Shown here in pieces: positions 1 through 64,000 of a stretch of 64,000 nucleotides of DNA. Each line of letters starts with the position of its first letter. Positions within the stretch are counted from its first letter, which is position 1. The stretch is taken from the NCBI GenBank assembly GCA_016934715.1, contig JAFGSI010000030.1:1-64000 (forward strand). Direction: 5' to 3'. The position numbers and the translations under genes were made by a program. This DNA comes from Anaerolineales bacterium (GTDB lineage: Bacteria; Chloroflexota; Anaerolineae; Anaerolineales; Villigracilaceae). The notes under the pieces are model-generated. The model made no database searches. It was given only the letters and a program-made list of their open reading frames with translations, and was not told the origin of the DNA.

Positions 1-71
1 CCATGGTCGATGTGCCCCATGGTCCCTACGTTCAGATGCGGCTTCGTCCGCTCAAACTTCTGCTTCGCCAT
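1..71 (-). CDS. tuf: Elongation factor Tu, N-terminal fragment (cut by window edge)
   Basis: The reverse strand encodes [20 protein letters not shown], the conserved EF-Tu N-terminus; the gene runs out of the window after about 23 codons. EF-Tu delivers aminoacyl-tRNA to the ribosome as a GTPase. It lies directly behind tRNA-Thr, tRNA-Tyr and tRNA-Thr on the same strand, matching the classic bacterial tRNA-tufB arrangement. An AGGAAGGAG-like ribosome-binding stretch sits just upstream of the ATG. Confidence 0.93.
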
Positions 72-113
72 AAGAACTCTCTCCTTCCTCGACTAGAATT
101 TCTTAGCTACGAG

Positions 114-186
114 AGCCCACGATGGGAATTGAACCCATGACCACACCCTTACCAAGGGTGTGCTCTACCGACTGAGCTACGTGGGC
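114..186 (-). tRNA. tRNA-Thr (anticodon GGT)
   Basis: The reverse strand folds into a 73-nt cloverleaf: acceptor GCCCACG pairs with CGTGGGC, anticodon stem CACCC/GGGTG encloses loop TTGGTAA (anticodon GGT), and the T arm contains TTCAATT. CCA is not encoded. It is the last tRNA before tuf. Confidence 0.95.
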
Positions 187-192
187 GACAGG

Positions 193-275
193 TGGGCGGT
201 GAAGGATTCGAACCTCCGAAGGCTTTTGCCAACTGATTTACAGTCAGTCCCCTTTGGCCACTTGGGTAACCGCCC
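193..275 (-). tRNA. tRNA-Tyr (anticodon GTA)
   Basis: The reverse strand gives an 83-nt tRNA with a long variable arm: acceptor GGGCGGT pairs with ACCGCCC, anticodon loop CTGTAAA contains GTA, and the T loop is TTCGAAT. The extended variable arm fits a class II tRNA-Tyr. CCA is not fully encoded. Confidence 0.95.
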
Positions 276-354
276 GCGCCTTGGTTTTGAGCCGTCCCTG
301 GCTCGAGTTCGGGGCCGCATCCCGGCCACGAACGCCAACCAGTTACTTTGCCCA

Positions 355-427
355 AGCCGACGACGGGAATCGAACCCGTAACCTACCACTTACAAGGCGG
401 TTGCTCTGCCGTTTGAGCTACGTCGGC
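355..427 (-). tRNA. tRNA-Thr (anticodon TGT)
   Basis: The reverse strand gives a 73-nt cloverleaf: acceptor GCCGACG with CGTCGGC, anticodon stem ACCGC/GTGGT enclosing CTTGTAA (anticodon TGT), T loop TTCGATT. It is first in the tRNA-tuf operon. The order Thr-Tyr-Thr-tuf lacks the tRNA-Gly often found in this cluster in other bacteria. Confidence 0.95.
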
Positions 428-451
428 GAGTTGCCCGGCTTAAGCGGGCCA

Positions 452-480
452 ATTATACCAAAGGCACCCTGCACGTACAA
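452..480 (-). promoter_or_regulatory. Promoter of the tRNA-tuf operon
   Basis: On the reverse strand a -35 TTGTAC (475-480), a 17-base spacer and a -10 TATAAT (452-457) preceded by TGG (extended -10) lie just ahead of the first tRNA. A GC-rich discriminator GGCCCGC follows, as in strong, growth-controlled stable-RNA promoters. Confidence 0.8.
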
Positions 481-589
481 GTGTTAATGTACCGGGATTC
501 GACTTGTCCGAATCTCTCTTCAGCGGCGCCGGATGAGGGTCCGCTGAACGCGACGCGGGAGTCTATCAGGATTCGCGCCGCCCGTCAAG

Positions 590-619
590 TTGTTACAGGT
601 TGGAAAAGTGATATATACT
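590..619 (+). promoter_or_regulatory. Possible promoter of the 659-2095 gene
   Basis: TTGTTA (590-595), an 18-base spacer and TATACT (614-619) lie 40 bases ahead of the ATG. The match is moderate. The rest of 428-658 holds no gene I can support. Confidence 0.4.
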
Positions 620-658
620 TATGCTATCTTGATTTCGTTCTGAAGAGAAGGAACTCCC

Positions 659-2095
659 ATGCGAAGAAAATGGATCGGTCTGCTCTTGGTGTTATTGTTG
701 CTCGGTGCCTGGGCCCTGCCGGTGGCGGCCCAGACCGGCATCCGCGTCGTGGAAAACCAGGCCGCGCTCGCCTTTCCCAACAGCGTGACGTTCAGCGCCC
801 TGGCGCAAAGCGGCGTGCCCATCACCCAGGTGGCCCTCGAATACGGCGTGGACCAGCTGACCTGCGGCGAGGTGATTGCCAGGACCTTCCCGGAATTCAC
901 CTCTGCGCCCAGTGTCGAGGCCTCCTGGACCTGGGATATGCGCCAGAGCGGCTCCCTGCCGCCCGGCGCCCGTATCTGGTGGCGCTGGCAGATCACCGAT
1001 GCCAGCGGCGAAACCTACCAGACTCCCACCCAATCGGTCATCTGGCTGGACGACATCCATGACTGGCAGACCATCAGCGGTGGGAATGTCAACCTACATT
1101 ATTACCACGGGGGAGAAGCATTCGGGAACGATCTCCACACTGCCGCTGTCGAGGCACTGACCCGCCTGGCACGGGAGGTCGGCCTGCAGCCCGAGGCCCC
1201 GATCGACCTTTACATTTATGCCGATACGCAGGATCTGCGCGATGCGATCCTGTACGAACCCTCCTGGGCAGGTGGGCTTGCCTTCCCCGAACACAGCATC
1301 GTCATTATCGGGATCGCGCCAGCGGATCTGGAGTGGGGCAAACGCACGGAAGCCCATGAGATCACCCATGTGCTGGTCGGGAACCTGACGTTCAGCTGCC
1401 TGGGTTTCATTCCCACCTGGTTAAATGAAGGCCTGGCCATGGTCGGTGAGGGCGGGCTGGAGGATTATCAGGTAGCCCTGTTCGAGCGAGCCCTGGCGGA
1501 GGATTCCTTCCCGTCCCTGCGTTCGCTCAGCGGCGGGTTTTCGGAGGAATCCGACCGGGCCAACCTTTCGTATGCCATGTCTTACAGCGTGGTAAATTTC
1601 CTGGCGGAGGAATATGGGCGTCAGCGGCTGAACAACCTGCTCGACCTGCTGACCCATGGCGCCACGCTCGATGTTGCCCTGGAAACGGTCTATGGTTTTG
1701 ACGTCGATGGGCTCGAGAATGCCTGGCGGGAATCGATCGGGGCACCGCCGCGCGCTGGCGGCGCCGCCCCGACCCTGGCTGCGACCCCCACCATCGTCCC
1801 GACCATTGTTCCGGTTTCGGGGCTCCCCGGGGCTGTGACCAACCCCACGCCGCGTCCCACCTCGACTTCCTCCGGCGCGGTGCCCGCCACCCAGGTGGTC
1901 GAACAGGCTCCCACTGCGGCCGCGCCGGGCGTCTCAGGCCCGCCCTTCGGGTTGAGCAGCGAGACGATGACCATCATCCAAATCGGGATCATTTGCATGG
2001 TTATGGCTACCATTGTCGTCGCCGTCCCGATCGTTGCGACCTACAGCCGGCGCAATCGCAGGAAGCACTCCCGGAAAGAGAAGGTGCAAGAATGA
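659..2095 (+). CDS. Secreted/membrane-anchored HExxH (peptidase MA-like) protein
   Basis: The 478-residue protein starts with a signal peptide (residues 1-24, ending PVAAQ). A central gluzincin-like motif HEITH lies near residue 232, with WLNEGLAM about 23 residues later supplying the usual Glu ligand, as in peptidase MA family zinc metalloproteases. Residues about 365-430 form a Pro/Thr/Val linker, followed by one membrane helix (about 440-462) and a short basic tail. The catalytic domain is therefore predicted outside the cell, tethered by its C-terminus. The substrate is unknown. The stop codon overlaps the next gene by four bases (ATGA), so the two are probably co-translated. Confidence 0.75.
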   Translation: MRRKWIGLLLVLLLLGAWALPVAAQTGIRVVENQAALAFPNSVTFSALAQSGVPITQVALEYGVDQLTCGEVIARTFPEFTSAPSVEASWTWDMRQSGSLPPGARIWWRWQITDASGETYQTPTQSVIWLDDIHDWQTISGGNVNLHYYHGGEAFGNDLHTAAVEALTRLAREVGLQPEAPIDLYIYADTQDLRDAILYEPSWAGGLAFPEHSIVIIGIAPADLEWGKRTEAHEITHVLVGNLTFSCLGFIPTWLNEGLAMVGEGGLEDYQVALFERALAEDSFPSLRSLSGGFSEESDRANLSYAMSYSVVNFLAEEYGRQRLNNLLDLLTHGATLDVALETVYGFDVDGLENAWRESIGAPPRAGGAAPTLAATPTIVPTIVPVSGLPGAVTNPTPRPTSTSSGAVPATQVVEQAPTAAAPGVSGPPFGLSSETMTIIQIGIICMVMATIVVAVPIVATYSRRNRRKHSRKEKVQE

Positions 2096-4206
2096 AACCC
2101 AAGACCACTTTGAGGCGCTTCTTTCTCGCCGTGGCATTCCTGCTGTTCGCCTGCCAGATCTCAAGCAACGCGCCGACCGCCGTACCCGATAGCGGGTCCG
2201 CATCCACGCCCCCCTCGGGCTCAGGGAGTTCTTCCACAGCTACCCCAATTCCCCCCAACACGTTCGTCGACCCTGAGAACGGCGTCAGCATTCGCTATCC
2301 AGGCGGCTGGACCGTTCAGGGCGGGAACAACGAACAGAACCTGGCGGTATTTCTCAGCCCGGATTCAAGTATCGAGGCGCACCTGTATGTCTTTCCCCTG
2401 CAAGCGGATATTTCCCTGCAAGATGCCGGGGCGGAAATTCGCCAGATGGTCCTCACCGGCATGCTCGATATCAACGTGCTGATCGACGAGCCCTTCGCGC
2501 TGGACGACGGCGCCCAGGCCTGGCTGTCGGTGTCAACTGCATCGGCGAACACTGGCTACCAGTTAAAGGTCGGCCTGCTGACGGCCCTGTTCGGGGCGCG
2601 CGAGGTCCTGGTGATGACCTTCGGCACACCCGATGCGTACGACTACTATGCTGACGATATCCGGGAACTCCAGGCCAGCCTGCACCTGGTACTGCCCTCC
2701 CTGTACGACATCCCGCGCGATCAGGCCCTGGTCCTGTCAGGGGGTGAGAGCACCAACCCGCGCGACTACGACCCGGCCACAACCCACTCTTCCGGTGACA
2801 AGCGGGCCTTCAGCGGACTGGTCTCTTTCGACCCGGACCTGAACCTGGTGCCCGAACTGGCCGAGTCATGGGATATCTCGGCCGACGGCACCGTCTACAC
2901 CTTCTACCTGCGCCCGAATGCGGTCTTCCACGATGGCCGGCCTGTCACGGCTCGTGACATCGTCTATTCCTGGGAGCGGGCCGCCGACCCGGCCACCAAC
3001 TCGGACACCGTCCTGACCTACCTCGGTGACATTGTCGGCGTGGAAGCCATGGTCAACGGCGAGGCCGACCACATCACGGGGTTGCAGGTCATCAATGACT
3101 ACACCCTGCAGGTCACCCTTGAAGCACCGGTGCCCTACTTCCTGATGAAATTGACCTACCCCACGGCCTTCGTGGTCGACCAGGCCAATGTCGAGTCGGG
3201 GGCGGAGTGGTATCGGACTCCGAACGGCACCGGTCCCTACCGGCTGATGCGCTGGGATAGTTTCAGCGTGATGATCTATGCCCGCAATGAGAACTTCTAC
3301 CTCGGACCGCCGGCGATCCCTTACGTGGTGATCGAGTTGTACTCCGGGGTTGACATCCGCCTGTACGAGGCCGGCGAGATCGACATTGCTGGTGTCTATC
3401 CCCATGACGTGGCACGTGTTCTCGATCCTGACGAACCCCTGCACGACCAGGTGATCAGCAGTGTGTCGCTGTGCACGAGCTATATCGTATTCGATGTGAC
3501 CCAGCCGCCTTTCGACGATCTCAAGGTACGCCAGGCGTTCAACATGGCCATCGACCGCCAGCAGTACATCGACGTTGTCTACAGCGGTGTCGGCGTGCCG
3601 GCCGCCGGCCTGTTCCCCCCGGCCCTGCCGGGGTACAGTCTGGACCTGGCGGCCCTGTCCTTTGATCCTGAGGCCGCCCGCCGGCTCCTGGCCGAGTCGA
3701 GTTATGGCGGGCCGAACGGGCTGCCGCCGATCATCTTCACGGATGCCGGGATTGGCAACGATGCTGGCCCTGGCACCGCCGCATTGGCCCAGATGTGGCA
3801 GCAGAATCTGGGCGTGACGATCATCGTCGAAAACCTGGACCCGAACTGGTATTACGACCTGCTCTATTCCGGGCAGCACGGGCAGATGGTCAGCACCGGC
3901 TGGTGCGCCGATTATCCTGATCCGGAGAATTTTGCTGATGTGCTCTTCCACACCGCGAAGGAGCAGAACCTGGGCAATTACAGCAATCCCGAGCTCGACC
4001 TGCTGCTCGACCAGGCCCGGGTCGAACAGGATGTGACCCGCCGCATCGAGATGTACCAGCAGGCCGAGCAGATCATCGTTCAGGACGCGCCGGCCATCTT
4101 CCTGATGCACAGCGTGTCCTACGTGCTGGTCAAGCCCCATGTTCAGGGATATGTGTTGACCCCGATCGACATCCCGCTTGAACGTTATTTGTGGATCGAG
4201 CGGTAG
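2092..4206 (+). CDS. Peptide-type ABC transporter substrate-binding lipoprotein with N-terminal PsbP-like region
   Basis: I place the start at the ATG overlapping the upstream stop; a longer frame exists but begins inside that gene. The 704-residue product has a lipobox (LLFAC, Cys21). After a Ser/Pro linker, residues about 50-200 resemble a PsbP/LpqN-like fold (opening FVDPENGVSIRYPGGW). Residues about 215-700 match family 5 solute-binding proteins of Opp/Dpp transporters: NPRDYDPATTHSS opening, LVPELAESWDISADGTVYTF, VRQAFNMAIDR. No permease or ATPase genes are adjacent, so it may serve a transporter encoded elsewhere or act as a sensor. The two-domain layout is longer than usual (about 500-550 residues). 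Confidence 0.85.
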   Translation: MKPKTTLRRFFLAVAFLLFACQISSNAPTAVPDSGSASTPPSGSGSSSTATPIPPNTFVDPENGVSIRYPGGWTVQGGNNEQNLAVFLSPDSSIEAHLYVFPLQADISLQDAGAEIRQMVLTGMLDINVLIDEPFALDDGAQAWLSVSTASANTGYQLKVGLLTALFGAREVLVMTFGTPDAYDYYADDIRELQASLHLVLPSLYDIPRDQALVLSGGESTNPRDYDPATTHSSGDKRAFSGLVSFDPDLNLVPELAESWDISADGTVYTFYLRPNAVFHDGRPVTARDIVYSWERAADPATNSDTVLTYLGDIVGVEAMVNGEADHITGLQVINDYTLQVTLEAPVPYFLMKLTYPTAFVVDQANVESGAEWYRTPNGTGPYRLMRWDSFSVMIYARNENFYLGPPAIPYVVIELYSGVDIRLYEAGEIDIAGVYPHDVARVLDPDEPLHDQVISSVSLCTSYIVFDVTQPPFDDLKVRQAFNMAIDRQQYIDVVYSGVGVPAAGLFPPALPGYSLDLAALSFDPEAARRLLAESSYGGPNGLPPIIFTDAGIGNDAGPGTAALAQMWQQNLGVTIIVENLDPNWYYDLLYSGQHGQMVSTGWCADYPDPENFADVLFHTAKEQNLGNYSNPELDLLLDQARVEQDVTRRIEMYQQAEQIIVQDAPAIFLMHSVSYVLVKPHVQGYVLTPIDIPLERYLWIER

Positions 4207-4227
4207 TTCCTGATGCTGGAGGAAGAT

Positions 4228-4276
4228 CCCCCAAGCCATCCTGGTGCGCCGGGATGGCTTGGGGGCTTGTTTTTCA
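4228..4276. terminator. Strong bidirectional terminator
   Basis: A GC-rich hairpin (CCCCCAAGCCATCC, 4228-4241, with GGATGGCTTGGGGG, 4252-4265) is followed by CTTGTTTTT. It separates the plus-strand 2092 gene from the convergent 4274 gene, whose stop codon lies in the T tract. Confidence 0.85.
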
Positions 4277-5209
4277 GGGTCGCGCCTCGACCAGGAGCTC
4301 CACCCGGTCGATCGGGGGTCCCACACTGGAGAGGGTCAGTTCGAACAGGGTCGCGGTTCCACCGGTCAGCGGCGACGTACTTTCCCAGCGCCGCAGGCTG
4401 ACCACGTTCCCGGCCGCGTCGTAGGCCACAGCCAATACCCAGGCCGTCGTGGCGATATCCCCGGGGACGGTCAGCAGAACTTGTCCGCTGGCCTGGGCCG
4501 TCTGGCCGGACCAGGCCACTTCCACCCGGGAGTTCTGGATCACGGCTGGCAGGTAACGCATGTCGCCGGGCAGCAGGCGGATGACGGTCAGCAGCTGGAC
4601 CCGCAGCCGGGCTTCTGCCGGAACGGGCGGGGGGAAGTAGGCCGCCAGCGGCAGGGATCCCCCGGGCGGGAGGATGTTCAGGCTGCCAAAGACCACCTGG
4701 CTGGCGACCTGCTCCCCGGAGGGGGTCAGAAGGGCGAACTGGGCCGAGAGGTTCTCGAGCGTTTCAGCATACGCGTTCTGCAACAGGGCGAAGCACCAGG
4801 CGCCTCCCTCCCTCGTCGGCCAGCAGCGGGCCTGATGGACGGGCAGCGGCACGGGGGTGGGCGTTGGTTCGCCTGAGACGTTGCCGCCAACCGGGATGAT
4901 CAGTGTCGTCCCAATCGACAGGGCGGTTGGGGAGAGGCCCGGGTTGGCGATCAGCAGATCCTCGATGGCGACGTTGAATCGCAGGGCGATGCCACTCAGC
5001 GTATCCCCCTGCTGGACGGTGTGGGTCAGCGGGGTGGGCGAGGCGACCAGGATCTCGGTCAGCGGCGGGGCCGGGGTGAGGGTCGGCGAGGGCGTGCTGG
5101 TCTGGTAGGGCTGTGGCCCGTCACTGACGGAGGCCGGCCCGGGGTCCGGGGAGCTCCCGCAGGCGGCCAGCCCGATCAGCAACACGGCCAGGGTGATTTG
5201 TCTGCGCAT
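4274..5209 (-). CDS. LysM-domain lipoprotein
   Basis: The 311-residue protein has a lipoprotein signal (LIGLAAC, Cys17), a Pro/Thr/Ser linker, and one LysM domain at about residues 55-103 (HTVQQGDTLSGIALRFNV to LSIGTTLIIP), which binds N-acetylglucosamine polymers such as peptidoglycan. The C-terminal 200 residues look like one or two beta-sandwich domains without a recognised family. The start is the ATG at 5209, although the frame stays open far upstream, because the lipoprotein signal begins there and a TATAAT sits six bases before it. It diverges from the TPR gene at 5267. Confidence 0.8.
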   Translation of the reverse strand: MRRQITLAVLLIGLAACGSSPDPGPASVSDGPQPYQTSTPSPTLTPAPPLTEILVASPTPLTHTVQQGDTLSGIALRFNVAIEDLLIANPGLSPTALSIGTTLIIPVGGNVSGEPTPTPVPLPVHQARCWPTREGGAWCFALLQNAYAETLENLSAQFALLTPSGEQVASQVVFGSLNILPPGGSLPLAAYFPPPVPAEARLRVQLLTVIRLLPGDMRYLPAVIQNSRVEVAWSGQTAQASGQVLLTVPGDIATTAWVLAVAYDAAGNVVSLRRWESTSPLTGGTATLFELTLSSVGPPIDRVELLVEARP

Positions 5210-5215
5210 GCTGGA

Positions 5216-5221
5216 ATTATA
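5216..5221 (-). promoter_or_regulatory. -10 box of a probable leaderless promoter (LysM gene)
   Basis: TATAAT on the reverse strand ends six bases before the ATG at 5209, so transcription should begin at or next to the start codon. There is no space for a ribosome-binding site. Confidence 0.65.
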
Positions 5222-5231
5222 CCCGCGCCAC

Positions 5232-5260
5232 TTGCCCCTTCCTGCAGGCTGTGCTAAACT
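5232..5260 (+). promoter_or_regulatory. Probable leaderless promoter of the TPR gene
   Basis: TTGCCC (5232-5237), a 17-base spacer and TAAACT (5255-5260) with an upstream TGC (extended -10) lie six bases before the ATG at 5267. The 57-base divergent spacer therefore holds two face-away leaderless promoters. Confidence 0.65.
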
Positions 5261-5266
5261 CAACTC

Positions 5267-7063
5267 ATGGTCGAAGAAGAGTTCCTGCCACAGGACGAGG
5301 CCGAGGATGGCGAGAGTGCGATGCTCCGGGAAGCCATCGAGGCCCTGCGCCAGAGGGACCGGGTGCGGGCGCGCGACCTGCTGACCCGTCTGTTGAAGGT
5401 CGACCAGAAGAACCCGGATTACTGGATCTGGCTGAGCGCGGCAGTCGAGTCGCAGAAGGAGCGTCTGTATTGCCTGCAGACGGCACTCCAGATCGACCCC
5501 GATAATGCGGCTGCCAAACGCGGCCTGATCCTGCTCGGAGCCCTCCCGCCCGACGACTCGGTCGCCCCGTTCCCGCTTCACCATGCGCGCCTGTGGGAGG
5601 AGACCCTGAAGATCGAGTCGGAGCCCGAGGTCAAGGAGGGCCAGCGCGGCCTGGCCAATCCGGTGGTGCGCTTCTTGATCATCGTTGGTGCCGGGTTGGG
5701 GCTGGTGGCCTTGTTCTATTTTGGCTTCCTGGTCCCGCGCGGGGCGGGTCCCTCCATCTGGGGTACGCCGCTGCGCCGCTCGACCGATACGATCACCCCG
5801 ACCCCAACCACCACGCCGGTCTTCCGCACGGTCACTCCTACCTTCTCTGCACCAACCCCGCTCTGGATGCTGCTGGATGCGACGTACACCCCGACGCCGC
5901 TCTACGTGCTCACCCCCCACCCGCCGACCAGCAGCGATGCTTTCAGCGCCGGGCTGCGCTATTTCCAGGCCAGGGATTATGAGAATGCCCGGGTATTGAT
6001 GCAGCAGGTGATCGACATCGAGCCCGAAGCGGCCGATGCTTATTTTTACATTGGGGAATCGTATCGCCTGCAGGGGAATTACCAGCAGGCCCTTGCGTTT
6101 TATGAAGAAGCCATCCGGATCGACGGCCGCTTCGCCCCGGCCTTTCTGGGACGGGCGCTGGTCTACCATATCCTGAACCCGGACACTGACGTAACTTCCT
6201 ATTATGAGGAGGCGATCTCCCTTGATCCGCAGTTCACCCTGGCGTACCTGGCACGGGCGGCTTACCGGATCGAGCGGGCCAACTGGCAGGGGGCCCTCAA
6301 TGACCTGCGGGTGGCCGTCAGCCAGGATCCGAATTCAGCGCTGGCCTATCACTACATGGCCAGGGTGCAGCTGATCATGGGGCGCAACGAGGAAGCGCTT
6401 GAATCAGCCTTGAAGGCCAACCAGCTCGACATCACCCTGTTGGATAACTATCTGGTGCTGGGGCACGCTTATGTGGCCAACAACCAGCTGTCGGAGGCCG
6501 TTGGCGCTTTGCAGTTGTATACCCTCTATGTGCCCAATGATCCGCTGGCGTATGCGATCCTGGGAGCGGCTTATAACGCTGCCGGGGAGTACCGGTTGGC
6601 TATCGATGTCCTTGACCGGAGCATCGAACTCTATCGTCACAACGGCGAGGCATATTATCAGCGCGGTTTTGCATATCTCCATATTGGCAATTTCGATCAG
6701 GCGGAACGGGATTTTTCGCAGGCCCTGGGCTATGATCCGGAGGATTACGATCCCCTCTTCGGCCTGGCGATGTCCTATTACCAGCAGGAACAGTTCGGGA
6801 ATGCCTTTCTCCAACTGGAAAAGGTCCTCGGCGCGGCGGACACGGATGAGCAACGCGCTCAGGCGTTGTACTGGGAGGCGGTCTGCCTCGATGAACTGAA
6901 CGACCGCTCCTCGCGGCAGATCTGGCGCAGGCTGCTGGAACTGCCCGAGGAGGCCATGCCGTCCGAGTGGCGCCAGGCGGCTTATGAGGCCCTTGGTGTA
7001 ACTCCTACGTTAACCCCCACACCTCGGGCAACCCATACCCGTACCCCAACTCCCGAGCCTTAA
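5267..7063 (+). CDS. TPR-repeat membrane protein
   Basis: The 598-residue protein has a cytoplasmic N-terminal region with TPR-like helices (residues about 10-85), one membrane segment at about residues 131-155 (FLIIVGAGLGLVALFYFGF), a Thr/Pro-rich linker, and a long extracytoplasmic TPR array from about 225 to 560 with recurring A.FY..A..LD motifs (for example QQALAFYEEAIRIDGRFAP). It ends in another Thr/Pro tail. TPR arrays act as protein-interaction scaffolds; the partner is unknown. The gene is monocistronic, bounded by its own promoter and by the hairpin at 7091. Confidence 0.82.
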   Translation: MVEEEFLPQDEAEDGESAMLREAIEALRQRDRVRARDLLTRLLKVDQKNPDYWIWLSAAVESQKERLYCLQTALQIDPDNAAAKRGLILLGALPPDDSVAPFPLHHARLWEETLKIESEPEVKEGQRGLANPVVRFLIIVGAGLGLVALFYFGFLVPRGAGPSIWGTPLRRSTDTITPTPTTTPVFRTVTPTFSAPTPLWMLLDATYTPTPLYVLTPHPPTSSDAFSAGLRYFQARDYENARVLMQQVIDIEPEAADAYFYIGESYRLQGNYQQALAFYEEAIRIDGRFAPAFLGRALVYHILNPDTDVTSYYEEAISLDPQFTLAYLARAAYRIERANWQGALNDLRVAVSQDPNSALAYHYMARVQLIMGRNEEALESALKANQLDITLLDNYLVLGHAYVANNQLSEAVGALQLYTLYVPNDPLAYAILGAAYNAAGEYRLAIDVLDRSIELYRHNGEAYYQRGFAYLHIGNFDQAERDFSQALGYDPEDYDPLFGLAMSYYQQEQFGNAFLQLEKVLGAADTDEQRAQALYWEAVCLDELNDRSSRQIWRRLLELPEEAMPSEWRQAAYEALGVTPTLTPTPRATHTRTPTPEP

Positions 7064-7090
7064 CCGGAGGGGATCCGCAGTTGATCCCTG

Positions 7091-7113
7091 GAGACGGCTG
7101 GCCGTCTCTTTAT
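7091..7113. terminator. Bidirectional terminator
   Basis: Hairpin GAGACGG (7091-7097), loop CTGG, CCGTCTC (7102-7108) followed by TTTATTCTTT. It lies between the convergent TPR and DUF971 genes. Confidence 0.75.
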
Positions 7114-7442
7114 TCTTTGCGGCAGTCGGCGCACGGACACAGTGCCCGTAAATACCCCCAGCTGTAGATCCCGGCGTCGTGGCCATCCTCCCAGACCGGG
7201 GTGATGGCATAGGAGCCGACCGGCACGATCGTCTTCAGGCGGGTGGCGGGAGAGTCGGGCAGGTGAGCGTCGAAGGCGGCCGGATCGGGGGTGGAGCCCA
7301 TCCGGTCGTGGCCGCCGCGGCAGTCGGCGCACGGGCAGCCGGCCCGCAGCAGGCTGAACGTGTATTGGCTGGCATGGCCGTCATCCCAGATGACGGCCAT
7401 CGTTTTCTTTTCCCGATTGGCGTTGATCGAAGTTGGTTTCAT
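7110..7442 (-). CDS. DUF971 (gamma-butyrobetaine hydroxylase N-terminal-like) protein
   Basis: This 110-residue protein is a stand-alone DUF971/GBBH-like N-terminal domain. The motif CPCADCR occurs twice (about residues 36-42 and 101-107), together with VIWDDGHASQYTF and GSYAITPVWEDGHDAGIYSW, which typify the family. The cysteines probably bind zinc or an iron-sulfur cluster; related proteins are linked with cofactor or iron-sulfur assembly. It ends a three-gene minus-strand operon after the lipid-kinase-like and SH3 genes, with 17 bases to the latter. Confidence 0.8.
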   Translation of the reverse strand: MKPTSINANREKKTMAVIWDDGHASQYTFSLLRAGCPCADCRGGHDRMGSTPDPAAFDAHLPDSPATRLKTIVPVGSYAITPVWEDGHDAGIYSWGYLRALCPCADCRKE

Positions 7443-7459
7443 AGTCTACCATTTGTTTC

Positions 7460-7936
7460 TTATGGGGAATCGATGACGGATAAATAGTTCTGAACTGCCC
7501 AGCCGCTGCGGGTGGTGTCGTAGGAGGCGGTCAGATACCACCAGGTGTAGCCGTCGGTTTCACGCGGCCCGTCGGCGATCTGGAAGACTTCAGCGTCGTA
7601 GCCCAGGAATAACTGGGTTGCATTCAACCCGGGTTCGCTGCGGATGCGCAGGCCCTGGCCTTCGGTGCCGCTGATCTGTACGTAGACACCGACCGCGAAT
7701 TGGCCCGGCAGGGAGGTGGTGCTCGGCAAGGGAGCGGCTGACGGCGGGGACGGCGTCGCAGTGAACACGTAGGGGGTCGCGGTCGGGCCGGGAATGCGCG
7801 TCAGGGCGGCCAGCGGCCCGAGGTCCGGCAGGGAAGCGGGACGCACGGCCAGGATGTAGATCATGCTGCCGCAGGTCAACAGGAAGCCGATGACCAGGGC
7901 GGCGATCAGGACTCTCAGGTTGAGGATCTCACGCAT
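7460..7936 (-). CDS. Membrane-anchored SH3-like domain protein
   Basis: The 158-residue protein has an N-terminal membrane anchor at residues about 8-30 (LIAALVIGFLLTCGSMIYIL), a Pro/Thr/Ser linker, and a C-terminal bacterial SH3 domain (residues about 80-155) with the typical LRIRSEPGL and WYLTASY...GWAVQNYL strands. Such domains usually bind peptidoglycan or peptides outside the cell. It lies three bases after the lipid-kinase-like gene and 17 before DUF971, so the three are co-transcribed. Confidence 0.75.
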   Translation of the reverse strand: MREILNLRVLIAALVIGFLLTCGSMIYILAVRPASLPDLGPLAALTRIPGPTATPYVFTATPSPPSAAPLPSTTSLPGQFAVGVYVQISGTEGQGLRIRSEPGLNATQLFLGYDAEVFQIADGPRETDGYTWWYLTASYDTTRSGWAVQNYLSVIDSP

Positions 7937-7939
7937 GGC

Positions 7940-8899
7940 TTACTCTGTCTGGACCTCCTCGGCAGGGCAGTGGAACAGATGCTGGGCCGGGGTTGGCATC
8001 AACACCCGCAGGGCGCGCGGCATGACCCCCAGAGTCACTCGCTGGGTACCCAGCAGCGGCTCACCGTCGAGTTGGATCGGGAAAGGGGTGTCGGACTCGA
8101 TGCGCGCCTGGTGAAAGGGGATGCAGCGGGCCTTATCGGAGGTCAGGTGCCGGCCGCTGAGTATCTCGAAGAAATGCCGGAAGGCGTCGGCCAGGGTGTT
8201 GCCGGAGAGCAGCCACAGGTCCATCTGGCCGTCGTCCAGATAGGCGTGGGGGGAGATCTGGGCCAGCCCGCCGACGTAGTGGCGGATGTTGTTGGCCACG
8301 GCCAGCAGGTAATGGCCTTCGATGCGTTCGTCGTTGGCCCAGACGCGCAGGTTCAGGCCATGCCAGACGGCTGCGCTCCAGATGGTGGTAGCAGCATAGT
8401 GCGGGACGGAGAGGTATTTCTCGAAGCGCCGACGTGGCTCGAGCTTCTTGACCGTCATGGCGTCCAGTCCGAAGCCGGCCCACATCAAGAATGGCTGGCC
8501 GTTGCACAATCCGACGTCGACACAGCAGACCGGGGATTCGGCCAGGATGCGGGCGTTCTCGCGCAGCCGCCGCCAGCGGATCCAGGTGAAAGGTTTCAGC
8601 CCGACCTCGCGGGCCCAGACGTTGGCTGTCCCGGCGGGCAGCACGCCCAGGGCGGTCTGCGAGCCGATCAGCCCGCTGGCGACCTGCCCGACGGTCCCAT
8701 CGCCGCCGATGGCGAAGACGGCCCGGAAGTTTTCCCCGGCGGCCATGCGGGCCAGCTGGGTGGCGTGGCGCCCGGTGACGGTCTCGGTAACCTCGACCCG
8801 CCAGCCGAGGCGGTTCAGGGCCCGGACCGTGCCGGCGATAAACGGTTCGACCGATATTCGCCCGGCAGCCGGGTTGTAGACCAGAAGTGCATCTGCCAT
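7940..8899 (-). CDS. Diacylglycerol/sphingosine kinase family lipid kinase (YegS/DgkB-like)
   Basis: The 319-residue protein carries the DAGK catalytic signatures: YNPAAGR at about residues 8-14, the glycine-rich GGDGTVGQVASGL, and GVLPAGTANVWAREVGL that completes the nucleotide site. The C-terminal half (GHYLLAVANNIRHYVGG, DDGQMDLWLL, QLDGEP) is the usual beta-sandwich. These cytoplasmic enzymes phosphorylate diacylglycerol or related lipids using ATP, recycling lipid for phospholipid synthesis. Length fits the family. It heads the operon with the SH3 and DUF971 genes. The mRNA appears leaderless (TATAAT six bases from the ATG). Confidence 0.88.
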   Translation of the reverse strand: MADALLVYNPAAGRISVEPFIAGTVRALNRLGWRVEVTETVTGRHATQLARMAAGENFRAVFAIGGDGTVGQVASGLIGSQTALGVLPAGTANVWAREVGLKPFTWIRWRRLRENARILAESPVCCVDVGLCNGQPFLMWAGFGLDAMTVKKLEPRRRFEKYLSVPHYAATTIWSAAVWHGLNLRVWANDERIEGHYLLAVANNIRHYVGGLAQISPHAYLDDGQMDLWLLSGNTLADAFRHFFEILSGRHLTSDKARCIPFHQARIESDTPFPIQLDGEPLLGTQRVTLGVMPRALRVLMPTPAQHLFHCPAEEVQTE

Positions 8900-8905
8900 A
8901 TGGGT

Positions 8906-8911
8906 ATTATA
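8906..8911 (-). promoter_or_regulatory. -10 box of a probable leaderless promoter (lipid kinase operon)
   Basis: TATAAT on the reverse strand is followed by ACCCAT and then the ATG at 8899, the same six-base geometry as at 5209. No Shine-Dalgarno site is possible. Confidence 0.65.
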
Positions 8912-8927
8912 GGCGATAAATCCTGTA

Positions 8928-8936
8928 TGATATAAT
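8928..8936 (+). promoter_or_regulatory. Extended -10 promoter of the Ser/Thr kinase gene
   Basis: TGATATAAT is an extended -10 lying 16 bases before the ATG at 8953. The predicted leader is only about 10 bases and contains CACCTCCACC rather than a Shine-Dalgarno sequence. Confidence 0.6.
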
Positions 8937-8952
8937 CCTTTTCACCTCCACC

Positions 8953-10023
8953 ATGGATGAGAACCGTTTTCTCAACAACCGTTATCAACTGGTCCAGCAG
9001 CTGGGCAAGGGCGGTATGGCCGTTGTCTACAGGGCCCGCGACCAGCTGTTGGAACGCGATGTGGCGATCAAGGTGCTGCGGGAAGACTATTCCCGGTCGC
9101 CGGCCTTCCTGGAGCGATTCCGGCAGGAGGCCCGGGCAGCGGCCAACCTCTCCCATCCCAACATCGTCACGGTGCATGACTTTGGCATGGACGACGGCCA
9201 GTTGTTCATCGTGATGGAGAACGTCCCGGGCACGGATCTCAAGGCGATGATCGTGAAGCGCGGCCGTTTCACGCCCGCCGAGGCCCTGCCGCTGCTGATC
9301 CAGGCCTGCGCCGGGATCGGCTACGCCCATCGGGCCGGGCTGGTGCACTGCGATGTCAAGCCGCAGAACCTGCTGGTCACGCCCGACCTGCGCCTGAAAG
9401 TGACCGACTTTGGGATCGCCCGGGCCCTGGCCACCATCCAGCCGGATGAACAGAGCGAGATCGTCTGGGGATCGCCGCAGTACTTTGCCCCCGAGCAGGC
9501 GGCTGGCGGGGCACCCGCTCCGGCTTCGGATGTCTATTCGCTGGGCGTGATCATGTACGAGATGCTGACCGGCTCGCTGCCTTTCCAGGCCTCGAGTGCC
9601 ACCCAGCTGGCACGCATGCATCTGGACCTCGAACCGCCGCTGCTGACCGAGATGGTCCCGGGCATTTCCCCGGTCCTGGAGCGAATTCTGGAAAAGGTAC
9701 TTTCCAAGGAACCCTCCCAGCGCTATCGCACCGCCGACCAGTTGGGGCGGGTGTTGCTGAACTTCGGCGATGCCAGCCAGGCGCCATCCCTGGCGCTGAC
9801 CCCCGAAGCGGCCCCTCCGGTGTCCACGGTGCAGGCCCAGCCATCCCGGGAGCAGACCCGCCAGCGCATCAGCCGAACGCAGCCGGTGGCAGCCCAGGGA
9901 CCGGAACCGCTCGACATCGACTGGGTCTCCATCGGGCTGGGGTTGCTCATGGTGGTGGCCGTACTTGGCCTGATCCCGTTCTGGATGTGGGTCTACTTCG
10001 TGTATAATCCGCCCATTCGTTAG
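8953..10023 (+). CDS. Hanks-type Ser/Thr protein kinase, membrane-anchored
   Basis: The 356-residue protein has a kinase domain at residues about 10-270: glycine loop LGKGGMAVVYRARD, VAIKVL lysine, catalytic loop HCDVKPQNLL, DFGIA magnesium loop, and APEQAAGG/DVYSLGVIMYEMLTG. The catalytic loop has HCD where the common form is HRD, so it is a non-RD kinase whose activation may not need activation-loop phosphorylation. After a Pro/Gln linker, one C-terminal membrane helix (about 325-350) anchors it. No PASTA or other sensor domain follows the helix. rpe lies 39 bases downstream on the same strand and may be co-transcribed. Confidence 0.9.
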   Translation: MDENRFLNNRYQLVQQLGKGGMAVVYRARDQLLERDVAIKVLREDYSRSPAFLERFRQEARAAANLSHPNIVTVHDFGMDDGQLFIVMENVPGTDLKAMIVKRGRFTPAEALPLLIQACAGIGYAHRAGLVHCDVKPQNLLVTPDLRLKVTDFGIARALATIQPDEQSEIVWGSPQYFAPEQAAGGAPAPASDVYSLGVIMYEMLTGSLPFQASSATQLARMHLDLEPPLLTEMVPGISPVLERILEKVLSKEPSQRYRTADQLGRVLLNFGDASQAPSLALTPEAAPPVSTVQAQPSREQTRQRISRTQPVAAQGPEPLDIDWVSIGLGLLMVVAVLGLIPFWMWVYFVYNPPIR

Positions 10024-10062
10024 CAGAAAGAACGAGTTGGCGAGACAGCGAGTCAGCGGACC

Positions 10063-10731
10063 ATGGAGATCATTGCACCTTCGATCCTTGCAGCGGACTT
10101 CACCCGCCTCGGCGAGCAAATTGCTGCCTGCGAGACCGCCGGCGCAGATTGGATCCACGTCGATGTGATGGATGGACATTTCGTCCCCAACCTGACCATG
10201 GGGCCGTTCATCGTCGAGGCCTGCCGCAGGGCCACTTCCCTGCCGATCGACGTGCACCTGATGGTCAGCAACCCTGGACAACTGTTGGAGCCTTTCGCCC
10301 GGGCCGGTGCCAGCCACCTGACTGTCCATGTGGAGGTTTGTGAGGATCTTCCGGGCACCTTGAAAACGATCGAATCTCTGGGCTGCCTGGCTGGTGTGAC
10401 CCTCAACCCGGATACGCCCGCCGAACGCCTGCGCCCGGCTCTTCCGCTGGCCGGACTGGTGCTGGTGATGACCGTTGACCCGGGTTACTCGGGGCAGGAG
10501 TTCATGCCGGAGGTGCTGTCCAAAGTCGTCGAGGTCCGCCGCATGCTGGACGAGGCGGGGTCGACGGCCTGGCTGGAGGTCGACGGCGGCATCTCGAGCG
10601 CGACCATCCCACAGGTGCGGGAAGCGGGTGCCAAGGCCTTCGTGGCGGGGCAGGCCATCTTTCGCCATCCGGCCGGCATCGCAGCAGGGATCCGTTCCCT
10701 GCGGGAAAGCCGCAAAGGGCCCGGTGGTTAA
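10063..10731 (+). CDS. rpe: Ribulose-phosphate 3-epimerase
   Basis: The 222-residue TIM-barrel enzyme interconverts ribulose-5-phosphate and xylulose-5-phosphate in the pentose phosphate pathway. Diagnostic motifs are APSILAADF at the N-terminus, the metal-binding DVMDGHFVPNLTMGP, HLMV, MTVDPGYSGQEF, and EVDGGI with the second catalytic Asp. Length is normal. It lies behind the protein kinase gene and ends at a clear terminator. Confidence 0.95.
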   Translation: MEIIAPSILAADFTRLGEQIAACETAGADWIHVDVMDGHFVPNLTMGPFIVEACRRATSLPIDVHLMVSNPGQLLEPFARAGASHLTVHVEVCEDLPGTLKTIESLGCLAGVTLNPDTPAERLRPALPLAGLVLVMTVDPGYSGQEFMPEVLSKVVEVRRMLDEAGSTAWLEVDGGISSATIPQVREAGAKAFVAGQAIFRHPAGIAAGIRSLRESRKGPGG

Positions 10732-10738
10732 ACCAAAA

Positions 10739-10763
10739 ATCACGGCTCTGGCCGTGATCTTTG
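10739..10763. terminator. Terminator between rpe and rpmB
   Basis: Hairpin ATCACGGC (10739-10746), loop TCTG, GCCGTGAT (10751-10758) with an A tract before it and CTTT after it. It can serve both convergent genes. Confidence 0.75.
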
Positions 10764-10784
10764 CAAAGGATGATTAAAAACCGA

Positions 10785-10967
10785 CTAGGCTGTCTTCACC
10801 AGGGTGCGGATGCACTTGGCGCACAGCACTTTCTTCACCTTGCGGCCTTTTTCGATCAAGGTCACCTTCTGCAGGTTGGGGTGGAAAGGACGGTTGGTCG
10901 CCCGCATGGAGAAGGAAACATTGTGACCAAAGGTGGTGGTTTTACCACAATGAGCGCACTTAGCCAT
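10785..10967 (-). CDS. rpmB: 50S ribosomal protein L28
   Basis: The 60-residue protein starts MAKCAHCGKTTTFGHNVSFS and ends with a CxxC pair (LCAKCIRTL). Together with the N-terminal CxxC it forms the zinc-ribbon version of L28, a large-subunit protein. The start is the ATG at 10967, preceded by AAGGAAG; the frame is open further upstream but homology begins here. It has its own promoter (11017-11045). Confidence 0.95.
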   Translation of the reverse strand: MAKCAHCGKTTTFGHNVSFSMRATNRPFHPNLQKVTLIEKGRKVKKVLCAKCIRTLVKTA

Positions 10968-10996
10968 CTTTGAACTTCCTTTCTTGCACGTGATGC

Positions 10997-11010
10997 CTCT
11001 CTTTTGAGAG
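10997..11010 (-). promoter_or_regulatory. Small hairpin in the rpmB leader
   Basis: CTCTC-AAAA-GAGAG on the reverse strand falls at or just after the predicted transcription start. It may stabilise the mRNA or take part in autoregulation; that role is a guess. Confidence 0.35.
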
Positions 11011-11016
11011 CGGCGT

Positions 11017-11045
11017 ATTTTACCACGAATCGCATCCTTGTACAA
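11017..11045 (-). promoter_or_regulatory. rpmB promoter
   Basis: On the reverse strand TTGTAC (11040-11045), a 17-base spacer and TAAAAT (11017-11022) preceded by TGG. The -35, spacing and TGG extension are the same as in the tRNA-tuf promoter at 452-480. Confidence 0.75.
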
Positions 11046-11083
11046 GCCGGACTGTTAATACATATATCAAACGAGGAAAGACG

Positions 11084-11431
11084 ATGAGCGAAGAAACGAC
11101 TACTCTGGGAACCATTCATATATCCCCCAAGGCCGTGGCGACGGTCGCCTATCACGCCACCCTGACGTCTTACGGGGTGGTCGGTCTGGCGCCGAAGAAC
11201 CTGGCCGAGGGCCTGGCGGCGACGATCACCCGCGAACCGGCCCGCGGGATCTCGGTCCAGTACAATGGTGAGGAAATCGATATTGACGTGCATGTCATCG
11301 TGGAGTTCGGCACGCGCATCACCTCGGTGGCTGGCAGCGTGGCCAATGCCGTCAAGTTCCAGGTGGAGAAGGCACTTGGTTTGCCGGTCCATTATGTCAA
11401 CGTGCACATTCAAGGCCTGCGTGTCGATTAA
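11084..11431 (+). CDS. Asp23/Gls24 family envelope stress response protein
   Basis: The 115-residue protein matches the Asp23/Gls24 (DUF322) family: LGTIHISPKAVATVAYHAT near the N-terminus, and DIDVHVIVEFGTRITSVAGSVANAVK followed by VHYVNVHIQGLRVD. A GAGGAAAG ribosome site precedes the ATG. In Firmicutes a member of this family sits just ahead of the fatty acid kinase gene, exactly as here, 27 bases before the DAK2-domain gene. It probably acts at the membrane in envelope homeostasis. Confidence 0.88.
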   Translation: MSEETTTLGTIHISPKAVATVAYHATLTSYGVVGLAPKNLAEGLAATITREPARGISVQYNGEEIDIDVHVIVEFGTRITSVAGSVANAVKFQVEKALGLPVHYVNVHIQGLRVD

Positions 11432-11458
11432 TCCCGTGGTGAGGAGATTTTAGAAGGT

Positions 11459-13132
11459 ATGGATCCGGATATGCAAGCGCGGCTGGAAAAGATTCGCTCC
11501 TCGCCGATCGATGGCCAGGCGCTCAAGAAACTGGTGGAATCCGGCCTGATCTGGTTGCGCGCCAACCAGCAGCTGGTCAATTCCTTGAATGTCTTCCCGG
11601 TTCCCGATGGGGATACCGGCACGAACATGGTCCTGACCATGCAGTCGGCCTACAACGAGATCGACGACCTGGCCCATCGCGCGATCGGTGAGATGGCCGG
11701 GGCGGTTTCGCAGGGTGCCCTGATGGGCGCGCGCGGTAACTCGGGCGTGATCCTCTCCCAGTTGTGGCGCGGCTTTGCTCGCGGGCTGCAGGGCAAGGAA
11801 ACTCTCGACGGCCCGGCGCTGGTCAAGGCCCTGGCCGATGCGCGCGACACGGCTTACAAGGGCGTCGTCCGCCCGGTGGAGGGGACCATCCTGACGGTCG
11901 CCAAGGATGTGGCGACGGCTGCCGAGGCGGCCCTGCAGGAAACTCTTGACCCGCTCGAGATCCTGGCCCACATCGTTCCGGCGGCGGCAGACTCGGTCGA
12001 ACGAACCCCCGAACTGCTCCCGGTCCTCAAGCAAGCCGGAGTGGTCGATTCAGGTGGCAAGGGCCTGTTCTTTATCCTGGAAGGGATGCTGCGTTTCGTC
12101 AACGGTGATCCATTGGATGCTCCTGTGGCCCACATCCAACACCTCTCGGCCATGAATCTGGAGGATGCCATGGAAGCAGTCGAACCGGGTCAGGATTTCG
12201 AGGTCGTGGTGGATTTTGTCCCTAATGGAAAGTTCGAGTTGCAGAAATTCTATGCTGCATTGGAACAGATGGGAACTTCCATTCAACTCGGGGAAGGCGA
12301 GGGCATGTACCGCATGCATATCCACGTCCCCACCGAGAAGCGCTACGAGCCGATCGATTACGTCATGGGGCAGGCGACTGTCACCAAGGTGGCGATCGAG
12401 AATCTGATCGCCCAGATGGATGCCCAGGGCAGCGGGGCGGCGGCCGGGAAGATCGAACTGGCCGATGTTGAGCCCGGGCAGATCGCTGTCGTTGCGGTCT
12501 CGCCGGGGTTGGGCATCTCGCGGGTCTTCGCCAGCCTGGGAGTGGCGGCAATCGTTGAAGGCGGGCAGACGATGAATCCCTCGACCAAGGACCTGCTGGA
12601 GGCCTTCGAGAACATGCCAACCGACCGGGTCATCATCCTGCCCAACAACAAGAACATCATCCTGGCGGCCCAGCAGGCCAAGGAAGTGACCGTCAAGGAT
12701 GTCCAGATCGTTGCCAGCCGCAACATCCCCCAGGGCCTGGCGGCCATGATGTACCTGAATCCCTCCGGCGAGACCGAGGCGGTCGCGGCCAAGATGAACA
12801 AGGCGCTGGACGAAGTCATCTGCGGCGAGATCACCACCGCCACACGCTCGGTCGAGATCGACGGCGTGACCGTGGAAAAAGGGCAGACCATCGCCTTGAT
12901 GAATGGCAAATTGGCGCTCTCTTCGCCCTCGGTGGAGGAAGCCTGCCTAGGCTTGCTCGAGAAGGCCGGCACCGCCGAATACGAGTTGATCACCCTGTTC
13001 TACGGGGAGGATTACTCCCAGCCGCAGGCCAACCGGCTGGTCGATTTGATCCGTACCAGGTATCCTTCCCAGGAGATCGAGATCCAGGACGGTGGACAGC
13101 CACACTACCAGCTGATCATTTCGATCGAATAG
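11459..13132 (+). CDS. fakA: DAK2-domain fatty acid kinase catalytic subunit
   Basis: The 557-residue protein has an N-terminal DAK2/DhaL kinase domain (residues about 30-200) with FPVPDGDTGTNM and the GARGNSGVILSQ ATP-site loop. A middle region and a C-terminal DegV-like half follow (to about 557, including IILPNNKNIILAAQQA). This is the architecture of FakA/YloV, which phosphorylates fatty acids presented by FakB/DegV proteins, feeding exogenous fatty acids into phospholipids. GAGGAGATTTTAGAAGGT precedes the ATG. Two degV genes follow, supporting the role. Confidence 0.9.
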   Translation: MDPDMQARLEKIRSSPIDGQALKKLVESGLIWLRANQQLVNSLNVFPVPDGDTGTNMVLTMQSAYNEIDDLAHRAIGEMAGAVSQGALMGARGNSGVILSQLWRGFARGLQGKETLDGPALVKALADARDTAYKGVVRPVEGTILTVAKDVATAAEAALQETLDPLEILAHIVPAAADSVERTPELLPVLKQAGVVDSGGKGLFFILEGMLRFVNGDPLDAPVAHIQHLSAMNLEDAMEAVEPGQDFEVVVDFVPNGKFELQKFYAALEQMGTSIQLGEGEGMYRMHIHVPTEKRYEPIDYVMGQATVTKVAIENLIAQMDAQGSGAAAGKIELADVEPGQIAVVAVSPGLGISRVFASLGVAAIVEGGQTMNPSTKDLLEAFENMPTDRVIILPNNKNIILAAQQAKEVTVKDVQIVASRNIPQGLAAMMYLNPSGETEAVAAKMNKALDEVICGEITTATRSVEIDGVTVEKGQTIALMNGKLALSSPSVEEACLGLLEKAGTAEYELITLFYGEDYSQPQANRLVDLIRTRYPSQEIEIQDGGQPHYQLIISIE

Positions 13133-13173
13133 AAGCGTTCTTGCACTGTCTTCTCCCCTGGCATACACAACTT

Positions 13174-14001
13174 ATGGCCCGCGTTTGTATCCTCACCGAC
13201 AGCACTGCGCAGTTTACCCGGCCCGACTTTTCCGGTCAGGACCGGATCTACCTGATTCCGTTCCGTGTGTCGCCTGACCCTCGGCAGGCAGAGCCATCCC
13301 TGTCGCGGACGGCGTCCGCGCCGCAGTTGACCGCGCCGAGCGAGCATGATTTCCTGCGCTTCTATTCGCAATTGAGCTGCGAGTACGACAGCATCATGAC
13401 GATCACCCTGTCGGGTTCACTCAGCCCGGTATGCCGGCATGCTCAGGCAGCCGCGCGCAGGTACAACAATCATACCGCGATCCAGGTGATCGACAGCCAG
13501 ACGACCGCCGTCGGGCTGGGGCTGCTTGTCCAGGCGGCGGCCGAGGCGGCCTCGGCTGGTGCTTCCCTGACCGAGATCGAGTGCCAGGTGCGCTCGGCCC
13601 TGACGCGCATCTACATGCTGGTCTGTATCCCCGAAATGCGCGTCCTGGCCGAGGCGGGTTACCTGAGTCGTTCCCAGGCGACGGTCGGGGAAATGCTTGG
13701 CCTGCTGCCCATCTTCGTCATCGAAGATGGGCGTCTGATGCCGATGGAGAAGGTCCGCACCCAACGGCATCTATTCGAGTCGTTCCAGGAGTTCGTCGAC
13801 GAGTTCGAAGACCCTTACTACGTGGCTCTGGTGCGTGGCCTCAACCACAACACGATCCGCACCCGGCCGCTGCGCGAGTACATCTACGAGAATTTCCCCG
13901 AAACACTGTTCAGCGAGCACAATATGAACACCCATCTGACCGCCCTGCTCGGCCAGCAGAGTATCGGGCTGGTGGTTGTCGAGACATCCCTGGAGAGGTG
14001 A
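13174..14001 (+). CDS. DegV family protein (FakB-like), copy 1
   Basis: The 275-residue protein belongs to the DegV fold that binds fatty acids for FakA. ARVCILTDSTAQF at the N-terminus and DSQTTAVGLGLLVQAAAEAA (family DSxxxxxGxG signature) are visible, with VCIPEMRVLAEAGYLSRSQA in the middle. I use ATG 13174; the longer TTG start adds an unrelated leader. No Shine-Dalgarno is visible, but a weak extended -10 (TGGCATACA) lies six bases before the ATG. The N-terminal region (PFRVSPDPRQAEPSL) diverges from canonical DegV, so ligand preference may differ from copy 2. Confidence 0.85.
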   Translation: MARVCILTDSTAQFTRPDFSGQDRIYLIPFRVSPDPRQAEPSLSRTASAPQLTAPSEHDFLRFYSQLSCEYDSIMTITLSGSLSPVCRHAQAAARRYNNHTAIQVIDSQTTAVGLGLLVQAAAEAASAGASLTEIECQVRSALTRIYMLVCIPEMRVLAEAGYLSRSQATVGEMLGLLPIFVIEDGRLMPMEKVRTQRHLFESFQEFVDEFEDPYYVALVRGLNHNTIRTRPLREYIYENFPETLFSEHNMNTHLTALLGQQSIGLVVVETSLER

Positions 14002-14002
14002 T

Positions 14003-14836
14003 ATGAAGATCGGTCTGGTTTCCGACAGCACGGCCGACATCCCGGTTGTATTGCAGGAGCAGTATGGCATCGAGGTCGTGCCGGCGCTGGTGAACATTCA
14101 TGGTGTGAGTTATGCTGATGGGGTCGAACTTACCCGCGAGGAATTCTACAGGCGCCTGCCCGGCCTGCAGCCGCCGCCAACCACCTCGGCCCCCTCGGTG
14201 GGCAGCTTCCAGGAACGTTACGAGAAATTGCTCAAGGCCGGGGCAAGCCACATCCTGTCGATCCATCCGCCCAACAACCTGAGTGGGATTTTCAATGCCG
14301 CTCGCCTGGCAGCCCAGGATTTCGGCGAACGCGTCCGGGTGCTCGACTCGGGCCAGTTGAGCCTGGGGATCGGTTTCCAGGTCCTGGCGGCGGCCGAGGC
14401 GATCGGCCGCGAGGCGCTGCTGGAGGGGGTCTTGAAGGTCGTCGACGGTGTTCGACAACGGGTGCGGGTGGTGGCGCTGTTGGATACGATGGAGTACATC
14501 CGCCGCAGCGGGCGGGTTTCGTGGGCCAAGGCGGTCATCGGCAACCTGCTCCACATCCAGCCGTTGATCGAACTGCGTTTTGGAATCGTCCAGCGCATGG
14601 GACAAGCCCGCACGCGTCTGAACGGGGTTGCCCGGCTGGTGGAGGCCCTCGACTCATGGGGCCCGCTGGAGCGGCTGGCGGTTCTGCACACCAATGCCGA
14701 GTCCGCGGCCCGGCAGTTGCTGGAGGAGGTCAAGTCGCGGGTCCCGGCCCCGCCGCAGGTGATCAATGTCACCACGGCGATCGGGACCCACGTCGGGCCG
14801 AATGGTTTGGGGTTCGCGGCGGTTCCGATCAAGTAG
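14003..14836 (+). CDS. DegV family protein (FakB-like), copy 2
   Basis: The 277-residue protein is a canonical DegV/FakB: KIGLVSDSTADIP, the fatty-acid-binding PTTSAPSVGSFQERY, SIHPPNNLSGIFNAA, and VLDSGQLSLGIGFQ. It binds a fatty acid for phosphorylation by FakA. It starts one base after the stop of copy 1, with GGAGAGGTG as ribosome site, so translation is coupled. Two different FakB proteins with one FakA usually divide saturated and unsaturated chains; that split is not shown here. Confidence 0.9.
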   Translation: MKIGLVSDSTADIPVVLQEQYGIEVVPALVNIHGVSYADGVELTREEFYRRLPGLQPPPTTSAPSVGSFQERYEKLLKAGASHILSIHPPNNLSGIFNAARLAAQDFGERVRVLDSGQLSLGIGFQVLAAAEAIGREALLEGVLKVVDGVRQRVRVVALLDTMEYIRRSGRVSWAKAVIGNLLHIQPLIELRFGIVQRMGQARTRLNGVARLVEALDSWGPLERLAVLHTNAESAARQLLEEVKSRVPAPPQVINVTTAIGTHVGPNGLGFAAVPIK

Positions 14837-14897
14837 GCAATGCGAACATTTGGCAAAGAGACGCGGTGGAAAGAGGCCCGCGTCCTTTGTGTCCATC

Positions 14898-14906
14898 TGG
14901 TAAAAT
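14898..14906 (+). promoter_or_regulatory. Probable leaderless recG promoter (extended -10)
   Basis: TGGTAAAAT is followed by ACTCTC and the ATG at 14913, again a -10 box six bases from the start codon. Confidence 0.6.
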
Positions 14907-14912
14907 ACTCTC

Positions 14913-17399
14913 ATGCAGCCATCGTTGGAGAAATTACGCAAGTTCTTCCGTCTCGAACACGAAAACGGATATGGCAACACGGCCGTGATCGGCGGCCTGG
15001 CAAGGATCCTGGATTATTGGGAGGGGGAGGCCCGCAATGAAATGGTGGCCGAATCACTCGTCCAGGCTGTCGCGGCGACGCTGGGCGAGTACGCCAGCCT
15101 GGCCCCGGAGGGGCGCGCCGAAGCCTTGAAAACGCTCTGGAAGCAGATCCAGGACAAGGTCCCGGAAGCGGCGGTCAAAGTGCAGGCTCCCAGATCCAGT
15201 CCGCCGCGCGCTGTGGCGGAGGCGAGCGAACCGGTCTCCGCTCCGGAAGGCTCTGCAGAGGAAGCGGTGCGCGCGCCAAAGGCCGCCCGCCTTCGCTCCC
15301 AGCCGGGAGCCGGAACCAGCAAACGCCCGATCGCCCTGAATGCCTCCCTGACCGTCCTGGCCGGTGTCGGGCCGCGCAATGCGGCCATGCTCGCCCGCCT
15401 GGGCCTGGAGACTCTGGGCGACATGCTCTACTATTTCCCGCGCCGCTACGACGATTACAGCCAGCTCAAGCCGATCCGCGACCTGTTCTACGGCCAGCAG
15501 GTGACCGTCATCGGGACAGTCGTGACGGCCGAGGCGCGCCAGATGCGCGGCCGGGCCAGGTCCATCTTCGAGGCGGTCATCAACGATGGGACCGGCGGCC
15601 TGCGCCTGACCTGGTTCAACCAGCCCTGGCTGGTCAACCGGATCAAGGCCGGAGAGGCCATTTCGGTCTCCGGCAAGATCGATCAATACCTGGGCCGTCT
15701 GGTGATGACCAATCCCGACTGGGAGCCGGTCGAGGTTGACAACCTGCACACCAACCGCATCGTCCCGATCTACCCGCTGACCCAGAACGTGACCCAGAAG
15801 TGGCTGCGCAAGCTGATCCACCAGGTGGTGACCTACTGGGCGCCCAAGCTGACCGACCATTTGCCCGACACGCTCCTCGACGCTGCCGAACTCTCGGACC
15901 TGGGGATGGCCCTCTTGCAGGCCCACTTTCCCGACTCGCAGGAAGAACTCCAGGCCGCCCGCCGGCGCCTGGCCTTCGACGAGATCTTCTTCCTGCAGAT
16001 GGGAGTCCTGAGTCAGAAACGTGACTGGCAGTCGGTGGAGGGGCGTGTCTTTGAGGTTGACACCGACTGGTTGGAGAAGCGGCTGTCGGCTCTGCCGTAT
16101 GCCCTGACGAACGCCCAGCAGCGCGCCGTGGAGGCCATTCGTACAGATCTCAAGGCGGGCAGGCCGATGAACCGCCTGCTGCAGGGCGATGTTGGCTCAG
16201 GCAAGACCGTTGTGGCGGCCGTGGCGGCCGCGATGGTCACTGCCGCCGGTGCGCAGGTCGCCATCATGGCCCCGACGAGCATCCTGGCCGAACAGCACTT
16301 CCACACTTTCCGGGACCTGCTGGCCGAGGAGGGCGGCGCCCTTTCCACCGAGCAAATCCGATTGCTGGTCGGGGATACACCCGAGAAGGAAAAAGAAGAG
16401 ATCCGCTCCGGGTTGGCGGAGGGAAGCATCAAGATCGTCATCGGGACCCACGCCGTGATCGAGGAGCCGATTGCCTTTGCTGACCTGCAGCTTGCGGTCA
16501 TCGACGAGCAGCATCGTTTCGGGGTCGAGCAGCGGGCCGCCCTGCGCTCGAAGGGCACCAACCCACACCTGCTGGTCATGACTGCCACGCCGATCCCGCG
16601 TTCGCTGGCCCTGACCCTGTATGGTGATCTGGACCTGGTGGTGATGGACGAACTGCCGCCCGGCCGCCAGCCGATCCCGACCCACATCCTGATCCCTCAG
16701 GAGCGCGAGCGGGCCTACACCCTGATCCGCAGCCAGATCGAAGAGCACCGCCAGGCCTTCATAATCTACCCCTTGGTCGAGGAGAGCGAAAAGAGCGACC
16801 AGCTGGCAGCCACTGAAGAGCACGCCCGCCTGCAGAAGGAAGTCTTTCCAGACCTGAAGCTGGGGCTCCTGCACGGGCGCATGCGCCCTGACGAGAAGGA
16901 CGCCGTCATGCTGGCCTTCCGTGACCGGCAGTACGATATTCTGGTCTCGACCACCGTGGTCGAGGTCGGGGTGGATGTGCCGAATGCCACTGTCATGCTG
17001 GTGGAGGGGGCCAACCGTTTCGGCCTGGCGCAGTTGCATCAGCTGCGCGGCCGGGTCGGGCGCGGCGAGGCCCAATCCTTCTGTCTGCTGATCCCCGACC
17101 ACGAGGACGCAGTCGAGAACGAGCGTCTTTCGGCGATGGCCGAGACCAACGACGGTTTCATCCTGGCCGAGCGTGATCTGCAGCAGCGGGGTCCCGGCGA
17201 GTTTCTGGGCACGCGCCAGGCCGGCTTCGCCTCGAGCCTGAAAATGGCTTCTTTGAGCGACGTGGCGTTGATCGAGAAGGCCCGACTCCAGGCCCAGGCC
17301 CTTTTCGAACGTGACCCTGACCTGCAGGAGCCCGCGCATAGCCTGTTGTCCGAAGCCCTCGGACGCTTCTGGAGCGGCGGCAAGGGCGACCTCAGCTGA
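14913..17399 (+). CDS. recG: ATP-dependent DNA helicase RecG
   Basis: The 828-residue protein remodels stalled forks and branched DNA. Residues 1 to about 140 form an extra N-terminal part rich in Ala/Glu/Pro. The wedge/OB domain follows (VGPRNAAMLARLGLETLGDM, YYFPRRYDDYS). Then come the helicase lobes: Walker A GDVGSGKTVVA at about residue 427, DEQH, TATPIPRSLALT, and the C-terminal lobe with STTVVEVGVDVPNATVM and QLHQLRGRVGRG. Length exceeds the E. coli form because of the N-terminal extension. It is followed 24 bases later by coaD. Confidence 0.95.
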   Translation: MQPSLEKLRKFFRLEHENGYGNTAVIGGLARILDYWEGEARNEMVAESLVQAVAATLGEYASLAPEGRAEALKTLWKQIQDKVPEAAVKVQAPRSSPPRAVAEASEPVSAPEGSAEEAVRAPKAARLRSQPGAGTSKRPIALNASLTVLAGVGPRNAAMLARLGLETLGDMLYYFPRRYDDYSQLKPIRDLFYGQQVTVIGTVVTAEARQMRGRARSIFEAVINDGTGGLRLTWFNQPWLVNRIKAGEAISVSGKIDQYLGRLVMTNPDWEPVEVDNLHTNRIVPIYPLTQNVTQKWLRKLIHQVVTYWAPKLTDHLPDTLLDAAELSDLGMALLQAHFPDSQEELQAARRRLAFDEIFFLQMGVLSQKRDWQSVEGRVFEVDTDWLEKRLSALPYALTNAQQRAVEAIRTDLKAGRPMNRLLQGDVGSGKTVVAAVAAAMVTAAGAQVAIMAPTSILAEQHFHTFRDLLAEEGGALSTEQIRLLVGDTPEKEKEEIRSGLAEGSIKIVIGTHAVIEEPIAFADLQLAVIDEQHRFGVEQRAALRSKGTNPHLLVMTATPIPRSLALTLYGDLDLVVMDELPPGRQPIPTHILIPQERERAYTLIRSQIEEHRQAFIIYPLVEESEKSDQLAATEEHARLQKEVFPDLKLGLLHGRMRPDEKDAVMLAFRDRQYDILVSTTVVEVGVDVPNATVMLVEGANRFGLAQLHQLRGRVGRGEAQSFCLLIPDHEDAVENERLSAMAETNDGFILAERDLQQRGPGEFLGTRQAGFASSLKMASLSDVALIEKARLQAQALFERDPDLQEPAHSLLSEALGRFWSGGKGDLS

Positions 17400-17423
17400 C
17401 CGCCGCCCATAGACGGGAGACAT

Positions 17424-17942
17424 ATGGTCCGTGCGCTTTTCCCCGGCTCGTTTGATCCAATCCATTTCGGTCACGTCGACATTGCCAGCCGTGCCGCCCG
17501 TCTCTTCGACGAGGTGGTGGTGGGCGTGTACGACCGCCCGCTCAAGACCCTGATGTTCAGCCCGGAGGAGCGGATGGCGCTGGTGATCGAATCCTTTCGC
17601 AAGCAGAAGAATGTGCGTGTCATGGGGTACAATGGGCTGACAGTTAATTTTTGCAAACAGATCGATGCCCAGGTGATCGTGCGCGGTCTGCGGGTCTTCT
17701 CGGACTTCGAGTTCGAGTTTCGCATGGCGCTGGCCAATGCCCGCCTGTCCCCCGGCATCGAGAGCGTCGTCTTCATCACCAGAGAGGAGCACACCTTCCT
17801 CTCATCCAGCAGCGTGCGCGAGATCGCCATTCTGGGCGGGGACGTTTCGAGTATGGTTCCCGCGCATGTGAGTGCGGCGCTCAAGGAAAAGATCGCCGAG
17901 ATCGGGGACCAGCAGTCAAACCCATTTGGGATTAGAATATAA
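17424..17942 (+). CDS. coaD: Phosphopantetheine adenylyltransferase
   Basis: The 172-residue protein catalyses the penultimate step of coenzyme A synthesis, joining ATP to 4'-phosphopantetheine. The nucleotidyltransferase signature FPGSFDPIHFGHVDI (HxGH-type, here HFGH) and the C-terminal FLSSSSVREIA are present, with VRGLRVFSDFEFEF in between. A GGGAGA site precedes the ATG. Confidence 0.95.
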   Translation: MVRALFPGSFDPIHFGHVDIASRAARLFDEVVVGVYDRPLKTLMFSPEERMALVIESFRKQKNVRVMGYNGLTVNFCKQIDAQVIVRGLRVFSDFEFEFRMALANARLSPGIESVVFITREEHTFLSSSSVREIAILGGDVSSMVPAHVSAALKEKIAEIGDQQSNPFGIRI

Positions 17943-17968
17943 GTACCGCCTTACCCGTGGAGGAGCCC

Positions 17969-18469
17969 ATGGACATCCTTCATCTCGTTGACCGCCTGGA
18001 AGAACTCTTCAATGACAGCCGTCCCATCCCGCTGACGCATAATGTCATCGTGGATGAGGATAAATTCCTGGACATCATTGATCAGATGCGCATCTCCATC
18101 CCGGAGGAGGTTAAGAAGGCCCAGCAGGTGCATACGCAGAAGGATCGTTTTATGGCCCAGGCCCAGGAAGAGGCCAACCGGACCCTGCAACTGGCGCGCG
18201 AAAAAGCCGACCAGATGATGGAGAAGGACCAGATCGCCCAGGAGGCCCAACGCCGCGGGAGCCAGATCATCGAACAGGCCCGCATGGATGCGGAGAACAT
18301 CAAGAACGGCGCCGACCAGTATGCCAGGGATGTGTTGATGGCGCTCGAGGCCGAACTGGAGCGCCTGGTGCTGCAGGTCCGCAACGGGATGCGCATGCTG
18401 GATGAGAAGACCACCTCGGCCGCTCCCGAGCCGGTCGGGCCACCCCCGAAATTGAAAGAAGGCCAATGA
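17969..18469 (+). CDS. DivIVA/ATP-synthase-b-like coiled-coil protein
   Basis: The 166-residue protein opens with a conserved MDILHLVDRLEELFNDSRPIP segment and then forms a long charged helix rich in Gln, Glu, Arg and Ala (residues about 45-140), typical of DivIVA-like or F-ATPase subunit b-like coiled coils. I prefer ATG 17969, which has GGAGGA six bases away, over the upstream GTG. Related coiled-coil genes follow coaD in several Gram-positive genomes. A structural or scaffolding role is inferred; no membrane segment is visible. Confidence 0.7.
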   Translation: MDILHLVDRLEELFNDSRPIPLTHNVIVDEDKFLDIIDQMRISIPEEVKKAQQVHTQKDRFMAQAQEEANRTLQLAREKADQMMEKDQIAQEAQRRGSQIIEQARMDAENIKNGADQYARDVLMALEAELERLVLQVRNGMRMLDEKTTSAAPEPVGPPPKLKEGQ

Positions 18470-18508
18470 ACCAGAACCCTCCGCCAATTGCGGAGGGTTC
18501 TGGTTTGG
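18469..18508. terminator. Long bidirectional terminator
   Basis: A 16-base-pair stem (AACCAGAACCCTCCGC, 18469-18484, with its exact complement at 18490-18505) with loop CAATT lies between the convergent coiled-coil and corA genes. Confidence 0.88.
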
Positions 18509-18523
18509 TTAGGATGGTTTTGG

Positions 18524-19453
18524 TTAGAACCAGTCCCGCCTGGCAAAGATTAACACGGCAATGGTTACCAGCGCCAGCGAGATCCCCAGAATGCTCAGGA
18601 AGGCCAGGGGGCTGTTTTCGCCAGGCAGGGAGACGTTCATGCCGTAGAAGGATGCCACGATGGTGGGGATGTTGATCACGATGGTCAGGGCGGCCAAGAC
18701 TTTCATGACCGAGTTCAGGTTATTGGAGATGATCGAGGCGAAGGCGTCCATCAGGCCGGCAAGAATATTGGTCTGGATATCGGTCATGCCAATCGCCTGC
18801 TGGTTCTCGGTGAGGACGTCCTCGAGCAGGTCATCGTCTTCCTCAAAATGATTGAACATCCTGCTGCGCTGCAGACGTTCCATCACCACCTGGTTGGAGC
18901 GCAGGCCGGTGGTGAAGTAAACCAGACTCTTCTGGACCTTGAGCAGTTCCAGCACCTCCCGGTTGCGGGTCGACTGTTCCAGTCTGTCCTCCAGCGCGGC
19001 GGTGGTCTTGTTGATCTCGCGCAGGTGGCTCAAGTAGCGGGCGGCAGTTTCAAGGAAGATGTACAGGGCGAAACGATAGCGCTTGGCAGTTTTCAATCCC
19101 CGGTATTTGCCGTTGCAAAGCACGCGGGTCACGTCGTTTTCGAATTTGCAGACGGTGATCACGAAGCGGTCGGCGAGGATGATCCCCAGCGGAACAGTGA
19201 TGTAGGGAATGTCGGTCCCGGCGCCCTGGAAATAGGGGACGCGCAGCAGGATGAAGACGTAACCTTCGTCACGTTCCATGCGAGCCATTTCATCCTGGTC
19301 CAGGGAATAGTTGATCAGGTCCGGGTCGATCCCCCACCCGATGAGCTGTTGGATTTCCTCAGGCGTCGGGTCAACGGCCTTGATCCAGCCGCCGTTGACC
19401 GCATTCTCGAGGGCCTGCAGCCCCTGCTCTGTGCTTTTGTAGATGGTGAGCAT
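18524..19453 (-). CDS. corA: CorA family magnesium/divalent cation transporter, copy 1
   Basis: The 309-residue protein has the CorA layout: a cytoplasmic N-terminal domain, a long helix, and two C-terminal membrane helices, the first ending in the ion-selectivity motif GMN (ASFYGMNVSLPG, about residue 278). The C-terminus is LIFARRDWF. It forms a pentameric Mg2+ channel. AGGAGG lies ahead of the ATG. It is one of two corA genes flanking lexA; the N-terminal domains of the two are quite different, so they are old paralogues. Confidence 0.92.
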   Translation of the reverse strand: MLTIYKSTEQGLQALENAVNGGWIKAVDPTPEEIQQLIGWGIDPDLINYSLDQDEMARMERDEGYVFILLRVPYFQGAGTDIPYITVPLGIILADRFVITVCKFENDVTRVLCNGKYRGLKTAKRYRFALYIFLETAARYLSHLREINKTTAALEDRLEQSTRNREVLELLKVQKSLVYFTTGLRSNQVVMERLQRSRMFNHFEEDDDLLEDVLTENQQAIGMTDIQTNILAGLMDAFASIISNNLNSVMKVLAALTIVINIPTIVASFYGMNVSLPGENSPLAFLSILGISLALVTIAVLIFARRDWF

Positions 19454-19474
19454 GACAACCTCCTCGGCGAAAAT

Positions 19475-19512
19475 CGATTACGCCGGAGGTGCGCTCAGCC
19501 TCCTCGTAATCG
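19475..19512 (-). promoter_or_regulatory. Structured leader upstream of corA copy 1
   Basis: An 8-bp stem CGATTACG (19475-19482)/CGTAATCG (19505-19512) encloses a second stem GGAGG (19485-19489)/CCTCC (19499-19503). It lies 21 bases ahead of the corA start in the 5' leader. A GC-rich palindromic stretch (GCGGCCGGCCGC, about 19539-19550) is further upstream. I cannot match it to a known magnesium riboswitch class. Confidence 0.45.
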
Positions 19513-19687
19513 TAAGATTTAAGTGTCGAACCAGAACGCGGCCGGCCGCCCGGGGACCGGGAGGCTTACTGTCAGTGGAGTCGGAAAGTTCGTTCTCGTC
19601 TCGGGTGTACATTACGCGTATCCTTGCCAGGACTGGCAGGCCTATTTTACGCCTGTTGTGCCATCCTCACAATACCTGCAGGGCAAA

Positions 19688-19722
19688 GAAAAACGGCTTC
19701 CGGAGTGCATTCCGGAAGCCGT
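19688..19722 (-). terminator. lexA terminator
   Basis: A 12-bp hairpin (ACGGCTTCCGGA, 19693-19704, with TCCGGAAGCCGT, 19711-19722) is followed on the reverse strand by TTTTTCTTT. It lies 18 bases after the lexA stop. Confidence 0.88.
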
Positions 19723-19740
19723 GGGAGGCGGTTACGCCGG

Positions 19741-20412
19741 TCAGATGGTCCGGCTGACCTTACGGATGACCATGATGACCTTGCCCTTGATCTCCAGCGG
19801 CTCGTCCTTGTCGATCATGATCGCCTTCATGGTGGGATTGGCCGGCTGGAGGCGATACTTCTGGCCTTCTTTGTAGAAGTATTTGAGCGTCGTCTCGTCG
19901 CGGTTGGGCAGCCAGATGGCAACCATCTCGCCGTTGCTGGCGCTGACCACCGGCTTCATGATGACGATGTCGCCGTCGTTGATCATGGCGTCGATCATCG
20001 AATCGCCTTTGACTTTCAGGGCGAAGAGCCCGTCGCTTTTCTCGCGGGCCGGCAGGATGCTGCGGGCCACATCGACGGCGTCGAGGTCGTCACCGATGTA
20101 GGTTACACCGGCCTCCGGGACGAGCATCGGCAAACCGGCGGCGATCGGACCCAGGATGGGGATCTTGACAGTGTCCTGTCCGAGGGGGTTCGACAGCCGA
20201 AGCGCGCGCGAAGCTCTGGCATCGCGTTCGATCAGGCCCATTTCGGTCAGCTGCTTTAAATAATAGGTGACCACGGATGTCGAAGAGACCCCGATGGCCT
20301 CACCAATCTCGCGGATGGAGGGAGGATATCCTTGCACGCGGATCCGTTCGTTGAGAAAGTCGATAATCTTCTGGTGGCGTTCCGTCAAGCCTTTGCGGGC
20401 ACGTGCCATCAT
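19741..20412 (-). CDS. lexA: LexA repressor
   Basis: The 223-residue protein has a winged-helix domain (YPPSIREIGEAIGVSSTSVV), an AAG cleavage site (GPIAAGLP), catalytic Ser in VKGDSMIDAMINDGD and Lys in DETTLKYFYKEG. RecA-stimulated self-cleavage relieves repression of DNA-repair genes. Two adjacent ATGs (20412, 20409) are possible; GGAAAGGA favours the first. The promoter contains a LexA box, so the gene is autoregulated. Unusually, it is flanked on both sides by corA genes. Confidence 0.95.
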   Translation of the reverse strand: MMARARKGLTERHQKIIDFLNERIRVQGYPPSIREIGEAIGVSSTSVVTYYLKQLTEMGLIERDARASRALRLSNPLGQDTVKIPILGPIAAGLPMLVPEAGVTYIGDDLDAVDVARSILPAREKSDGLFALKVKGDSMIDAMINDGDIVIMKPVVSASNGEMVAIWLPNRDETTLKYFYKEGQKYRLQPANPTMKAIMIDKDEPLEIKGKVIMVIRKVSRTI

Positions 20413-20457
20413 GGGTGTTATCCTTTCCGAGCTTTTTCGCTCATTTGTTCCAATACA

Positions 20458-20486
20458 ATCATACACGAACATCCGTTCTGTGTCAA
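20458..20486 (-). promoter_or_regulatory. lexA promoter
   Basis: A consensus promoter on the reverse strand: TTGACA (20481-20486), 17-base spacer, TATGAT (20458-20463). The LexA box fills most of the spacer. Confidence 0.9.
20466..20479 (-). promoter_or_regulatory. LexA operator (SOS box)
   Basis: CGAACATCCGTTCT contains GAAC-N4-GTTC, the core of the Gram-positive LexA (Cheo-type) box. Its place inside the promoter spacer predicts autorepression. Confidence 0.88.
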
Positions 20487-20686
20487 GGACGAATTTTTGG
20501 GATGGCCCACAAGGATACCTGTCGAGGCGCTGTCAACTGTGGGATTATTGGTCTGCGAGCATGCCTTGCCCCGGAGGCCGGGCCATGTGGAAGATGGTGT
20601 TTCACGGAAGTTCTCGCCAAGACGAATTTGGATGGGAAACGCCCCGGATGGTCCCGGCGGGTCGAAGAAACGAAATTGGGGCGGAT

Positions 20687-21679
20687 TCAGATCCAGGTCC
20701 GGCGGTGCATCCACAGGAACATGATGATCGGGATCAGGAGGATGAGCCCCAGGGCCAGGACGAAGACCGCGGGCTGCATCCAGGCAGTAAGCGGGACGTC
20801 AGGCAGGAAGAAGTTCATCCCGAAAAAACCGGCGATGAAGGTGGTCGGCATGAACAGGGTGGTGATGATCGTCAGGGTCTTCATGACGTCGTTCATGCGG
20901 TTGTTGATCACCGACAGGTAGGTGTCCAGCGCCCCGCCGACCAGGTCGCGCATGCTCTCGTTCAGGTCATGCAGGCGGACCAGGTGGTCGTAGACGTCGC
21001 GGAAGAAGATCCGGTCGCCGGGATCGATGACGCGATAGTCGTCCCGGGCAAGCCTGTTCAGCACCTCGCGCTGGGGGGTGATGACCCGCCGCATGGCGAG
21101 CAGGATCCGTTTTAGGGCGAACAGGTCGGCGAGGGTCTGCGGGGTAGGCTTGTCGAAGATCTGGTCCTCGAGTTCGTCGATCTCGCTGTCGATCTGCTCG
21201 ACGATCGGCATATAGGCGGCGACGACGTAATCCATGATCTTGTAGAGCAGGTGGTCGGGCCCGCCCTGGACATGGCGGTTATCGCGCTGGCAGGCCTGCC
21301 AGGCCTGGTCGAGGCCGGGGATCGGGTCGTCATGATGGGTCACGACGTAGTTGGGTCCCAGGAAGATGTCCAGTTCATGGGCATGGAACGAACCGTCGCC
21401 TTGGGCGGTCTTGAAATCCAGGGCATTCAGGACGATGTAGACGTACTCGCCCCAATCGTCGACCTTGGGGGTGTGGGTCTCGCGCAGAGCATCGTCGACC
21501 GCCAGCGGGTGGAAGCCGAAGTCGTCGCGCAGGATCGGCTCGCAGGTCGCGTCGGCCTCACCTTCGAAATCGACCCACAGTACGCCTTTGCGGTTGTGCA
21601 GCGCGGCGGCGATCTTCTTGACCGGGTAATCGGCTTGCAGGGTGGAGCGGGGGGAAGACTGGAAAAGGACGCGGATCAT
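20687..21679 (-). CDS. corA: CorA family magnesium/divalent cation transporter, copy 2
   Basis: The 330-residue protein is a full-length CorA: N-terminal alpha/beta domain (HPLAVDDALRETHTPKVDDW), long helix region, and two C-terminal membrane helices with the GMN signature (IAGFFGMNFFLP, about residue 276). The C-terminus ends HRRTWI. A GGAGG site precedes the ATG. It is closer to the classic form (HPLAxDD...PKxDxW) than copy 1. Confidence 0.93.
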   Translation of the reverse strand: MIRVLFQSSPRSTLQADYPVKKIAAALHNRKGVLWVDFEGEADATCEPILRDDFGFHPLAVDDALRETHTPKVDDWGEYVYIVLNALDFKTAQGDGSFHAHELDIFLGPNYVVTHHDDPIPGLDQAWQACQRDNRHVQGGPDHLLYKIMDYVVAAYMPIVEQIDSEIDELEDQIFDKPTPQTLADLFALKRILLAMRRVITPQREVLNRLARDDYRVIDPGDRIFFRDVYDHLVRLHDLNESMRDLVGGALDTYLSVINNRMNDVMKTLTIITTLFMPTTFIAGFFGMNFFLPDVPLTAWMQPAVFVLALGLILLIPIIMFLWMHRRTWI

Positions 21680-21778
21680 CGGGCCTCCATGGGGTGCGGT
21701 GCTCTGATTCTAGCCGAAAAAACGATTTTCGGGCACTTTTTGACCCGCCCGGAGCAAGTAAGCGCGCACACTTTAAGA

Positions 21779-21849
21779 ATATTGAAGTCAATATCAATAT
21801 TATTGAATATTAGTGCTTGACAATTGAAAAAACCGGTATATAATATTGA
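21779..21849 (+). promoter_or_regulatory. Array of ATATTGA/TCAATAT operator half-sites
   Basis: Half-sites lie at 21779-21785 and 21788-21794 (perfect 7-2-7 palindrome ATATTGA-AG-TCAATAT), 21794-21806 (perfect TCAATA-T-TATTGA), and 21843-21849 overlapping the -10 box. They surround a strong promoter. The binding protein is unknown; the DUF2089 protein encoded downstream is a candidate. Confidence 0.6.
21817..21844 (+). promoter_or_regulatory. Promoter of the SHOCT-like/DUF4097/MFS operon
   Basis: TTGACA (21817-21822), 16-base spacer, TATAAT (21839-21844): both hexamers are perfect. It is one of the strongest promoter matches in the window. Confidence 0.9.
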
Positions 21850-21892
21850 TTAGGTTGAGACAGTGTTCTGGCTGTTCGGAAAGGAGCAGGAG

Positions 21893-22108
21893 ATGATACA
21901 CGATTTGAATGCCTATCAAGCCTATGAGCGCCGGGTGATCCAGGGCGAGTTCGATTACAACGGCTTTGCGGCCCTGGCGCGTCCCGTCACCCGCCGCCTG
22001 CCCCTGCGCATCCGCTTCGGGGATCTCCTGATCCGCGCCGGCATGAAATTGAAGCAGCCCCGGCGGGGCGGGTATGCCATGTCGCTCACCACCATGGCGG
22101 AGAAATAG
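21893..22108 (+). CDS. Small protein of unknown function
   Basis: The 71-residue product (MIHDLNAYQAYERRVIQGEF to the C-terminal MSLTTMAEK) is basic and unlike any family I recognise. I use ATG 21893, which has AAGGAG upstream; an earlier GTG at 21863 lies in the same frame. It is first in the operon, three bases before the DUF2089 gene, so it is probably co-translated. The central RLPLRIRFGDLLIRAGMKL could be an amphipathic membrane-binding helix. Confidence 0.6.
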   Translation: MIHDLNAYQAYERRVIQGEFDYNGFAALARPVTRRLPLRIRFGDLLIRAGMKLKQPRRGGYAMSLTTMAEK

Positions 22109-22111
22109 CCG

Positions 22112-22492
22112 ATGACGAGGGTTTTGAGCAAATGTCCCGTTTGCGATGGTGAGTTGACCGTCACGCGCATGCACTGCGATATCTGCGACATCACCATCGA
22201 CGGCCGGTTCAGCACCGGCATTTTTGCCGGCCTGACCCACGAACAGCTCGATTTTATTGAAACCTTTGTCCGCTGCGAAGGCAAGATGAACCGCATGGAA
22301 GAGGAACTGGCTCTTTCCTATCCCACCCTGCGCAACCGCCTGCACGAGATCATCCGGGCGATGGGCTATGAGCCGGGCAGGGAGGAGATTCCCGACGTCT
22401 CCGATGAAAAACGCCGGTCGGTCCTGGAAGGACTGGACGCCGGGACGATCTCAGCTGAAGAGGCCATGCGCCTTCTGCATGGAGAGGAGTAG
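22112..22492 (+). CDS. DUF2089 zinc-ribbon/HTH protein, probable regulator
   Basis: The 126-residue protein has an N-terminal zinc ribbon (CPVCDGELTVTRMHCDICD, residues about 8-26), then a helical part with LTHEQLDFIETFVRCEGKMN and LALSYPTLRNRLHEIIRAMGY, a probable helix-turn-helix. This is the DUF2089 family, taken to be DNA-binding. Its tail (RRSVLEGLDAGTISAEEAMRLL) is the same short SHOCT-like module found in three neighbouring proteins. It may control the operator array upstream and sense its partners through this module; that is inference. Confidence 0.82.
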   Translation: MTRVLSKCPVCDGELTVTRMHCDICDITIDGRFSTGIFAGLTHEQLDFIETFVRCEGKMNRMEEELALSYPTLRNRLHEIIRAMGYEPGREEIPDVSDEKRRSVLEGLDAGTISAEEAMRLLHGEE

Positions 22493-22496
22493 GAGC

Positions 22497-23741
22497 ATGC
22501 AACAACATTCCATTTCTGTCGAAACGACACCGGATGTCATCATCCAAAAGGTCGCCGGCGATCTGCGCGTTGCAGGCTGGGAACGCGGGGAGATCATGGC
22601 CAAGACCGACGGGGACCAGTTGAGCCTGACCCCTGCCGAGGCCGAGGTGCAGGTCTCCTGTGACGAGGCCCTGATCCTGTACCTGCCGCGCGACGCCAAT
22701 CTCAAGGTCGAGTTGGTGACCGGGGATGCCAGCCTGCAGGCCCTGCGCGGGACGGTCACCATGGGCAAGGTGGCCGGAGACCTGTCGCTAAATGATATCG
22801 AGGGTGTAACCGTGGAGGATGTCTCCGGGGACGTCGTCGCGCGCAACATGGGCCGGCTGGAGGTCCGGAAGGTTTCCGGCGATTTCACCCTGCGCGGCGG
22901 GCGCGGCGACTGCCTGGTCAAGTCGGTCGGTGGCGACGCCTCGGTGCGCGATGTCGACGGCGTGGCGGAATTCGAAGCCATCGGCTCGGACCTGTACCTG
23001 CGCAACGTGCGCGCGGGGGTCAAGGCCAACGCCGGCGCCGACGCGACCCTGTACCTGGACCCGGCACCCGATGTGGAGTATCACATCACTGCTGGCGACG
23101 ACCTGATGGCCTGGCTGCCAGCCGAAGCCGATTTCGAACTTCACCTGGTCGGTGGTTCGCCTGAGTCGGTTCACGTGGATTTCCCGGGGGTCGAACTGGA
23201 TGGCGAGAGTGCCACCTACGACCTGACCCTGGGCGAAGAAGAGGGAAAGCGGGCCCGGGTCTTCCTGACCGCGGGCGATGACCTGATGATCACCAGCCGG
23301 GCTGACCAGTGGTTCTCGGCAGCCGACTTTGGCGTTGGAATGCGCGATTTCGGTGAATTCAACTTCCCGGACATCCCGCCCATCCCGCCCATGCCACCCA
23401 TCCCACCGGATCTCTCCGAGCGCATCAACCGGCGCGTCCAGGAGGCGATGGAACGCTCGCGCTCGCGGGTCGAGGCTGCCCAGCAGCGGGCCGAAGTGCG
23501 CATTGAGGCTGCTATGCGGCGGGCGGAGGCCAAGGCCCGGGCGGCCGAAGTGCGTGCCCGCCGGGGGCAGGCCAACCTGAATGTCGGCCGCTGGAAGTGG
23601 GACCTCACTCCCCAGGGTCCGCTGTCGCGTGCGGCTCCGGTCTCCGAAGAGGAACGCCTGCAGATCCTGAAGATGCTGCAGGAGAAGAAGATCACGGTCG
23701 AAGAGGCCGAAAAGCTGCTCGCCGCTCTCGAAGGCAAATAA
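22497..23741 (+). CDS. DUF4097 beta-helix protein with coiled coil and SHOCT-like tail (LiaX/YvlB-like)
   Basis: The 414-residue protein starts at ATG 22497 with AGGAG; the longer frame lies inside the previous gene. Residues 1 to about 270 form repeated short strands (VAGDLSLNDIEGVTVEDVSG, RKVSGDFTLRGG), the DUF4097 beta-solenoid. A Pro-rich hinge (IPPIPPMPPIPP, about 285-300) leads to an Arg/Ala/Glu coiled coil (about 305-360). The last 35 residues (EERLQILKMLQEKKITVEEA) are a SHOCT-like helical hairpin. LiaX in enterococci pairs the same two domains and senses membrane-acting antibiotics. There is no signal peptide or membrane segment here. Confidence 0.82.
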   Translation: MQQHSISVETTPDVIIQKVAGDLRVAGWERGEIMAKTDGDQLSLTPAEAEVQVSCDEALILYLPRDANLKVELVTGDASLQALRGTVTMGKVAGDLSLNDIEGVTVEDVSGDVVARNMGRLEVRKVSGDFTLRGGRGDCLVKSVGGDASVRDVDGVAEFEAIGSDLYLRNVRAGVKANAGADATLYLDPAPDVEYHITAGDDLMAWLPAEADFELHLVGGSPESVHVDFPGVELDGESATYDLTLGEEEGKRARVFLTAGDDLMITSRADQWFSAADFGVGMRDFGEFNFPDIPPIPPMPPIPPDLSERINRRVQEAMERSRSRVEAAQQRAEVRIEAAMRRAEAKARAAEVRARRGQANLNVGRWKWDLTPQGPLSRAAPVSEEERLQILKMLQEKKITVEEAEKLLAALEGK

Positions 23742-23800
23742 ACAGTCTTTTCCCCTCCCGTCCTGAACGGACAGGGAACCGGGAAATCGAGGAGAACACG

Positions 23801-24454
23801 ATGACTGACCAGGAACGCAATCAAGTCTTGAAGATGATCGAGGATGGCAAGATCACACCGGAGGAAGGCCTGACCCTGATGAAGGCCCTCGAGCAGAATC
23901 CGGGCCAGGCCGAGAACGCCGCGCTCCCGGGGCCTGCCGGTGGGGCCTCCGCAGAAGAGGCAGAGCGGAAGGGCGAACCGTCCAGGATGGAGGCGGACCC
24001 GCGCATCGCACAGGTCAAGTCCACCGCCCAACGCCTGTGGCAGGTCCCGTTGTGGGCCGGCGTGGCGACCATCATCCTGAGCGCGCTGGGCATGTACGGC
24101 CTGCTGCGCGGGCCGGGAATGAACTTCTGGTTCTACTGCCTGTCGCTGCCGCTGCTGCTGGGTGTGCTGCTGGTCGTGGCGGCCGTCGGCAGCCGCCGGG
24201 CCCGCTGGTTGTTCGTCGACGTCAAGCAGAAGGCCGGCGAGCGCCCTGCGCGCATCTTCCTGGGCTTTCCTCTGCCGCTGAAATTGGCGGGCTGGTTCCT
24301 GCGCAATTTCGGGCACAAGATCCCGGACCTGGAAAACACCAACGTCGATGAGGTCATTCAGGCCGTGGAAACCGGTTTCGCGGGCGACGAGCCGCTGATC
24401 GTCAATGTGGACGAAGGCGATGATGGTGAAAAGGTGCAAGTTTATATTGGGTAA
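23801..24454 (+). CDS. SHOCT-like domain membrane protein
   Basis: The 217-residue protein begins with a SHOCT-like module (ERNQVLKMIEDGKITPEEGL). Two adjacent membrane helices follow at about residues 83-103 and 107-128 (VATIILSALGMYGLL, FYCLSLPLLLGVLLVVAAVG). A conserved C-terminal cytoplasmic region ends in VDEGDDGEKVQVYIG. This C-terminal part is also present, without the helices, in the protein at 25775. The ATG at 23801 follows GAGGAG. It sits 12 bases before an MFS gene. Confidence 0.75.
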   Translation: MTDQERNQVLKMIEDGKITPEEGLTLMKALEQNPGQAENAALPGPAGGASAEEAERKGEPSRMEADPRIAQVKSTAQRLWQVPLWAGVATIILSALGMYGLLRGPGMNFWFYCLSLPLLLGVLLVVAAVGSRRARWLFVDVKQKAGERPARIFLGFPLPLKLAGWFLRNFGHKIPDLENTNVDEVIQAVETGFAGDEPLIVNVDEGDDGEKVQVYIG

Positions 24455-24466
24455 CGGGTTGTTCCC

Positions 24467-25747
24467 ATGACCACGACCGCCACGGAAGTCGCGCAAGCCA
24501 AGAAGAAGCCGCTGTTGACCGGTTTCATCCTGCTGTTCCTGCTGGCGATGATCCTCGCCAATATGGGCAGCCAGATGTACGGTCCGCTGATGTCGCTCTA
24601 CATCCGTGACCTGGGGGCCTCGGTTCCCCAGATCGGTCTGTTCTTCACGATCGCCTCGATCGTCCCGCTTGCCCTGCAGATCCTGGGCGGCTGGATCTCG
24701 GACACCCTCGGTCGCCTGCGGGCGATCGCCATCGGCAGCGTCATTGGAATCCTGACCTACGTTGCGCTGATCATGGCCCCCACCTGGGAATGGCTGCTGC
24801 TGGCGACCACTTTCGGCGCCATCACGGGGTCCCTGGTGGGGCCCAGTTTCGACGCCTTCATCGCCGAGCAGTCCAGCGAAGAAAACCGGGCCAAGATGTT
24901 CGGCATCACCCAGGCCCTGTTCGGAATCGTCGGTTTTGTCGGCCCGGCCCTGGGTGGCTGGCTGGCCCAGGTGCGCGGTTTCAAGTTCATGCTCTTGATC
25001 GCGGCGCTGATGTACATTGTTGCGACCGTGATCCGGGTCAGCATGGCCCGCACAGCTTCTCGGAACGGTCATGGCAAGGGCGAAAAACTCTCTTTCGCCG
25101 GGCTGAAGGCCAACCTGGGGGCAATGTTGGGGATGCTCTTCGCCGGGGGTGTGGTGACCTGGATCCTGATCACCGATGGCGTCCGGGACATCTCGTTTGC
25201 CCTGTCGATGAACCTGTTCTCGGTCTACATGCAGGATTTCGGCGGCCTGAACCTGCAGCAGATCGGTTTGACCAGCAGCATCTTTGGCCTTTTCTTGATG
25301 TTGACGGTCATCCCGGCGGGCTACCTGGCCGACAAGGTTGGCGAGCGGGTCGGGATCGTCTTCGGTTTTGCCCTGGTGGGCATCTCCCTGGGCATGCTGG
25401 TCTTCCTGCCGTATGGCGCCTTCGGCTTGTACCTGGCCGGTTGGGGGCTGGCAGGCGCAGGCGTCGGGATGCTGCAACCGGCTTACCAATCGCTGATCAG
25501 CAAGGCGGTTCCCGAGAAATTGCGCGGCACAGCATTTGGGTTGTTCAGCAGCAGCCTGGGGCTGATTTCTCTGCCGTTTCCGTGGATCGGGGCCCAATTG
25601 TGGCACAGCGTCAGCCCGCGCTTCCCATTCCTGATCACGGCGGGGGCGGTATTCCTGTCCATTATCCCGGTCTGGCTGAAATTCAAGCTCCCCAAGAACG
25701 GTGTGCAAGCCGAGACTGGATCGACCAACGAAGACACACCCAAATAA
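24467..25747 (+). CDS. MFS transporter, copy A
   Basis: The 426-residue protein has about 12 membrane helices and MFS signatures: YGPLMSLYIRDLGA in helix 1, GGWISDTLGRLRAIAIGS in the 2-3 loop, and the repeat GYLADKVGERVGIVFG in the 8-9 loop. The helix 10-11 segment (LISKAVPEKLRGTAFGLFSS) is nearly identical in the copy at 26311, so the two are tandem paralogues. It is probably a drug or small-molecule exporter; the substrate is unknown. Confidence 0.88.
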   Translation: MTTTATEVAQAKKKPLLTGFILLFLLAMILANMGSQMYGPLMSLYIRDLGASVPQIGLFFTIASIVPLALQILGGWISDTLGRLRAIAIGSVIGILTYVALIMAPTWEWLLLATTFGAITGSLVGPSFDAFIAEQSSEENRAKMFGITQALFGIVGFVGPALGGWLAQVRGFKFMLLIAALMYIVATVIRVSMARTASRNGHGKGEKLSFAGLKANLGAMLGMLFAGGVVTWILITDGVRDISFALSMNLFSVYMQDFGGLNLQQIGLTSSIFGLFLMLTVIPAGYLADKVGERVGIVFGFALVGISLGMLVFLPYGAFGLYLAGWGLAGAGVGMLQPAYQSLISKAVPEKLRGTAFGLFSSSLGLISLPFPWIGAQLWHSVSPRFPFLITAGAVFLSIIPVWLKFKLPKNGVQAETGSTNEDTPK

Positions 25748-25774
25748 GCAAGCAATTTTGTGAGGAGGTGCATG

Positions 25775-26143
25775 ATGGCGAACAGTGAAGAAAGAATGAA
25801 GATCCTCAAAATGATCGAGGAAGGCAAGTTGAACGCCGAGGAAGGAGCCAGGCTGCTGGCTGCGATCGGCCGGCCGCCCGGTTCGGGGGGCATGATGCCC
25901 GGCGGGGCCCGCTGGCTGCGGGTGCGCGTCACCAATATCTCCACCGGGCGTTCCAAGGCGACGGTGCAGATCCCGCTGACCCTGATCGATGCCGGGATGA
26001 AGATCGGTGCCCATTTTGCTCCCGAGGTCGAGGGCGTTAACATGGACCAGTTGATGGATGCGCTGCGCTCCGGCATGACCGGCAAGATCATCGACGTCAC
26101 CAATGACGAAGATGGTGAGCACGTCGAGATCTTTGTCGAATAG
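25775..26143 (+). CDS. Small SHOCT-like domain protein
   Basis: The 122-residue protein starts with a SHOCT-like module (ERMKILKMIEEGKLNAEEGA), then a Gly/Pro hinge, then RWLRVRVTNISTGRSKATVQ and a C-terminal region (DQLMDALRSGMTGKIIDVTN to DGEHVEIFVE) homologous to the tail of the 23801 protein. There is no membrane segment. The start is ATG 25775, six bases after GGAGG; an in-frame ATG lies three bases earlier. It precedes the second MFS gene, repeating the [SHOCT-like][MFS] pairing. Confidence 0.75.
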   Translation: MANSEERMKILKMIEEGKLNAEEGARLLAAIGRPPGSGGMMPGGARWLRVRVTNISTGRSKATVQIPLTLIDAGMKIGAHFAPEVEGVNMDQLMDALRSGMTGKIIDVTNDEDGEHVEIFVE

Positions 26144-26310
26144 GGCTCCCATGCCGCCTCGGCCCGGGATCCTGCTGCAGGTCCACAACATCCTGGTCGG
26201 TTGTTGATAGCCAACGGATAGCCAGCCGACAGGCAGCCGGTTTTGGTTCGCGGCATACTGGGGCTGGTGAAAGCCAAATTGGAGCACGCGCTGCTGAGGA
26301 ACTCTTGCAT

Positions 26311-27606
26311 ATGGTCAAGAAACCACCGCTCCTGACGAATACCCTGGTCATCCTGTTGTTCAGCATGATCATGGCCAATATCGGGGGCAACATGTACGGG
26401 CCGCTGCTGCCGCTCTACGTCCAGGAACTGGGCGCTGACGTGGCCAAGGTCGGCATCTTCTTCACCCTGTCCATGATCGCCCCATTGCTTTTCCAGATTC
26501 TGGGTGGCTGGCTTTCGGACGCCATCGGTCGGGTCCAGGCGATTGCCATCGGCAGTGTGGCCGGGTTGGCCGGTTATGTTGTCTTTACCATCGCTCCCTC
26601 GTGGGGATGGTTGCTGCTGGCCATGACCGGCCTGGCGATGGCCTCCTCCTTTGTCGGACCTAGCTTCCAGGCGTTCGTGGCCGAGGAATCCGGCGAGAAG
26701 AACCGCGGCCTGGTCTTCGGCATCGTCCAGGGGATCTTCCTGGTGGTGGGCGTGATCGGCGCCCCGCTGGGTGGAATCCTCTCGGACAACTACGGTTTTC
26801 GGTTGATGTTCGGGATCGCGGCGGCGCTCTACGGGGTCGCCACCGTGATCCGGCTGTTCATGGCCCGCAAGATCCGCAAGATGGAAGAGAACGCGCCGCC
26901 GCGCGAAAAGCCGTCCTTCGGCCATCTCAAGACCAGCCTGCTGGCGATCTTCAGCCTGCTGACCGCCGGCGGGGTTGTGACCTGGATCTTCATCTCCGAC
27001 GGTGTTGGTGACGTGAGCTTCAGCATGGTCGGTAACCTGTTCCCGCTGTACATGAACAATATCGCCGGACTGACCAGGACCCAATTGGGGTATCTCGGCG
27101 CAATCTCTTCGGTTGTCGCCATGGTTTTCATAGCCCTGGGCGGCCTGCTTTCGGACAAGGCCGGCGAACGGGTCGGCATCGTGCTGGGTTACCTGCTTCT
27201 CGGGGGGGCGATCTTCATGATGGTGAACGTTGTCTCCTTCGGGGGCTTCGTGATCGCCTGGGCCCTGCTGGGTGTCGGTCAGGCACTGATCGGACCAGCG
27301 TATAACTCGCTGATCTCCAAGGTGGTCCCGCAGAAACTGCGCGGCACGGCTTTTGGCCTGTTCTCGACCAGCCTGGGGATCATCTCGCTGCCCTCCCCGT
27401 ACATCGGCGCCATGCTGTGGGAGAACTTCGGGCCGAAGGTGCCCTTCTACATCCCGCTGGTCGCCATGACGCTGATGCTGCCAATCATCTGGTTCAAGTT
27501 CCGCCTGCCGAAAGAGGCTGGGGAGCCCGCTTCGCAGGAGGGTCCACAAAACGATGCTGCCCTGGTAGTGGAGACAGCCAGGATGGTCGATAGCCCGGCC
27601 GACTGA
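26311..27606 (+). CDS. MFS transporter, copy B
   Basis: The 431-residue protein is a close paralogue of copy A: YGPLLPLYVQELGADVAKVG, LGGWLSDAIGRVQAIAIGS, LSDKAGERVGIVLGYLLLGG and LISKVVPQKLRGTAFGLFST occupy matching positions. There are about 12 membrane helices. The start is ATG 26311, ten bases after GAGGA; the TTG six bases earlier is also in frame. The 167 bases before it hold no gene. It is probably an exporter duplicated together with its SHOCT-like partner. Confidence 0.87.
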   Translation: MVKKPPLLTNTLVILLFSMIMANIGGNMYGPLLPLYVQELGADVAKVGIFFTLSMIAPLLFQILGGWLSDAIGRVQAIAIGSVAGLAGYVVFTIAPSWGWLLLAMTGLAMASSFVGPSFQAFVAEESGEKNRGLVFGIVQGIFLVVGVIGAPLGGILSDNYGFRLMFGIAAALYGVATVIRLFMARKIRKMEENAPPREKPSFGHLKTSLLAIFSLLTAGGVVTWIFISDGVGDVSFSMVGNLFPLYMNNIAGLTRTQLGYLGAISSVVAMVFIALGGLLSDKAGERVGIVLGYLLLGGAIFMMVNVVSFGGFVIAWALLGVGQALIGPAYNSLISKVVPQKLRGTAFGLFSTSLGIISLPSPYIGAMLWENFGPKVPFYIPLVAMTLMLPIIWFKFRLPKEAGEPASQEGPQNDAALVVETARMVDSPAD

Positions 27607-27638
27607 CCGTCGCCGGAATCGAGAAATGGAGCGATCAA

Positions 27639-28481
27639 ATGTCAGAAGAAATCTTTGAGCAAACCTTTGAAGTATCCAAGCCGGCCCGTCTGGTGCTGAA
27701 CAACATCCGCGGCTCGACCCGCGTCGAGGCTGGCGAGGAGGGGCTGATCCAGGTCAGGGCGGTGGTCCACACCGAGACCGGCGACGAGAAGCGCACCGAG
27801 GTCAAACTTGAGCAGGAATCCGACGGGACCGTCAAGGTCGCCACGCGCTTCCCCGAGGGCGCACTGGGCTGGCTGTCTGGTTCGCATCCCTGCAAGGTGG
27901 ATTACACCGTCCAGGCGCCCAGGGCCTGTGACCTGAAGGTCGGCGGGGTCAGCAACACCGCCTCCATCCAGGGGTTCGAGGGCGACTTCTCCTTCAGCTC
28001 GGTCAGCGGAGACCTGACCCTGAGCGACATGCTCGGCCCGCTGTCGGTCAACATGGTCAGCGGGGACATCGAGCTGGCGGATGTCAAGGGTGCCCTCAAG
28101 CTGCACTCGGTCAGCGGCGAACTCACGGGCCGGCGCCTGGCCGGTACCCTGAACCTGGATACCGTTTCGGGGAATGTCGAACTCCAGGAGTCGGATCTGC
28201 CCTCCGCCCATGCGACTTCCGTCAGCGGCAGCATGGAGCTCGAAACCTCGCTGGGGGAAGGCCCCTATCACTTCAACTCGGTCTCGGGCGAAGTCGCGTT
28301 GAAGGTCCCGGCCGAGACGGCCTGCACAGCCGAATTGCACAGCATCAGCGGAGGCCTCTCGACCAAGCTGCCGTCGACCTCCGTTTCCCGCCACAACGGC
28401 ACCCAGGTGATCGAGATCCAGGGCGGGGGCGTGCAGGTGAAGTTGAGCAGTGTTTCCGGTGATCTGAAAATCAAGTCTTGA
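27639..28481 (+). CDS. DUF4097 beta-helix protein
   Basis: The 280-residue protein is a DUF4097 beta-solenoid. Regular 15-20 residue rungs contain SVSGD or SVSGE (FSSVSGDLTLSDMLGPLSVN, KLHSVSGELTGRRLAGTLNL, LSSVSGDLKIKS). Unlike the 22497 protein it has no coiled coil or SHOCT-like tail, and no signal peptide. It may pair with that protein. It lies 32 bases after MFS copy B. Confidence 0.8.
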   Translation: MSEEIFEQTFEVSKPARLVLNNIRGSTRVEAGEEGLIQVRAVVHTETGDEKRTEVKLEQESDGTVKVATRFPEGALGWLSGSHPCKVDYTVQAPRACDLKVGGVSNTASIQGFEGDFSFSSVSGDLTLSDMLGPLSVNMVSGDIELADVKGALKLHSVSGELTGRRLAGTLNLDTVSGNVELQESDLPSAHATSVSGSMELETSLGEGPYHFNSVSGEVALKVPAETACTAELHSISGGLSTKLPSTSVSRHNGTQVIEIQGGGVQVKLSSVSGDLKIKS

Positions 28482-28485
28482 GCCG

Positions 28486-29193
28486 ATGACCGGGACTGAT
28501 CTGAACAAGCTCCTCCAGAGCGTGGGCGGTGCAGGCCTGATCGGCCTGCACCTCCTGCTTGGCCCGCTCCTGCGCGGCAGGCGGGCCCGCTGGGGCGCGA
28601 CCGAGTCCGAAGTTGGCGCCGCGCTGCCCGGGGATGAGTTCGTCCTGGCGCCGAAGTGGGGCTACACCCGGGCGGTCACAATCCAGGCCCCGGTCGAGCG
28701 GGTCTGGCCCTGGTTGGTGCAGATTGGCCAGGGCCGCGGCGGCTTCTACAGCTATGAATCTCTGGAGAACCTGGTCGGTTGCGACCTGCACAACACCGGG
28801 CAGATCCTGCCCGCGTTCCAGACCCTGCAGGTGGGGGACGGCATTCGCCTGCACCCTCAGAGCCCGCCCCTGACGGTCCGGCTGATCGAGCCGGGGCGAT
28901 ACTTCGTCCTGCACGGCGACGCACGCCTGGATGGCGCTGGGCCCGCCCCGGATGATTTCGTCAGCATGACCTGGGGCTTTTACCTGGAGCCGACGGAAGA
29001 TGAGGCGACCCGCTTCCTGACGCGCGGTCGCTATGACTATTCCCGCAAGAACCGCTGGCTGTATGGCCCGGCGATCGTCGAGCCGATTGGCTTCATCATG
29101 GAACGCAAGATGATGCTCGAAACGAGCCGGATCGTCGAGAACGCCGCCCGAATCCCCAATTTGGGGGATGACGCTGACGAGCACTGCCCGTAG
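28486..29193 (+). CDS. SRPBCC-superfamily (START-like) protein
   Basis: The 235-residue protein begins with a hydrophobic helix (VGGAGLIGLHLLLGPLL), then a helix-grip fold: TRAVTIQAPVERVWPWLVQI, GRGGFYSYESLENLVGCDLH, GDGIRLHPQSPPL and RFLTRGRYDYSRK. This is the SRPBCC type usual for lipid or small hydrophobic ligand binding. It starts four bases after the DUF4097 stop and is thus in the same operon. A role in ligand capture for the adjacent exporters is possible but unproven. Confidence 0.75.
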   Translation: MTGTDLNKLLQSVGGAGLIGLHLLLGPLLRGRRARWGATESEVGAALPGDEFVLAPKWGYTRAVTIQAPVERVWPWLVQIGQGRGGFYSYESLENLVGCDLHNTGQILPAFQTLQVGDGIRLHPQSPPLTVRLIEPGRYFVLHGDARLDGAGPAPDDFVSMTWGFYLEPTEDEATRFLTRGRYDYSRKNRWLYGPAIVEPIGFIMERKMMLETSRIVENAARIPNLGDDADEHCP

Positions 29194-29234
29194 AATCGAG
29201 ACCGCACGCATTTCACGCTTTTCCCTGAGGACCC

Positions 29235-30617
29235 ATGAAAACCACTCCCGCCACGGATGAAAAACGCCCGTCAGGCATGTTCGGTTTCACCATTGTCTGG
29301 ATTGGTCAGATCATCTCGGTGCTCGCCTCCAGCATGACCGGCTTCGGCATGACCCTGTGGGTCTACAAACAGACCGAGAGCGCCACGGCCATGGCCGGCA
29401 TGCAGGTGGCCTTCATTCTGCCGTTCCTGCTGCTTTCGCCGATCGCCGGGGCAATGGTTGACCGCTACAACCGCAAGCTGATGATGATGATCAGCGACCT
29501 GACGGCGGTCTTGTCGACCGCGGGAATCTTTATTCTCTATGCCGCCGGCCTGCTGGAATTCTGGCACCTCTACATTGCTTCGGTCATTAATGGCCTGGGA
29601 AACACTTTCCAGTGGCCGGCCTATTCGGCTGCCATCAGCACCATGGTCTCCAAGGAGCAGTATGGGCGGGCGAACGGATTGATGTCGCTGATCGATGCCG
29701 GCCCCGGCATCCTGGCCCCCCTGCTGGCCGGGACTCTCCTGGCGATCACCATCGAGGGCCCCTTCGATAGTTTCGCCCTGATCATGCTGATCGACGTCCT
29801 GACCTTCTTCCTGGCCATCGGGGCTTTGCTGATCGTTCACGTGCCGCAGCCCGCGAAGACCGTGGAAGGCCAGGAGGGGCGGGGAAGTATCCTGCGCGAG
29901 GCCTGGTTCGGATTTACCTATATCTTCAAACGCCCCAGCCTGCTTGGTCTGCAGCTGATCTTCCTGGTTGGGAACCTGTTCTCGGGGATGGGCTTCACCC
30001 TGCTGGCGCCGATGATCCTGGCCCGCAGCGACCAGAACAGCCTGATCTTCGGCTCGGTCCAGACTGCCGGGGCGGTCGGCGGGGTCCTGGGCGGGATCAT
30101 CATGAGCGCCTGGGGCGGCTTCAAGAAGCGCGTCCACGGGGTGCTGCTCGGCTGGGCCTTGAGCGGCATCTGCTTTGCCTTCCTCGGCCTCGGGCAGGGA
30201 CTGCCGATGTGGATTCCGTTCATGATACTGACGATGATGGTCATCCCGCTGATCAACACCTCCAACCAGGCCATCTGGCAGGCCAAGGTCGCCCCCGACA
30301 TCCAGGGACGGGTCTTCTCGGCCCGCCGGCTGATCGCCTGGGTCAACCAGCCGATCGCCCCACTGATCGCGGGCCTCCTGGCGGACTTCGTGCTTGAACC
30401 GCGTATGCAGGCCTCAACCGGACTGGCGAGCATTTTCGGACCGGTCTTTGGCACCGGACCCGGGGCCGGGATGGGCCTGCTGTTCACCTTCTGCGGGCTG
30501 GCTGCGGCCCTGGTTGGGCTCTCGGGGTATCTCGTTCGCCCGATTCGGGATGCCGAGACGCTCCTCCCGGACCATGACCAGTTGGAACTGCTGGAGCCCG
30601 CCGCAGCTGGCGACTAG
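29235..30617 (+). CDS. MFS transporter, enterobactin-exporter-like (MFS_3)
   Basis: The 460-residue protein has about 12 membrane helices and belongs to a different MFS branch from copies A and B: FTIVWIGQIISVLASSMTGFG, LWVYKQTESATAMAGMQ, LSPIAGAMVDRYNRKLMMM. This form is common in macrolide and siderophore-type exporters of Gram-positive bacteria. A GAGGACCC ribosome site precedes the ATG. It is the last gene of the long operon; a decayed methyltransferase follows. Confidence 0.87.
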   Translation: MKTTPATDEKRPSGMFGFTIVWIGQIISVLASSMTGFGMTLWVYKQTESATAMAGMQVAFILPFLLLSPIAGAMVDRYNRKLMMMISDLTAVLSTAGIFILYAAGLLEFWHLYIASVINGLGNTFQWPAYSAAISTMVSKEQYGRANGLMSLIDAGPGILAPLLAGTLLAITIEGPFDSFALIMLIDVLTFFLAIGALLIVHVPQPAKTVEGQEGRGSILREAWFGFTYIFKRPSLLGLQLIFLVGNLFSGMGFTLLAPMILARSDQNSLIFGSVQTAGAVGGVLGGIIMSAWGGFKKRVHGVLLGWALSGICFAFLGLGQGLPMWIPFMILTMMVIPLINTSNQAIWQAKVAPDIQGRVFSARRLIAWVNQPIAPLIAGLLADFVLEPRMQASTGLASIFGPVFGTGPGAGMGLLFTFCGLAAALVGLSGYLVRPIRDAETLLPDHDQLELLEPAAAGD

Positions 30618-30718
30618 GTCTGCCAGGGCAGAACCAGGCCATCTTCTCGGTCGCCTGGCGAACCCAAAGGACCCCGACTGGTACGTATCGGGCATGATCG
30701 CCAGGCTGTGCACCTCTG

Positions 30719-31070
30719 GGTGGCAGTATCAATACCGCGAACGGGTTCTTCTCCATGATGTTCATCCAGACGCGCAAAGAGCAGCAGCAAGTTTTGAAAG
30801 AGGCCTGGCGGATGCTGAAACCGGGTGGACGTTTGCACCGGTGGGATGGCGATCTCTCGCAGCGCCCTCCCGCCGGGAAGGAATTATACGGTGTGCGCTT
30901 GCGTATCCGGGTGGGGGACCTTGGAAGGAAAAGCGGGTATGGCATGCGCGGGCCTGAAGAATCGGGCGGCAAAGCGTATTCCATCCAGCGGACCGAGGCT
31001 GGCCGGTTTCCAGCATCTTTCCACGGAGAGAGAGAGGCACATTTTCTACCTTGTGTTTGCAAGGATATAA
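30719..31070 (+). pseudogene. Frameshifted remnant of a class I SAM-dependent methyltransferase
   Basis: One frame encodes NTANGFFSMMFIQTRKEQQQ, then VLKEAWRMLKPGGRLHRWDG and GVRLRIRVGD...SGYGMRGPEE, the C-terminal half of a class I methyltransferase. Near 31000 the homology jumps to another frame: RLAGFQHLSTERERHIFYLV and a stop at 31068-31070. No complete N-terminal SAM-binding half (GxGxG) is present. The gene is therefore 5'-truncated and frameshifted. Its stop codon overlaps the TATAAT used for tldD. The remaining 100 bases back to 30617 show nothing recognisable. Confidence 0.65.
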
Positions 31071-31071
31071 T
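31066..31071 (+). promoter_or_regulatory. -10 box of the tldD-tldE promoter
   Basis: TATAAT lies 33 bases before the tldD ATG, without a good -35. It overlaps the stop codon of the methyltransferase relic. Confidence 0.5.
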
Positions 31072-31104
31072 CTTTTCCAACTCTATCCGAAGGGAGAAAT
31101 GCTC

Positions 31105-32475
31105 ATGCGAGACCGAATACAGGAAGCCCTCAAACGCAGCCGGGCGGATTACACCGAAATCCGCATCGAAGAGAAGGAAACCAGCCGGGTCGTCTTCCGC
31201 GGCCGGGAGCTGGAGACCGCCGGTGCCAACCTCGACAAGGGCGGCATCGTCCGCTGCCTGATCAAGAATAAGGGTTGGGGCGTGGCCACCTTCAACGACC
31301 TGGATGATCTGCTCAACAAGGTCGACCAGGCCCACCAGTGTGCCCTCGTCGGGTCGGTCCCCGAGCCGATCGAACTGGCCCCGGTGGAACCGGTCGAGAA
31401 GGGGATGACCGCCGAGATCGGACGCGATTTCCGCGATATCTCCCTGGCGGAGAAGAAGGCCCTGGCCGACCGCTACAATCAGGTCATGCTTGCTCACAGC
31501 GAGAAGATCATCGATACCCAGGCGGTCTACGCCGACACCTTCAGCAGGGTCACCCTGGCCACCTCTGAAGGCACCTACATCGAACAGGAGAGGCCCTCGG
31601 TCGTGATCGGGGCCTTCGCCATTGCCCGCCACGGCGACAACGTCCAGCAGGCCCACGAGGCCTTCTCGAGCACCCAGGGCTTTGAATATGTCCTCGAAAA
31701 GGACGAGTTGGCCCGCAAGACCGCCGAGAAGGCCGTCGAGCTGCTGGACGCCAAACCGGTCAAGGCCGGGCAATACCCGGTGGTGGTCGACCAGATGCTG
31801 GCGGGCGTCTTCATCCACGAGGCCTTCGGTCACCTCTCCGAGGCCGACTTCGTCTACGAGAATCCCAAGGCACGTGAGATGATGACCCTCGGCCGCCGCT
31901 TTGGCCAGGGCCTCCTCAACGTCTTCGACGATGGCTCGATCCCGGATCTGCGCGGCACCACCCTTTACGATGACGAGGGCACCCCGGCCCGCCGTAACTG
32001 GCTGATCAAGGACGGGGTCCTGGTCGGACGGCTGCATTCCCGCCAGACGGCTGCCAAGATGGGCGAATCCGCCTCCGGCAACGCCCGGGCGATCAACTAC
32101 CGCTTCGCGCCGATCGTTCGGATGACCAATACCGCCATTGAGAACGGCAGCACTTCCTTCGAGGACATGATCAAGGATATCCAGCTCGGCATCTATGCCT
32201 GCGACGCCTACGGCGGCCAGACCCAGCTGGAGAACTTCTCCTTCAGTTCTGGCTATGCCTACATGATCCGCGATGGCAAGCTCGCCGAGATGGTCAAGGA
32301 CGTGATCCTGTCCGGCAACCTGTTCACCACGCTCGAGAACATCGACGCGATCGGGAACGACTTCCAATGGCTGAATACCGGCGGCGGCTGCGGCAAAGGC
32401 AACCAGTACCCCCTGCCGGTCGGCATGGGCGCTCCCCACATCCGTATCCAGAACGTCGTCATCGGCGGCGAATAA
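31105..32475 (+). CDS. tldD: TldD family metalloprotease subunit
   Basis: The 456-residue protein contains the zinc motif HEAFGH (in FIHEAFGHLSEADFVYEN, about residue 236), characteristic of the catalytic TldD subunit. C-terminal GGCGKGNQYPLPVGMGAP is also typical. With TldE it forms a protease that degrades unfolded peptides and matures some ribosomally made peptides. The start is ATG 31105, eight bases after AGGGAG; two earlier in-frame starts are less well spaced. tldE follows 9 bases downstream. Confidence 0.92.
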   Translation: MRDRIQEALKRSRADYTEIRIEEKETSRVVFRGRELETAGANLDKGGIVRCLIKNKGWGVATFNDLDDLLNKVDQAHQCALVGSVPEPIELAPVEPVEKGMTAEIGRDFRDISLAEKKALADRYNQVMLAHSEKIIDTQAVYADTFSRVTLATSEGTYIEQERPSVVIGAFAIARHGDNVQQAHEAFSSTQGFEYVLEKDELARKTAEKAVELLDAKPVKAGQYPVVVDQMLAGVFIHEAFGHLSEADFVYENPKAREMMTLGRRFGQGLLNVFDDGSIPDLRGTTLYDDEGTPARRNWLIKDGVLVGRLHSRQTAAKMGESASGNARAINYRFAPIVRMTNTAIENGSTSFEDMIKDIQLGIYACDAYGGQTQLENFSFSSGYAYMIRDGKLAEMVKDVILSGNLFTTLENIDAIGNDFQWLNTGGGCGKGNQYPLPVGMGAPHIRIQNVVIGGE

Positions 32476-32484
32476 AGGCAGGAC

Positions 32485-33786
32485 ATGATGGATATTCTGA
32501 CCCAACTCAAACAACAGGCCGAACAGGTTGAGGTGCTCGACCTGCGCAACGAAAAGACCACCGTCGAGTATGAAGCCAACCAGTTGAAGACCTGCACTGT
32601 TGCCGAAACCAAGGGCACTGCCGTGCGCGTCATCCGCAAGGGCCAGCTGGGCTTCTCGGCCTCCACCGACGAGACGGCCAAGGATCGACTGGCCGCCAAC
32701 GCCCTCGAATCGGCCGCCTACGGCGACCCGGCTCCCTTCTCCTTCCCGGACCCGCAGCCCGGCCCCGCGGTGCGAACCTTCGACCAGGCCGTCGCCGACC
32801 TGCCGATCGCCCGGCTGGTCGAGATCGGCAAGGAGATCCTCGACCTGGTCCTGCCGGTCGATGCGAATGCCCGCTGCAACATCAGCCTGGAGCGCAGCCT
32901 GGTCTCAGCTGGCATTCGCAACCAGCGCGGCCTCGACGTCGCCTTCAGGACCTCGCCGCTTTCGCTCGGCATCGAGATCGACCGCATCGAAGGCGATGAT
33001 GTACTGATCGTGTACGATCAGCTGGGCACCACCCTGTGGATTGACAACTACCTTGACTTCGCCCGCCGCCTGGTGGAGAAGCTCAAGCTGGCCCGCACGA
33101 TCACCACCCTCAAGCCCGGCAAGATGCCGGTGCTCTTTGCTCCTACCGGTTCGCTGGCCCTCGTTCTCCCCTTGAGCCAGGGGCTGAACGGCAAGGAAGT
33201 CTACAAGAGTACCTCCCCGCTGCGCGGCAAGATCGGCGAAAAACTCTTCGACGAAAAGGTCACGGTTGTCGATGACGGCACCATCGACGGCCAGTTTGCC
33301 AGTGCCTCCTACGACGACGAAGGCGTTCCGCGCCGCCGCAACGTGTTGGTTGAAAGGGGAGAACTCAAGGGCTTCGTCTATGACCTGAAGACGGCCGCCC
33401 AATCGGGGGTCGAGTCGACCGGCAACGCCTCCCGCCAGCTCTTCTATCCGCCCGAGCCCTCCTTCACCAACCTCATGGTCCAGCCCGGAGAGACCCCGCT
33501 CAAGGACATGCTGGCCGGAATTGAGCAGGGCATCCTGGTCGAGGACCTGCTTGGCCTGGGGCAGGGCAACATCATCTCCGGGGCCTTCTCCAACCCGCTG
33601 GCGCTGGCCTTCAAGATCGAGAAGGGCGAGATCGTCGGGCGGGTCAAGGATCTGTCCATCGCCGGCAACATCTACGAGCTGCTCAAGAACGTGGCCGCAG
33701 TCAGTCGGGAAGCCCAGTGGGTGTACAGCACCTTCTACGCACCCTACATGCTGATCCCCGAGATGAACGTGGCCGGGAAGAATTAG
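32485..33786 (+). CDS. pmbA: TldE/PmbA family protease subunit
   Basis: The 433-residue protein is the non-catalytic partner of TldD. It lacks the HExxxH motif, as expected, and has the family segments EATQLKTC-like VEYEANQLKTCTVAETKGTA, TVVDDGTIDGQFASASYDDE and GVPRRRNVLVERGELKGFVY. Two adjacent ATGs (32485, 32488) can serve; GGCAGG suits the second. The gene pair ends in a strong terminator. Confidence 0.92.
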   Translation: MMDILTQLKQQAEQVEVLDLRNEKTTVEYEANQLKTCTVAETKGTAVRVIRKGQLGFSASTDETAKDRLAANALESAAYGDPAPFSFPDPQPGPAVRTFDQAVADLPIARLVEIGKEILDLVLPVDANARCNISLERSLVSAGIRNQRGLDVAFRTSPLSLGIEIDRIEGDDVLIVYDQLGTTLWIDNYLDFARRLVEKLKLARTITTLKPGKMPVLFAPTGSLALVLPLSQGLNGKEVYKSTSPLRGKIGEKLFDEKVTVVDDGTIDGQFASASYDDEGVPRRRNVLVERGELKGFVYDLKTAAQSGVESTGNASRQLFYPPEPSFTNLMVQPGETPLKDMLAGIEQGILVEDLLGLGQGNIISGAFSNPLALAFKIEKGEIVGRVKDLSIAGNIYELLKNVAAVSREAQWVYSTFYAPYMLIPEMNVAGKN

Positions 33787-33794
33787 GAACTACC

Positions 33795-33832
33795 GGAGTG
33801 CCTGGCAGTTCTTTTGCCAGGCACTCCTTTTT
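33795..33832 (+). terminator. tldD-tldE terminator
   Basis: A 13-bp perfect stem (GGAGTGCCTGGCA, 33795-33807, with TGCCAGGCACTCC, 33815-33827) is followed by five T. Confidence 0.92.
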
Positions 33833-33843
33833 GAACAGAGGGT

Positions 33844-34032
33844 TTACGCCGGTCCTGGCTGACCCTTGAGAATCCGCTCCACAAGGCGCTGACGGCGGTC
33901 CGCAGGGGAAACCAGGTCCTGCCCGGACTGCTGCCCCAGTCCGGCACCGAAGGGGTCTTGACCAGGCTCCGCCTGGGGCTGAAGCTGACCGAAAAAGACC
34001 GGAGCGAGTTCTTCGCCAGGAAGAACAGACAT
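33844..34032 (-). CDS. Possible small protein (62 residues)
   Basis: An open frame encodes a Gln/Pro/Gly-rich peptide (MSVLPGEELAPVFFGQLQPQ to ERILKGQPGPA) in the otherwise empty 33833-34068 stretch. Third positions look GC-rich enough for a gene. Against it, the ATG lies inside the terminator hairpin of the gene at 34069 and no ribosome site is clear. I treat it as doubtful. Confidence 0.22.
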   Translation of the reverse strand: MSVLPGEELAPVFFGQLQPQAEPGQDPFGAGLGQQSGQDLVSPADRRQRLVERILKGQPGPA

Positions 34033-34061
34033 CCCGCAGGTTGGTGAACTGCGGGATGTCT
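34027..34061 (-). terminator. Terminator of the beta-helix lipoprotein gene
   Basis: A 13-bp perfect stem (AGACATCCCGCAG, 34027-34039, with its complement at 34049-34061) lies just after the stop at 34069. Confidence 0.75.
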
Positions 34062-34068
34062 GGCATGC

Positions 34069-36009
34069 TCATGGCTGGCAGGCGCCGCCCGGCTGGGCAT
34101 TGGCCGGGCAGGGGACGGTACAGACTGCCAGCTGCTGCTGGTTGTAGACATAGCAGCCGGTCACCGGAGCCGGGGCCGGGGTGGCGGTTGGCGGGTCGTA
34201 GGGCGGGGGGGGTGGTTGGATGTGGGGCAAGCTGATGTTCGCCGCCTCGATGGTGACCAGCCGGGCGGAGATCCAGCAGAAGCCTCCGGCCTGGACCAGC
34301 TCAGGGCGGGAGACCTGGTACCAGGTCTGCTCCTGGTTGCGGCCGGTCAGGTGGACTGCTTGCCCCTGGCTGAGGTAGGCCAGGATCGGATAATCCAGGC
34401 CTGGCCCCAGGCGGCAGACCCCGTCCTGATGGACCGTTCCAGTGGGGTCGGCCTGTGAATCCTGGTCGAGCGGGATGATGTCACTCGTTTCCGTCCCGGG
34501 CGTTGCGGCAACGACGGCCATTGCAGTGGCGCCGTACTCGTAGGCGCCCACGTCACAGGTTGCGCTGGCCGGCCGGGCGACACCGCGCTGGTCGACTGTC
34601 GGGCAGCCAGAGACCGGGCCGCCGGCGTCGATCAGCGGGCTGCCGGGTAGCAGGGGATGGACCAGCGTGCCCCCGTCGGCGGTCAGGGGGCCAAGGCCAA
34701 GGGTCGCCGTGGTCCAGGTTTCGCTGCAGGCATAGCCACCCAGGCCCCAGGAGGTGCTGTAGCGTGGGTCGATCAGGCATTCCGTGCTGCTGTTCAGGGC
34801 CACCACTGAGCGCCGGGCGGTGATCGTCCCGCCGTCCCCGGTGGCCAGCACGCCGTATCCGGTGTTGAAGGCCACGGTCGAGTCGAGCAGGAACAGGCTG
34901 CCGCCGTAGGCCCAGATCCCACCGCCGCCCGAAGAGGTGGCTGTGTTGCCGCTGATGGTCACGTTCTGGAGATGGACCTCCCCGCCGTCGAGTCGCACCC
35001 CGGCCGAGAAGTTCCCCACGATCGCCGATCGGCTCAGGCGCAGTGTGCCGGGATCGGGGATCTCGCTGCGGCCGCCGAGGTTGACACCGTAGCTGCCGTT
35101 GTTCTGGATCAGCAGCCCGCTGCCGGTGAGTTCGCCCTGGATGTGCCAGATGCCGGCGTTGCCGTTGTCGGCGATGACCGTGTTGGAAAGGGTTGCCGTG
35201 CCGTTTTGCAGGATGAAGGCGTACACGTTGTTGTCGACGATCTGGACCGCATTCATGACCAGTTGCCCGGTATTGGACACGGCCGCTGTCCCGGCACCGC
35301 TGGTCGTATCGAAGACCCCGTTGCGCTCGATACGCGTGTCCAGCACCTCGGCGTAGCCGCGGTTGGAAAACGCCGTACCGAAGCCAGTGGCGTTCCCGCT
35401 GAGCACCGAATCCTGAAGGGTCAGGACGCCGGCGTTGCTGATCCCGGTCTGGTTGCCCTCGATCAGGCAGTCCCGGATGACGACAGTCGCCCCGTCCGAG
35501 ATGTCGACGCCAGTGGTATTGTCGGTCACCCGGCAGTTCTCCAGGGTCACGACCGCGGCCGCGTTGCGGACCTCGATCCCCCTGGTTATTGTGTAGGTGA
35601 GGCTGCCGTGGCCGATGGTCAGGTCGCGGATGACGATGTTGGTCGAGCCGGTGATGTTGAAGATGGTGCCGATCCGGTCTGAGACCAGGGTGGTCACATC
35701 CCGGCCGGTGCCCTGGAAGGTCAGGTCGAAGCGCGGCGTGAAGGCCACCGTGGGGGCGTAGAAGGTTCCCGGCCCGATCTGGATCGTGCTGGCGGGCGAG
35801 GCCTTGCGCATGGCCTCCTGGATGGTCAGGCAGGCCATCGATTCGCTCAGGCAGTCGTTGCTGTCATCACCGGTGGTCGAGACGTAGAGATCCGGCGGGG
35901 CGATGGGAGGCTCGCCGAGCACCGGGGTGGGAGTTGCAGTCGGCCCGCAGGCCTGGATCAGGACAGCCAGAATTGTCAGCCAGATGGCTGCCGTCATTTT
36001 TTTATTCAT
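34069..36009 (-). CDS. Right-handed beta-helix lipoprotein with SH3-like domain
   Basis: The 646-residue protein has a lipobox (LIQACG, Cys21). It then shows DLYVSTTGDDSNDCLSESMA and TIQEAMRKASPASTIQIGPG, the usual opening of secreted beta-helix (pectate-lyase-like, NosD-like) proteins. Residues about 110-450 carry rung repeats (VTISGNTATSSGGGGIWAYG, NNGSYGVNL). Near 540-610 lies an SH3-like domain (CRLGPGLDYPILAYLSQGQA), followed by a Pro-rich tail and a short Cys-rich end. It is probably surface-exposed and binds or processes polysaccharide; no catalytic residues could be assigned. Confidence 0.8.
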   Translation of the reverse strand: MNKKMTAAIWLTILAVLIQACGPTATPTPVLGEPPIAPPDLYVSTTGDDSNDCLSESMACLTIQEAMRKASPASTIQIGPGTFYAPTVAFTPRFDLTFQGTGRDVTTLVSDRIGTIFNITGSTNIVIRDLTIGHGSLTYTITRGIEVRNAAAVVTLENCRVTDNTTGVDISDGATVVIRDCLIEGNQTGISNAGVLTLQDSVLSGNATGFGTAFSNRGYAEVLDTRIERNGVFDTTSGAGTAAVSNTGQLVMNAVQIVDNNVYAFILQNGTATLSNTVIADNGNAGIWHIQGELTGSGLLIQNNGSYGVNLGGRSEIPDPGTLRLSRSAIVGNFSAGVRLDGGEVHLQNVTISGNTATSSGGGGIWAYGGSLFLLDSTVAFNTGYGVLATGDGGTITARRSVVALNSSTECLIDPRYSTSWGLGGYACSETWTTATLGLGPLTADGGTLVHPLLPGSPLIDAGGPVSGCPTVDQRGVARPASATCDVGAYEYGATAMAVVAATPGTETSDIIPLDQDSQADPTGTVHQDGVCRLGPGLDYPILAYLSQGQAVHLTGRNQEQTWYQVSRPELVQAGGFCWISARLVTIEAANISLPHIQPPPPPYDPPTATPAPAPVTGCYVYNQQQLAVCTVPCPANAQPGGACQP

Positions 36010-36114
36010 GTGCAGGATTCCTTCCCGAGAATAAAAGCGGATATATTTTATCTTATTTCGACGATTATACCCGGAATACTCCCTCTTTCCATGGGAATTT
36101 TGGTTGATTAACCA

Positions 36115-36142
36115 CGAACTCCCCTGATACCTGGGGAGTTCG
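36115..36142 (-). terminator. Terminator after the SDR gene
   Basis: A 10-bp stem (CGAACTCCCC, 36115-36124, with GGGGAGTTCG, 36133-36142) lies between the SDR stop and the start of the beta-helix gene. The T tract is poor. Confidence 0.6.
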
Positions 36143-36151
36143 GAAAAGCCG

Positions 36152-36949
36152 TTATGTTTTTTGGTTCTTCAATAATAAAGGCCCTACCCGGTCGATAATC
36201 CAGCCGAAGGCCAGTTCGGCCCATGGGACCACCCGCAACCAGTCAGGGATGTAGATGACCCGCCGCGGGCGCAGGATCAGCTTCCAGATGCGCCAGGCGA
36301 CGTGTTCGGCGCTCACGCCGATGTGCTCGGTTGGGACGTGGCCACCGTTTTCCTGCTGTAATGCCGCCTCGCCGAACTCGGTCCGCACCGGCCCGGCCCG
36401 CACCACGCTGACGTGCAGGTGCGTCCTGCTCAACTCGCGGTGCAGTGCGGTGGTGAAATTATCCAGAAAGGATTTGGTCGCCCCGTAGAGGGCGATTCCC
36501 TGGCTGGGGATGCTGCCCGAAATTGAGCCGACGTTGATGATGTGCCCGCTGCCCCGCTTGCGCATGTGGGTCAGGCAGGATAGGCTGAGCTGGACCACCG
36601 CTTCGACATTGACCTGCAGCATCTCCCAGGCGGTCTTCCAGGACATCTCGGCGCCGTAACCGTACCAGCAGAACCCGGCGTTGTTGATCAAAACGTCGAC
36701 ATGCCCGAAGCGCGTTTCGATTTCGTTGAAAATGCGCCTGCGGTCGCCCTCCTGGCTCAGGTCGGCGGGGAGGCACTCGGCGCGCCCGCCGTTCTGGCGG
36801 ATCTGCCCGGCCAGTTCTTCCAGCCGGTCCAGCCGGCGGGCAACCAGCATGACCTGCAGGCCTTCCCGGGCCAGCCGGCGGGCGGTGGCCGCCCCGATGC
36901 CCGACGAGGCCCCGGTCACGACGGCGATCTTGTCTTTCCAGTCACGCAT
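36152..36949 (-). CDS. Short-chain dehydrogenase/reductase
   Basis: The 265-residue protein is a classical SDR: cofactor motif TGASSGIG (residues about 13-20), NNAG near 90, catalytic Ser in SISGS, and YGATK (Tyr-x-x-x-Lys). R residues after strand 2 (LVARRLDRL) suggest NADPH. The C-terminus has a hydrophobic, possibly membrane-associating stretch (VVPWAELAFGWIIDRVGPLL). Although the frame extends upstream, MRDWKDK at 36949, after GAGGTG, is the natural start. It is last in the TetR-led operon. Confidence 0.87.
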   Translation of the reverse strand: MRDWKDKIAVVTGASSGIGAATARRLAREGLQVMLVARRLDRLEELAGQIRQNGGRAECLPADLSQEGDRRRIFNEIETRFGHVDVLINNAGFCWYGYGAEMSWKTAWEMLQVNVEAVVQLSLSCLTHMRKRGSGHIINVGSISGSIPSQGIALYGATKSFLDNFTTALHRELSRTHLHVSVVRAGPVRTEFGEAALQQENGGHVPTEHIGVSAEHVAWRIWKLILRPRRVIYIPDWLRVVPWAELAFGWIIDRVGPLLLKNQKT

Positions 36950-36957
36950 ATTCACCT

Positions 36958-37929
36958 CTACGGTCCAAGAACAAAGCCGGCTTTGTGCGGCGGGGCTTTC
37001 CTGCCGGCGGCGTAGATCCATCCCAGCCAGGCCCAGTGAACCATGCTCGTCATCACCACCAGCCAGAGAATTTCGTAGTACCCACCTGCGACCGTGAAGA
37101 GGATGTCCGCGAGGTGGAACAGCCCGATGACGGCAAACACGGGCAGGTCTTGCCCGAGTGTGAGCGGAGTCTTCATCCTGCCACGCCAGAAGACCAGGAG
37201 CAGGATGGTCGGGAAGAGCAGGTGGAAAGCCAGCATGACCCACTCGGCATTGCTGCCCCTGGAGAAAAGCGGGCCGAGCCAGAGCAGGAACTGCGAGAGC
37301 GGGCTGACCATCGCCAGCAGGGCCAGGAAGATCATCAGGAAGGGATACGTGTATCCGACGACCGGTCGGTAGCCGGAGCGTTTGAACCATTCGCGCCCGA
37401 GCAGGATGAAAACGGTGGCGTACAGCATGATCAGCGTCCAGCCGGGGAAGTTGTAGACCGGCACGCCGTAGATGTTGACCGCCCCTTCGGGCAGGATCCA
37501 GCTCCAGCGCCCGGTCATCCGTTCGCCTACGGTGTAGACCTGGCGAATGGAGTAGGGGTCGAGGGAGAAATCCTGCAACAAGCCGAACAGCCCGGCGACG
37601 AAAGGCTTGCACCAGGTCGGGATTTCCATTTTTTCCAGCAGCCAGAGCACCGTGATCAGTACGTCCACTTCAAGCAGCGGCACGGAGAGCGGCACATCGC
37701 CGACCGTCAGCAGCGAATGCCCGTAAAGATACCAGCCCTGCACGACGGCGAAATTCTCGTACAGGCTGGCATAAAACAGCACGAAGGCCAATGCCTCCAG
37801 CAGGACCATCGCCGGGTGCCTGCTCTTCTTGATGACGAAGAGCATCACCAACACGGTGATCGCCAGGGTCAGCAGATCGGCCAGGAGCCAGGGGAGTGGG
37901 ATCGGGGTATCGAAGAGGTAGTCCACCAA
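36958..37929 (-). CDS. Multi-pass membrane protein resembling CruF/DUF422 carotenoid hydratases
   Basis: The 323-residue protein has about 8-9 membrane helices. Conserved-looking polar motifs match the CruF/DUF422 carotenoid family: acidic residue in ASLYENF, GWYLYG and VGDVPLSVPLLEVD, a DP pair in LLQDFSLDPYSIR, GRWSWILPEG, and YGVPVYNFPGW. In that family these residues line the site that hydrates the end of linear carotenoids. The match is by eye, so the substrate is uncertain. It lies eight bases before the SDR gene and 20 after the APH-like gene in one operon. Confidence 0.5.
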   Translation of the reverse strand: MVDYLFDTPIPLPWLLADLLTLAITVLVMLFVIKKSRHPAMVLLEALAFVLFYASLYENFAVVQGWYLYGHSLLTVGDVPLSVPLLEVDVLITVLWLLEKMEIPTWCKPFVAGLFGLLQDFSLDPYSIRQVYTVGERMTGRWSWILPEGAVNIYGVPVYNFPGWTLIMLYATVFILLGREWFKRSGYRPVVGYTYPFLMIFLALLAMVSPLSQFLLWLGPLFSRGSNAEWVMLAFHLLFPTILLLVFWRGRMKTPLTLGQDLPVFAVIGLFHLADILFTVAGGYYEILWLVVMTSMVHWAWLGWIYAAGRKAPPHKAGFVLGP

Positions 37930-37949
37930 TTTGTCTCCTGGGGCCGAGG

Positions 37950-38909
37950 CTAGTTGATCTTCCAGAGTCGTTCAGCGAGTTCTTCCAGGGTGCGCGTTTC
38001 CTGCAGCTCCGGTTTCCATGTGAACAAGGGTTCGTAGACGCCGAACTGGTGCAGCAGGGAAGTGGCCATCGCCTGGTGAGCAAAGTCTGGGCCGGGGGAC
38101 AGACCGTAGGCCTCCAGGAAGACCTGCAGCAGGCGCTTGTCGCAGGCGAACAGGTCCAGGTGCAGGGCGGCCAGCTCGTAGTAGATGTTGCCCAGCAGGG
38201 CGTCGCCGAAATCGATGACTGCCCGCGTGACCCAGTGACCGTCCTGCACTTGCCCGAGGATGTGGTCACAGGTCAGGTCGGCGTGGATGAAGTTGTCTGC
38301 GCCGCCCTGGGCCAGACCGGCCTGCGCCTCCAGATAGGCTTCCACCTGAACGGCCAGGTGCTGCGGCCAGTTCCTGCGCTCCTCCGCCCAGCGGCCGGTG
38401 AACCAGGCGCGCATCTGTTCCAGGCGCAGCCGCGGCAGGGCACTCTCCGCCGGGACCGCGATGCGGTGCATCGTCCGCAGGGCCGTTCCCAGCCAGCTGG
38501 CCAGGGCCAGTTTGTCGTCGAAAGGCAGCTGGGCGTAGACCGCGCCGATACTCAGGCCCGGGACGCAGTCCATGACCAGGTACTGCCAGCCCGGCCCGAG
38601 CGGCCCCGCCGCCCGGACCGGCGCGATCGGGATGGTCGCACTGCCTTCCACCAGACCGGCGGCCTCGACCTCCACCCGCCAGCAGGTCTCCCCGTCAAAG
38701 CGCGGGCCGAAGAACTTGACCACCCGCTGCTCGTCGACGATGAAGGTCGGGAAGGTCCCGGCCAGACCCGGGCGGACCCGCTCACAGGTCCAACCATGGC
38801 CCTGGCAGACCCGCTCGACGAACGGGCGCCACACAACCGGGTCCATGAAGCCCCGGCGGTAGCCGTCCAGGGTTTGCAAGGTTGCCAGGGGGGCGAGATC
38901 GAGGTCCAT
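37950..38909 (-). CDS. Aminoglycoside phosphotransferase (APH)-fold kinase
   Basis: The 319-residue protein has the APH catalytic loop FIHADLTCDHIL (HxDxxxxH) at about residue 215 and the metal-binding VIDFGDALLGNIYYELAAL. N-terminal VVKFFGPRFDGETCWRVEVE supplies the ATP-site lysine and glutamate. These enzymes phosphorylate small hydroxylated molecules; antibiotic resistance is only one role. It lies five bases after the epimerase gene in the TetR-led operon, pointing to a metabolic function there. Confidence 0.82.
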   Translation of the reverse strand: MDLDLAPLATLQTLDGYRRGFMDPVVWRPFVERVCQGHGWTCERVRPGLAGTFPTFIVDEQRVVKFFGPRFDGETCWRVEVEAAGLVEGSATIPIAPVRAAGPLGPGWQYLVMDCVPGLSIGAVYAQLPFDDKLALASWLGTALRTMHRIAVPAESALPRLRLEQMRAWFTGRWAEERRNWPQHLAVQVEAYLEAQAGLAQGGADNFIHADLTCDHILGQVQDGHWVTRAVIDFGDALLGNIYYELAALHLDLFACDKRLLQVFLEAYGLSPGPDFAHQAMATSLLHQFGVYEPLFTWKPELQETRTLEELAERLWKIN

Positions 38910-38914
38910 GTGGA

Positions 38915-39907
38915 TCAGGTGGTCAGGCGGGCCCTGCGATTCTCGAAGAACCAGCGCACCGTGTCGGCGATGGTCTCGATGACCGGGCGTGGTCGGTAGC
39001 CCAGTTCGCTGCTGGCCTTTTCGTGGCTGATGTTGGAATTGCTCTGCAGCACTTCCAGCGAATAGGGTGTGAAGCGCGGCCTGGTCCGCGTCTGGCGGTA
39101 ATACCAGGGAGTGAATCTGGCGGCCAGTTCGGCCAGCGAGAAGGGGATCTTGATGCTGGCGAAGGCCTTGCCGGTCACCTCGCGCACGGTCTCGATCATG
39201 TAGCGGACCGAGATCTTGTGCCCGCCCAGGATGTAGGCCTCCCCGCGGCGGCCCTTCTCCTCAGCGGCCAGCAAGCCGTCGACCACATCACGCACGTCGA
39301 CGAAATCGTAGGCGCCCTCGACATAGAACATCGGCCGGGCGTAGGCCGCGCCGCGGATGACCTCCCCCATCTCGGAGCCGCGGAAGTCGTACGGACCGAT
39401 GACGCCGGTCGGGCAGACCAGGACCGCGTCCAGGTCCGTCCGGGCCGCCTGCAGGACCTCCAGGCTGGCGGCCGCCTTCGAGCGGTCATACTCGCCGTAG
39501 GGGTTGTTGGCGTCGAAACCGAGCGCTTCATCGATCAGCACCCCGTGCGGGGCGCGGGTGAGGGCGTGGATCGAACTGGTGTAGATCAGCCGGTGGATGC
39601 ACGCCCGGCGGGCAGCCTGCAGGACGTTACGCGTCCCTTCGACATTGACCTGCCAGACGAGCGGGTCATGGCCGGGCATGATCGAGATCACCCCGGCCAG
39701 ATGGTAGACGGTCTCGATGCCCCGAAAGGCCTGCTCCAGGCTCTCGGGGTCGAGCACGTCGCCTTCGACCTGCTCGACCGGCAGATCGGCGAGCGGGGTC
39801 GTGTCCTCGCCGCGCCAGGTCAGGGCCCGGACGAGTTTGCCCTGCTCGATCAGTTTGCGGACCAGGACGTTGCCAATGTGGCCGGTGGCGCCGGTGACCA
39901 GGATCAT
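38915..39907 (-). CDS. NAD(P)-dependent epimerase/reductase (extended SDR)
   Basis: The 330-residue protein starts MILVTGATGHIGNVLVRKL, the Rossmann motif of extended SDRs such as dihydroflavonol-4-reductase-like enzymes. YTSSIHAL and YDRSKAAASLE supply the catalytic Ser and Tyr-x-x-x-Lys. VCPTGVIGPYDFRGSEMG is the substrate-loop region. I choose ATG 39907, five bases after GGAGG, over the TTG at 39919. A paralogue is at 51427. Second gene in the TetR operon. Confidence 0.87.
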   Translation of the reverse strand: MILVTGATGHIGNVLVRKLIEQGKLVRALTWRGEDTTPLADLPVEQVEGDVLDPESLEQAFRGIETVYHLAGVISIMPGHDPLVWQVNVEGTRNVLQAARRACIHRLIYTSSIHALTRAPHGVLIDEALGFDANNPYGEYDRSKAAASLEVLQAARTDLDAVLVCPTGVIGPYDFRGSEMGEVIRGAAYARPMFYVEGAYDFVDVRDVVDGLLAAEEKGRRGEAYILGGHKISVRYMIETVREVTGKAFASIKIPFSLAELAARFTPWYYRQTRTRPRFTPYSLEVLQSNSNISHEKASSELGYRPRPVIETIADTVRWFFENRRARLTT

Positions 39908-39929
39908 CGATACCTCCAAAGGGAGAAAG

Positions 39930-40511
39930 TCATTTTGCCAAACCTTTCATCAGGATTTCCATGCTGGCGCGGGCCACTTCCTGCCAGTCGGCGCCGTGCG
40001 GGTCGATCACGCCTTGCAGGAACAAGCCCACAGCCAGCGAAACGATCACCCGGGCGGCCACCTGCGGGTCCATCTCCTTGAGCGACCCCTCGGCGATCCC
40101 GTCCATCACCAGCCTGGCGAAATGGTCCTGGTAGTGGCGGTACGGGGAGATGGTCGCCTGCCAGACGGTCTCGTCGCGGCTGGCCTGCAGCCAGAATTCG
40201 AGGAACATCGGCAGGCGGTCCTCGGCGGTGGCAATGATGGCCGGGATCATCTCGGTCATGCGGATGATGGTATCGGGGACGGTGTCCTGGCGAAGCTGGT
40301 CCATGCCCGTATCGATGACCTTCAGCCAGCCCTCCAGCAGGGCCAGGAAGATGGCTTGCTTGGAGGGGAAGTGGTGGTAGAAGGCACCTTTACTGACACC
40401 GGCTTCGGCGCAGATGTCGCCGACGCTGGCGGCATCGTAACCGGCGTTGGCGAAGCGCTTGACGGCGGCATCCAGGATGCGGGCGCGTGTCTCTTCGCTG
40501 CGTTGCTGCAT
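39930..40511 (-). CDS. TetR family transcriptional regulator
   Basis: The 193-residue protein has an N-terminal TetR helix-turn-helix (ARILDAAVKRFANAGYDAAS, then VGDICAEAGVSKGAFYHHFP, residues about 10-55) and an all-helical ligand-binding domain. It probably represses its own operon (TetR, epimerase, APH kinase, CruF-like protein, SDR) through the 18-bp palindrome 57 bases upstream. It lies 22 bases before the epimerase. Confidence 0.92.
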   Translation of the reverse strand: MQQRSEETRARILDAAVKRFANAGYDAASVGDICAEAGVSKGAFYHHFPSKQAIFLALLEGWLKVIDTGMDQLRQDTVPDTIIRMTEMIPAIIATAEDRLPMFLEFWLQASRDETVWQATISPYRHYQDHFARLVMDGIAEGSLKEMDPQVAARVIVSLAVGLFLQGVIDPHGADWQEVARASMEILMKGLAK

Positions 40512-40567
40512 GTTTCCTCGAATTCCGCCTCTCCGATGAGCGCGAGAGGGCTGGCAGGGCGAAAATC

Positions 40568-40585
40568 ATACCGACTGGTCGGTAT
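40568..40585. promoter_or_regulatory. TetR-type operator
   Basis: ATACCGACTGGTCGGTAT is a perfect 18-bp palindrome, 57 bases ahead of the TetR gene start. Similar TACCGAC...GTCGGTA sites are common for TetR/AcrR regulators. Confidence 0.82.
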
Positions 40586-40669
40586 TTTTATGATAACCGA
40601 AAAGACGGAAGGATCGATTAAAAGCAGATGAGATTTCGTTAACAAATTCACAAGGTGGAAGGAAATTCT

Positions 40670-40692
40670 CCCGGCGCCTCAACGGCGCCGGG
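40670..40692. terminator. Terminator downstream of arsM
   Basis: Perfect 9-bp stem CCCGGCGCC (40670-40678)/GGCGCCGGG (40684-40692), loop TCAAC, lying 31 bases after the arsM stop. The tail is only AATTTCC. Confidence 0.6.
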
Positions 40693-40722
40693 ACAATGGT
40701 CTTGATCGGTGGTTGGAACGTC

Positions 40723-41526
40723 TCAGGCCGACTTACGGGCCGAGATCAGGTGCGGCAGGAAGATGTTTTTGTCGCAGGTTTCCCACTTGAGCACTTGCTG
40801 CAGGAGGGCTTCCCCGGGCATTTCCTCCGGGGCCTGGATCTGGCCCTGGTCGATCGCCTGTCTGGCCACGTCGAGATCAGGTTCGAGTTTGATGTCAACG
40901 AAGCCGGCCTTGCGCAGTTCTTCGGCGTACTCGCTGGAGGGCAGGGCGCCAGAGGTGCAGCCACACCAGTCCTCCGTGTCCTTGCGATGCTCCTCCGGAA
41001 CCGGGCGATTGGTGACGATGTCCGAAACCGACAGGCGCCCGCCGGGCTTCAGCACCCGGAAGATCTCCCGCAGAACCTGCGGCTTGTCGGGTGAGAGATT
41101 GATGACGCAGTTCGAAATGACCACGTCGACGTGGTTGTCCTCGACCGGCAGGGACTCGAGGAACCCCTCGCGGAACTCGATATTCTCGAGCCCAATTCGC
41201 TCGGCGTTCTTGCGGGCCCGTTCGAGCATTTCGCGGGTCATGTCCACGCCGATGACGTGGCCGCCAGCGCCGACCTGGCGGGCGGCGAGGAAGCAGTCCA
41301 GGCCGCCGCCTGAGCCGAGGTCGAGAACGGTCTCGCCGGGCTGCAGCCTGGCCGGGGTAACCGGGTCGCCGCTGCCAGCGGTGAAACTGGCGATATCCGC
41401 CGGCAGGTCCTGCAGGGCCGCAAGCGGGTAGAGAGTATTGTGGGGGGCGCAGCAGGCCCCCTCGCTGTGGGCGAACTCGCCGTAGCGTTTCTGGACTTCC
41501 AGGTGGGTTTTGGTGGGGGTTGTCAT
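40723..41526 (-). CDS. arsM: Arsenite S-adenosylmethionine methyltransferase
   Basis: The 267-residue protein is an ArsM: SAM motif VLDLGSGGGLDCFLAA, and the arsenic-binding cysteines in SNCVINLSP and WCGCTSG; an N-terminal EGACC supplies further thiols. It methylates As(III) to volatile or less retained forms. The start is ATG 41526 after AGGAGAC, not the longer frame. It lies 141 bases after arsR on the same strand. No arsenite efflux pump gene is adjacent. Confidence 0.92.
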   Translation of the reverse strand: MTTPTKTHLEVQKRYGEFAHSEGACCAPHNTLYPLAALQDLPADIASFTAGSGDPVTPARLQPGETVLDLGSGGGLDCFLAARQVGAGGHVIGVDMTREMLERARKNAERIGLENIEFREGFLESLPVEDNHVDVVISNCVINLSPDKPQVLREIFRVLKPGGRLSVSDIVTNRPVPEEHRKDTEDWCGCTSGALPSSEYAEELRKAGFVDIKLEPDLDVARQAIDQGQIQAPEEMPGEALLQQVLKWETCDKNIFLPHLISARKSA

Positions 41527-41667
41527 TTCTGTCTCCTGTTCTGGATGTTTGTCTGTGGAGCAGGTGGAAAAGAAGGACCTCTGCGCAGTCGCCGGTGAAT
41601 TTCTCCTTGCTGTCATCCCAGTCAGTCAAATCGATGAATATCTATATATCGGGTCAAAAAAAGAGGC

Positions 41668-41979
41668 TTACTCCGAAGCGATGATCATCTTCTTGGTGAC
41701 CTCGTCCTGGGGGGCGAAATTGACCATCAGCCGGCCGCAGCAGGCGGAGATCTTTTTCTGATTGAGGCGGTAGAAGGTCTGCTTGCCCTCTTCGCGGGCC
41801 TCGACCAGCCCGGCCTCGCGCAGCACGCCCAGGTGGTGCGAGACGGTCGGCTGGGTGACCTGCAGCTGCTCAACGATCTCGCCGACCGAGATCCACGCGC
41901 AGCAGCACAGGGTCATGATCTTCTGGCGGGTCTCGTCGGCCAGGGCCTTGGCGAAAAGAACGGGGTCTGTGGTTGCCAT
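41668..41979 (-). CDS. arsR: ArsR/SmtB family metalloregulator
   Basis: The 103-residue winged-helix protein has ADETRQKIMTLCCCAWISVG near the N-terminus, the recognition helix VTQPTVSHHLGVLREAGLVE, and a C-terminal ACCGRL. The Cys cluster in the first helices and the late CC pair are plausible As(III)/Sb(III) ligands. It controls itself and probably arsM. Its promoter contains ATAGATAATTGTCTAT in the spacer. A twin of that promoter is at 42359. Confidence 0.92.
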   Translation of the reverse strand: MATTDPVLFAKALADETRQKIMTLCCCAWISVGEIVEQLQVTQPTVSHHLGVLREAGLVEAREEGKQTFYRLNQKKISACCGRLMVNFAPQDEVTKKMIIASE

Positions 41980-42000
41980 ATCGATACCTGTCTATCTGAT

Positions 42001-42028
42001 ATTATATAGATAATTGTCTATTTGTCAA
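42001..42028 (-). promoter_or_regulatory. arsR promoter with embedded operator
   Basis: On the reverse strand TTGACA (42023-42028), a 16-base spacer and TATAAT (42001-42006) form a perfect promoter. The palindrome ATAGA-N6-TCTAT (42006-42021) occupies the spacer, as expected for ArsR repression. Confidence 0.88.
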
Positions 42029-42038
42029 GGGAAATAAT

Positions 42039-42066
42039 CCCGGCATCCCCGCGCGGGGATGCCGGG
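42039..42066. terminator. Terminator of the small membrane protein gene
   Basis: A perfect 12-bp stem (CCCGGCATCCCC, 42039-42050, with GGGGATGCCGGG, 42055-42066), loop GCGC, followed on the reverse strand by GGATTATTT. Confidence 0.75.
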
Positions 42067-42144
42067 AGGGGACGGTCTGAGAAGAACCCTTCTGGATAGG
42101 TCAGAGGAACAAGTCCTGGTCTTTTTCCAGGTGTCCCTTGGCGA

Positions 42145-42339
42145 TCAGGCGATCAGCACGCAGATCACACCGCTCACGCCGATGAAAACAACCAGGCTGA
42201 TGGCCAGGGCAGTCTGCCTTTCGTACGGATCAGCCCTGCGCTTGGCCCGCAGGAGCAGCGGCCAGAAGCGCGGGATCAGGAACAGGAAATCGGCGCGCGT
42301 GAGGGTCTGCAGGGCCTGGCGGACCGTCTTGACCTGCAC
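42145..42339 (-). CDS. Small tail-anchored membrane protein under an ArsR-type operator
   Basis: A 64-residue frame starts with GTG at 42339 and has a basic N-terminal half (VRQALQTLTRADFLFLIPRF, then LLRAKRRADPYERQ) and one C-terminal membrane helix (ALAISLVVFIGVSGVICVLI). It lies directly after a copy of the arsR operator and promoter and before its own terminator, a complete transcription unit. The leader would be only about 12 bases. I do not recognise a family. It may help in arsenic stress at the membrane; this is inferred only from the operator. Confidence 0.5.
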   Translation of the reverse strand: MQVKTVRQALQTLTRADFLFLIPRFWPLLLRAKRRADPYERQTALAISLVVFIGVSGVICVLIA

Positions 42340-42358
42340 CGAGACCAGTCTCCCTGAT

Positions 42359-42386
42359 ATCCTATAGATCGTTGTCTATTTGTCAG
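42359..42386 (-). promoter_or_regulatory. Second ArsR-type operator/promoter
   Basis: CTGACA (42381-42386), 16-base spacer, TAGGAT (42359-42364), with ATAGATCGTTGTCTAT (42364-42379) in the spacer. It keeps the arsR arrangement (same spacing, same half-sites) with weaker hexamers. Confidence 0.75.
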
Positions 42387-42388
42387 GG

Positions 42389-42420
42389 AAAAAACTCCCG
42401 GGCATGCGAAACCCGGGGAG
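42389..42420 (-). terminator. Terminator of the ABC transporter operon
   Basis: Stem CTCCCGGG (42395-42402)/CCCGGGGAG (42412-42420, one bulge), followed on the reverse strand by six T (42389-42394). It lies 12 bases after the permease stop. Confidence 0.8.
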
Positions 42421-42432
42421 ATCGGGATCGGA

Positions 42433-43680
42433 TTACAACTTGCCGAATAACGCTCTGAAGTACGTCTTGACCTGGATCGGCTGTCCAGAGAGCAGGGCCT
42501 GGGCCCGGAACATGCCGGCCACCATGCGCACGATGAGCCACGCTGTCAGCGCCAGCAGGACAGCCGCCAGCGGCGGGTGCCACCAGGGAACCCCACCGGC
42601 TGGGAGGCGGGCCATCATCGCCACCGGGGCCGAGAGTGGGAACAGACTCAGGACAGTGGCAATCGGCCCGTTGGGCTCAACGGCGAAGACATTATTGCTG
42701 AAGAAAAGCGGGATGATCAACGGCAGCATGATTACAAAGGTCACCTGAGAAGCCTCACGCAGGTTGGGAGCCAGGGCACCCAGTCCGGCCATCAGGCTGG
42801 CGTAGACGGCGTAACCGAGCACGAAGAAGACCAGGCCCCAGACGATGAAGGAGGCCGGCAGGTGGAGGGACGAGGCCACCTGGAAGATCTGGCCGGAGCG
42901 GTTCGCCAGGGCGCTGGCGATGGTCACCCACAGGAGGGTTTGCAGCAGGCCGACGATGCCCAGGCCGATGATCTTGCCGGCCAGCAACTGGTGGGGGTTG
43001 ACCGAGGTCAGCAGGATCTCGACGATGCGGTTCTCCTTCTCCTTCGAGATGTTGCTGAGCAGCAGGCTGGCCGAGCCCATGATCAGGAAGTAGAAGATCA
43101 GGGTCACCGCGTAGGGCGTCCACATGGTCAGCGGGTTGTCCATGCCGCCTTCCGCCGTTCCGGCTGGGGCAAGCGAGATATCCTGCACGTCCAGCGGACC
43201 GTTGACCAGGTTGGAAAGGAGAATATCTCCGTCGACCAGGTTGACCTGCAGCACCCAGCGGAAGAGGCCGGATTGGTTGCTGTCGCTCGCCAGCGGGTTG
43301 AAGTCCGGGCGGATGCAGGTGATCTCGCCGGAGCGCAGGTGGTCGGCCGGGACGATGTAGAAGGCGGCGATCTCGCCGGAGTCCAGGGCGGCCCGGGCGG
43401 AGGCCTCGTCCGGGTAGGCGACGAAGGTCCCTGCCGGGACGGTCTCGGGCATCTCCTCGATGATGCCGCCCAGGTCGACGTAGCCTTCGGGGCGAACCTC
43501 CTGCGGGCCGCGGAAGAGTTCCCCGACGGCGGCGGCCGTCCCGGCGTCGCGGTTGATCCAGCCGACGACGGCGAAGATCAGCGCGCCGGCAAGTGGGATG
43601 CCCAGGGTCGACAGCCAGAACGACGGCCGGCTGACCAGGGTGATGATTTCATTTTTGAGGACGAGCAGGGTTTTGTTCAT
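42433..43680 (-). CDS. ABC-2 type transporter permease (NatB-like), copy 1
   Basis: The 415-residue protein has an N-terminal membrane helix, an extracytoplasmic domain of about 140 residues (GGIIEEMPETVPAGTFVAYP, STARAALDSGEI-like region) and five to six C-terminal helices with the ABC-2 signature SNISKEKENRIVEILLTSVN and PHQLLAGKIIGLG. This is the NatB/YhfD-type layout of Na+ or drug exporters. It is the last gene of the operon, 22 bases after its paralogue. Confidence 0.87.
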   Translation of the reverse strand: MNKTLLVLKNEIITLVSRPSFWLSTLGIPLAGALIFAVVGWINRDAGTAAAVGELFRGPQEVRPEGYVDLGGIIEEMPETVPAGTFVAYPDEASARAALDSGEIAAFYIVPADHLRSGEITCIRPDFNPLASDSNQSGLFRWVLQVNLVDGDILLSNLVNGPLDVQDISLAPAGTAEGGMDNPLTMWTPYAVTLIFYFLIMGSASLLLSNISKEKENRIVEILLTSVNPHQLLAGKIIGLGIVGLLQTLLWVTIASALANRSGQIFQVASSLHLPASFIVWGLVFFVLGYAVYASLMAGLGALAPNLREASQVTFVIMLPLIIPLFFSNNVFAVEPNGPIATVLSLFPLSAPVAMMARLPAGGVPWWHPPLAAVLLALTAWLIVRMVAGMFRAQALLSGQPIQVKTYFRALFGKL

Positions 43681-43702
43681 GGATGTTTCCTTAAGCCTTG
43701 CT

Positions 43703-44944
43703 CTAGGCGGTCTCCTCGCCGATGGGGACGTCGGCGGTAGCAGACCGGGTCTGTTGGGCGAAGATCTCGCGCCAGCGCAGGCGCTTGCCGTAGCGCAGCA
43801 TTCCCAGGCGGAAGGCTCGCCCGGCCAACCAGATCGCCGCGACCGCGCTCAGGACCAGGATTGCAGAACTGGCGGCGATCTGCCAGGCGGGGATGATGGT
43901 CATCCCCTGCCGGATGAGCATGGTGATCGGTGCGGTCAGAGGGAACAGGCTCAGGGCGATGACGATCGGGGCGTTCGGGTTGAAGAGGATCACGGTGGTC
44001 AGCATGTAGGGGATCCAGATCGGCAGGCTGACCAGGCCGGTCATCTGCTGGCCCTCGCGCGAATCGCTGACGGTGGCGCCGATGGCCGCCATCAGGGCGC
44101 AGACCATGACAAAGGCCGGCACCAGGATGACCGCCATCAGCAGCAATGTCTGCGGAGAAAGATCGATCCCCTGCAGGAACTCGAGCCGGGAGCGGCCTGC
44201 CAGGACGCCAAGGATGAGAAAACCGATCCAGGCCAGGATCTGGGTCAGGCCGGTGGCAATGTCGCCGATAATCTTACCGGCCATGAACTGGTTCGGTGAG
44301 ACCGAGGTGAGGAGCACCTCCATGGTGCGGTTCTCCTTTTCGTCGACCACGGCCTGCATCAGGTAGCCGCCGGCGGTGAACATGGCGATCATGAAGGCGA
44401 GGGCGGCGAACAGCGGCAGCATGATGTTGAACCAGCCGTTGCCCGACATCGTCCGGCTGCCGTCGGCAGACTGTACGATGAGTTCGTACCCGTCGATGAT
44501 GCGCTCGACGACGGCCGGGTCGTAGTCACGCAACAGATTGACTGCCAGGAAGTCGTAGAACTGGTCGCGCGGGATGTCCTTCAACGCCTCGGTGTGGACC
44601 ACGCTCAGGCTACCGGTTAGCGGGTAGTCCTCGGGGATCACGTAGTAAGCCCCGATCTCGCCGGCCTCCAGGGCGGCCTGCGCCGCGCCCTCGTCCGCGT
44701 AGGCGCGGAACTCGACCGGCTTGACGAGGGCCTCGACCTCGGGTGGGGGCAGGGGGTCCGCCAGCAGCCCCGAGAGGTCCACATAGCCTATCGGCCGGGT
44801 GTCGTTTTCCATCGTGACGAGCAGGAAGATCATCCCGATCATCAGGAGAATGACGAAGGGCACGCTCAACAGGCCGAGCAGGAAGCGCTTGTTGAAGACG
44901 TGCAGTTCGTATTCGTGCAGGGCGATGCGCCAGGTCTTGCTCAT
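43703..44944 (-). CDS. ABC-2 type transporter permease (NatB-like), copy 2
   Basis: The 413-residue protein is a paralogue of copy 1: N-terminal helix, an extracytoplasmic domain, then VVDEKENRTMEVLLTSVSPN and QFMAGKIIGDIATGLTQILA leading into the helical bundle. The two probably form a heterodimeric channel with the ATPase. Its start overlaps the ATPase stop by four bases (ATGA), so translation is coupled. Confidence 0.87.
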   Translation of the reverse strand: MSKTWRIALHEYELHVFNKRFLLGLLSVPFVILLMIGMIFLLVTMENDTRPIGYVDLSGLLADPLPPPEVEALVKPVEFRAYADEGAAQAALEAGEIGAYYVIPEDYPLTGSLSVVHTEALKDIPRDQFYDFLAVNLLRDYDPAVVERIIDGYELIVQSADGSRTMSGNGWFNIMLPLFAALAFMIAMFTAGGYLMQAVVDEKENRTMEVLLTSVSPNQFMAGKIIGDIATGLTQILAWIGFLILGVLAGRSRLEFLQGIDLSPQTLLLMAVILVPAFVMVCALMAAIGATVSDSREGQQMTGLVSLPIWIPYMLTTVILFNPNAPIVIALSLFPLTAPITMLIRQGMTIIPAWQIAASSAILVLSAVAAIWLAGRAFRLGMLRYGKRLRWREIFAQQTRSATADVPIGEETA

Positions 44945-45843
44945 GCAACCCTTCCTTCGCCCTGGACGATGCGGATGAAGATCTCGTCCAGGTCCGGCAG
45001 GGAGATCTCGAACCGCTCGAGAGGTACGCCCTTGGCGACCAGCATCTTGAGGATCTCCTGCGGTCTGGCCCCGGTGTGGAGATGCAATTTATAGGATCCG
45101 TTGACCGGTTCGACCCGCTCGACGCCTGGTAACGCTGGCAGCGGAGCGCCAGACTTCACCAGCACGGCGTGCCCCGAGAATTGGCGGCGAATCTCGTCCA
45201 GGGTACCGTAGAGCATGACCTTGCCTCGGTCGATCAATACGATGCGGTCGCACAGTTCCTCGACCAGATTCATCTGGTGGGAGCAGAGCACGACGGTCAC
45301 GCCCTGCTCGCGCTGCTCGCGCAGCAGGTCTTTGACCATCTGGGTGTTGACCGGGTCCAGCCCGCTGAAGGGCTCGTCGACGATGAGCAGTTCGGGCTGG
45401 TGGAGCAGGGTGGCGATGATCTGGGCCTTCTGCTGCATGCCCTTGCTCAGTTCCTTGACCTTCTTCGCCTTGTGGGCGGCCAGGTCGAAACGCTCCAGGT
45501 AGCCTTCGGAGCGCTTCTTCACCTCGGCCTGGCTCAATCCTTTGAGCGAGCCCAGGTAGGCCAGGCAGCGTTCGAGCGGGATGTCCTGGTACAGGCCGCG
45601 TTCCTCGGGCATGTAGCCGATGCGGTCCTTCTTGGCCTCCGACATCGGCCCACCCAGGATGACGACCGTCCCGGCGTCGGGCTTGAAGATGTCGAGCATG
45701 CAACGGATGCAGGTGGTCTTGCCGGCCCCGTTCGGGCCGAGCAGGCCGAAGAGTTCGCCCTTCTCGATAGAGAAGGAGGCATCGTCGACCGCTTTCACGG
45801 TCCCGAAGGCCTTGGTGACGTGGGAGATCTCGACAGCAAACAT
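44941..45843 (-). CDS. ABC transporter ATP-binding protein (NatA-like)
   Basis: The 300-residue ATPase has Walker A LLGPNGAGKTTCIR (about residue 34), Q-loop region MPEERGLYQD, signature LSKGMQQKAQ, Walker B LLIVDEPFSGLDP and the His switch CSHQMNLVEEL. A C-terminal DUF4162-like domain follows (residues about 215-295). It energises the two downstream ABC-2 permeases. Substrate is unknown; the set resembles Na+/drug/antimicrobial exporters. Confidence 0.92.
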   Translation of the reverse strand: MFAVEISHVTKAFGTVKAVDDASFSIEKGELFGLLGPNGAGKTTCIRCMLDIFKPDAGTVVILGGPMSEAKKDRIGYMPEERGLYQDIPLERCLAYLGSLKGLSQAEVKKRSEGYLERFDLAAHKAKKVKELSKGMQQKAQIIATLLHQPELLIVDEPFSGLDPVNTQMVKDLLREQREQGVTVVLCSHQMNLVEELCDRIVLIDRGKVMLYGTLDEIRRQFSGHAVLVKSGAPLPALPGVERVEPVNGSYKLHLHTGARPQEILKMLVAKGVPLERFEISLPDLDEIFIRIVQGEGRVA

Positions 45844-46015
45844 GGATGTGCTCCTTTTCTTTTCCCCGGTTTGCCCGGCAAATTGTACAAAGCGTGGTAT
45901 CTTCTACTGCTTCTTGCATAAATCTCTTAACTAGATGAAACCCGATTTCCCCATGAAACGAAAGGGGTTGGTTTAGATATTTACGCAGCACTCTGTAAAT
46001 AAGCCGGGGAGGATG

Positions 46016-46052
46016 GGGGTTGTATGGCCGGCGGAGCCGCCCGTACAACCCC
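46016..46052. terminator. Hairpin downstream of the winged-helix regulator
   Basis: Stem GGGGTTGTA (46016-46024)/TACAACCCC (46044-46052) with further pairing of GGCGGAGCCGCC inside. It separates the four-paralogue operon from the ABC operon. The rest of 45844-46074 holds no gene. Confidence 0.6.
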
Positions 46053-46074
46053 GCTTCCCCGAATTTTTGAGAGG

Positions 46075-46389
46075 TTACCTTTCAGGCGTGTTTTCGACGA
46101 AGCGTTTGAGCTGCTTGCGATAGGCTTCGAATGCCTTACGCCCCTCGGCGGTTAGGCGGCAGAGGGTCAGCGGGACCTTGCCGCGATAGGTCTTCTCTAT
46201 ATTTACGTAGCCGGCCTCCTCCAGTTTCGAGAGGTGCACCGAGAGGTTGCCCTTGGTCAGGCCGGTCTCGCGCTGCAGGTAGAGGAAGTCGGCGCTCTCG
46301 ACGGCAGCCAGGATGGCCAGGATGATGGACCGCGACGGCTCGTGGATCAGGCGGTCGACTCCGGCCAGCGAACGCAGGTCACTGCTCAT
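46075..46389 (-). CDS. Winged-helix transcriptional regulator (HTH_34/ArsR-like)
   Basis: The 104-residue protein is a compact winged helix: AGVDRLIHEPSRSIILAILA, then LQRETGLTKGNLSVHLSKLE as the recognition helix and YVNIEKTYRGKVPLTLCRLT as the wing. It matches the stand-alone PF13601-type regulators found beside membrane-protein genes. Its start overlaps the stop of the upstream membrane protein by 11 bases. It probably binds the two palindromic operators at 48993-49024 and represses its own operon. Confidence 0.85.
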   Translation of the reverse strand: MSSDLRSLAGVDRLIHEPSRSIILAILAAVESADFLYLQRETGLTKGNLSVHLSKLEEAGYVNIEKTYRGKVPLTLCRLTAEGRKAFEAYRKQLKRFVENTPER

Positions 46390-47056
46390 CGGGATCCTCC
46401 GCGAGGGGTGGGTTGTTGTGCAGGTAATTCAAGAATGCAATGCCTCCTGAAAGAAGCAGCACGGGTGCCATCAAGAGGAAATAAACCGGGAAGAAGATCT
46501 GCCAGGCCGGGACGACCCAGTAAGGGAATTGTTGGTTGCTGAAGATATAGGTCTGGCCGGCAAATACAATGGGCGAGAGCAGGACCGCCAGCCCCGCAGA
46601 GATCAAGCCGACGACAGCCAGGCGGGGAAATCCCAACCAAAATCCTTGCAAGATCAGCACGATGCCGATCACCAGGCCGAAGGTCAATGTCAACCAGGAC
46701 AACCCGCCATCTCCGTTTCTCCCCATCAAAAAAAACGGGATGAAGATGGAAACTGCGATGACGGTCCCCAGCAGGACCGAGAGCAGGAAAGTGCGGACAC
46801 TTTTTCCTGTCGCCAGCGAGACTGCATTCACGTACCCGGACCGAGGGTAGACGTACCGCTGCCGCATGCACGCCGCAAGAAAGATGGTCACGATAAAGCC
46901 GATGATCGAGATCGAAATCGGACAGTTCGGCACTGGCAGGGGTTTGAAGAATACACCCGCCCAGAAATAAATCAATCCGATCAGCATTTCAATCGTGCCG
47001 TCTTCGAAATTGTAACGGCGAATGCGCTTCAGGATGGAAGGCTTGTGGTCATTCAT
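46379..47056 (-). CDS. Tandem-paralogue membrane protein 4
   Basis: The 225-residue protein shares the plan of its three neighbours: a short N-terminus with YNFEDGTIEM, two membrane helices, a cytoplasmic loop with RYVYPRSGYV, then four or five helices, and a C-terminal FLNYLHNNPPLAEDPDEQ. The start is ATG 47056, overlapping the stop of paralogue 3; the longer frame is not used. It is the most divergent copy. Family and function unknown. Confidence 0.72.
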   Translation of the reverse strand: MNDHKPSILKRIRRYNFEDGTIEMLIGLIYFWAGVFFKPLPVPNCPISISIIGFIVTIFLAACMRQRYVYPRSGYVNAVSLATGKSVRTFLLSVLLGTVIAVSIFIPFFLMGRNGDGGLSWLTLTFGLVIGIVLILQGFWLGFPRLAVVGLISAGLAVLLSPIVFAGQTYIFSNQQFPYWVVPAWQIFFPVYFLLMAPVLLLSGGIAFLNYLHNNPPLAEDPDEQ

Positions 47057-47715
47057 TCTGTTTCTTCTTTTGGAAGCGGATGGTCCCGCAGGTACTTCCA
47101 CAGCGTCAGGCCGCCGGTGAGGAAGAGGGCCAGGCTCATCGCCCCGAAGAGTAGCGCCAGCCCGAGGTTGCCGTCCAGCCCGCTGAAGAGGAGTGCCACG
47201 CTGGCCGGGAAGGTGACGGCCGCAATTAGGTAGTAACGCGGCATGGCGAGCTTCCAGCCGGCAATGCACCACAGGCCGCTGAAGAGCAGGCCGGCAAAGC
47301 CTTGCGTCCAGGCCGGCAGGGTCTCCACACCCCGGGCGGGGAAGGTAGCGCGGTTCAGGAACAGGAGCACCAGGATGATGACGGTGAGCAGCGGGACGCC
47401 GACCCAGATCAGCAGCCGCTGTGGGCGGGTGAGGGGACGGCCTTCGCGGCGATGGGCGAGGTAGCCGGTGCGCGGGTAGGTGATGCGTTCCTTGAGAATT
47501 TTCACCAGCCGATCGAGGAGGAAGCCCCCACCGATGAAGATGACCATGACCAGCCAGATCGAGATACTGGAGGCGGCCAATCCGGGGACTTTGGCAAGGA
47601 GCAGGTAGAAGAGCGCCACCAGCAGGAACAGGGCGCCGAACTCCAACTCGGGGGTGCCGTCCACATGGTCGTACTGGACGGTGCGCTGCTGGGCGTGCTG
47701 GATGGGATCTTTCAT
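47053..47715 (-). CDS. Tandem-paralogue membrane protein 3
   Basis: The 220-residue protein has YDHVDGTPELEFG at the N-terminus, two membrane helices, RITYPRTGYLAHRREG, then four or five more helices and a C-terminal LWKYLRDHPLPKEETE. AAAAGGAGGAGCAGCC precedes ATG 47715. It overlaps paralogue 4 by four bases (ATGA) and paralogue 2 likewise, so the genes are translationally coupled. Confidence 0.75.
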   Translation of the reverse strand: MKDPIQHAQQRTVQYDHVDGTPELEFGALFLLVALFYLLLAKVPGLAASSISIWLVMVIFIGGGFLLDRLVKILKERITYPRTGYLAHRREGRPLTRPQRLLIWVGVPLLTVIILVLLFLNRATFPARGVETLPAWTQGFAGLLFSGLWCIAGWKLAMPRYYLIAAVTFPASVALLFSGLDGNLGLALLFGAMSLALFLTGGLTLWKYLRDHPLPKEETE

Positions 47716-48341
47716 GGCTGCTCCTCCTTTTCGACCGGGTTCCGGCGCAGGAAGGCCCGGAAGGCCAGCCCGCCCGAGACCAGCAGTGCCAGGCTGATGA
47801 CGAGGAAGTAGAAGGCCATCGTACCGATGCCGCCGTAGCCTGCGAGCGCCTCGAGCGGGATGACGAGCGGCGAGAGCAGCAAGCCCGCCCCGAGCGAGAC
47901 CAGGCCGACGACCGCCAGCCGCCAGAACTTGAAGGCGATCGCGCAGTACAGGAAAGTCAGGCCGAGGTACAGGCCAAGCAGAGGGGCGATCCAGGCCAGG
48001 GCGTGGTCCGGGTCGTGGACCATGAGCCACCAGAAGATAGCCACGAAGACCAACATGGCGGTCAGGCCGGCCAGTATTGGCTTCCATATGCCGCGGCGGG
48101 TGGTTTCACGATATTCCACATAACCGGCGCGTGGGTATACATATTTTCTCTGGAGCGACTCCACGGCGACGGTTACGATGATCGCGCCCAGGATGGCCAG
48201 GATGCCGGTCAGGAGCGGGGATGGAGCGTTGAAGGAGATACCGCCCCAAAAGGTGATTCCACCCAGCATCAGTTCGGTGGTCCCGTCGGCGAACTTATAG
48301 CGTCGTGTTCGGTGGGCAACCTGGGAGAATTGATCCTTCAT
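47712..48341 (-). CDS. Tandem-paralogue membrane protein 2
   Basis: The 209-residue protein has YKFADGTTELMLGG, two membrane helices, RKYVYPRAGYVEYRETTRRG, four or five more helices, and FLRRNPVEKEEQP at the end. It shares the DGTxEL and YPRxGYV motifs with its neighbours. ATG 48341 follows GGAGCC and overlaps the stop of paralogue 1. Confidence 0.75.
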   Translation of the reverse strand: MKDQFSQVAHRTRRYKFADGTTELMLGGITFWGGISFNAPSPLLTGILAILGAIIVTVAVESLQRKYVYPRAGYVEYRETTRRGIWKPILAGLTAMLVFVAIFWWLMVHDPDHALAWIAPLLGLYLGLTFLYCAIAFKFWRLAVVGLVSLGAGLLLSPLVIPLEALAGYGGIGTMAFYFLVISLALLVSGGLAFRAFLRRNPVEKEEQP

Positions 48342-48979
48342 TGCGGCTCCTCCCGCGGAACCGGGTTCCGGCGCAGGTAAATGACCAGCGTCACCAGCCC
48401 GGAGAGGATCATTGCGCCTCCCAGGGCAGCGTAGAAGATGGACAGGCCGGTGTAATTGCCGAGCCGGGCGAAGGCCAGCCCCAGCCCGGCGAGGATGCTG
48501 CAGGCCGCCAGCAGGTAGAGACGCGGCAGGGAGGTCCGCCAGGCCAGGATGGCCAGGACGATGCCCATCAGCAGGCCCGTGACCAGCGGCATGACGTCGA
48601 AATCCTCGAACGGCCGGGTGACCAGGGCGGCCACCGTTGCGCCGATCAAGCCACCGACGATCAGCCCGAGGGCGATGCGCAGGCCGCGCTTCATCCCGCC
48701 CTCGCGCCGGTAGGCGACGTAGCCGCTGCGCGGGTAGGTGACGCGCTCCTTCCACTTGCGCGTCAGCCAGTTGACCAGGGCCGCTCCGCCGATGAAGACC
48801 AGGACCAGCGAGCCGTCCACGATGGCGGAGAGCCAGGTGCCCTCGAGTTGCTTCTCAATGTAGAAATAGGCTGCCAGGATCAGGCACAGCAACCCGAAGC
48901 CGAGTTCGTACGTGCCGTCCACGAACCAGTATTGGATGGCGCGCAGTCCGGGGCGGGAGGCGGGGTCTTTCTCGGTCAT
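48338..48979 (-). CDS. Tandem-paralogue membrane protein 1
   Basis: The 213-residue protein is first in the operon: IQYWFVDGTYELGFGLLCLI at the N-terminus, RVTYPRSGYVAYRREGGMKR in the loop, seven or so membrane helices in all, and a C-terminal VIYLRRNPVPREEPQ. AAGGAGAAATC precedes the ATG. The strong promoter and double operator lie just upstream. I do not recognise a named family. Confidence 0.75.
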   Translation of the reverse strand: MTEKDPASRPGLRAIQYWFVDGTYELGFGLLCLILAAYFYIEKQLEGTWLSAIVDGSLVLVFIGGAALVNWLTRKWKERVTYPRSGYVAYRREGGMKRGLRIALGLIVGGLIGATVAALVTRPFEDFDVMPLVTGLLMGIVLAILAWRTSLPRLYLLAACSILAGLGLAFARLGNYTGLSIFYAALGGAMILSGLVTLVIYLRRNPVPREEPQ

Positions 48980-48992
48980 GATTTCTCCTTCT

Positions 48993-49024
48993 GTAGACCG
49001 GTTTATATTGTAGACTAGTTTATA
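48993..49024 (-). promoter_or_regulatory. Two tandem operators of the paralogue operon
   Basis: GTAGACCGGTTTATA (48993-49007) and GTAGACTAGTTTATA (49010-49024) repeat with a 17-base period. Each has a palindromic core (ACCGGT or ACTAGT) flanked by TA. They sit over the predicted transcription start, fitting repression by the operon's own winged-helix protein. Confidence 0.78.
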
Positions 49025-49052
49025 TAATACGATTAAATTCCCCTGCTGTCAA
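49024..49052 (-). promoter_or_regulatory. Promoter of the paralogue operon
   Basis: TTGACA (49047-49052), 17-base spacer, TATTAT (49024-49029) on the reverse strand, immediately upstream of the double operator. Confidence 0.85.
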
Positions 49053-49406
49053 GAGGAGCGAAACCCGGGATTGTGCAACAAGTCGAAGTCAAAATGATGA
49101 CATCCATGGCAAAATCTCGTTACTGACCAAGGGATTGTCAGATATGGCGGTAGAAACTTGATCTGCCTCGCCTCGGCCTGAGTTGTACGAGTTTTGAAAA
49201 ACCTGCAACGACCTGTCTGGGGAGCAAAGTGGGACAGAACTGGCCTGTATGGCCTTATTTAGGGGTGCCCATCCCAATATAATGTCGTTTTATGGCACTA
49301 AGTGGGACGACATTTTTGATCGACTGGTTGCGTTATCCCAACCCTGCGAGGGCTGGGACGTCCCGTCCTCGTGCCCTTGCAGTAAACCCTCGCAGGGTTC
49401 GCAGGG
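49053..49406. other. Gene-free intergenic stretch with short repeats
   Basis: No supportable gene. It contains AAGTGGGAC twice (49227-49235, 49300-49308), an inverted pair AATGTCGT (49281-49288)/ACGACATT (49307-49314), a TATAAT at 49278-49283, and a 13-base inverted repeat AACCCTGCGAGGG (49340-49352)/CCCTCGCAGGGTT (49387-49399) that may end the CrtC-like transcript. It may be the trace of a small mobile element. Confidence 0.5.
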
Positions 49407-50468
49407 TTAGCGCAACATCATGATCTCATACAACGCCGGGCCGCGCTCGACTGCATGGATCCCCCCCAGGTCGATGGACAGTTCCAGGTCGGCGTTGAAG
49501 CGGAAGTAATACGGCCGGACGAAGAGACCGGCGATCTCCCGCTTGAGCGGCGGGAGCCCGATCAGCAGGCTGACCGCCTCGATCAACTGCGGCGCGCGCA
49601 GCGCCAGTTGGACGCGCTCCGCCCCGCGCTTCCAGACGAAGTCCACCTCCCGGGGGTAGTCGCGCCCGCCCGCGTGGCGGACGAAGTCCCGAGCCTGCAT
49701 GGTCAGGCAGCGGGCGTCGTCCGCCAGGACACGGTCCCCTTTCGCCAGCAGGAAGACCGGCATGCGCGTCGAGCCGTATTTCTTCAAGGCAACCTGCTCG
49801 ACATAGATCAGGGTATAGTCGCCGACCTGGGCCCGTCCCCAGGTCCAGTGGTCCATCACGGCTGGCAGAGCCACGTTGCCCCAGTTGTGATCATGGTAGC
49901 CCGTACCCTGGGCGGCGTGGGCCTGACCATCGTAGGTCAGGGTCCCCGCCACGGTGCTGTAGGGGCTTGCGCACAGCCAGGCAAAATAGTGTTCAAAGCC
50001 GCCGAAGAAGCACTTTCCGGCTCCTGGTCGCCAGGGCGGAACCAGGCTGCGGAAGGTCAGGTCGGTGGATAATTCATCGGCCTCAGCGTGCAGCGTGTAG
50101 TTCCAGGTGCTGTCTTCAGCATGCCATTTGACCCAACTCGATCCAATCCGGACCTCGCACTGGTGTTCGGCGGCCGAGAATGCCTCGGCTGGGAAAAAGG
50201 CGAAGCGGGCCAGTTTGATCCCATCGGGGCGGGTGATGGTCAGGGACAGGTTGGGGCGCAGTGGGTCTCCGGGGCGGGTGATCGGCTTGGTGGCGAAGAC
50301 GATCACGGCTGTGCTGCCATCCTCCAGGTGGGCGTCGAAGTACCACCACTCAAAGGTTCCGCGCCGGGTGGCCAGGCGCCGGCCGTCCTCCCAGGGCAGG
50401 ACGGCCTCCGTAAGCCCGTCGCGGGCCAGGAATTCGGGTCCAACAGCGAAAAAGACCGGTCGGGTCAT
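49407..50468 (-). CDS. CrtC/AttH-like lipocalin-type hydratase family protein
   Basis: The 353-residue protein has family hallmarks of the CrtC (hydroxyneurosporene synthase)/AttH group: RGTFEWWYFDAHLEDG near residue 35, GTGYHDHNWGN near 190, and HWTWGRAQVGDYTLIYVEQV. These are two lipocalin-like beta barrels with conserved His/Asp residues between them. CrtC adds water to linear carotenoids; other members act on varied hydrophobic molecules. No signal peptide is evident. A CruF-like gene lies about 12 kb away. Confidence 0.78.
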   Translation of the reverse strand: MTRPVFFAVGPEFLARDGLTEAVLPWEDGRRLATRRGTFEWWYFDAHLEDGSTAVIVFATKPITRPGDPLRPNLSLTITRPDGIKLARFAFFPAEAFSAAEHQCEVRIGSSWVKWHAEDSTWNYTLHAEADELSTDLTFRSLVPPWRPGAGKCFFGGFEHYFAWLCASPYSTVAGTLTYDGQAHAAQGTGYHDHNWGNVALPAVMDHWTWGRAQVGDYTLIYVEQVALKKYGSTRMPVFLLAKGDRVLADDARCLTMQARDFVRHAGGRDYPREVDFVWKRGAERVQLALRAPQLIEAVSLLIGLPPLKREIAGLFVRPYYFRFNADLELSIDLGGIHAVERGPALYEIMMLR

Positions 50469-50612
50469 GGTGATTCTCCTGATCTGGGATTGTCTCCCCG
50501 GCCGTTCCCCGGGCGGAGGATCAGTATCTTTGCCTACAACTGATAAAGCGTAATCACTGTATAATTATCTGACGGGATACCCAGATCTTAATTCTAGCAT
50601 GGAGGATAGCAA

Positions 50613-51374
50613 ATGAAAGTCTCGCATCGCATTTCACTGTTCGTAAGCATCCTGGCGCTGATGGCCCTGGCCGGCTGCACGCTGCCCTTTGGAGGCCCCG
50701 AGCCGACCGCCACCGCCACCGCGACCCCGACCGAGGCGCCCACGCCAACGGCGACGACTCGTCCAACCCTGACTCCGCCTCCGACGCGCACGCCCAACCT
50801 GGCAGCCACCCAGGCCTACGAGGATATGGCTGCAGACGTCCAGGGCTATTATGACAACGGCTATATCGAATCGACAAACGGCAGCTATTACCCCCTCGAC
50901 GAGTTCTTCGCTGACTGGGCCCAGATCGGTTGGTACTCTTGGCAACAGACCGGCTACGATCCAGCCGACTTTGTCTTGCAGGCGCATTTCTCATGGGAGA
51001 CCGACACGAGTACGCCCAACCCGTCAGGCTGCGGGATCGTCTTCCGGCTTCAGAATGATGGCGCTCATTATGTCATTTTCGTGACGACAGATGGTTATCT
51101 TCATTTTGGAGTGAACGATGCCTACTTCCAATTCTCGGGCGGCCAGGGGTACTATGCACCGGCGGCGACAGGCGGAGAGGCCGATTTTGCCATGACGGTC
51201 AGTGGCTCCACCTTCAATATGTTCATTGATGGCGAACACGTCAAGACCTATTACGGCCGGACCAATGACTGGCTGGAAGGTGATCTGGCATATACCATTC
51301 TTTCTGGTACGAATGCCGGTTTTGGCACCCGCTGCGAGATCACCAACTCGGAACTGTGGGTCCTCGAGCCTTAA
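50613..51374 (+). CDS. Secreted lipoprotein with jelly-roll (laminin G/DUF1080-like) domain
   Basis: The 253-residue protein has a lipobox (ALAGC, Cys22), a linker of Thr/Pro/Ala repeats (residues about 30-65), and a domain (about 75-250) with DFVLQAHFSWETD, GCGIVFRLQNDGAHYVIFVT, FAMTVSGSTFNMFIDGEHVK and GFGTRCEITNSELWVLEP. The order fits a concanavalin-like beta-sandwich that binds carbohydrate. GGAGG precedes the ATG, and a TATAAT is at 50560-50565 with no clear -35. Confidence 0.78.
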   Translation: MKVSHRISLFVSILALMALAGCTLPFGGPEPTATATATPTEAPTPTATTRPTLTPPPTRTPNLAATQAYEDMAADVQGYYDNGYIESTNGSYYPLDEFFADWAQIGWYSWQQTGYDPADFVLQAHFSWETDTSTPNPSGCGIVFRLQNDGAHYVIFVTTDGYLHFGVNDAYFQFSGGQGYYAPAATGGEADFAMTVSGSTFNMFIDGEHVKTYYGRTNDWLEGDLAYTILSGTNAGFGTRCEITNSELWVLEP

Positions 51375-51408
51375 CAATCCAGGCTTGCGACCGGGGGTGA
51401 CAGCGGAT

Positions 51409-51444
51409 TAAAAATCGAGGCGCCCGTCAGGTGGTCGCCTCGAT
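51409..51444 (-). terminator. Terminator overlapping the epimerase stop codon
   Basis: Stem ATCGAGGCG (51414-51422)/CGCCTCGAT (51436-51444) with five T following on the reverse strand. The stop codon (51427-51429) lies in the hairpin loop. Confidence 0.82.
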
Positions 51445-52449
51445 CTGCGTTTCGGCCGGGAAGGGTGTGGCCTGGATTCCCTCGATCGTCTGGAACCAGG
51501 TCACCGCGTCGCGCAGAGCCTGGCGGGCCGGGTGGGGGCGGTAGCCCAGTTCGCGCTGGGCCCGGGCGTGGCTGATGTTCGAATTGGACTGTAAGGCATC
51601 CAGCGCATAGGGGGTCACCAGCGGGTGGCTGCCGGTCAGCTCGGCGATGGCGGGCAGCACTTCGGCAGCCAGGTAGGCCAGCCAGAGCGGGATTCGCACG
51701 CCGTAGCACCAGCCCCCGGAGGCCTGCCAGACCGTCTCGGCCACCTCCCGGACCGTCAATCGCTCGCCGCCCAGGATGTAGGTCTCGCCGGGCAGGCCCT
51801 TTTCGGCTGCCAGGATGAGACCCCGGGCCACGTCACGCACGTCGACGAAATCATAGGCCCCGTCGATGTAGAACTTGATCCCGCGGCCCATGTTGTAGCG
51901 GACGCCGCGGCCGGACTCCGAGCCGTGGAAATCGAACGGCCCGGTGACTGCGGTTGGGCAGACGATGACCGTTTCCAGGCCGTTGGCGGCGGCCCGCTGG
52001 ACCTCCAGGCTGGCGGATGCCTTCGAGCGGTCGTAGGCCCCGCGAGCGTGGGCCGGGTCGAAGGGCAGTGACTCATCGACGATCCCCTTGGCAGGCAGGC
52101 GCAGGGCGTAGATCGAACTGGCGTAGACCAACCGCCGGATCCCGGCCCGCCGGGCGGCGGCGATCAGGTTGCCGGTTCCCTCCAGGTTGACACGCTCGGT
52201 CTCCGGGTCCGGGCCGGGAGCGAGGGAGACCCGGGCAGCCAGGTGGTAGACCAGGTCGATCCCCTGCATGGCGTGGACCAGCGAGTCCGGGTCGAGCACG
52301 TCGCCGGGGAAGCGTTCCAGGTCCAGATCCTGCAGGGCGGAGGCCCCGCTCCCCGGACGGACCAGGGCACGTACTGATTCGCCGCGCGCAAGCAACTGGC
52401 GGGCGAGGACGTTGCCAATATGACCGGTGGCGCCGGTGATCAGGATCAA
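51427..52449 (-). CDS. NAD(P)-dependent epimerase/reductase (extended SDR), TTG start
   Basis: The 340-residue protein begins with TTG at 52449, five bases after GGAGG, reading (M)ILITGATGHIGNVLARQLL. Catalytic YASSIYAL and YDRSKASASLE, and VCPTAVTGPFDFHGSESG follow, as in the 38915 gene; the two are clear paralogues along their length. The upstream frame is open but has no homology. It is a single-gene unit ahead of its own terminator. Confidence 0.85.
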   Translation of the reverse strand: MILITGATGHIGNVLARQLLARGESVRALVRPGSGASALQDLDLERFPGDVLDPDSLVHAMQGIDLVYHLAARVSLAPGPDPETERVNLEGTGNLIAAARRAGIRRLVYASSIYALRLPAKGIVDESLPFDPAHARGAYDRSKASASLEVQRAAANGLETVIVCPTAVTGPFDFHGSESGRGVRYNMGRGIKFYIDGAYDFVDVRDVARGLILAAEKGLPGETYILGGERLTVREVAETVWQASGGWCYGVRIPLWLAYLAAEVLPAIAELTGSHPLVTPYALDALQSNSNISHARAQRELGYRPHPARQALRDAVTWFQTIEGIQATPFPAETQIEATT

Positions 52450-52562
52450 GCTGGCCTCCGTGGGCTGGTCTGATTGGTATAACCCGCTGGATGCGAGAGA
52501 GGCGCGGTCGTTAAAACATACGACCGCGACGCCTGGCGCGTCGCGTCCTGTTTCGGGCCAGA

Positions 52563-53435
52563 TCAGACCTCCACCCCCAGCCACAGGCGGATCAGGAAGC
52601 CGATGCCGAAGGAAAAGGCAGCCACGCCCAGACTCAGCCCGGCCATTTCGAGGAAGCGCTTGCGGAAGGGTTCGTCCTTGGCGACCGAGATGTAATAGTT
52701 GAAGGCGGCGATGATCAGCACCGCAGTGGCCATGGAGATGGCCAGGTCGAGGTAATAGCTCTGGAACAGCATGTAGGGCAGGATCAGCAGCGAGACGGTG
52801 ATCACGTAGGCGATCCCGGTGTAGACCGCCGCCCGGACCGGGTGCTTCTGGGTATCTTCCGAACGGGTCGACAGGTATTCGGAGGCGCCCATCGAGAGCG
52901 AGGCGGCGATGCCGGTGATCAGCCCGGAGAGAGCGATCAGGCGGGTGTTCTGCAGGGCCAGGGTCAGACCGGCCAGGACACCGGTCAGTTCGACCAGGGC
53001 GTCGTTCAGGCCGAGCACCACCGAGCCGGCATAACGCAGGCGTTCCTCGTCGAGCATGGCGATCAGGCGCTGCTCGTGGGCATCCTCGTCGTGGATCAGC
53101 GTTTCGATATCCGGGATGACCCCGGCCAGCCGGCCGTAATTCTCCTGGGCCGACTCCTCGCCGCCCTCCATCAGCTTGATGCCGAAGGTGAAACCGAAGA
53201 TCCGGCTGATCAGGTAGAATTTCCAGATCTTCCACCGGTCGGGCTGGACCTCCTGCCCGGTATACTTCATCCAGGCGTGATAGTGGCGCTGCTCGTCCTC
53301 GGCGATCTGGTCGAGGATGGCGGCGTTCTCGGGCGAATTGATCTTGCGGGCCAGGCGCTTGTAGATGTGGTATTCGGTGATCTCGTTGCACTGGAAGGCC
53401 AGTACCTGGCGCTTTGTGGATTCGTCGATCTCCAT
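52563..53435 (-). CDS. Ferritin-like/VIT1 fusion (MbfA-type iron or manganese transporter)
   Basis: The 290-residue protein joins an N-terminal ferritin-like domain (residues about 8-145) with EITEYHIYKRLARK, AEDEQRHYHAWMKYT and DEDAHEQRLIAMLDEER to a C-terminal VIT1/CCC1 membrane domain (NDALVELTGVLAGLTLALQN, SMGASEYLSTRSE, four to five helices). The E-x-x-H residues form the di-iron site. Proteins of this kind export iron from the cytoplasm and protect against oxidative stress. Confidence 0.9.
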   Translation of the reverse strand: MEIDESTKRQVLAFQCNEITEYHIYKRLARKINSPENAAILDQIAEDEQRHYHAWMKYTGQEVQPDRWKIWKFYLISRIFGFTFGIKLMEGGEESAQENYGRLAGVIPDIETLIHDEDAHEQRLIAMLDEERLRYAGSVVLGLNDALVELTGVLAGLTLALQNTRLIALSGLITGIAASLSMGASEYLSTRSEDTQKHPVRAAVYTGIAYVITVSLLILPYMLFQSYYLDLAISMATAVLIIAAFNYYISVAKDEPFRKRFLEMAGLSLGVAAFSFGIGFLIRLWLGVEV

Positions 53436-53662
53436 GTTCCCTCCATGATGAAAGCTGGTTCCCCTCGTCGCGGCGACGGATGGTGAAGGCGATTGCCAAC
53501 GGTTCGTAGATCAGGAAGCAGATCCTGTTGCAGGTGATGAACCGTGCGCTTCTTCCGCGGAAAGGCATTGTGCCTCTGGTCACAATTATACTTGAGCGAC
53601 GGATTGCTGCGGTATGCTTTGCGCCGGAGATTATGATACACTTGCGCACACGAGGTGACACC

Positions 53663-54532
53663 ATGAAAAAAATGACCACTCTGCTTTCGTTCTTTCTCCT
53701 GGGGCTCCTGGTCCTGTCGGCCTGTCAGCCTGCCGAAGCCTGGCAGGTGCTTGCCACACCGCGGGCCGAGTTCCTGACCCTGCTGGTCGGCTTCAACGAC
53801 ACTACCTTCGGTATCTCGATCGGTGAGGATGGGCTGCTCTTCCACACCGGGGACGGTGGCCAGACCTGGCTCGAAGCGGACAACCAGTCGATGGGCCTGT
53901 ACGGTCTGGAGATCGTCGACGGTGAGGTCGCCTTCGCCTGCGGGCAGGGCAACCAGGTCCGCCAGACGGTCGACGGTGGCCTGACCTGGCAGGTGATGGC
54001 CGACTTCGGGGCCGGTTTTCCCAATCACTGCCGTTTCATGAGCTTCAGTGATGCCCGGACTGGCTGGGCTGCCACCCCATCCATGCTCGGTACGACCACG
54101 GACGGGGCCCGGTCCTGGACCCAGGCCGGCCTGCCGGATGGCGTGAGCAGCGTGGCGGCGATCTCCCAGTATGCTCCCGGGGAAGGCTTCGTGCTGGACG
54201 TCTCGGGCTCCCTGTACGCTACCCTGAATGATACTGCCAGCTGGACCCTGGTGGGGCAATTGCCGCTCGACGGAATCACGATCGAAGCCAAGAGTTACCC
54301 GCTGGCGGCGATGCGCTTCCAGAACGCCCGCCAGGGGATGGTGATCGTCTCGGCCCTGGTCGACGGGGCCGGGGTGGTGACGGCCTTCCACACCGTCGAT
54401 GGCGGCGCGACCTGGACCCGGGAGACTGCCCTGGCACGCTACGGAGCCCTCTTCCTGAGCCGCGACGGGCGCTACCTGACCGTTCTGACCCCGCCGACCA
54501 GCCTGACGGTGTTGGAATACAGAGGCGAGTAA
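53663..54532 (+). CDS. Ycf48/BNR-like beta-propeller lipoprotein, short form
   Basis: The 289-residue protein has a lipobox (LVLSAC, Cys21) and Asp-box/BNR repeats characteristic of Ycf48-like propellers: GDGGQTWLEADNQ, TVDGGLTWQVMADFG and HTVDGGATWTRETA, each with a Trp after the Gly-rich turn. GAGGTGACACC precedes ATG 53663. It is probably an extracytoplasmic binding or assembly scaffold. A larger homologue is at 57655. Confidence 0.8.
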   Translation: MKKMTTLLSFFLLGLLVLSACQPAEAWQVLATPRAEFLTLLVGFNDTTFGISIGEDGLLFHTGDGGQTWLEADNQSMGLYGLEIVDGEVAFACGQGNQVRQTVDGGLTWQVMADFGAGFPNHCRFMSFSDARTGWAATPSMLGTTTDGARSWTQAGLPDGVSSVAAISQYAPGEGFVLDVSGSLYATLNDTASWTLVGQLPLDGITIEAKSYPLAAMRFQNARQGMVIVSALVDGAGVVTAFHTVDGGATWTRETALARYGALFLSRDGRYLTVLTPPTSLTVLEYRGE

Positions 54533-54570
54533 CAGCGCACGGTCGGGCAAAGTTTCGCCTGGGTAAAGAG

Positions 54571-54602
54571 AAGCCGGTCATGCAGACTGCATGGCCGGCT
54601 TT
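54571..54602 (+). terminator. Terminator after the short Ycf48-like gene
   Basis: Stem AAGCCGGTCATGCA (54571-54584) pairs with TGCATGGCCGGCTT (one G-T pair), loop GAC, then TTCT. Confidence 0.75.
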
Positions 54603-54635
54603 CTGTCGACTGGATTCGTCCTGGTGCGAAGGGAT

Positions 54636-55331
54636 CTATTCGGCCAGTACGAGAAGGGAGAAACCGCCGAGGACGCGCGCGGCGAAATCGCGATGGATGG
54701 AGGCCACCAGAATCCTTGGGATTCTTGCCAACTTCGCCCCCACACCTCTCGCCCGGCTTATTCCTGATGGTGTGTAATTGTAGTCAAGAATGGTATAACC
54801 GGTCTCCTTAAGCGCCATGAGGGCAGTATCCTTCATGAAGTAGTGGAGATGTCCCACTAGTTTCCGGTTCTGGACAATCGGTGAGCCCCGGACAACGCTG
54901 ACGGCGCACATCTCCAGTGGTATATGAAAGATCTTCAATTTTGCCTTCGATCGAAGTCTTCTCAGGAAATCCAGATAATCCTCCACGTGTTCAAAGACGT
55001 CGATGCACAGCAAAACATCGAAGAGCTCCCCCTTTTTAAGAAGCAAATCCTCGCAGAAAAAGGATAACCGGTCATTTTCCAGATGCTTGCAGAGTTCAAT
55101 CGCCTGTGGTGAGATATCGTAACCAAAGAACCTGGTATTCGCCCCCATCTGAAGTTGCAGGTGGCGTAGGATTTCTCCTGCTCCGCATCCGATATCGCAG
55201 ACCGTGTCCGGCTGTATCCCGTGCCTGGTCAGCATGGCGAGAATCTGTTGTACTTTCCAGGGTGAGTCATAGGCATGGCATTGGGGGTTGTTTCTGGCAT
55301 ATTCACCGTCTGTATACAGGCTGTTTTTCAT
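54636..55331 (-). CDS. Class I SAM-dependent methyltransferase, AT-richer than surroundings
   Basis: The 231-residue protein has a SAM motif CDIGCGAGEILRHL (about residue 45), FFGYDISPQAIELC, and LLCIDVFEHVEDYLDFLRRL, typical of class I methyltransferases of the UbiE/Methyltransf_23 type. The start is ATG 55331, eight bases after GGAG. Base composition is visibly lower in GC and codon use differs from the flanking genes, suggesting later acquisition. The substrate is unknown. Confidence 0.82.
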   Translation of the reverse strand: MKNSLYTDGEYARNNPQCHAYDSPWKVQQILAMLTRHGIQPDTVCDIGCGAGEILRHLQLQMGANTRFFGYDISPQAIELCKHLENDRLSFFCEDLLLKKGELFDVLLCIDVFEHVEDYLDFLRRLRSKAKLKIFHIPLEMCAVSVVRGSPIVQNRKLVGHLHYFMKDTALMALKETGYTILDYNYTPSGISRARGVGAKLARIPRILVASIHRDFAARVLGGFSLLVLAE

Positions 55332-55447
55332 ATGTGCACTCCGGATGATTACTGTGGACATGATCCTGGAAAACAAAAGCGAAGCCAAGCGTGGAATTTT
55401 ACATTCTGACTCGTGAAAAACGCATGCCTCTTGCTGGCAGGACCTGA

Positions 55448-57235
55448 TCAATCAACAGTCAGGGTCTTGCTCAGATTCCTGGGAAAATCGGGGTCATAGC
55501 CCCTCGCCACCGCCATGTGGTACGAGAGCAGCTGCAGCGGCAGGACGGCCAGCAGGGCCGAGATATCGGCCGGGGCGGCCGGCAGGGTGATCAGGTCGCT
55601 GGCATTGGCCCGCAGGCGGGCATCCTCCTGGCCGATGGCGATCGCCCGCCCGCCACGGCAGGTCACCTCGTTGATCCCGCTGACGATCAGCGGCACGTCT
55701 CCGGGCCCGGCGGCGAACAGAACCGGGAAGCCGGCAGTCACCGCCGAGAGCGGGCCGTGCTTGAACTCGGTCGAGAGCATTCCCTCGCAGTGGGCGTAGG
55801 TGATCTCCTTGAGCTTCAGGGCCCCCTCCAGGGCCATTGGGAGGGTGGCCCCATAGCCCAGGCAGTACAGGTCGTTCCACTCGTTGATGGGTGGGACCAG
55901 CGCCTCCACCTGTGGGGCGGTCAGCTCCAGGGTCTGCGCCATCAGGGCCGGGATGGCAGCCAGTTCCTTGGTGCCGTGCCCGGCCATGCGGTAGGCCAGG
56001 TAAAGGAAAGTCACCACCTGGTTGGTGAAGGTCTTGGTGGCCGGGACCGAGATCTCGTAGCCGCAGCATAATGGCAGGGTACAGGCCGTCGCCCGGGTCA
56101 GGGTCGAGCCGATCACGTTGGCCAGCCCGAAGGCGGTCATGCCCCTCTCTTCGGCGGCCTGCAGGGCGTTGAGCACGTCCTTGGTCTCGCCCGACTGGCT
56201 GACGAACAGGCCGATGTCTTCGTGGTTCACTGCCGGAAGGTACTGGGGAATGAACTGCGGTGCCAGGACCGGGATGACGGCCCGCCCGGCAAGCTGAGCG
56301 AAGTAGACTGCTCCGGCCAGGCAGGCGTGGTAGCTGGTTCCGCACCCGATGAAGTAGACATGGCGTGCTTCCCGCACTGCCTCGATCACCCTTCCCACCT
56401 CCGGGCTGCCGTCCAGCATGTGCAGCACCTCGCCCGCCACCTGGGCCTGTTCGTGGATCTCTTTGAGCATGAAATGCGGATAGCCGCCCTTCTGGACGGC
56501 GTCCATCGACTCGCTGACCGTCTCTGACTCGCGGGCGATGCGTGCTCCATCCTTGACCGAGCGCAGCTCGACCCGCTCCGCCCACAGGGTGACGATCTCG
56601 CCGTCCTGCAGGCGGACGATCTCACGGGTCAGGGGCAGGAGCGAGGGCAGGTCCGACGAGACACAGGTGAAACCCTCGCCCAGGCCGACCACCAATCCGG
56701 AGCCCTTCTTGAACGCGTAGAGCCTGTCATCGTCGACCCGCCCGATGACGAAGGCATAGTCGCCCTGCAGGTCGCCGTAGGCCAGACGGATGGCGTCGAT
56801 GAAGTCGTATCCCTTGTTGAGGTAGCGTTCGACGGCATGGACGCACGACTCGCCATCGTTCTGCGAGCGGACGGTCAGGCCCTCGGCGATGAACTGCTGG
56901 CGCAACTCGACGTTATTGACCACATTGCCGTTGTGGGCTCCGACCAGATCGCCGTCCGAGTCGATGTGGGGCTGGGCGTTGACCTGGCTTGGGACGCCAA
57001 AGGTCGCCCAGCGCAGCTGGGTGATGCCGCGCTGGCCGGTCATGGTGGCAAAGTCATACTTTTTGGCCACCTCCTCCACCCGGCCGACGTCTTTGCGCAG
57101 GTCGATCCTGCTGCCTGAGAGGGTCGCCGCTCCGACCGAGTCGTAGCCGCGATAGGTCAACCGCTTGGCAGCCTCGATCAGGATCGGACCGAGGGGCTGC
57201 TCCTCTTTCGTGACGATGCCAAAAATACCGCACAT
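55448..57235 (-). CDS. glmS: Glutamine-fructose-6-phosphate aminotransferase-like (GlmS family)
   Basis: The 595-residue protein has the N-terminal glutaminase domain with Cys2 nucleophile (MCGIFGIV) and RGYDSVG, HNG and DGES motifs, then two SIS domains (VYFIGCGTSYHA, VSQSGETKD, GYGATLPMALEGALKLKEIT) and a C-terminal RNLSKTLTVD. It makes glucosamine-6-phosphate for cell wall synthesis. In the glutaminase site the usual RWATHG reads RWATFG. ATG 57235 is the homology-supported start although the frame extends upstream. The window has no nagA or glmM beside it. Confidence 0.85.
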   Translation of the reverse strand: MCGIFGIVTKEEQPLGPILIEAAKRLTYRGYDSVGAATLSGSRIDLRKDVGRVEEVAKKYDFATMTGQRGITQLRWATFGVPSQVNAQPHIDSDGDLVGAHNGNVVNNVELRQQFIAEGLTVRSQNDGESCVHAVERYLNKGYDFIDAIRLAYGDLQGDYAFVIGRVDDDRLYAFKKGSGLVVGLGEGFTCVSSDLPSLLPLTREIVRLQDGEIVTLWAERVELRSVKDGARIARESETVSESMDAVQKGGYPHFMLKEIHEQAQVAGEVLHMLDGSPEVGRVIEAVREARHVYFIGCGTSYHACLAGAVYFAQLAGRAVIPVLAPQFIPQYLPAVNHEDIGLFVSQSGETKDVLNALQAAEERGMTAFGLANVIGSTLTRATACTLPLCCGYEISVPATKTFTNQVVTFLYLAYRMAGHGTKELAAIPALMAQTLELTAPQVEALVPPINEWNDLYCLGYGATLPMALEGALKLKEITYAHCEGMLSTEFKHGPLSAVTAGFPVLFAAGPGDVPLIVSGINEVTCRGGRAIAIGQEDARLRANASDLITLPAAPADISALLAVLPLQLLSYHMAVARGYDPDFPRNLSKTLTVD

Positions 57236-57654
57236 AGGGTTCCTTTGGGGGTTGTTTGTGCCGGTACTCCGGCGTGTGTCCCCGAGTCTACCACAGGATG
57301 CCAGGGGCACCACTCTCCACACCTGAAGGTGGGGGGCTTCGGGGTGCCTTTCTGGCAGGGGACGACGCAAGCGCCCCTGCCTGGGGTGACACGGTGTCCC
57401 TTCCGGAAAGAGAAGCTTGACTGGCAGCCAGGTGGGATTGCGAACGGAAGGGCAATGGCACCGGGAAACGCCGGAGGCCTGTCCGGGTCGTATCCCCGAG
57501 TCTATCCTGGGGCGGCCCAGGGCAGGCATGATCAAGCGCCTCTCCCGGCCATGCCCAAGGGCACGTTTTTCAGCCACTGGTAGGCCTGTTGAAGTGTGAC
57601 TCCAGTTGTTGTATAGTGTACTTGCAGCCCCTGTCACTATCCTGGAGGTGGCAT
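57236..57654. other. Gene-free region with repeated, foldable elements upstream of glmS
   Basis: No supportable gene. CCCCGAGTCTA occurs at 57280-57290 and 57494-57504, and each copy is followed by similar sequence including a CAAGCGCC block (57368-57375; 57533-57540). Stable hairpins are GGCAGGGG (57354-57361)/CCCCTGCC (57374-57381) and GGCACC (57306-57311)/GGTGCC (57343-57348). The glmS ribozyme core was not found. TATAGT at 57612-57617 may be the -10 box of the 57655 gene. Confidence 0.5.
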
Positions 57655-59058
57655 ATGAAGTCCGGGAAATCTCTACTTCCTCCATGGACGATCCTTCTTG
57701 TGGTCTTGCTGGCTTGCGGGCCGTTCGCAGCCCCGGTTGCGACGGAGACTCGGCCTGCTCCCCCGCAGCGCCCACCCACATCCACGAACGCGCCTACCCA
57801 GCAGCCGGCGATCGCAACGCCGGGGGCAGATCTCCCCCCGCCGCTCGCCTCAACCGGTGTGGTGACCCCACCTCCAGCCCAGCCTCCCGGTGCACCTTAC
57901 TTTCGACCAGGCGAACCGGTTGTGCTGGATGAGATCCACATGGTGAGTCCGACCGACGGCTGGGCGGTCAGCGGACCGTTCGTTCTGGCGACCTCCGACG
58001 GTGGCCAGACCTGGCGCCAGGTCACCCCGCCCGGATTGCTGCCGGAAGGAACCTGGATGGGTGCCTGCGGCTCGCAGGTGGTCGCAACCTCGGACGGCGG
58101 CCAAACCTGGCAGGCGGCGGCCGATCCCGGGGCCTTGCATGCCGGCAACACCGTTCGGGCCTACGGTGCTTTCCTGGACTCCCAGACCGCCTGGGTCGTC
58201 TTCCTGATCGGGGTTTTTGTTCACCCGGAGACCCGGGTCTGGCACACCATCGATGGCGGTCAGAGCTGGACCCCCAGCCTGACGTTCCGCCCTCAGGTCC
58301 AGGGCGACCAGATCTGGGCCCGTTTTTTTGCCCTGGATGATGAAAACCTGTGGCTGATGGCGTGCGCCGCCTGGGTCGGGGCGGGACATCACTTTGACTG
58401 CCAGTTCTTCCGCAGTCGCGACGGCGGCCTGGTCTGGGTCCCCATGGAGGCCGGCATCCGCATGTACTACACCGATCTGATCTTCGCTGACCTGGACAAT
58501 GGCTGGCTGATCTGGGAGACTCTCAGCGCCTATTATTACATTCCGCCCGAATATGCCTTCACATTCGACGGTGGCCTGACCTGGGAGGCCCACACTTTCC
58601 CGCCTCCACCTGAGGCACCCGACCTGTTCGACCAGCAGTACGTCTATTGCGAACCGTACCAGCTCAACCTGCTGTCGCCCCAATCCGTCCGGCTGCTGAT
58701 CGGGTGTTACGACTACGGCTATCCGCCCGAGACCTTCGCCAGTTACCTGTATTCCAGCGGCGATGGCGGCCAGACATGGGCCACGCTGCGCCTGCCTGAG
58801 CCGGTCTATGCGCCGGAATACACTTTGATCTTCTTCGATGCCAGCCAGGCCCTCCTGCTCGGCCGCGAGATGTACTCTTCCAGCGATGGCGGCCAGACCT
58901 GGACGCACATCAAGACGGTTACCTGGGACGGGCAGTTCTCTTTCGTAGACCGTCAGCGCGGCTGGGCTGTGGCCCGATTGGATGATGAAGTCGCCCTGGT
59001 CGGCACGAGCGATGGCGGCGCAACCTGGACGGAGATCCGCCCGACCATCGGAGAGTGA
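57655..59058 (+). CDS. Ycf48/BNR-like beta-propeller lipoprotein, long form
   Basis: The 467-residue protein has a lipobox (VVLLAC, Cys21), a Pro/Thr linker to about residue 85, and at least six Asp-box repeats (TSDGGQTWRQVTP, TSDGGQTWQAAAD, TIDGGQSWTPSLT, TFDGGLTWEAHTF, SGDGGQTWATLRL, SSDGGQTWTHIKT). This is a full beta-propeller related to photosystem II assembly factor Ycf48, but such proteins occur widely in non-photosynthetic Chloroflexota. GGAGG precedes ATG 57655. Probably a surface scaffold or ligand-binding protein. Confidence 0.8.
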   Translation: MKSGKSLLPPWTILLVVLLACGPFAAPVATETRPAPPQRPPTSTNAPTQQPAIATPGADLPPPLASTGVVTPPPAQPPGAPYFRPGEPVVLDEIHMVSPTDGWAVSGPFVLATSDGGQTWRQVTPPGLLPEGTWMGACGSQVVATSDGGQTWQAAADPGALHAGNTVRAYGAFLDSQTAWVVFLIGVFVHPETRVWHTIDGGQSWTPSLTFRPQVQGDQIWARFFALDDENLWLMACAAWVGAGHHFDCQFFRSRDGGLVWVPMEAGIRMYYTDLIFADLDNGWLIWETLSAYYYIPPEYAFTFDGGLTWEAHTFPPPPEAPDLFDQQYVYCEPYQLNLLSPQSVRLLIGCYDYGYPPETFASYLYSSGDGGQTWATLRLPEPVYAPEYTLIFFDASQALLLGREMYSSSDGGQTWTHIKTVTWDGQFSFVDRQRGWAVARLDDEVALVGTSDGGATWTEIRPTIGE

Positions 59059-59073
59059 GAGCAGGCGGTCCGG

Positions 59074-60834
59074 TCAGGGATCTACTCCTGGTGACAGGGC
59101 CGCCAGGGGGTTGAGCATGGCCAGCGGGCTTCCGCCGAGGCGGATCGCCAGCCGGTCCGGTTCGAGAGCCAGGATCCAGCTGCCCGCTGCGCCGCCATCC
59201 TGGCTGCCGGCGCTGAAGACCGGGGTCAGGGTGGCGGTCTGGAGGGCGATCGCGTACAGAGTGGCGGTGGACTGCTGCGCACCGTGGGCGATCAGCAGAA
59301 GGTACGGTTGCCCGCCAACGCTGGCCAGCCGGGCCTCGTCGCCGGGCAGTCCGCCCAGCGAGCGCTCCCAGGCGACCAGCCCGGCGGAGGTGATATGCAG
59401 CAGGCGGCGATCCGCCGAGTCGGCGTGGACCAGCAGCAGGCTCTCGTCAGGCAGGGCGACCAGAGCGCCGCGGCTGTGTACGCCGGGCGACAGGGGCAGT
59501 GCCCAGACGGCCGTCTGGCCTTCGACATCGAGCAAGTACAATCTGTCTCCCGAATACAGGTAGACCTGGTCACCGGCGCTGGCCAGCCGGCCGCCGGCCG
59601 GCCAATCCCAGGCGTGGGCACCACCGGCCTCCACCGACCAGAGCGGGGTGTACGGGCTGGAAGTGGCGAAGTGCATTCCATCCCCCGCATAGACCCAGCT
59701 GACGACCGGGGCTGCCGTCTCGGCCCGCCAGAGGATGCTCCCATCGGTGTCGACGGCCGTCATCTGGCGGCGATCAGCGGCGGCCACGCCTCCGCCGGAC
59801 AGCGGGATCAGGGCGGCCGAGCTGAAGACCCCGGCGTCGGTCTCCCAAAGGGGTTCGGTCGCCGCGGCCAGCGGCCAGGCCTGGATGTTGCCGGACCAGT
59901 CCAGGGTGTAGGCCTGGGCGGACCGTCGGTCCAGGGCGGCGTTGACGACCGAGGCGGGCAGCGGCGTGCTCCACAGCGCGGTCCCGTCCTGGACGGAGAC
60001 CGCCTGCAGCCGGTCGTCCCAGACGAGCAAGAGGGCATCTTCAAAGATCCCCAGGCCGAAGGCCGCCTCGCCGGGAACCGGCAGGGCCCACAGCACGCCG
60101 GGGGTCAGGCGCAGGCGGGTGGCGTAGAGCATCTGGGTGGGGGGCAGCCAGCCGGCTCGCAACGGGTCGACTGGCCAGTAGCCAGGTCCGGGCTGTTCGG
60201 GCATCTGGGTACGGATCTCGAAGTGCAGGTGGGGGCCCGAGCGCGGCCGGCCGATGGTCCCGATCTGCTCGCCGCGCAGGACGCATTCCCCGGCCTGGAC
60301 GGTCACGCTGGATGGCTCGAGGTGGCCATAGAATGAGTAGAAACTGACCTCGCCCGGGAAGTCGTGCCGGACGACGATCGTCCCCAGGTCCGGACCCCAG
60401 CCGTTGGGTTGGGCATAGGTGACCAGCCCGTGGCCGATGCTGTGGACGGCTTCGCCCAGGCTCGACCCGCCGGCGGCGTACCAGTCCTCGCCGGCATGGT
60501 AGCCGCGTTCGGCGCCGCGAAAGTTCCCGAACGGCTGGCCGAGAATGGCCCCGCTGCCGTTGGGCGGGGAGAGGGGGAAGTCGAGGGCGTCGATGTAGCC
60601 GCAGGGCGCTCCGCCCACCGGGGTCGGGTTGTGGAGCGGGAGAGGTGGGCTCTCGCCGTTGATGAGCACGCCTTGGGCGGTGGGGGTCGGGGTGGCGGTG
60701 GGGAGGGCAGTGACACTGGGGGTTGCACTGGATTCCGGGGCAGGGGCGGCCGTCCCGCCCGGAACGCAGGCGGCCAGCAGGAAGGCGAGCAGCAGGAGAA
60801 TCCTGCCGGTAGGGGCGGGCCGGAACGGGGTCAT
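59074..60834 (-). CDS. M23 peptidase (LytM)/PQQ-like propeller fusion lipoprotein
   Basis: The 586-residue protein has a lipobox (FLLAAC, Cys23) and a Pro/Thr linker. Residues about 90-230 form an M23 domain: RGYHAGEDWYAAGG (HxxxD zinc site), FYSFYGHLEP, and GPHLHFEIR (HxH). The rest is a PQQ-like propeller with repeats such as SVQDGTALWSTPLP, DTDGSILWRAETA and DVEGQTAVWALPLS. M23 enzymes cleave peptidoglycan cross-links; here the ligands look complete. It overlaps the hypB stop by four bases, an unusual partner. Confidence 0.85.
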   Translation of the reverse strand: MTPFRPAPTGRILLLLAFLLAACVPGGTAAPAPESSATPSVTALPTATPTPTAQGVLINGESPPLPLHNPTPVGGAPCGYIDALDFPLSPPNGSGAILGQPFGNFRGAERGYHAGEDWYAAGGSSLGEAVHSIGHGLVTYAQPNGWGPDLGTIVVRHDFPGEVSFYSFYGHLEPSSVTVQAGECVLRGEQIGTIGRPRSGPHLHFEIRTQMPEQPGPGYWPVDPLRAGWLPPTQMLYATRLRLTPGVLWALPVPGEAAFGLGIFEDALLLVWDDRLQAVSVQDGTALWSTPLPASVVNAALDRRSAQAYTLDWSGNIQAWPLAAATEPLWETDAGVFSSAALIPLSGGGVAAADRRQMTAVDTDGSILWRAETAAPVVSWVYAGDGMHFATSSPYTPLWSVEAGGAHAWDWPAGGRLASAGDQVYLYSGDRLYLLDVEGQTAVWALPLSPGVHSRGALVALPDESLLLVHADSADRRLLHITSAGLVAWERSLGGLPGDEARLASVGGQPYLLLIAHGAQQSTATLYAIALQTATLTPVFSAGSQDGGAAGSWILALEPDRLAIRLGGSPLAMLNPLAALSPGVDP

Positions 60835-61496
60835 GCCGTTTTGAACGTCTGGACCTGCCTTTCGAGCCAATCCAGCCAGGCTGGCAGGCCTTCGCCCGTG
60901 CGGCAGGACAGTTCGAACTGGACCACGCCTGGGTTGAGCACCTCGATGCCCTGCTTGAAAAAGTCCATCCGGAAGGGCACGTAGGGCAGCAGGTCGATCT
61001 TGTTGATCACCACGGCGTCCACGCCGCGGTACATGCCCGGGTATTTGTAGGGCTTGTCGTCGCCCTCGGGGATCGAGGCGACCAGGAGGCTCTGGTGGGT
61101 CCCGAGCTTGAAATCGGCCGGGCAGACCAGGTTGCCGACGTTCTCGACGATGACCAGGTCCAGGTCGGCCAGGTTGAGCTGGCCGAGGGCCGACCGGACC
61201 ATACCCGCGTCCAGGTGGCAGGCGCCACCGGTGTTGATCTGTACGGCGGTTGCCCCGGCGGCCTGGGCGCGGTCGGCATCGTAGGAGGTGGCGATGTCGC
61301 CGTTGATCATGCCGACCCGCAGGCGCCCGGCCAGACCGCGCACGGTCTGCTCGATCAGGGAGGTCTTTCCGGCCCCGGGGGAGGCCATGATGTTGATGGC
61401 AAAGACTCGGGCGACCTCGAAGCGGGCCTGATTTTCAAGTGCCAGGCGGTCATTGGCCGAGAGGATCTTTTCGACGACCGGGATGCGTTCGGGCAT
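60831..61496 (-). CDS. hypB: Hydrogenase nickel incorporation protein HypB
   Basis: The 221-residue GTPase has a P-loop (IMASPGAGKTSLIEQ), VIENVGNLVCPADF (family Walker B-like region) and VINKIDLLPYV (guanine specificity). It supplies nickel to hydrogenase with HypA. It lacks the His-rich N-terminal store and the N-terminal CxxCGC motif. It lies 14 bases after hypA. Confidence 0.92.
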   Translation of the reverse strand: MPERIPVVEKILSANDRLALENQARFEVARVFAINIMASPGAGKTSLIEQTVRGLAGRLRVGMINGDIATSYDADRAQAAGATAVQINTGGACHLDAGMVRSALGQLNLADLDLVIVENVGNLVCPADFKLGTHQSLLVASIPEGDDKPYKYPGMYRGVDAVVINKIDLLPYVPFRMDFFKQGIEVLNPGVVQFELSCRTGEGLPAWLDWLERQVQTFKTA

Positions 61497-61510
61497 GCGA
61501 TCTCTCCTGA

Positions 61511-61852
61511 TTATTCGATATCGATGGCTTCGAGGCGCAGTTCGTCCCCGCTGCGCACCTGGACGCGGGTCCCGGCGCAGTGCGGGCAGACGAGCTCCTC
61601 GGAGCTCGGCTGGTAGTTCTGGCCGCAGTCCAGGCAGGCCAGTTCGACCGGCACGCGGCGGAAGTGCAGGCTGGCGCCCTGGGCGATCGTCCCCTCACTG
61701 ATCATGTCCCAGTAGAACTGGACCGAATCGTCGACGATCGAGGCCCACTGGCCGATGACCAGGTACAGCCCGGTGATGCGCCGGGCGTTCTTTTCACGAG
61801 CGTGGCGCAGGGCGATCTCGAGGATGCTCTCGGTGACGGCGAGTTCATGCAT
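61511..61852 (-). CDS. hypA: Hydrogenase maturation nickel metallochaperone HypA
   Basis: The 113-residue protein starts MHELAVTESILEIALRHA, where Met1-His2-Glu3 binds nickel, and has a zinc ribbon CLDCGQNYQP...CPHCAG near residues 73-93. It passes nickel to hydrogenase (or urease) with HypB. ATG 61852 is chosen over a longer frame because the MHE motif must be N-terminal. No hydrogenase structural genes lie in the window. Confidence 0.93.
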   Translation of the reverse strand: MHELAVTESILEIALRHAREKNARRITGLYLVIGQWASIVDDSVQFYWDMISEGTIAQGASLHFRRVPVELACLDCGQNYQPSSEELVCPHCAGTRVQVRSGDELRLEAIDIE

Positions 61853-61915
61853 GACGGCGGCTGCCTTTTGGGTCAGCAGGCCCTTATTATACAGCAAGGG
61901 GGAGGCGGGCGTCCT

Positions 61916-62413
61916 TCATCCCACCCGGCGCCCGTAGTACAGGTGCCCGCAGGTATGCCCGGCAAACTCGGCCACCTCGGGCAGGGTTCCCCATAACTCG
62001 AAGCCGAACTTCTCCAGCAGGCGCGAACTGGCTGCATTCGTGTCCAGCACGATGGCGATGAAGACCTTCTTCCCCAGCCAGGAGGCGTCAGCGATGGCGT
62101 GCTTCATCAGGGTCGAGCCGATGCCCTGCCCGTGGCAGGCGTAGTCGACGTAGTACGAGACCTCGGCAGTCCGCTTGAGGGCTGGTCGGCCGCGGTACGG
62201 GCTGACCGACAGCCAGCCCAACAGGCTCCCGGCCTCGTTTGCGCAGACGTAGATCGGGTGGGCGTCGGGGGCGTGGGCGGCAAACCAGTCGCGGCGCTCG
62301 GCGACGGTGAACGGTTCGGTGTAGGCGTTGGTGTTGCCGGCAGCGATGGCCTGGTTGTGAAGGGCAACGATGGCCGGCAGGTCGGTGGGGGTGGCGAGGC
62401 GGATGGTGAGCAT
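61916..62413 (-). CDS. GNAT family N-acetyltransferase (phosphinothricin acetyltransferase-like)
   Basis: The 165-residue protein matches the MnaT/Pat branch of GNAT enzymes: IRLATPTDLPAIVALHNQAI, TEPFTVAERRDWFAAHAP, VSYYVDYACHGQGIGSTLMK (acetyl-CoA motif A, with CHGQGIG) and SSRLLEKFGFELWGTLPEV. It acetylates amino groups of small molecules using acetyl-CoA. A TACAAT lies seven bases before ATG 62413 and no ribosome site is present, so the mRNA is probably leaderless. It diverges from the cupin gene. Confidence 0.88.
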   Translation of the reverse strand: MLTIRLATPTDLPAIVALHNQAIAAGNTNAYTEPFTVAERRDWFAAHAPDAHPIYVCANEAGSLLGWLSVSPYRGRPALKRTAEVSYYVDYACHGQGIGSTLMKHAIADASWLGKKVFIAIVLDTNAASSRLLEKFGFELWGTLPEVAEFAGHTCGHLYYGRRVG

Positions 62414-62420
62414 TAAATCT

Positions 62421-62426
62421 ATTGTA
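62421..62426 (-). promoter_or_regulatory. -10 box of a probable leaderless promoter (GNAT gene)
   Basis: TACAAT on the reverse strand is followed by seven bases and the ATG at 62413. Confidence 0.55.
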
Positions 62427-62470
62427 TACCACCTCGTGTTTTGAGTCGCAGGTAAAAGTTGAATCTCGTG

Positions 62471-62479
62471 TGCTAAAAT
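62471..62479 (+). promoter_or_regulatory. Extended -10 promoter of the cupin gene
   Basis: TGCTAAAAT, an extended -10, lies 45 bases before the cupin ATG; no good -35 is visible. Confidence 0.5.
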
Positions 62480-62524
62480 TGAATCATATGCGTTCATTCC
62501 ATTTCTCGTTCTTGAGGAGGAAAA

Positions 62525-62914
62525 ATGATTGGTTTTGTAGGGCCCATCGAAAAATTGACCGAAGAGAATAGCCATTTCCGCCAAGTGCTGTACACGGGCA
62601 GGTATGCCCAACTGGTCTTGATGTGCCTGCAGCCGGGCGAGGAGATCGGCAAGGAGGTCCATGGCAACGTGGACCAGTTCTTCCGTATCGAGGAAGGTGA
62701 GGCGAAGTTCATCTTCGGCGAGGCGGAAGAACACCTCGTTCAGGCTGGCGACGCGGTCATTGTCCCGGCGGGAACAGTCCACAACATTTTCAATGCATCC
62801 AGTGAAAAGCCGTTGAAGTTGTACACCCTGTATTCCCCGCCAAATCATCCAGACGGTACCATTCACAGGGACAAGGCGGAAGCTGAGATTGCCGAAGGAC
62901 ACGAGCAGCACTAA
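62525..62914 (+). CDS. Cupin-domain protein
   Basis: The 129-residue protein is one cupin barrel: GEEIGKEVHGNVDQFFRIEEGEA holds the first metal motif (H, E-like positions), and GDAVIVPAGTVHNIFNAS the second (PxxxxH). Metal is probably bound by His66, Gln70 and His101-type positions. GAGGAGG lies five bases before the ATG. The substrate is unknown; stand-alone cupins of this type include isomerases and dioxygenases. Confidence 0.85.
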   Translation: MIGFVGPIEKLTEENSHFRQVLYTGRYAQLVLMCLQPGEEIGKEVHGNVDQFFRIEEGEAKFIFGEAEEHLVQAGDAVIVPAGTVHNIFNASSEKPLKLYTLYSPPNHPDGTIHRDKAEAEIAEGHEQH

Positions 62915-62922
62915 ACTCTGGA

Positions 62923-62965
62923 AGTATCCATGCGACGCACCCAACCGGTGCGTCGCATGGATACT
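62923..62965. terminator. Long perfect hairpin terminator between cupin and gcvPB
   Basis: A stem of about 19-20 perfect base pairs (AGTATCCATGCGACGCACC from 62923, closing at 62965) with a short AACC loop, then CTTCT. It serves the convergent cupin and gcvPB genes. Confidence 0.82.
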
Positions 62966-63005
62966 CTTCTAGCGAGGGTGGAGACGCGGGTTCGCCCCTG
63001 GTGGA

Positions 63006-64000
63006 CTATCCTTTCTCTTTGTAATCCTCCGGCAGCCAGCAACACAAGACCAGTTCACGGGCCGCCTTGACCTCGTCCATGCGCCCGAAGGGGGTCGTGT
63101 GGGGCGCTTCATGGAGCAGTTCGGGCTGGTCCCTGGCCTCAGCCGCGATCTGGATCAGGGCCTCGGCAAAGGCGTCGAGGGTGCCCTTGTTCTCGGTCTC
63201 GGTCGGCTCGATCATCAGCGCCTCGTGGACGATCAGCGGGAAGTAATTTGTCGGCGGGTGGAAGTCGTAGTCCATCAACCGTTTGGCGATGTCCAGGGCG
63301 CGGACGTCAGAGCCTTCGATCCGGCCCTCGGCGACGAACTCGTGCATGCAGATGCGCTCGTAGGGTACATGGTAGGTGTCGCGCAGGAGGGTCTGCAGGT
63401 AGTTGGCGTTCAGTACGGCGTTCTCGGCGATGGCCCGCAGGCCGTCAGGCCCGTGCATGGCGATGTAGGTGTAGGCTCGCACCAGCATGCCGAAGTGGCC
63501 GTGGAAGGCCTTCAACCGCCCGATGGTCTTGGCAGGTGTGAAGTAACCGAACAACGGGGGCATTTCCCCCTCGCCCTCTTCGACAACCCCGATAAGCGGG
63601 GTGGGCAGGAAGTCGACCAGGTGCTCGGCGACACCCACCGGCCCTGAACCCGGTCCGCCGCCCCCATGGGGGGTCGCGAAGGTCTTGTGCAGGTTGAAGT
63701 GCATCACGTCAATGCCCAGGTCTCCCGGGCGGACGATTCCCAACAGGGCGTTCAGGTTGGCTCCGTCGCCGTAGACCAGACCGCCGCAGTCGTGGACGAT
63801 CTTGATCACTTCTTCGACGTTCTCATCGAACAGGCCCAGGGTGTTGGGGTTGGTCAGCATTAAGCCGACGACGGTGTCGTCACAGGCGGCCTTCAGGGCG
63901 GGCAGATCGACGTTGCCGCGCTCGTCTGAGGGGATCTGGAGGATCTCGAGCCCGACCACGCCCGAGGAGGCCGGGTTGGTGCCGTGGGCTGAATCGGGGA
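63006..64000 (-). CDS. gcvPB: Glycine dehydrogenase (decarboxylating) subunit 2, C-terminal part
   Basis: The frame is open to the window edge, so the 5' part of the gene is missing. The reverse strand reads [20 protein letters not shown] at the edge, then [13 protein letters not shown] and the PLP-lysine motif [20 protein letters not shown], and ends LPEDYKEKG. This is the beta half of the split P-protein of the glycine cleavage system, which decarboxylates glycine onto lipoyl-H protein. gcvPA and other system genes would be upstream, outside the window. Confidence 0.93.

Follow-up and report, generated by a model that had tools for sequence, protein, structure and literature searches.

What controls the exporter genes of an operon that combines a DUF2089 protein, toastrack proteins and three transporters of the major facilitator superfamily (MFS)? 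The operon lies in a 64,000-nt stretch of DNA (the window) from an Anaerolineales bacterium (Chloroflexota; Villigracilaceae), comprising positions 1–64,000 of the forward strand of contig JAFGSI010000030.1 in assembly GCA_016934715.1. It consists of ten open reading frames (ORFs), all on that strand, which extend from 21863 or 21893 to 30617 according to the ORF calls. In the portions of earlier reports available to us, DUF2089 appears merely as a gene name or within one predicted operon type (PMC11237479, PMC7332713, PMC10434189, PMC9484092). One of these reports describes it as a zinc ribbon, a helix-turn-helix (HTH) and a SHOCT-like module, encoded beside toastrack genes and proposed to work in the manner of the lia operon (Ravi 2024, PMC11237479), and since that context is already in print, the parts list of the operon is not new. 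What is new here is a conserved promoter with 13-bp dyads at a 21-bp period, together with the computed link of this element to DUF2089 and to exporter genes as unlinked targets.

The proteins of the operon and their conservation

We set the start of the first gene at the ATG at 21893, which gives a 71-aa protein (21893–22108) of a head-of-operon family (LGxWMIxxGEKLR). The protein has no Pfam match; its profile matches 28 of 833 small ORFs, and this spread of family members over 28 of the 113 loci scanned rules out that the first ORF (81 aa) is spurious. Two members of the small-protein family (loci L052 and L130) are identical. The second gene encodes the presumed regulator, DUF2089 (22112–22492), which matches the Pfam HTH (PF09862, 73.5 bits, cut-off 33.4) and zinc ribbon (PF22747, 47.1 bits, cut-off 27.6), and whose C-terminus matches the SHOCT-like family PF22746 under its 27-bit cut-off (18.3 bits, E 0.0018). 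Three further proteins match PF22746 above the cut-off, namely the C-terminus of a 414-aa protein (22497–23741; 36.1 bits), the N-terminus of a 217-aa protein with two hydrophobic helices and an S122-type domain (23801–24454; 38.6 bits), and the N-terminus of a 122-aa protein that also carries the S122 domain (25775–26143; 43.3 bits). In the whole host genome, the family has four matches at E≤0.001, three of them in the operon and one on contig C16. The sequence-only reading had pointed out a short helical module recurring in four proteins and had suggested a profile search of it; the search assigns all four copies, that of DUF2089 below the cut-off, to one common family.

The 414-aa protein had been taken for a DUF4097 protein as well. 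It has no match to the DUF4097 family PF13349 at E≤0.1; the predicted structure shows a toastrack-like beta-helix, along with a long helix and the C-terminal SHOCT-like hairpin. The AF2 model (pLDDT 86) aligns with 4qrk (Foldseek E 1.2e-6; VIA-align Z 9.9, rmsd 2.2, 135 aligned) and with 4opw_A (Z 11.6, rmsd 2.9, 171 aligned); in the same VIA-align comparison, beta-helices other than toastracks reach Z 11.1 (8c50_A) and 10.8 (3p4g_D), so that the toastrack is not distinguished by its Z values alone. The best value of a sequence alignment against solved structures is 0.046, and a relative found via the 414-aa profile (L285) matches PF13349 at 27.0 bits, above the cut-off of 22.9. From the model, the 414-aa protein is predicted to carry the toastrack beta-helix fold. 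A clear DUF4097 protein, of 280 aa (27639–28481; PF13349, 66.4 bits, cut-off 22.9), has no SHOCT-like match. The S122 domain of the 122-aa protein has no Pfam match; its best alignment with solved structures is to a designed protein (0.00079, over 34 positions), and fold searches with its model (pTM 0.46) give Foldseek E of at least 0.39 and Z of at most 3.7.

All three transporters, which the sequence-only reading had also proposed, match MFS_1: transporter a (24467–25747) at 171 bits, transporter b (26311–27606), which is 50% identical to a, at 189.5 bits, and transporter c (29235–30617), of an H+-antiporter/Mef-like subgroup, at 106.3 bits. Transporter c scores 198.1 bits with TIGR00900, below the cut-off of 319.6. 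None of the NCBIfam matches listed for a, b and c (best 25 of 52, best 25 of 41, and 13 of 13) reaches its cut-off and would assign a named drug-resistance subfamily; among these matches, models of multidrug-type and other transporters come closest. The remaining 235-aa protein (28486–29193) matches no family above its cut-off. We looked for a separate operator in the gap before transporter b (26144–26310) and found none with model R1 or by eye. As had been claimed, the operon has no two-component kinase: Pfam and NCBIfam profiles find neither a histidine kinase nor a response regulator among its ten proteins.

Of the 22 other loci of the family that have DUF2089, we retrieved 19. In gene calls made with our own script, which often started DUF2089 too late, the gene is present in 17 of the 19 loci, and loci lacking a DUF2089 call (L055, L056, L063, L064, L069, L072, L075, L077) were dropped from DUF2089-anchored counts. 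All 17 family loci contain a toastrack/SHOCT gene and an S122-domain gene, and 16 contain the two-helix (2TM) protein and an MFS gene in the run (16/17 each). Wider coverage comprised 10 of 10 genomes of the order, eight loci from seven of the 12 DUF2089-bearing genomes of the class, and 22 loci selected elsewhere in the phylum. In only one of eight order-level loci with DUF2089 does the run include a toastrack gene as well, and some relatives carry ABC or MMPL exporters instead of MFS. The core of DUF2089, toastrack/SHOCT, SHOCT/2TM/S122 and SHOCT/S122 genes, with MFS genes, is therefore kept in the family and looser beyond it, and of a gene order expected to hold across Chloroflexota, the family part stands and the wider part does not.

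A promoter with phased dyads

The promoter of the operon (21817–21844; 43.7 bits with model R1) is of the sigma-70 type, TTGACA and TATAAT being separated by 16 nt and matching the consensus hexamers at 12/12 positions, so that the ten co-directional genes do stand behind one consensus promoter, as had been stated. Hexamers with 12/12 matches occur in 57 of 116 upstream regions (53 of 111 distinct regions), 55 of which (51 distinct) have the 16-nt spacer, and in 0 of 1160 shuffled regions. Spacer position +12 is A in 91%, compared with 33% of 335 control promoters. The element is AT-rich.

The element carries 13-bp dyads, TYRA-N5-TYRA, repeated with a 21-bp period, the last of which lies over the -35 hexamer. 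In the window, predicted operator dyad 1 (21773–21785) begins 44 nt ahead of the first base of the -35 hexamer, dyad 2 (21794–21806) follows 21 bp after dyad 1, and a third, degenerate dyad (21817–21829) covers the -35 hexamer and spacer, all on the forward strand. The distance from dyad 2 to the -35 hexamer is 23 nt in the window and a few near relatives and 21 nt in most others. Among 58 non-redundant regions, the mean dyad score (of 8) is 5.43 at -42 and 5.84 at -21, whereas shuffles average 3.51 (highest shuffled value 4.41) and 87 further strong promoters from these loci, used as controls, score 3.26 and 3.57. Scores of at least 6 are found at -42 in 29/58 regions versus 13/87 control promoters, and at -21 in 38/58 versus 13/87. 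The control promoters that reach 6 and the degenerate third dyad of the window both count against the explanation preferred below. The motif was noticed and then scored on the same regions, and the independent check is a held-out set of 28 regions with 17- or 18-nt spacers, which score 5.0 at -42 and 5.57 at -21. Other offsets also score highly (-9, 5.21 and, in the held-out test, 5.64; +23, 5.48), and only -42 and -21 are taken as evidence, because the other high offsets include fixed letters of the -35 and -10 hexamers. In the limited full-text library searched, we found no published DUF2089 operator.

Distribution of the element and its unlinked targets

Among 400 genomes surveyed from the phylum, 255 encode DUF2089. 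The element is found in 31 of the 400, every one with DUF2089, and in 0 of the 145 genomes that lack DUF2089; the 31 genomes come from six families only, and the test statistics ignore kinship. The same 400 genomes are assumed for the two surveys, and all 31 appear in the DUF2089 list. No element match at E≤0.001 is seen in 224 of the 255 DUF2089 genomes, nor in 14 of the 61 family genomes, 12 of which have DUF2089, and both counts speak against the explanation we prefer below. Two distant genomes of another family (G039 and G186; loci L093 and L092) have a partial element directly before DUF2089. The host genome has a second DUF2089 gene on C16, adjoining the PF22746 match there, and this gene is preceded by a 35-bp palindrome with 34 of 35 positions paired, the odd one being the centre base, whose TCAA/TTGA arms run into a probable -35 hexamer.

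The 80 family matches were sorted into 39 at DUF2089 operons, 25 unlinked with the operator, 14 promoter-only and two antisense copies, which were dropped. A match counts as operator-containing if it starts no later than model position 24 and thereby includes dyad 2, a border set after the matches had been viewed and on which L260 (start 24) and L254 (start 25) sit. In the 61 family genomes, the 25 unlinked operator-containing matches, from 14 genera, precede 15 MFS and three ABC genes, that is, exporters behind 18 of 25, compared with one of 14 promoter-only matches; the labels of ABC, response-regulator, cysteine-synthase and similar genes were assigned by eye. Seven of these targets are close relatives of transporter b, standing alone behind the same operator. 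Six of the 25 precede genes with no visible link, which counts against the preferred explanation. The link of DUF2089 with exporters drawn in the sequence-only reading gains support from these targets. In addition, a promoter of this type precedes lone toastrack/SHOCT operons at three order-level loci, and at L257 a LiaI/LiaF-type gene, just below its Pfam cut-off, follows one such element. We considered whether the host genome has a larger regulon and rejected this: R1 finds one full element, the other five matches being an antisense copy or partial, so that here the regulon is the operon itself, which also counts against the preferred explanation. A literature search on Anaerolineae exporter regulons gave no lead.

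A proposed switch, its alternatives and known systems

The conservation of promoter and dyads, the link of the element to DUF2089, the unlinked exporters, the shared module and the gene association, all computed, lead us to favour, with somewhat better than even confidence, the explanation that DUF2089 controls a regulon of exporters with this operon as its home locus, and that repression is relieved by SHOCT-mediated docking to a membrane scaffold. We infer that DUF2089 is the binder and repressor, and likewise the capture step and the envelope-stress signal. Docking between the modules and a sensor role of the 414-aa protein, both put forward in the sequence-only reading, are putative. DUF2089 would bind a set of TYRA-N5-TYRA dyads, which their 21-bp spacing places on one face of the DNA, and with the last dyad over the -35 hexamer it would repress an otherwise near-perfect sigma-70 promoter. 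The toastrack, 2TM and S122 proteins, all with the same helical hairpin, would build a membrane-side scaffold that, under membrane or xenobiotic stress, captures DUF2089 through hairpin pairing. The freed promoter would then yield exporters (here three MFS; in relatives ABC and MMPL too) and more scaffold.

DUF2089 might instead be an activator that recruits RNA polymerase on a signal from the scaffold, which we consider unlikely. Two of the three dyads are situated entirely upstream of the -35 hexamer, a usual place for activators, and this mostly upstream position could suit an activator and counts against repression; however, both hexamers are perfect in about half of the regions, so no activator should be needed, and the third dyad, like the palindrome before the second DUF2089 gene, extends over the -35 hexamer. 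It is rather improbable that the dyads belong to another, unlinked regulator, such as a membrane-stress or drug-responsive repressor, with DUF2089 merely one of its targets. The AT-rich element, the predicted status of DUF2089 binding and the far greater abundance of DUF2089 (255 versus 31 of 400 genomes) would fit such a regulator, but the element is absent from all 145 genomes without DUF2089, a partial copy is kept directly before DUF2089 in another family, and the second DUF2089 gene has its own variant.

The nearness of the MFS proteins to multidrug-type and other transporter models, those listed all below cut-offs, would also suit a conventional operon for multidrug efflux, with its own local regulator and housekeeping scaffold proteins that sense no envelope stress. 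We give this reading a low probability, since regulator and scaffold have a module in common, the three lone toastrack/SHOCT operons have retained a promoter of the type seen in the window, PF04020 holin-like genes occur in such loci, and the LiaI/LiaF-type gene at L257 (just below its Pfam cut-off) stands behind the element. A chance collection of genes with unrelated helical ends has almost no probability: the module is only ~30 residues long and the tail of DUF2089 misses the Pfam cut-off, but three partners have Pfam matches, the module is restricted in the genome, and the association conserved in 17 family loci refutes chance for the family. On the preferred reading, DUF2089 is a one-component, probably repressing regulator of an exporter regulon, DNA binding and its sign being predictions.

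The four-gene context of Ravi 2024 (PMC11237479) has DUF2089 and a toastrack in common with the window operon; its main text contains no 'MFS' and one 'chloroflex', whereas the window operon has three MFS genes, and the portions available to us name neither the S122 domain nor the operator or regulon of this analysis. Toastrack domains are described as pan-bacterial, and Bacillus YvlB combines a toastrack with a SHOCT-like module (Ravi 2024, PMC11237479), as is likewise seen in the window operon. Sigma-W controls the yvl operon (PMC3498285), and two-hybrid assays detect an interaction of YvlB with PspA and LiaH (PMC9239133). Unlike yvlABCD, the ten proteins of the window operon include no PspC or PspA, DUF2089 replaces the ECF sigma factor, and exporters are present. 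After the S122 gene, two relatives of the operon carry a holin-like gene of PF04020, the family to which YvlD belongs. LiaX of Enterococcus joins an N-terminal module to DUF4097 in envelope stress; in contrast to LiaX/LiaFSR, there is no two-component system among the ten proteins, and scores stay below the cut-offs of LiaX (NF038025; 280-aa protein 17.4 bits, cut-off 350) and LiaG (NF049997; 280-aa 42.2 and 414-aa 17.4 bits, cut-off 285). PspC is present on another contig, but PspA (PF04012) has no match at E≤0.001 in the host genome (97.76% complete), which leaves the operon with no tie to the classical phage-shock response and counts against the preferred explanation. In the leaderless bacteriocin clusters of enterocin DD14 and thucin, DUF2089 has membrane proteins and an ABC/HlyD exporter as neighbours (PMC7332713, PMC9484092); these are bacteriocin immunity loci for which the portions available mention no toastrack gene.

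More tentatively, and at somewhat less than even odds, DUF2089 may be the master regulator of a kinase-free, as yet unnamed Chloroflexota stress system, a SHOCT-tailed repressor on phased dyads that the membrane-bound toastrack/S122 scaffold holds or releases by hairpin exchange, with interchangeable exporters (MFS, ABC, MMPL) in the operon and a scattered regulon, and with the small amphipathic head protein as a possible membrane sensor. The conserved operator permits direct bench assays (gel shift, reporter) without the organism and, with its target list, moves the DUF2089 family from 'unknown function' to a testable regulator. The findings connect toastrack scaffolds with exporters of the drug type, suggest how export regulons of uncultured Chloroflexota can be predicted, and point to a little-known way of switching on pumps without the usual sensor kinase.

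Gene content and a shared SHOCT-like module

The operon comprises ten ORFs, all in the same direction, behind the promoter TTGACA-16-TATAAT (21817–21844). In order, they encode a small protein (21893–22108), for which no Pfam family was found; DUF2089 (zinc ribbon, HTH and SHOCT-like module); a 414-aa protein whose C-terminus is SHOCT-like; a 217-aa protein that has two hydrophobic helices and is SHOCT-like at its N-terminus; MFS a (24467–25747); a 122-aa protein, also SHOCT-like at the N-terminus; MFS b (26311–27606); a 280-aa DUF4097 protein; a 235-aa protein with no family reaching the cut-off; and MFS c (29235–30617). A divergent CorA gene (20687–21679, minus strand) lies upstream, and two TldD/PmbA-type genes follow 30617. 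By eye, CorA-like genes also flank the operon in several family members (loci L043, L046, L049 and L054). Small proteins of about 64–105 aa, with a C-terminal stretch of the LGxWMIxxGEKLR type, head these operons in the window and at 27 further loci.

The sequence-only reading had proposed that several of these proteins share a short helical module. The module is real and previously known, since it exists in Pfam as PF22746 ('SHOCT-like_DUF2089-C') and window proteins match it: three pass the 27-bit cut-off, and DUF2089 falls below it with 18.3 bits. The whole genome holds four PF22746 matches, three in the window operon and one adjoining a second DUF2089 gene.

The predicted structure of the 414-aa protein (pLDDT 86) consists of a beta-helix (residues ~1–270), a long helix (306–356) and a C-terminal hairpin (384–412). 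The beta-helix resembles the toastrack structures 4qrk (Foldseek E 1.2e-6; Z 9.9, rmsd 2.2, 135 residues aligned) and 4opw_A (Z 11.6, rmsd 2.9, 171 aligned), in a comparison where other beta-helices score up to Z 11.1. The 122-aa protein is predicted (pLDDT 75, pTM 0.46) to form a helical hairpin that leads into a strand-strand-helix-helix-strand-strand domain, termed S122, for which neither a Pfam family nor a relative among solved structures was found. In many relatives, related profiles match the C-terminal region of the 217-aa protein (the 2TM protein).

Conservation of the gene association

The association of DUF2089, toastrack/SHOCT-like protein, S122 and MFS transporter is conserved in the family. 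By our own gene calls in the 19 fetched of 22 other family genomes with DUF2089, DUF2089 was called in 17 loci; a toastrack protein with the module is present in 17/17, S122 in 17, the 2TM protein in 16, an MFS gene in 16, and all five in 15. At order level (DUF2089 called in 8 of 10 loci), S122 is found in 7, MFS in 6 and toastrack in 1; at class level (6 of 8), S122 in 5, toastrack in 3 and MFS in 2; and in the wider phylum (20 of 22), toastrack in 13, S122 in 9 and MFS in 6. Among the best 80 of 319 loci found through S122 in named records, many of them on shortened contigs, 63 have DUF2089 in the same run, 68 a toastrack gene, 57 the 2TM protein and 42 an MFS gene.

Pfam assigns ABC exporters and ABC-2 permeases to loci L141 and L145, an ABC ATPase to L162 and an MMPL exporter to L093, so the exporter class swaps between relatives and the operon core is constant. 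PF04020 holin-like proteins occur in L145 and L162, and GNAT acetyltransferase and rhomboid genes adjoin the S122 gene in the class-level relative L071 (Pfam). L153 and similar loci appear to have the same two genes beside S122. L092 and L093, from genomes of ~1.8–1.9 Mb, have the order DUF2089, small TM protein, S122, MMPL exporter; the L093 DUF2089 gave no zinc-ribbon match.

Promoter and operator

Upstream regions of 116 operons (111 distinct) were compared. A 12/12 promoter occurs in 57 (53 of the distinct regions), with a 16-nt spacer in 55 (51) of them, and in 0/1160 shuffled regions. With offsets counted from where the -35 hexamer starts, the dyad TYRA-N5-TYRA peaks in 58 non-redundant regions at -42 (mean 5.43 of 8) and -21 (5.84), against a shuffle baseline with mean 3.51 and maximum 4.41 (200 shuffles). 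A third copy begins with the -35 hexamer itself; offsets overlapping the fixed hexamers were excluded, as high scores there stem from hexamer letters. Both peaks recur (5.0 and 5.57) in held-out regions with 17/18-nt spacers; in 87 control promoters the mean scores at the two offsets are 3.26 and 3.57. Scores of at least 6 are reached by 29/58 and 38/58 operon regions versus 13/87 controls at each offset; of the nine best controls listed, several (L040, L044, L056, L064) come from loci for which the region list lacked the operon promoter. In the window, the dyad ladder is shifted 2 bp upstream (-44, -23). Spacer conservation of T at +9 (71%) and A at +12 (91%) exceeds sigma-70 promoter expectation, with 26% and 33% in 335 control promoters that are less AT-rich (0.545 vs 0.748).

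The second DUF2089 gene (L037, contig C16, about 6,400–6,560, minus strand) is preceded by a 35-bp palindrome matching at 34/35 positions, whose right arm enters the probable -35 of a 9/12 promoter. The next gene encodes a 376-aa protein that has a SHOCT-like module at its N-terminus and gave no match to toastrack.

The model R1, built on 28 regions from sequence only, matches 31/400 phylum genomes at E<=0.001, representing six families. All 31 fall among the 255 genomes with DUF2089 and 0 among the 145 without (Fisher 6e-7, uncorrected for kinship). The other 224 DUF2089 genomes are unmatched, so either R1 captures part of the diversity only or the element is lineage-bound. The promoters of L092 and L093 match R1 from position 13 or 19 onward.

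Unlinked targets and a possible mechanism

Within the family, 47/61 genomes match R1 at E<=0.01, promoter-only matches counted, and we read the targets of matches away from DUF2089 operon fronts. Behind the 25 matches covering dyad 2 (window 21794–21806), the next gene encodes an MFS protein in 15, an ABC exporter in 3 (by eye), a LiaI/LiaF-type protein in 1 and other proteins in 6, whereas behind the 14 promoter-only matches there is one MFS gene and one LiaF-like gene (exporter enrichment, Fisher 1.4e-4). The 18 exporter matches span 14 genera. Seven of the fifteen MFS proteins are 66–76% identical to MFS b, and the other eight are distant relatives of MFS c (27–34%); Pfam confirms MFS_1 in 6/6 checked. 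In the phylum run, unlinked matches precede an ABC gene (L284) and an MFS gene (L286), and lone toastrack operons stand behind the element at L285, L287 and L289 (order-level; one family, two genera), on a different contig from DUF2089 in each case, with SHOCT-like verified by Pfam in L285 and L287. The promoter-only match L288 precedes a TetR-like gene. LiaI/LiaF-TM-type clusters lie behind element-like promoters at L254 and L257, one promoter-only and one with part of the operator.

A perfect promoter with a dyad covering its -35 favours repression. Repressor dimers may sit several abreast on the upstream dyads spaced 21 bp, and the repressor would be captured at the membrane via the hairpin common to regulator, scaffold and membrane protein; that common hairpin makes such capture the simplest signal path. 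We infer DUF2089 binding, its sign, the capture step and the signal. The genome has no PspA match and encodes PspC elsewhere, so the locus differs from a classical phage-shock locus.

Ravi et al. 2024 (PMC11237479) divide DUF2089 into a zinc ribbon, an HTH and a SHOCT-like part, name toastrack structures matched by the 414-aa model (e.g. 4qrk), place DUF2089 in a four-gene toastrack context with suggested lia-like signalling, and report that transport operons in some Actinobacteria include toastrack. DUF2089 with toastrack, as in the window operon, is thus already known, as is the SHOCT-like module. In the literature searched, as far as its text was accessible, no trace was found of the operator, the exporter regulon, the S122 partner or the small head protein, which are apparently new. 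Unlinked exporters and toastrack operons stand behind the same element, which gives the window operon the look of a regulon brought together in a single transcript.
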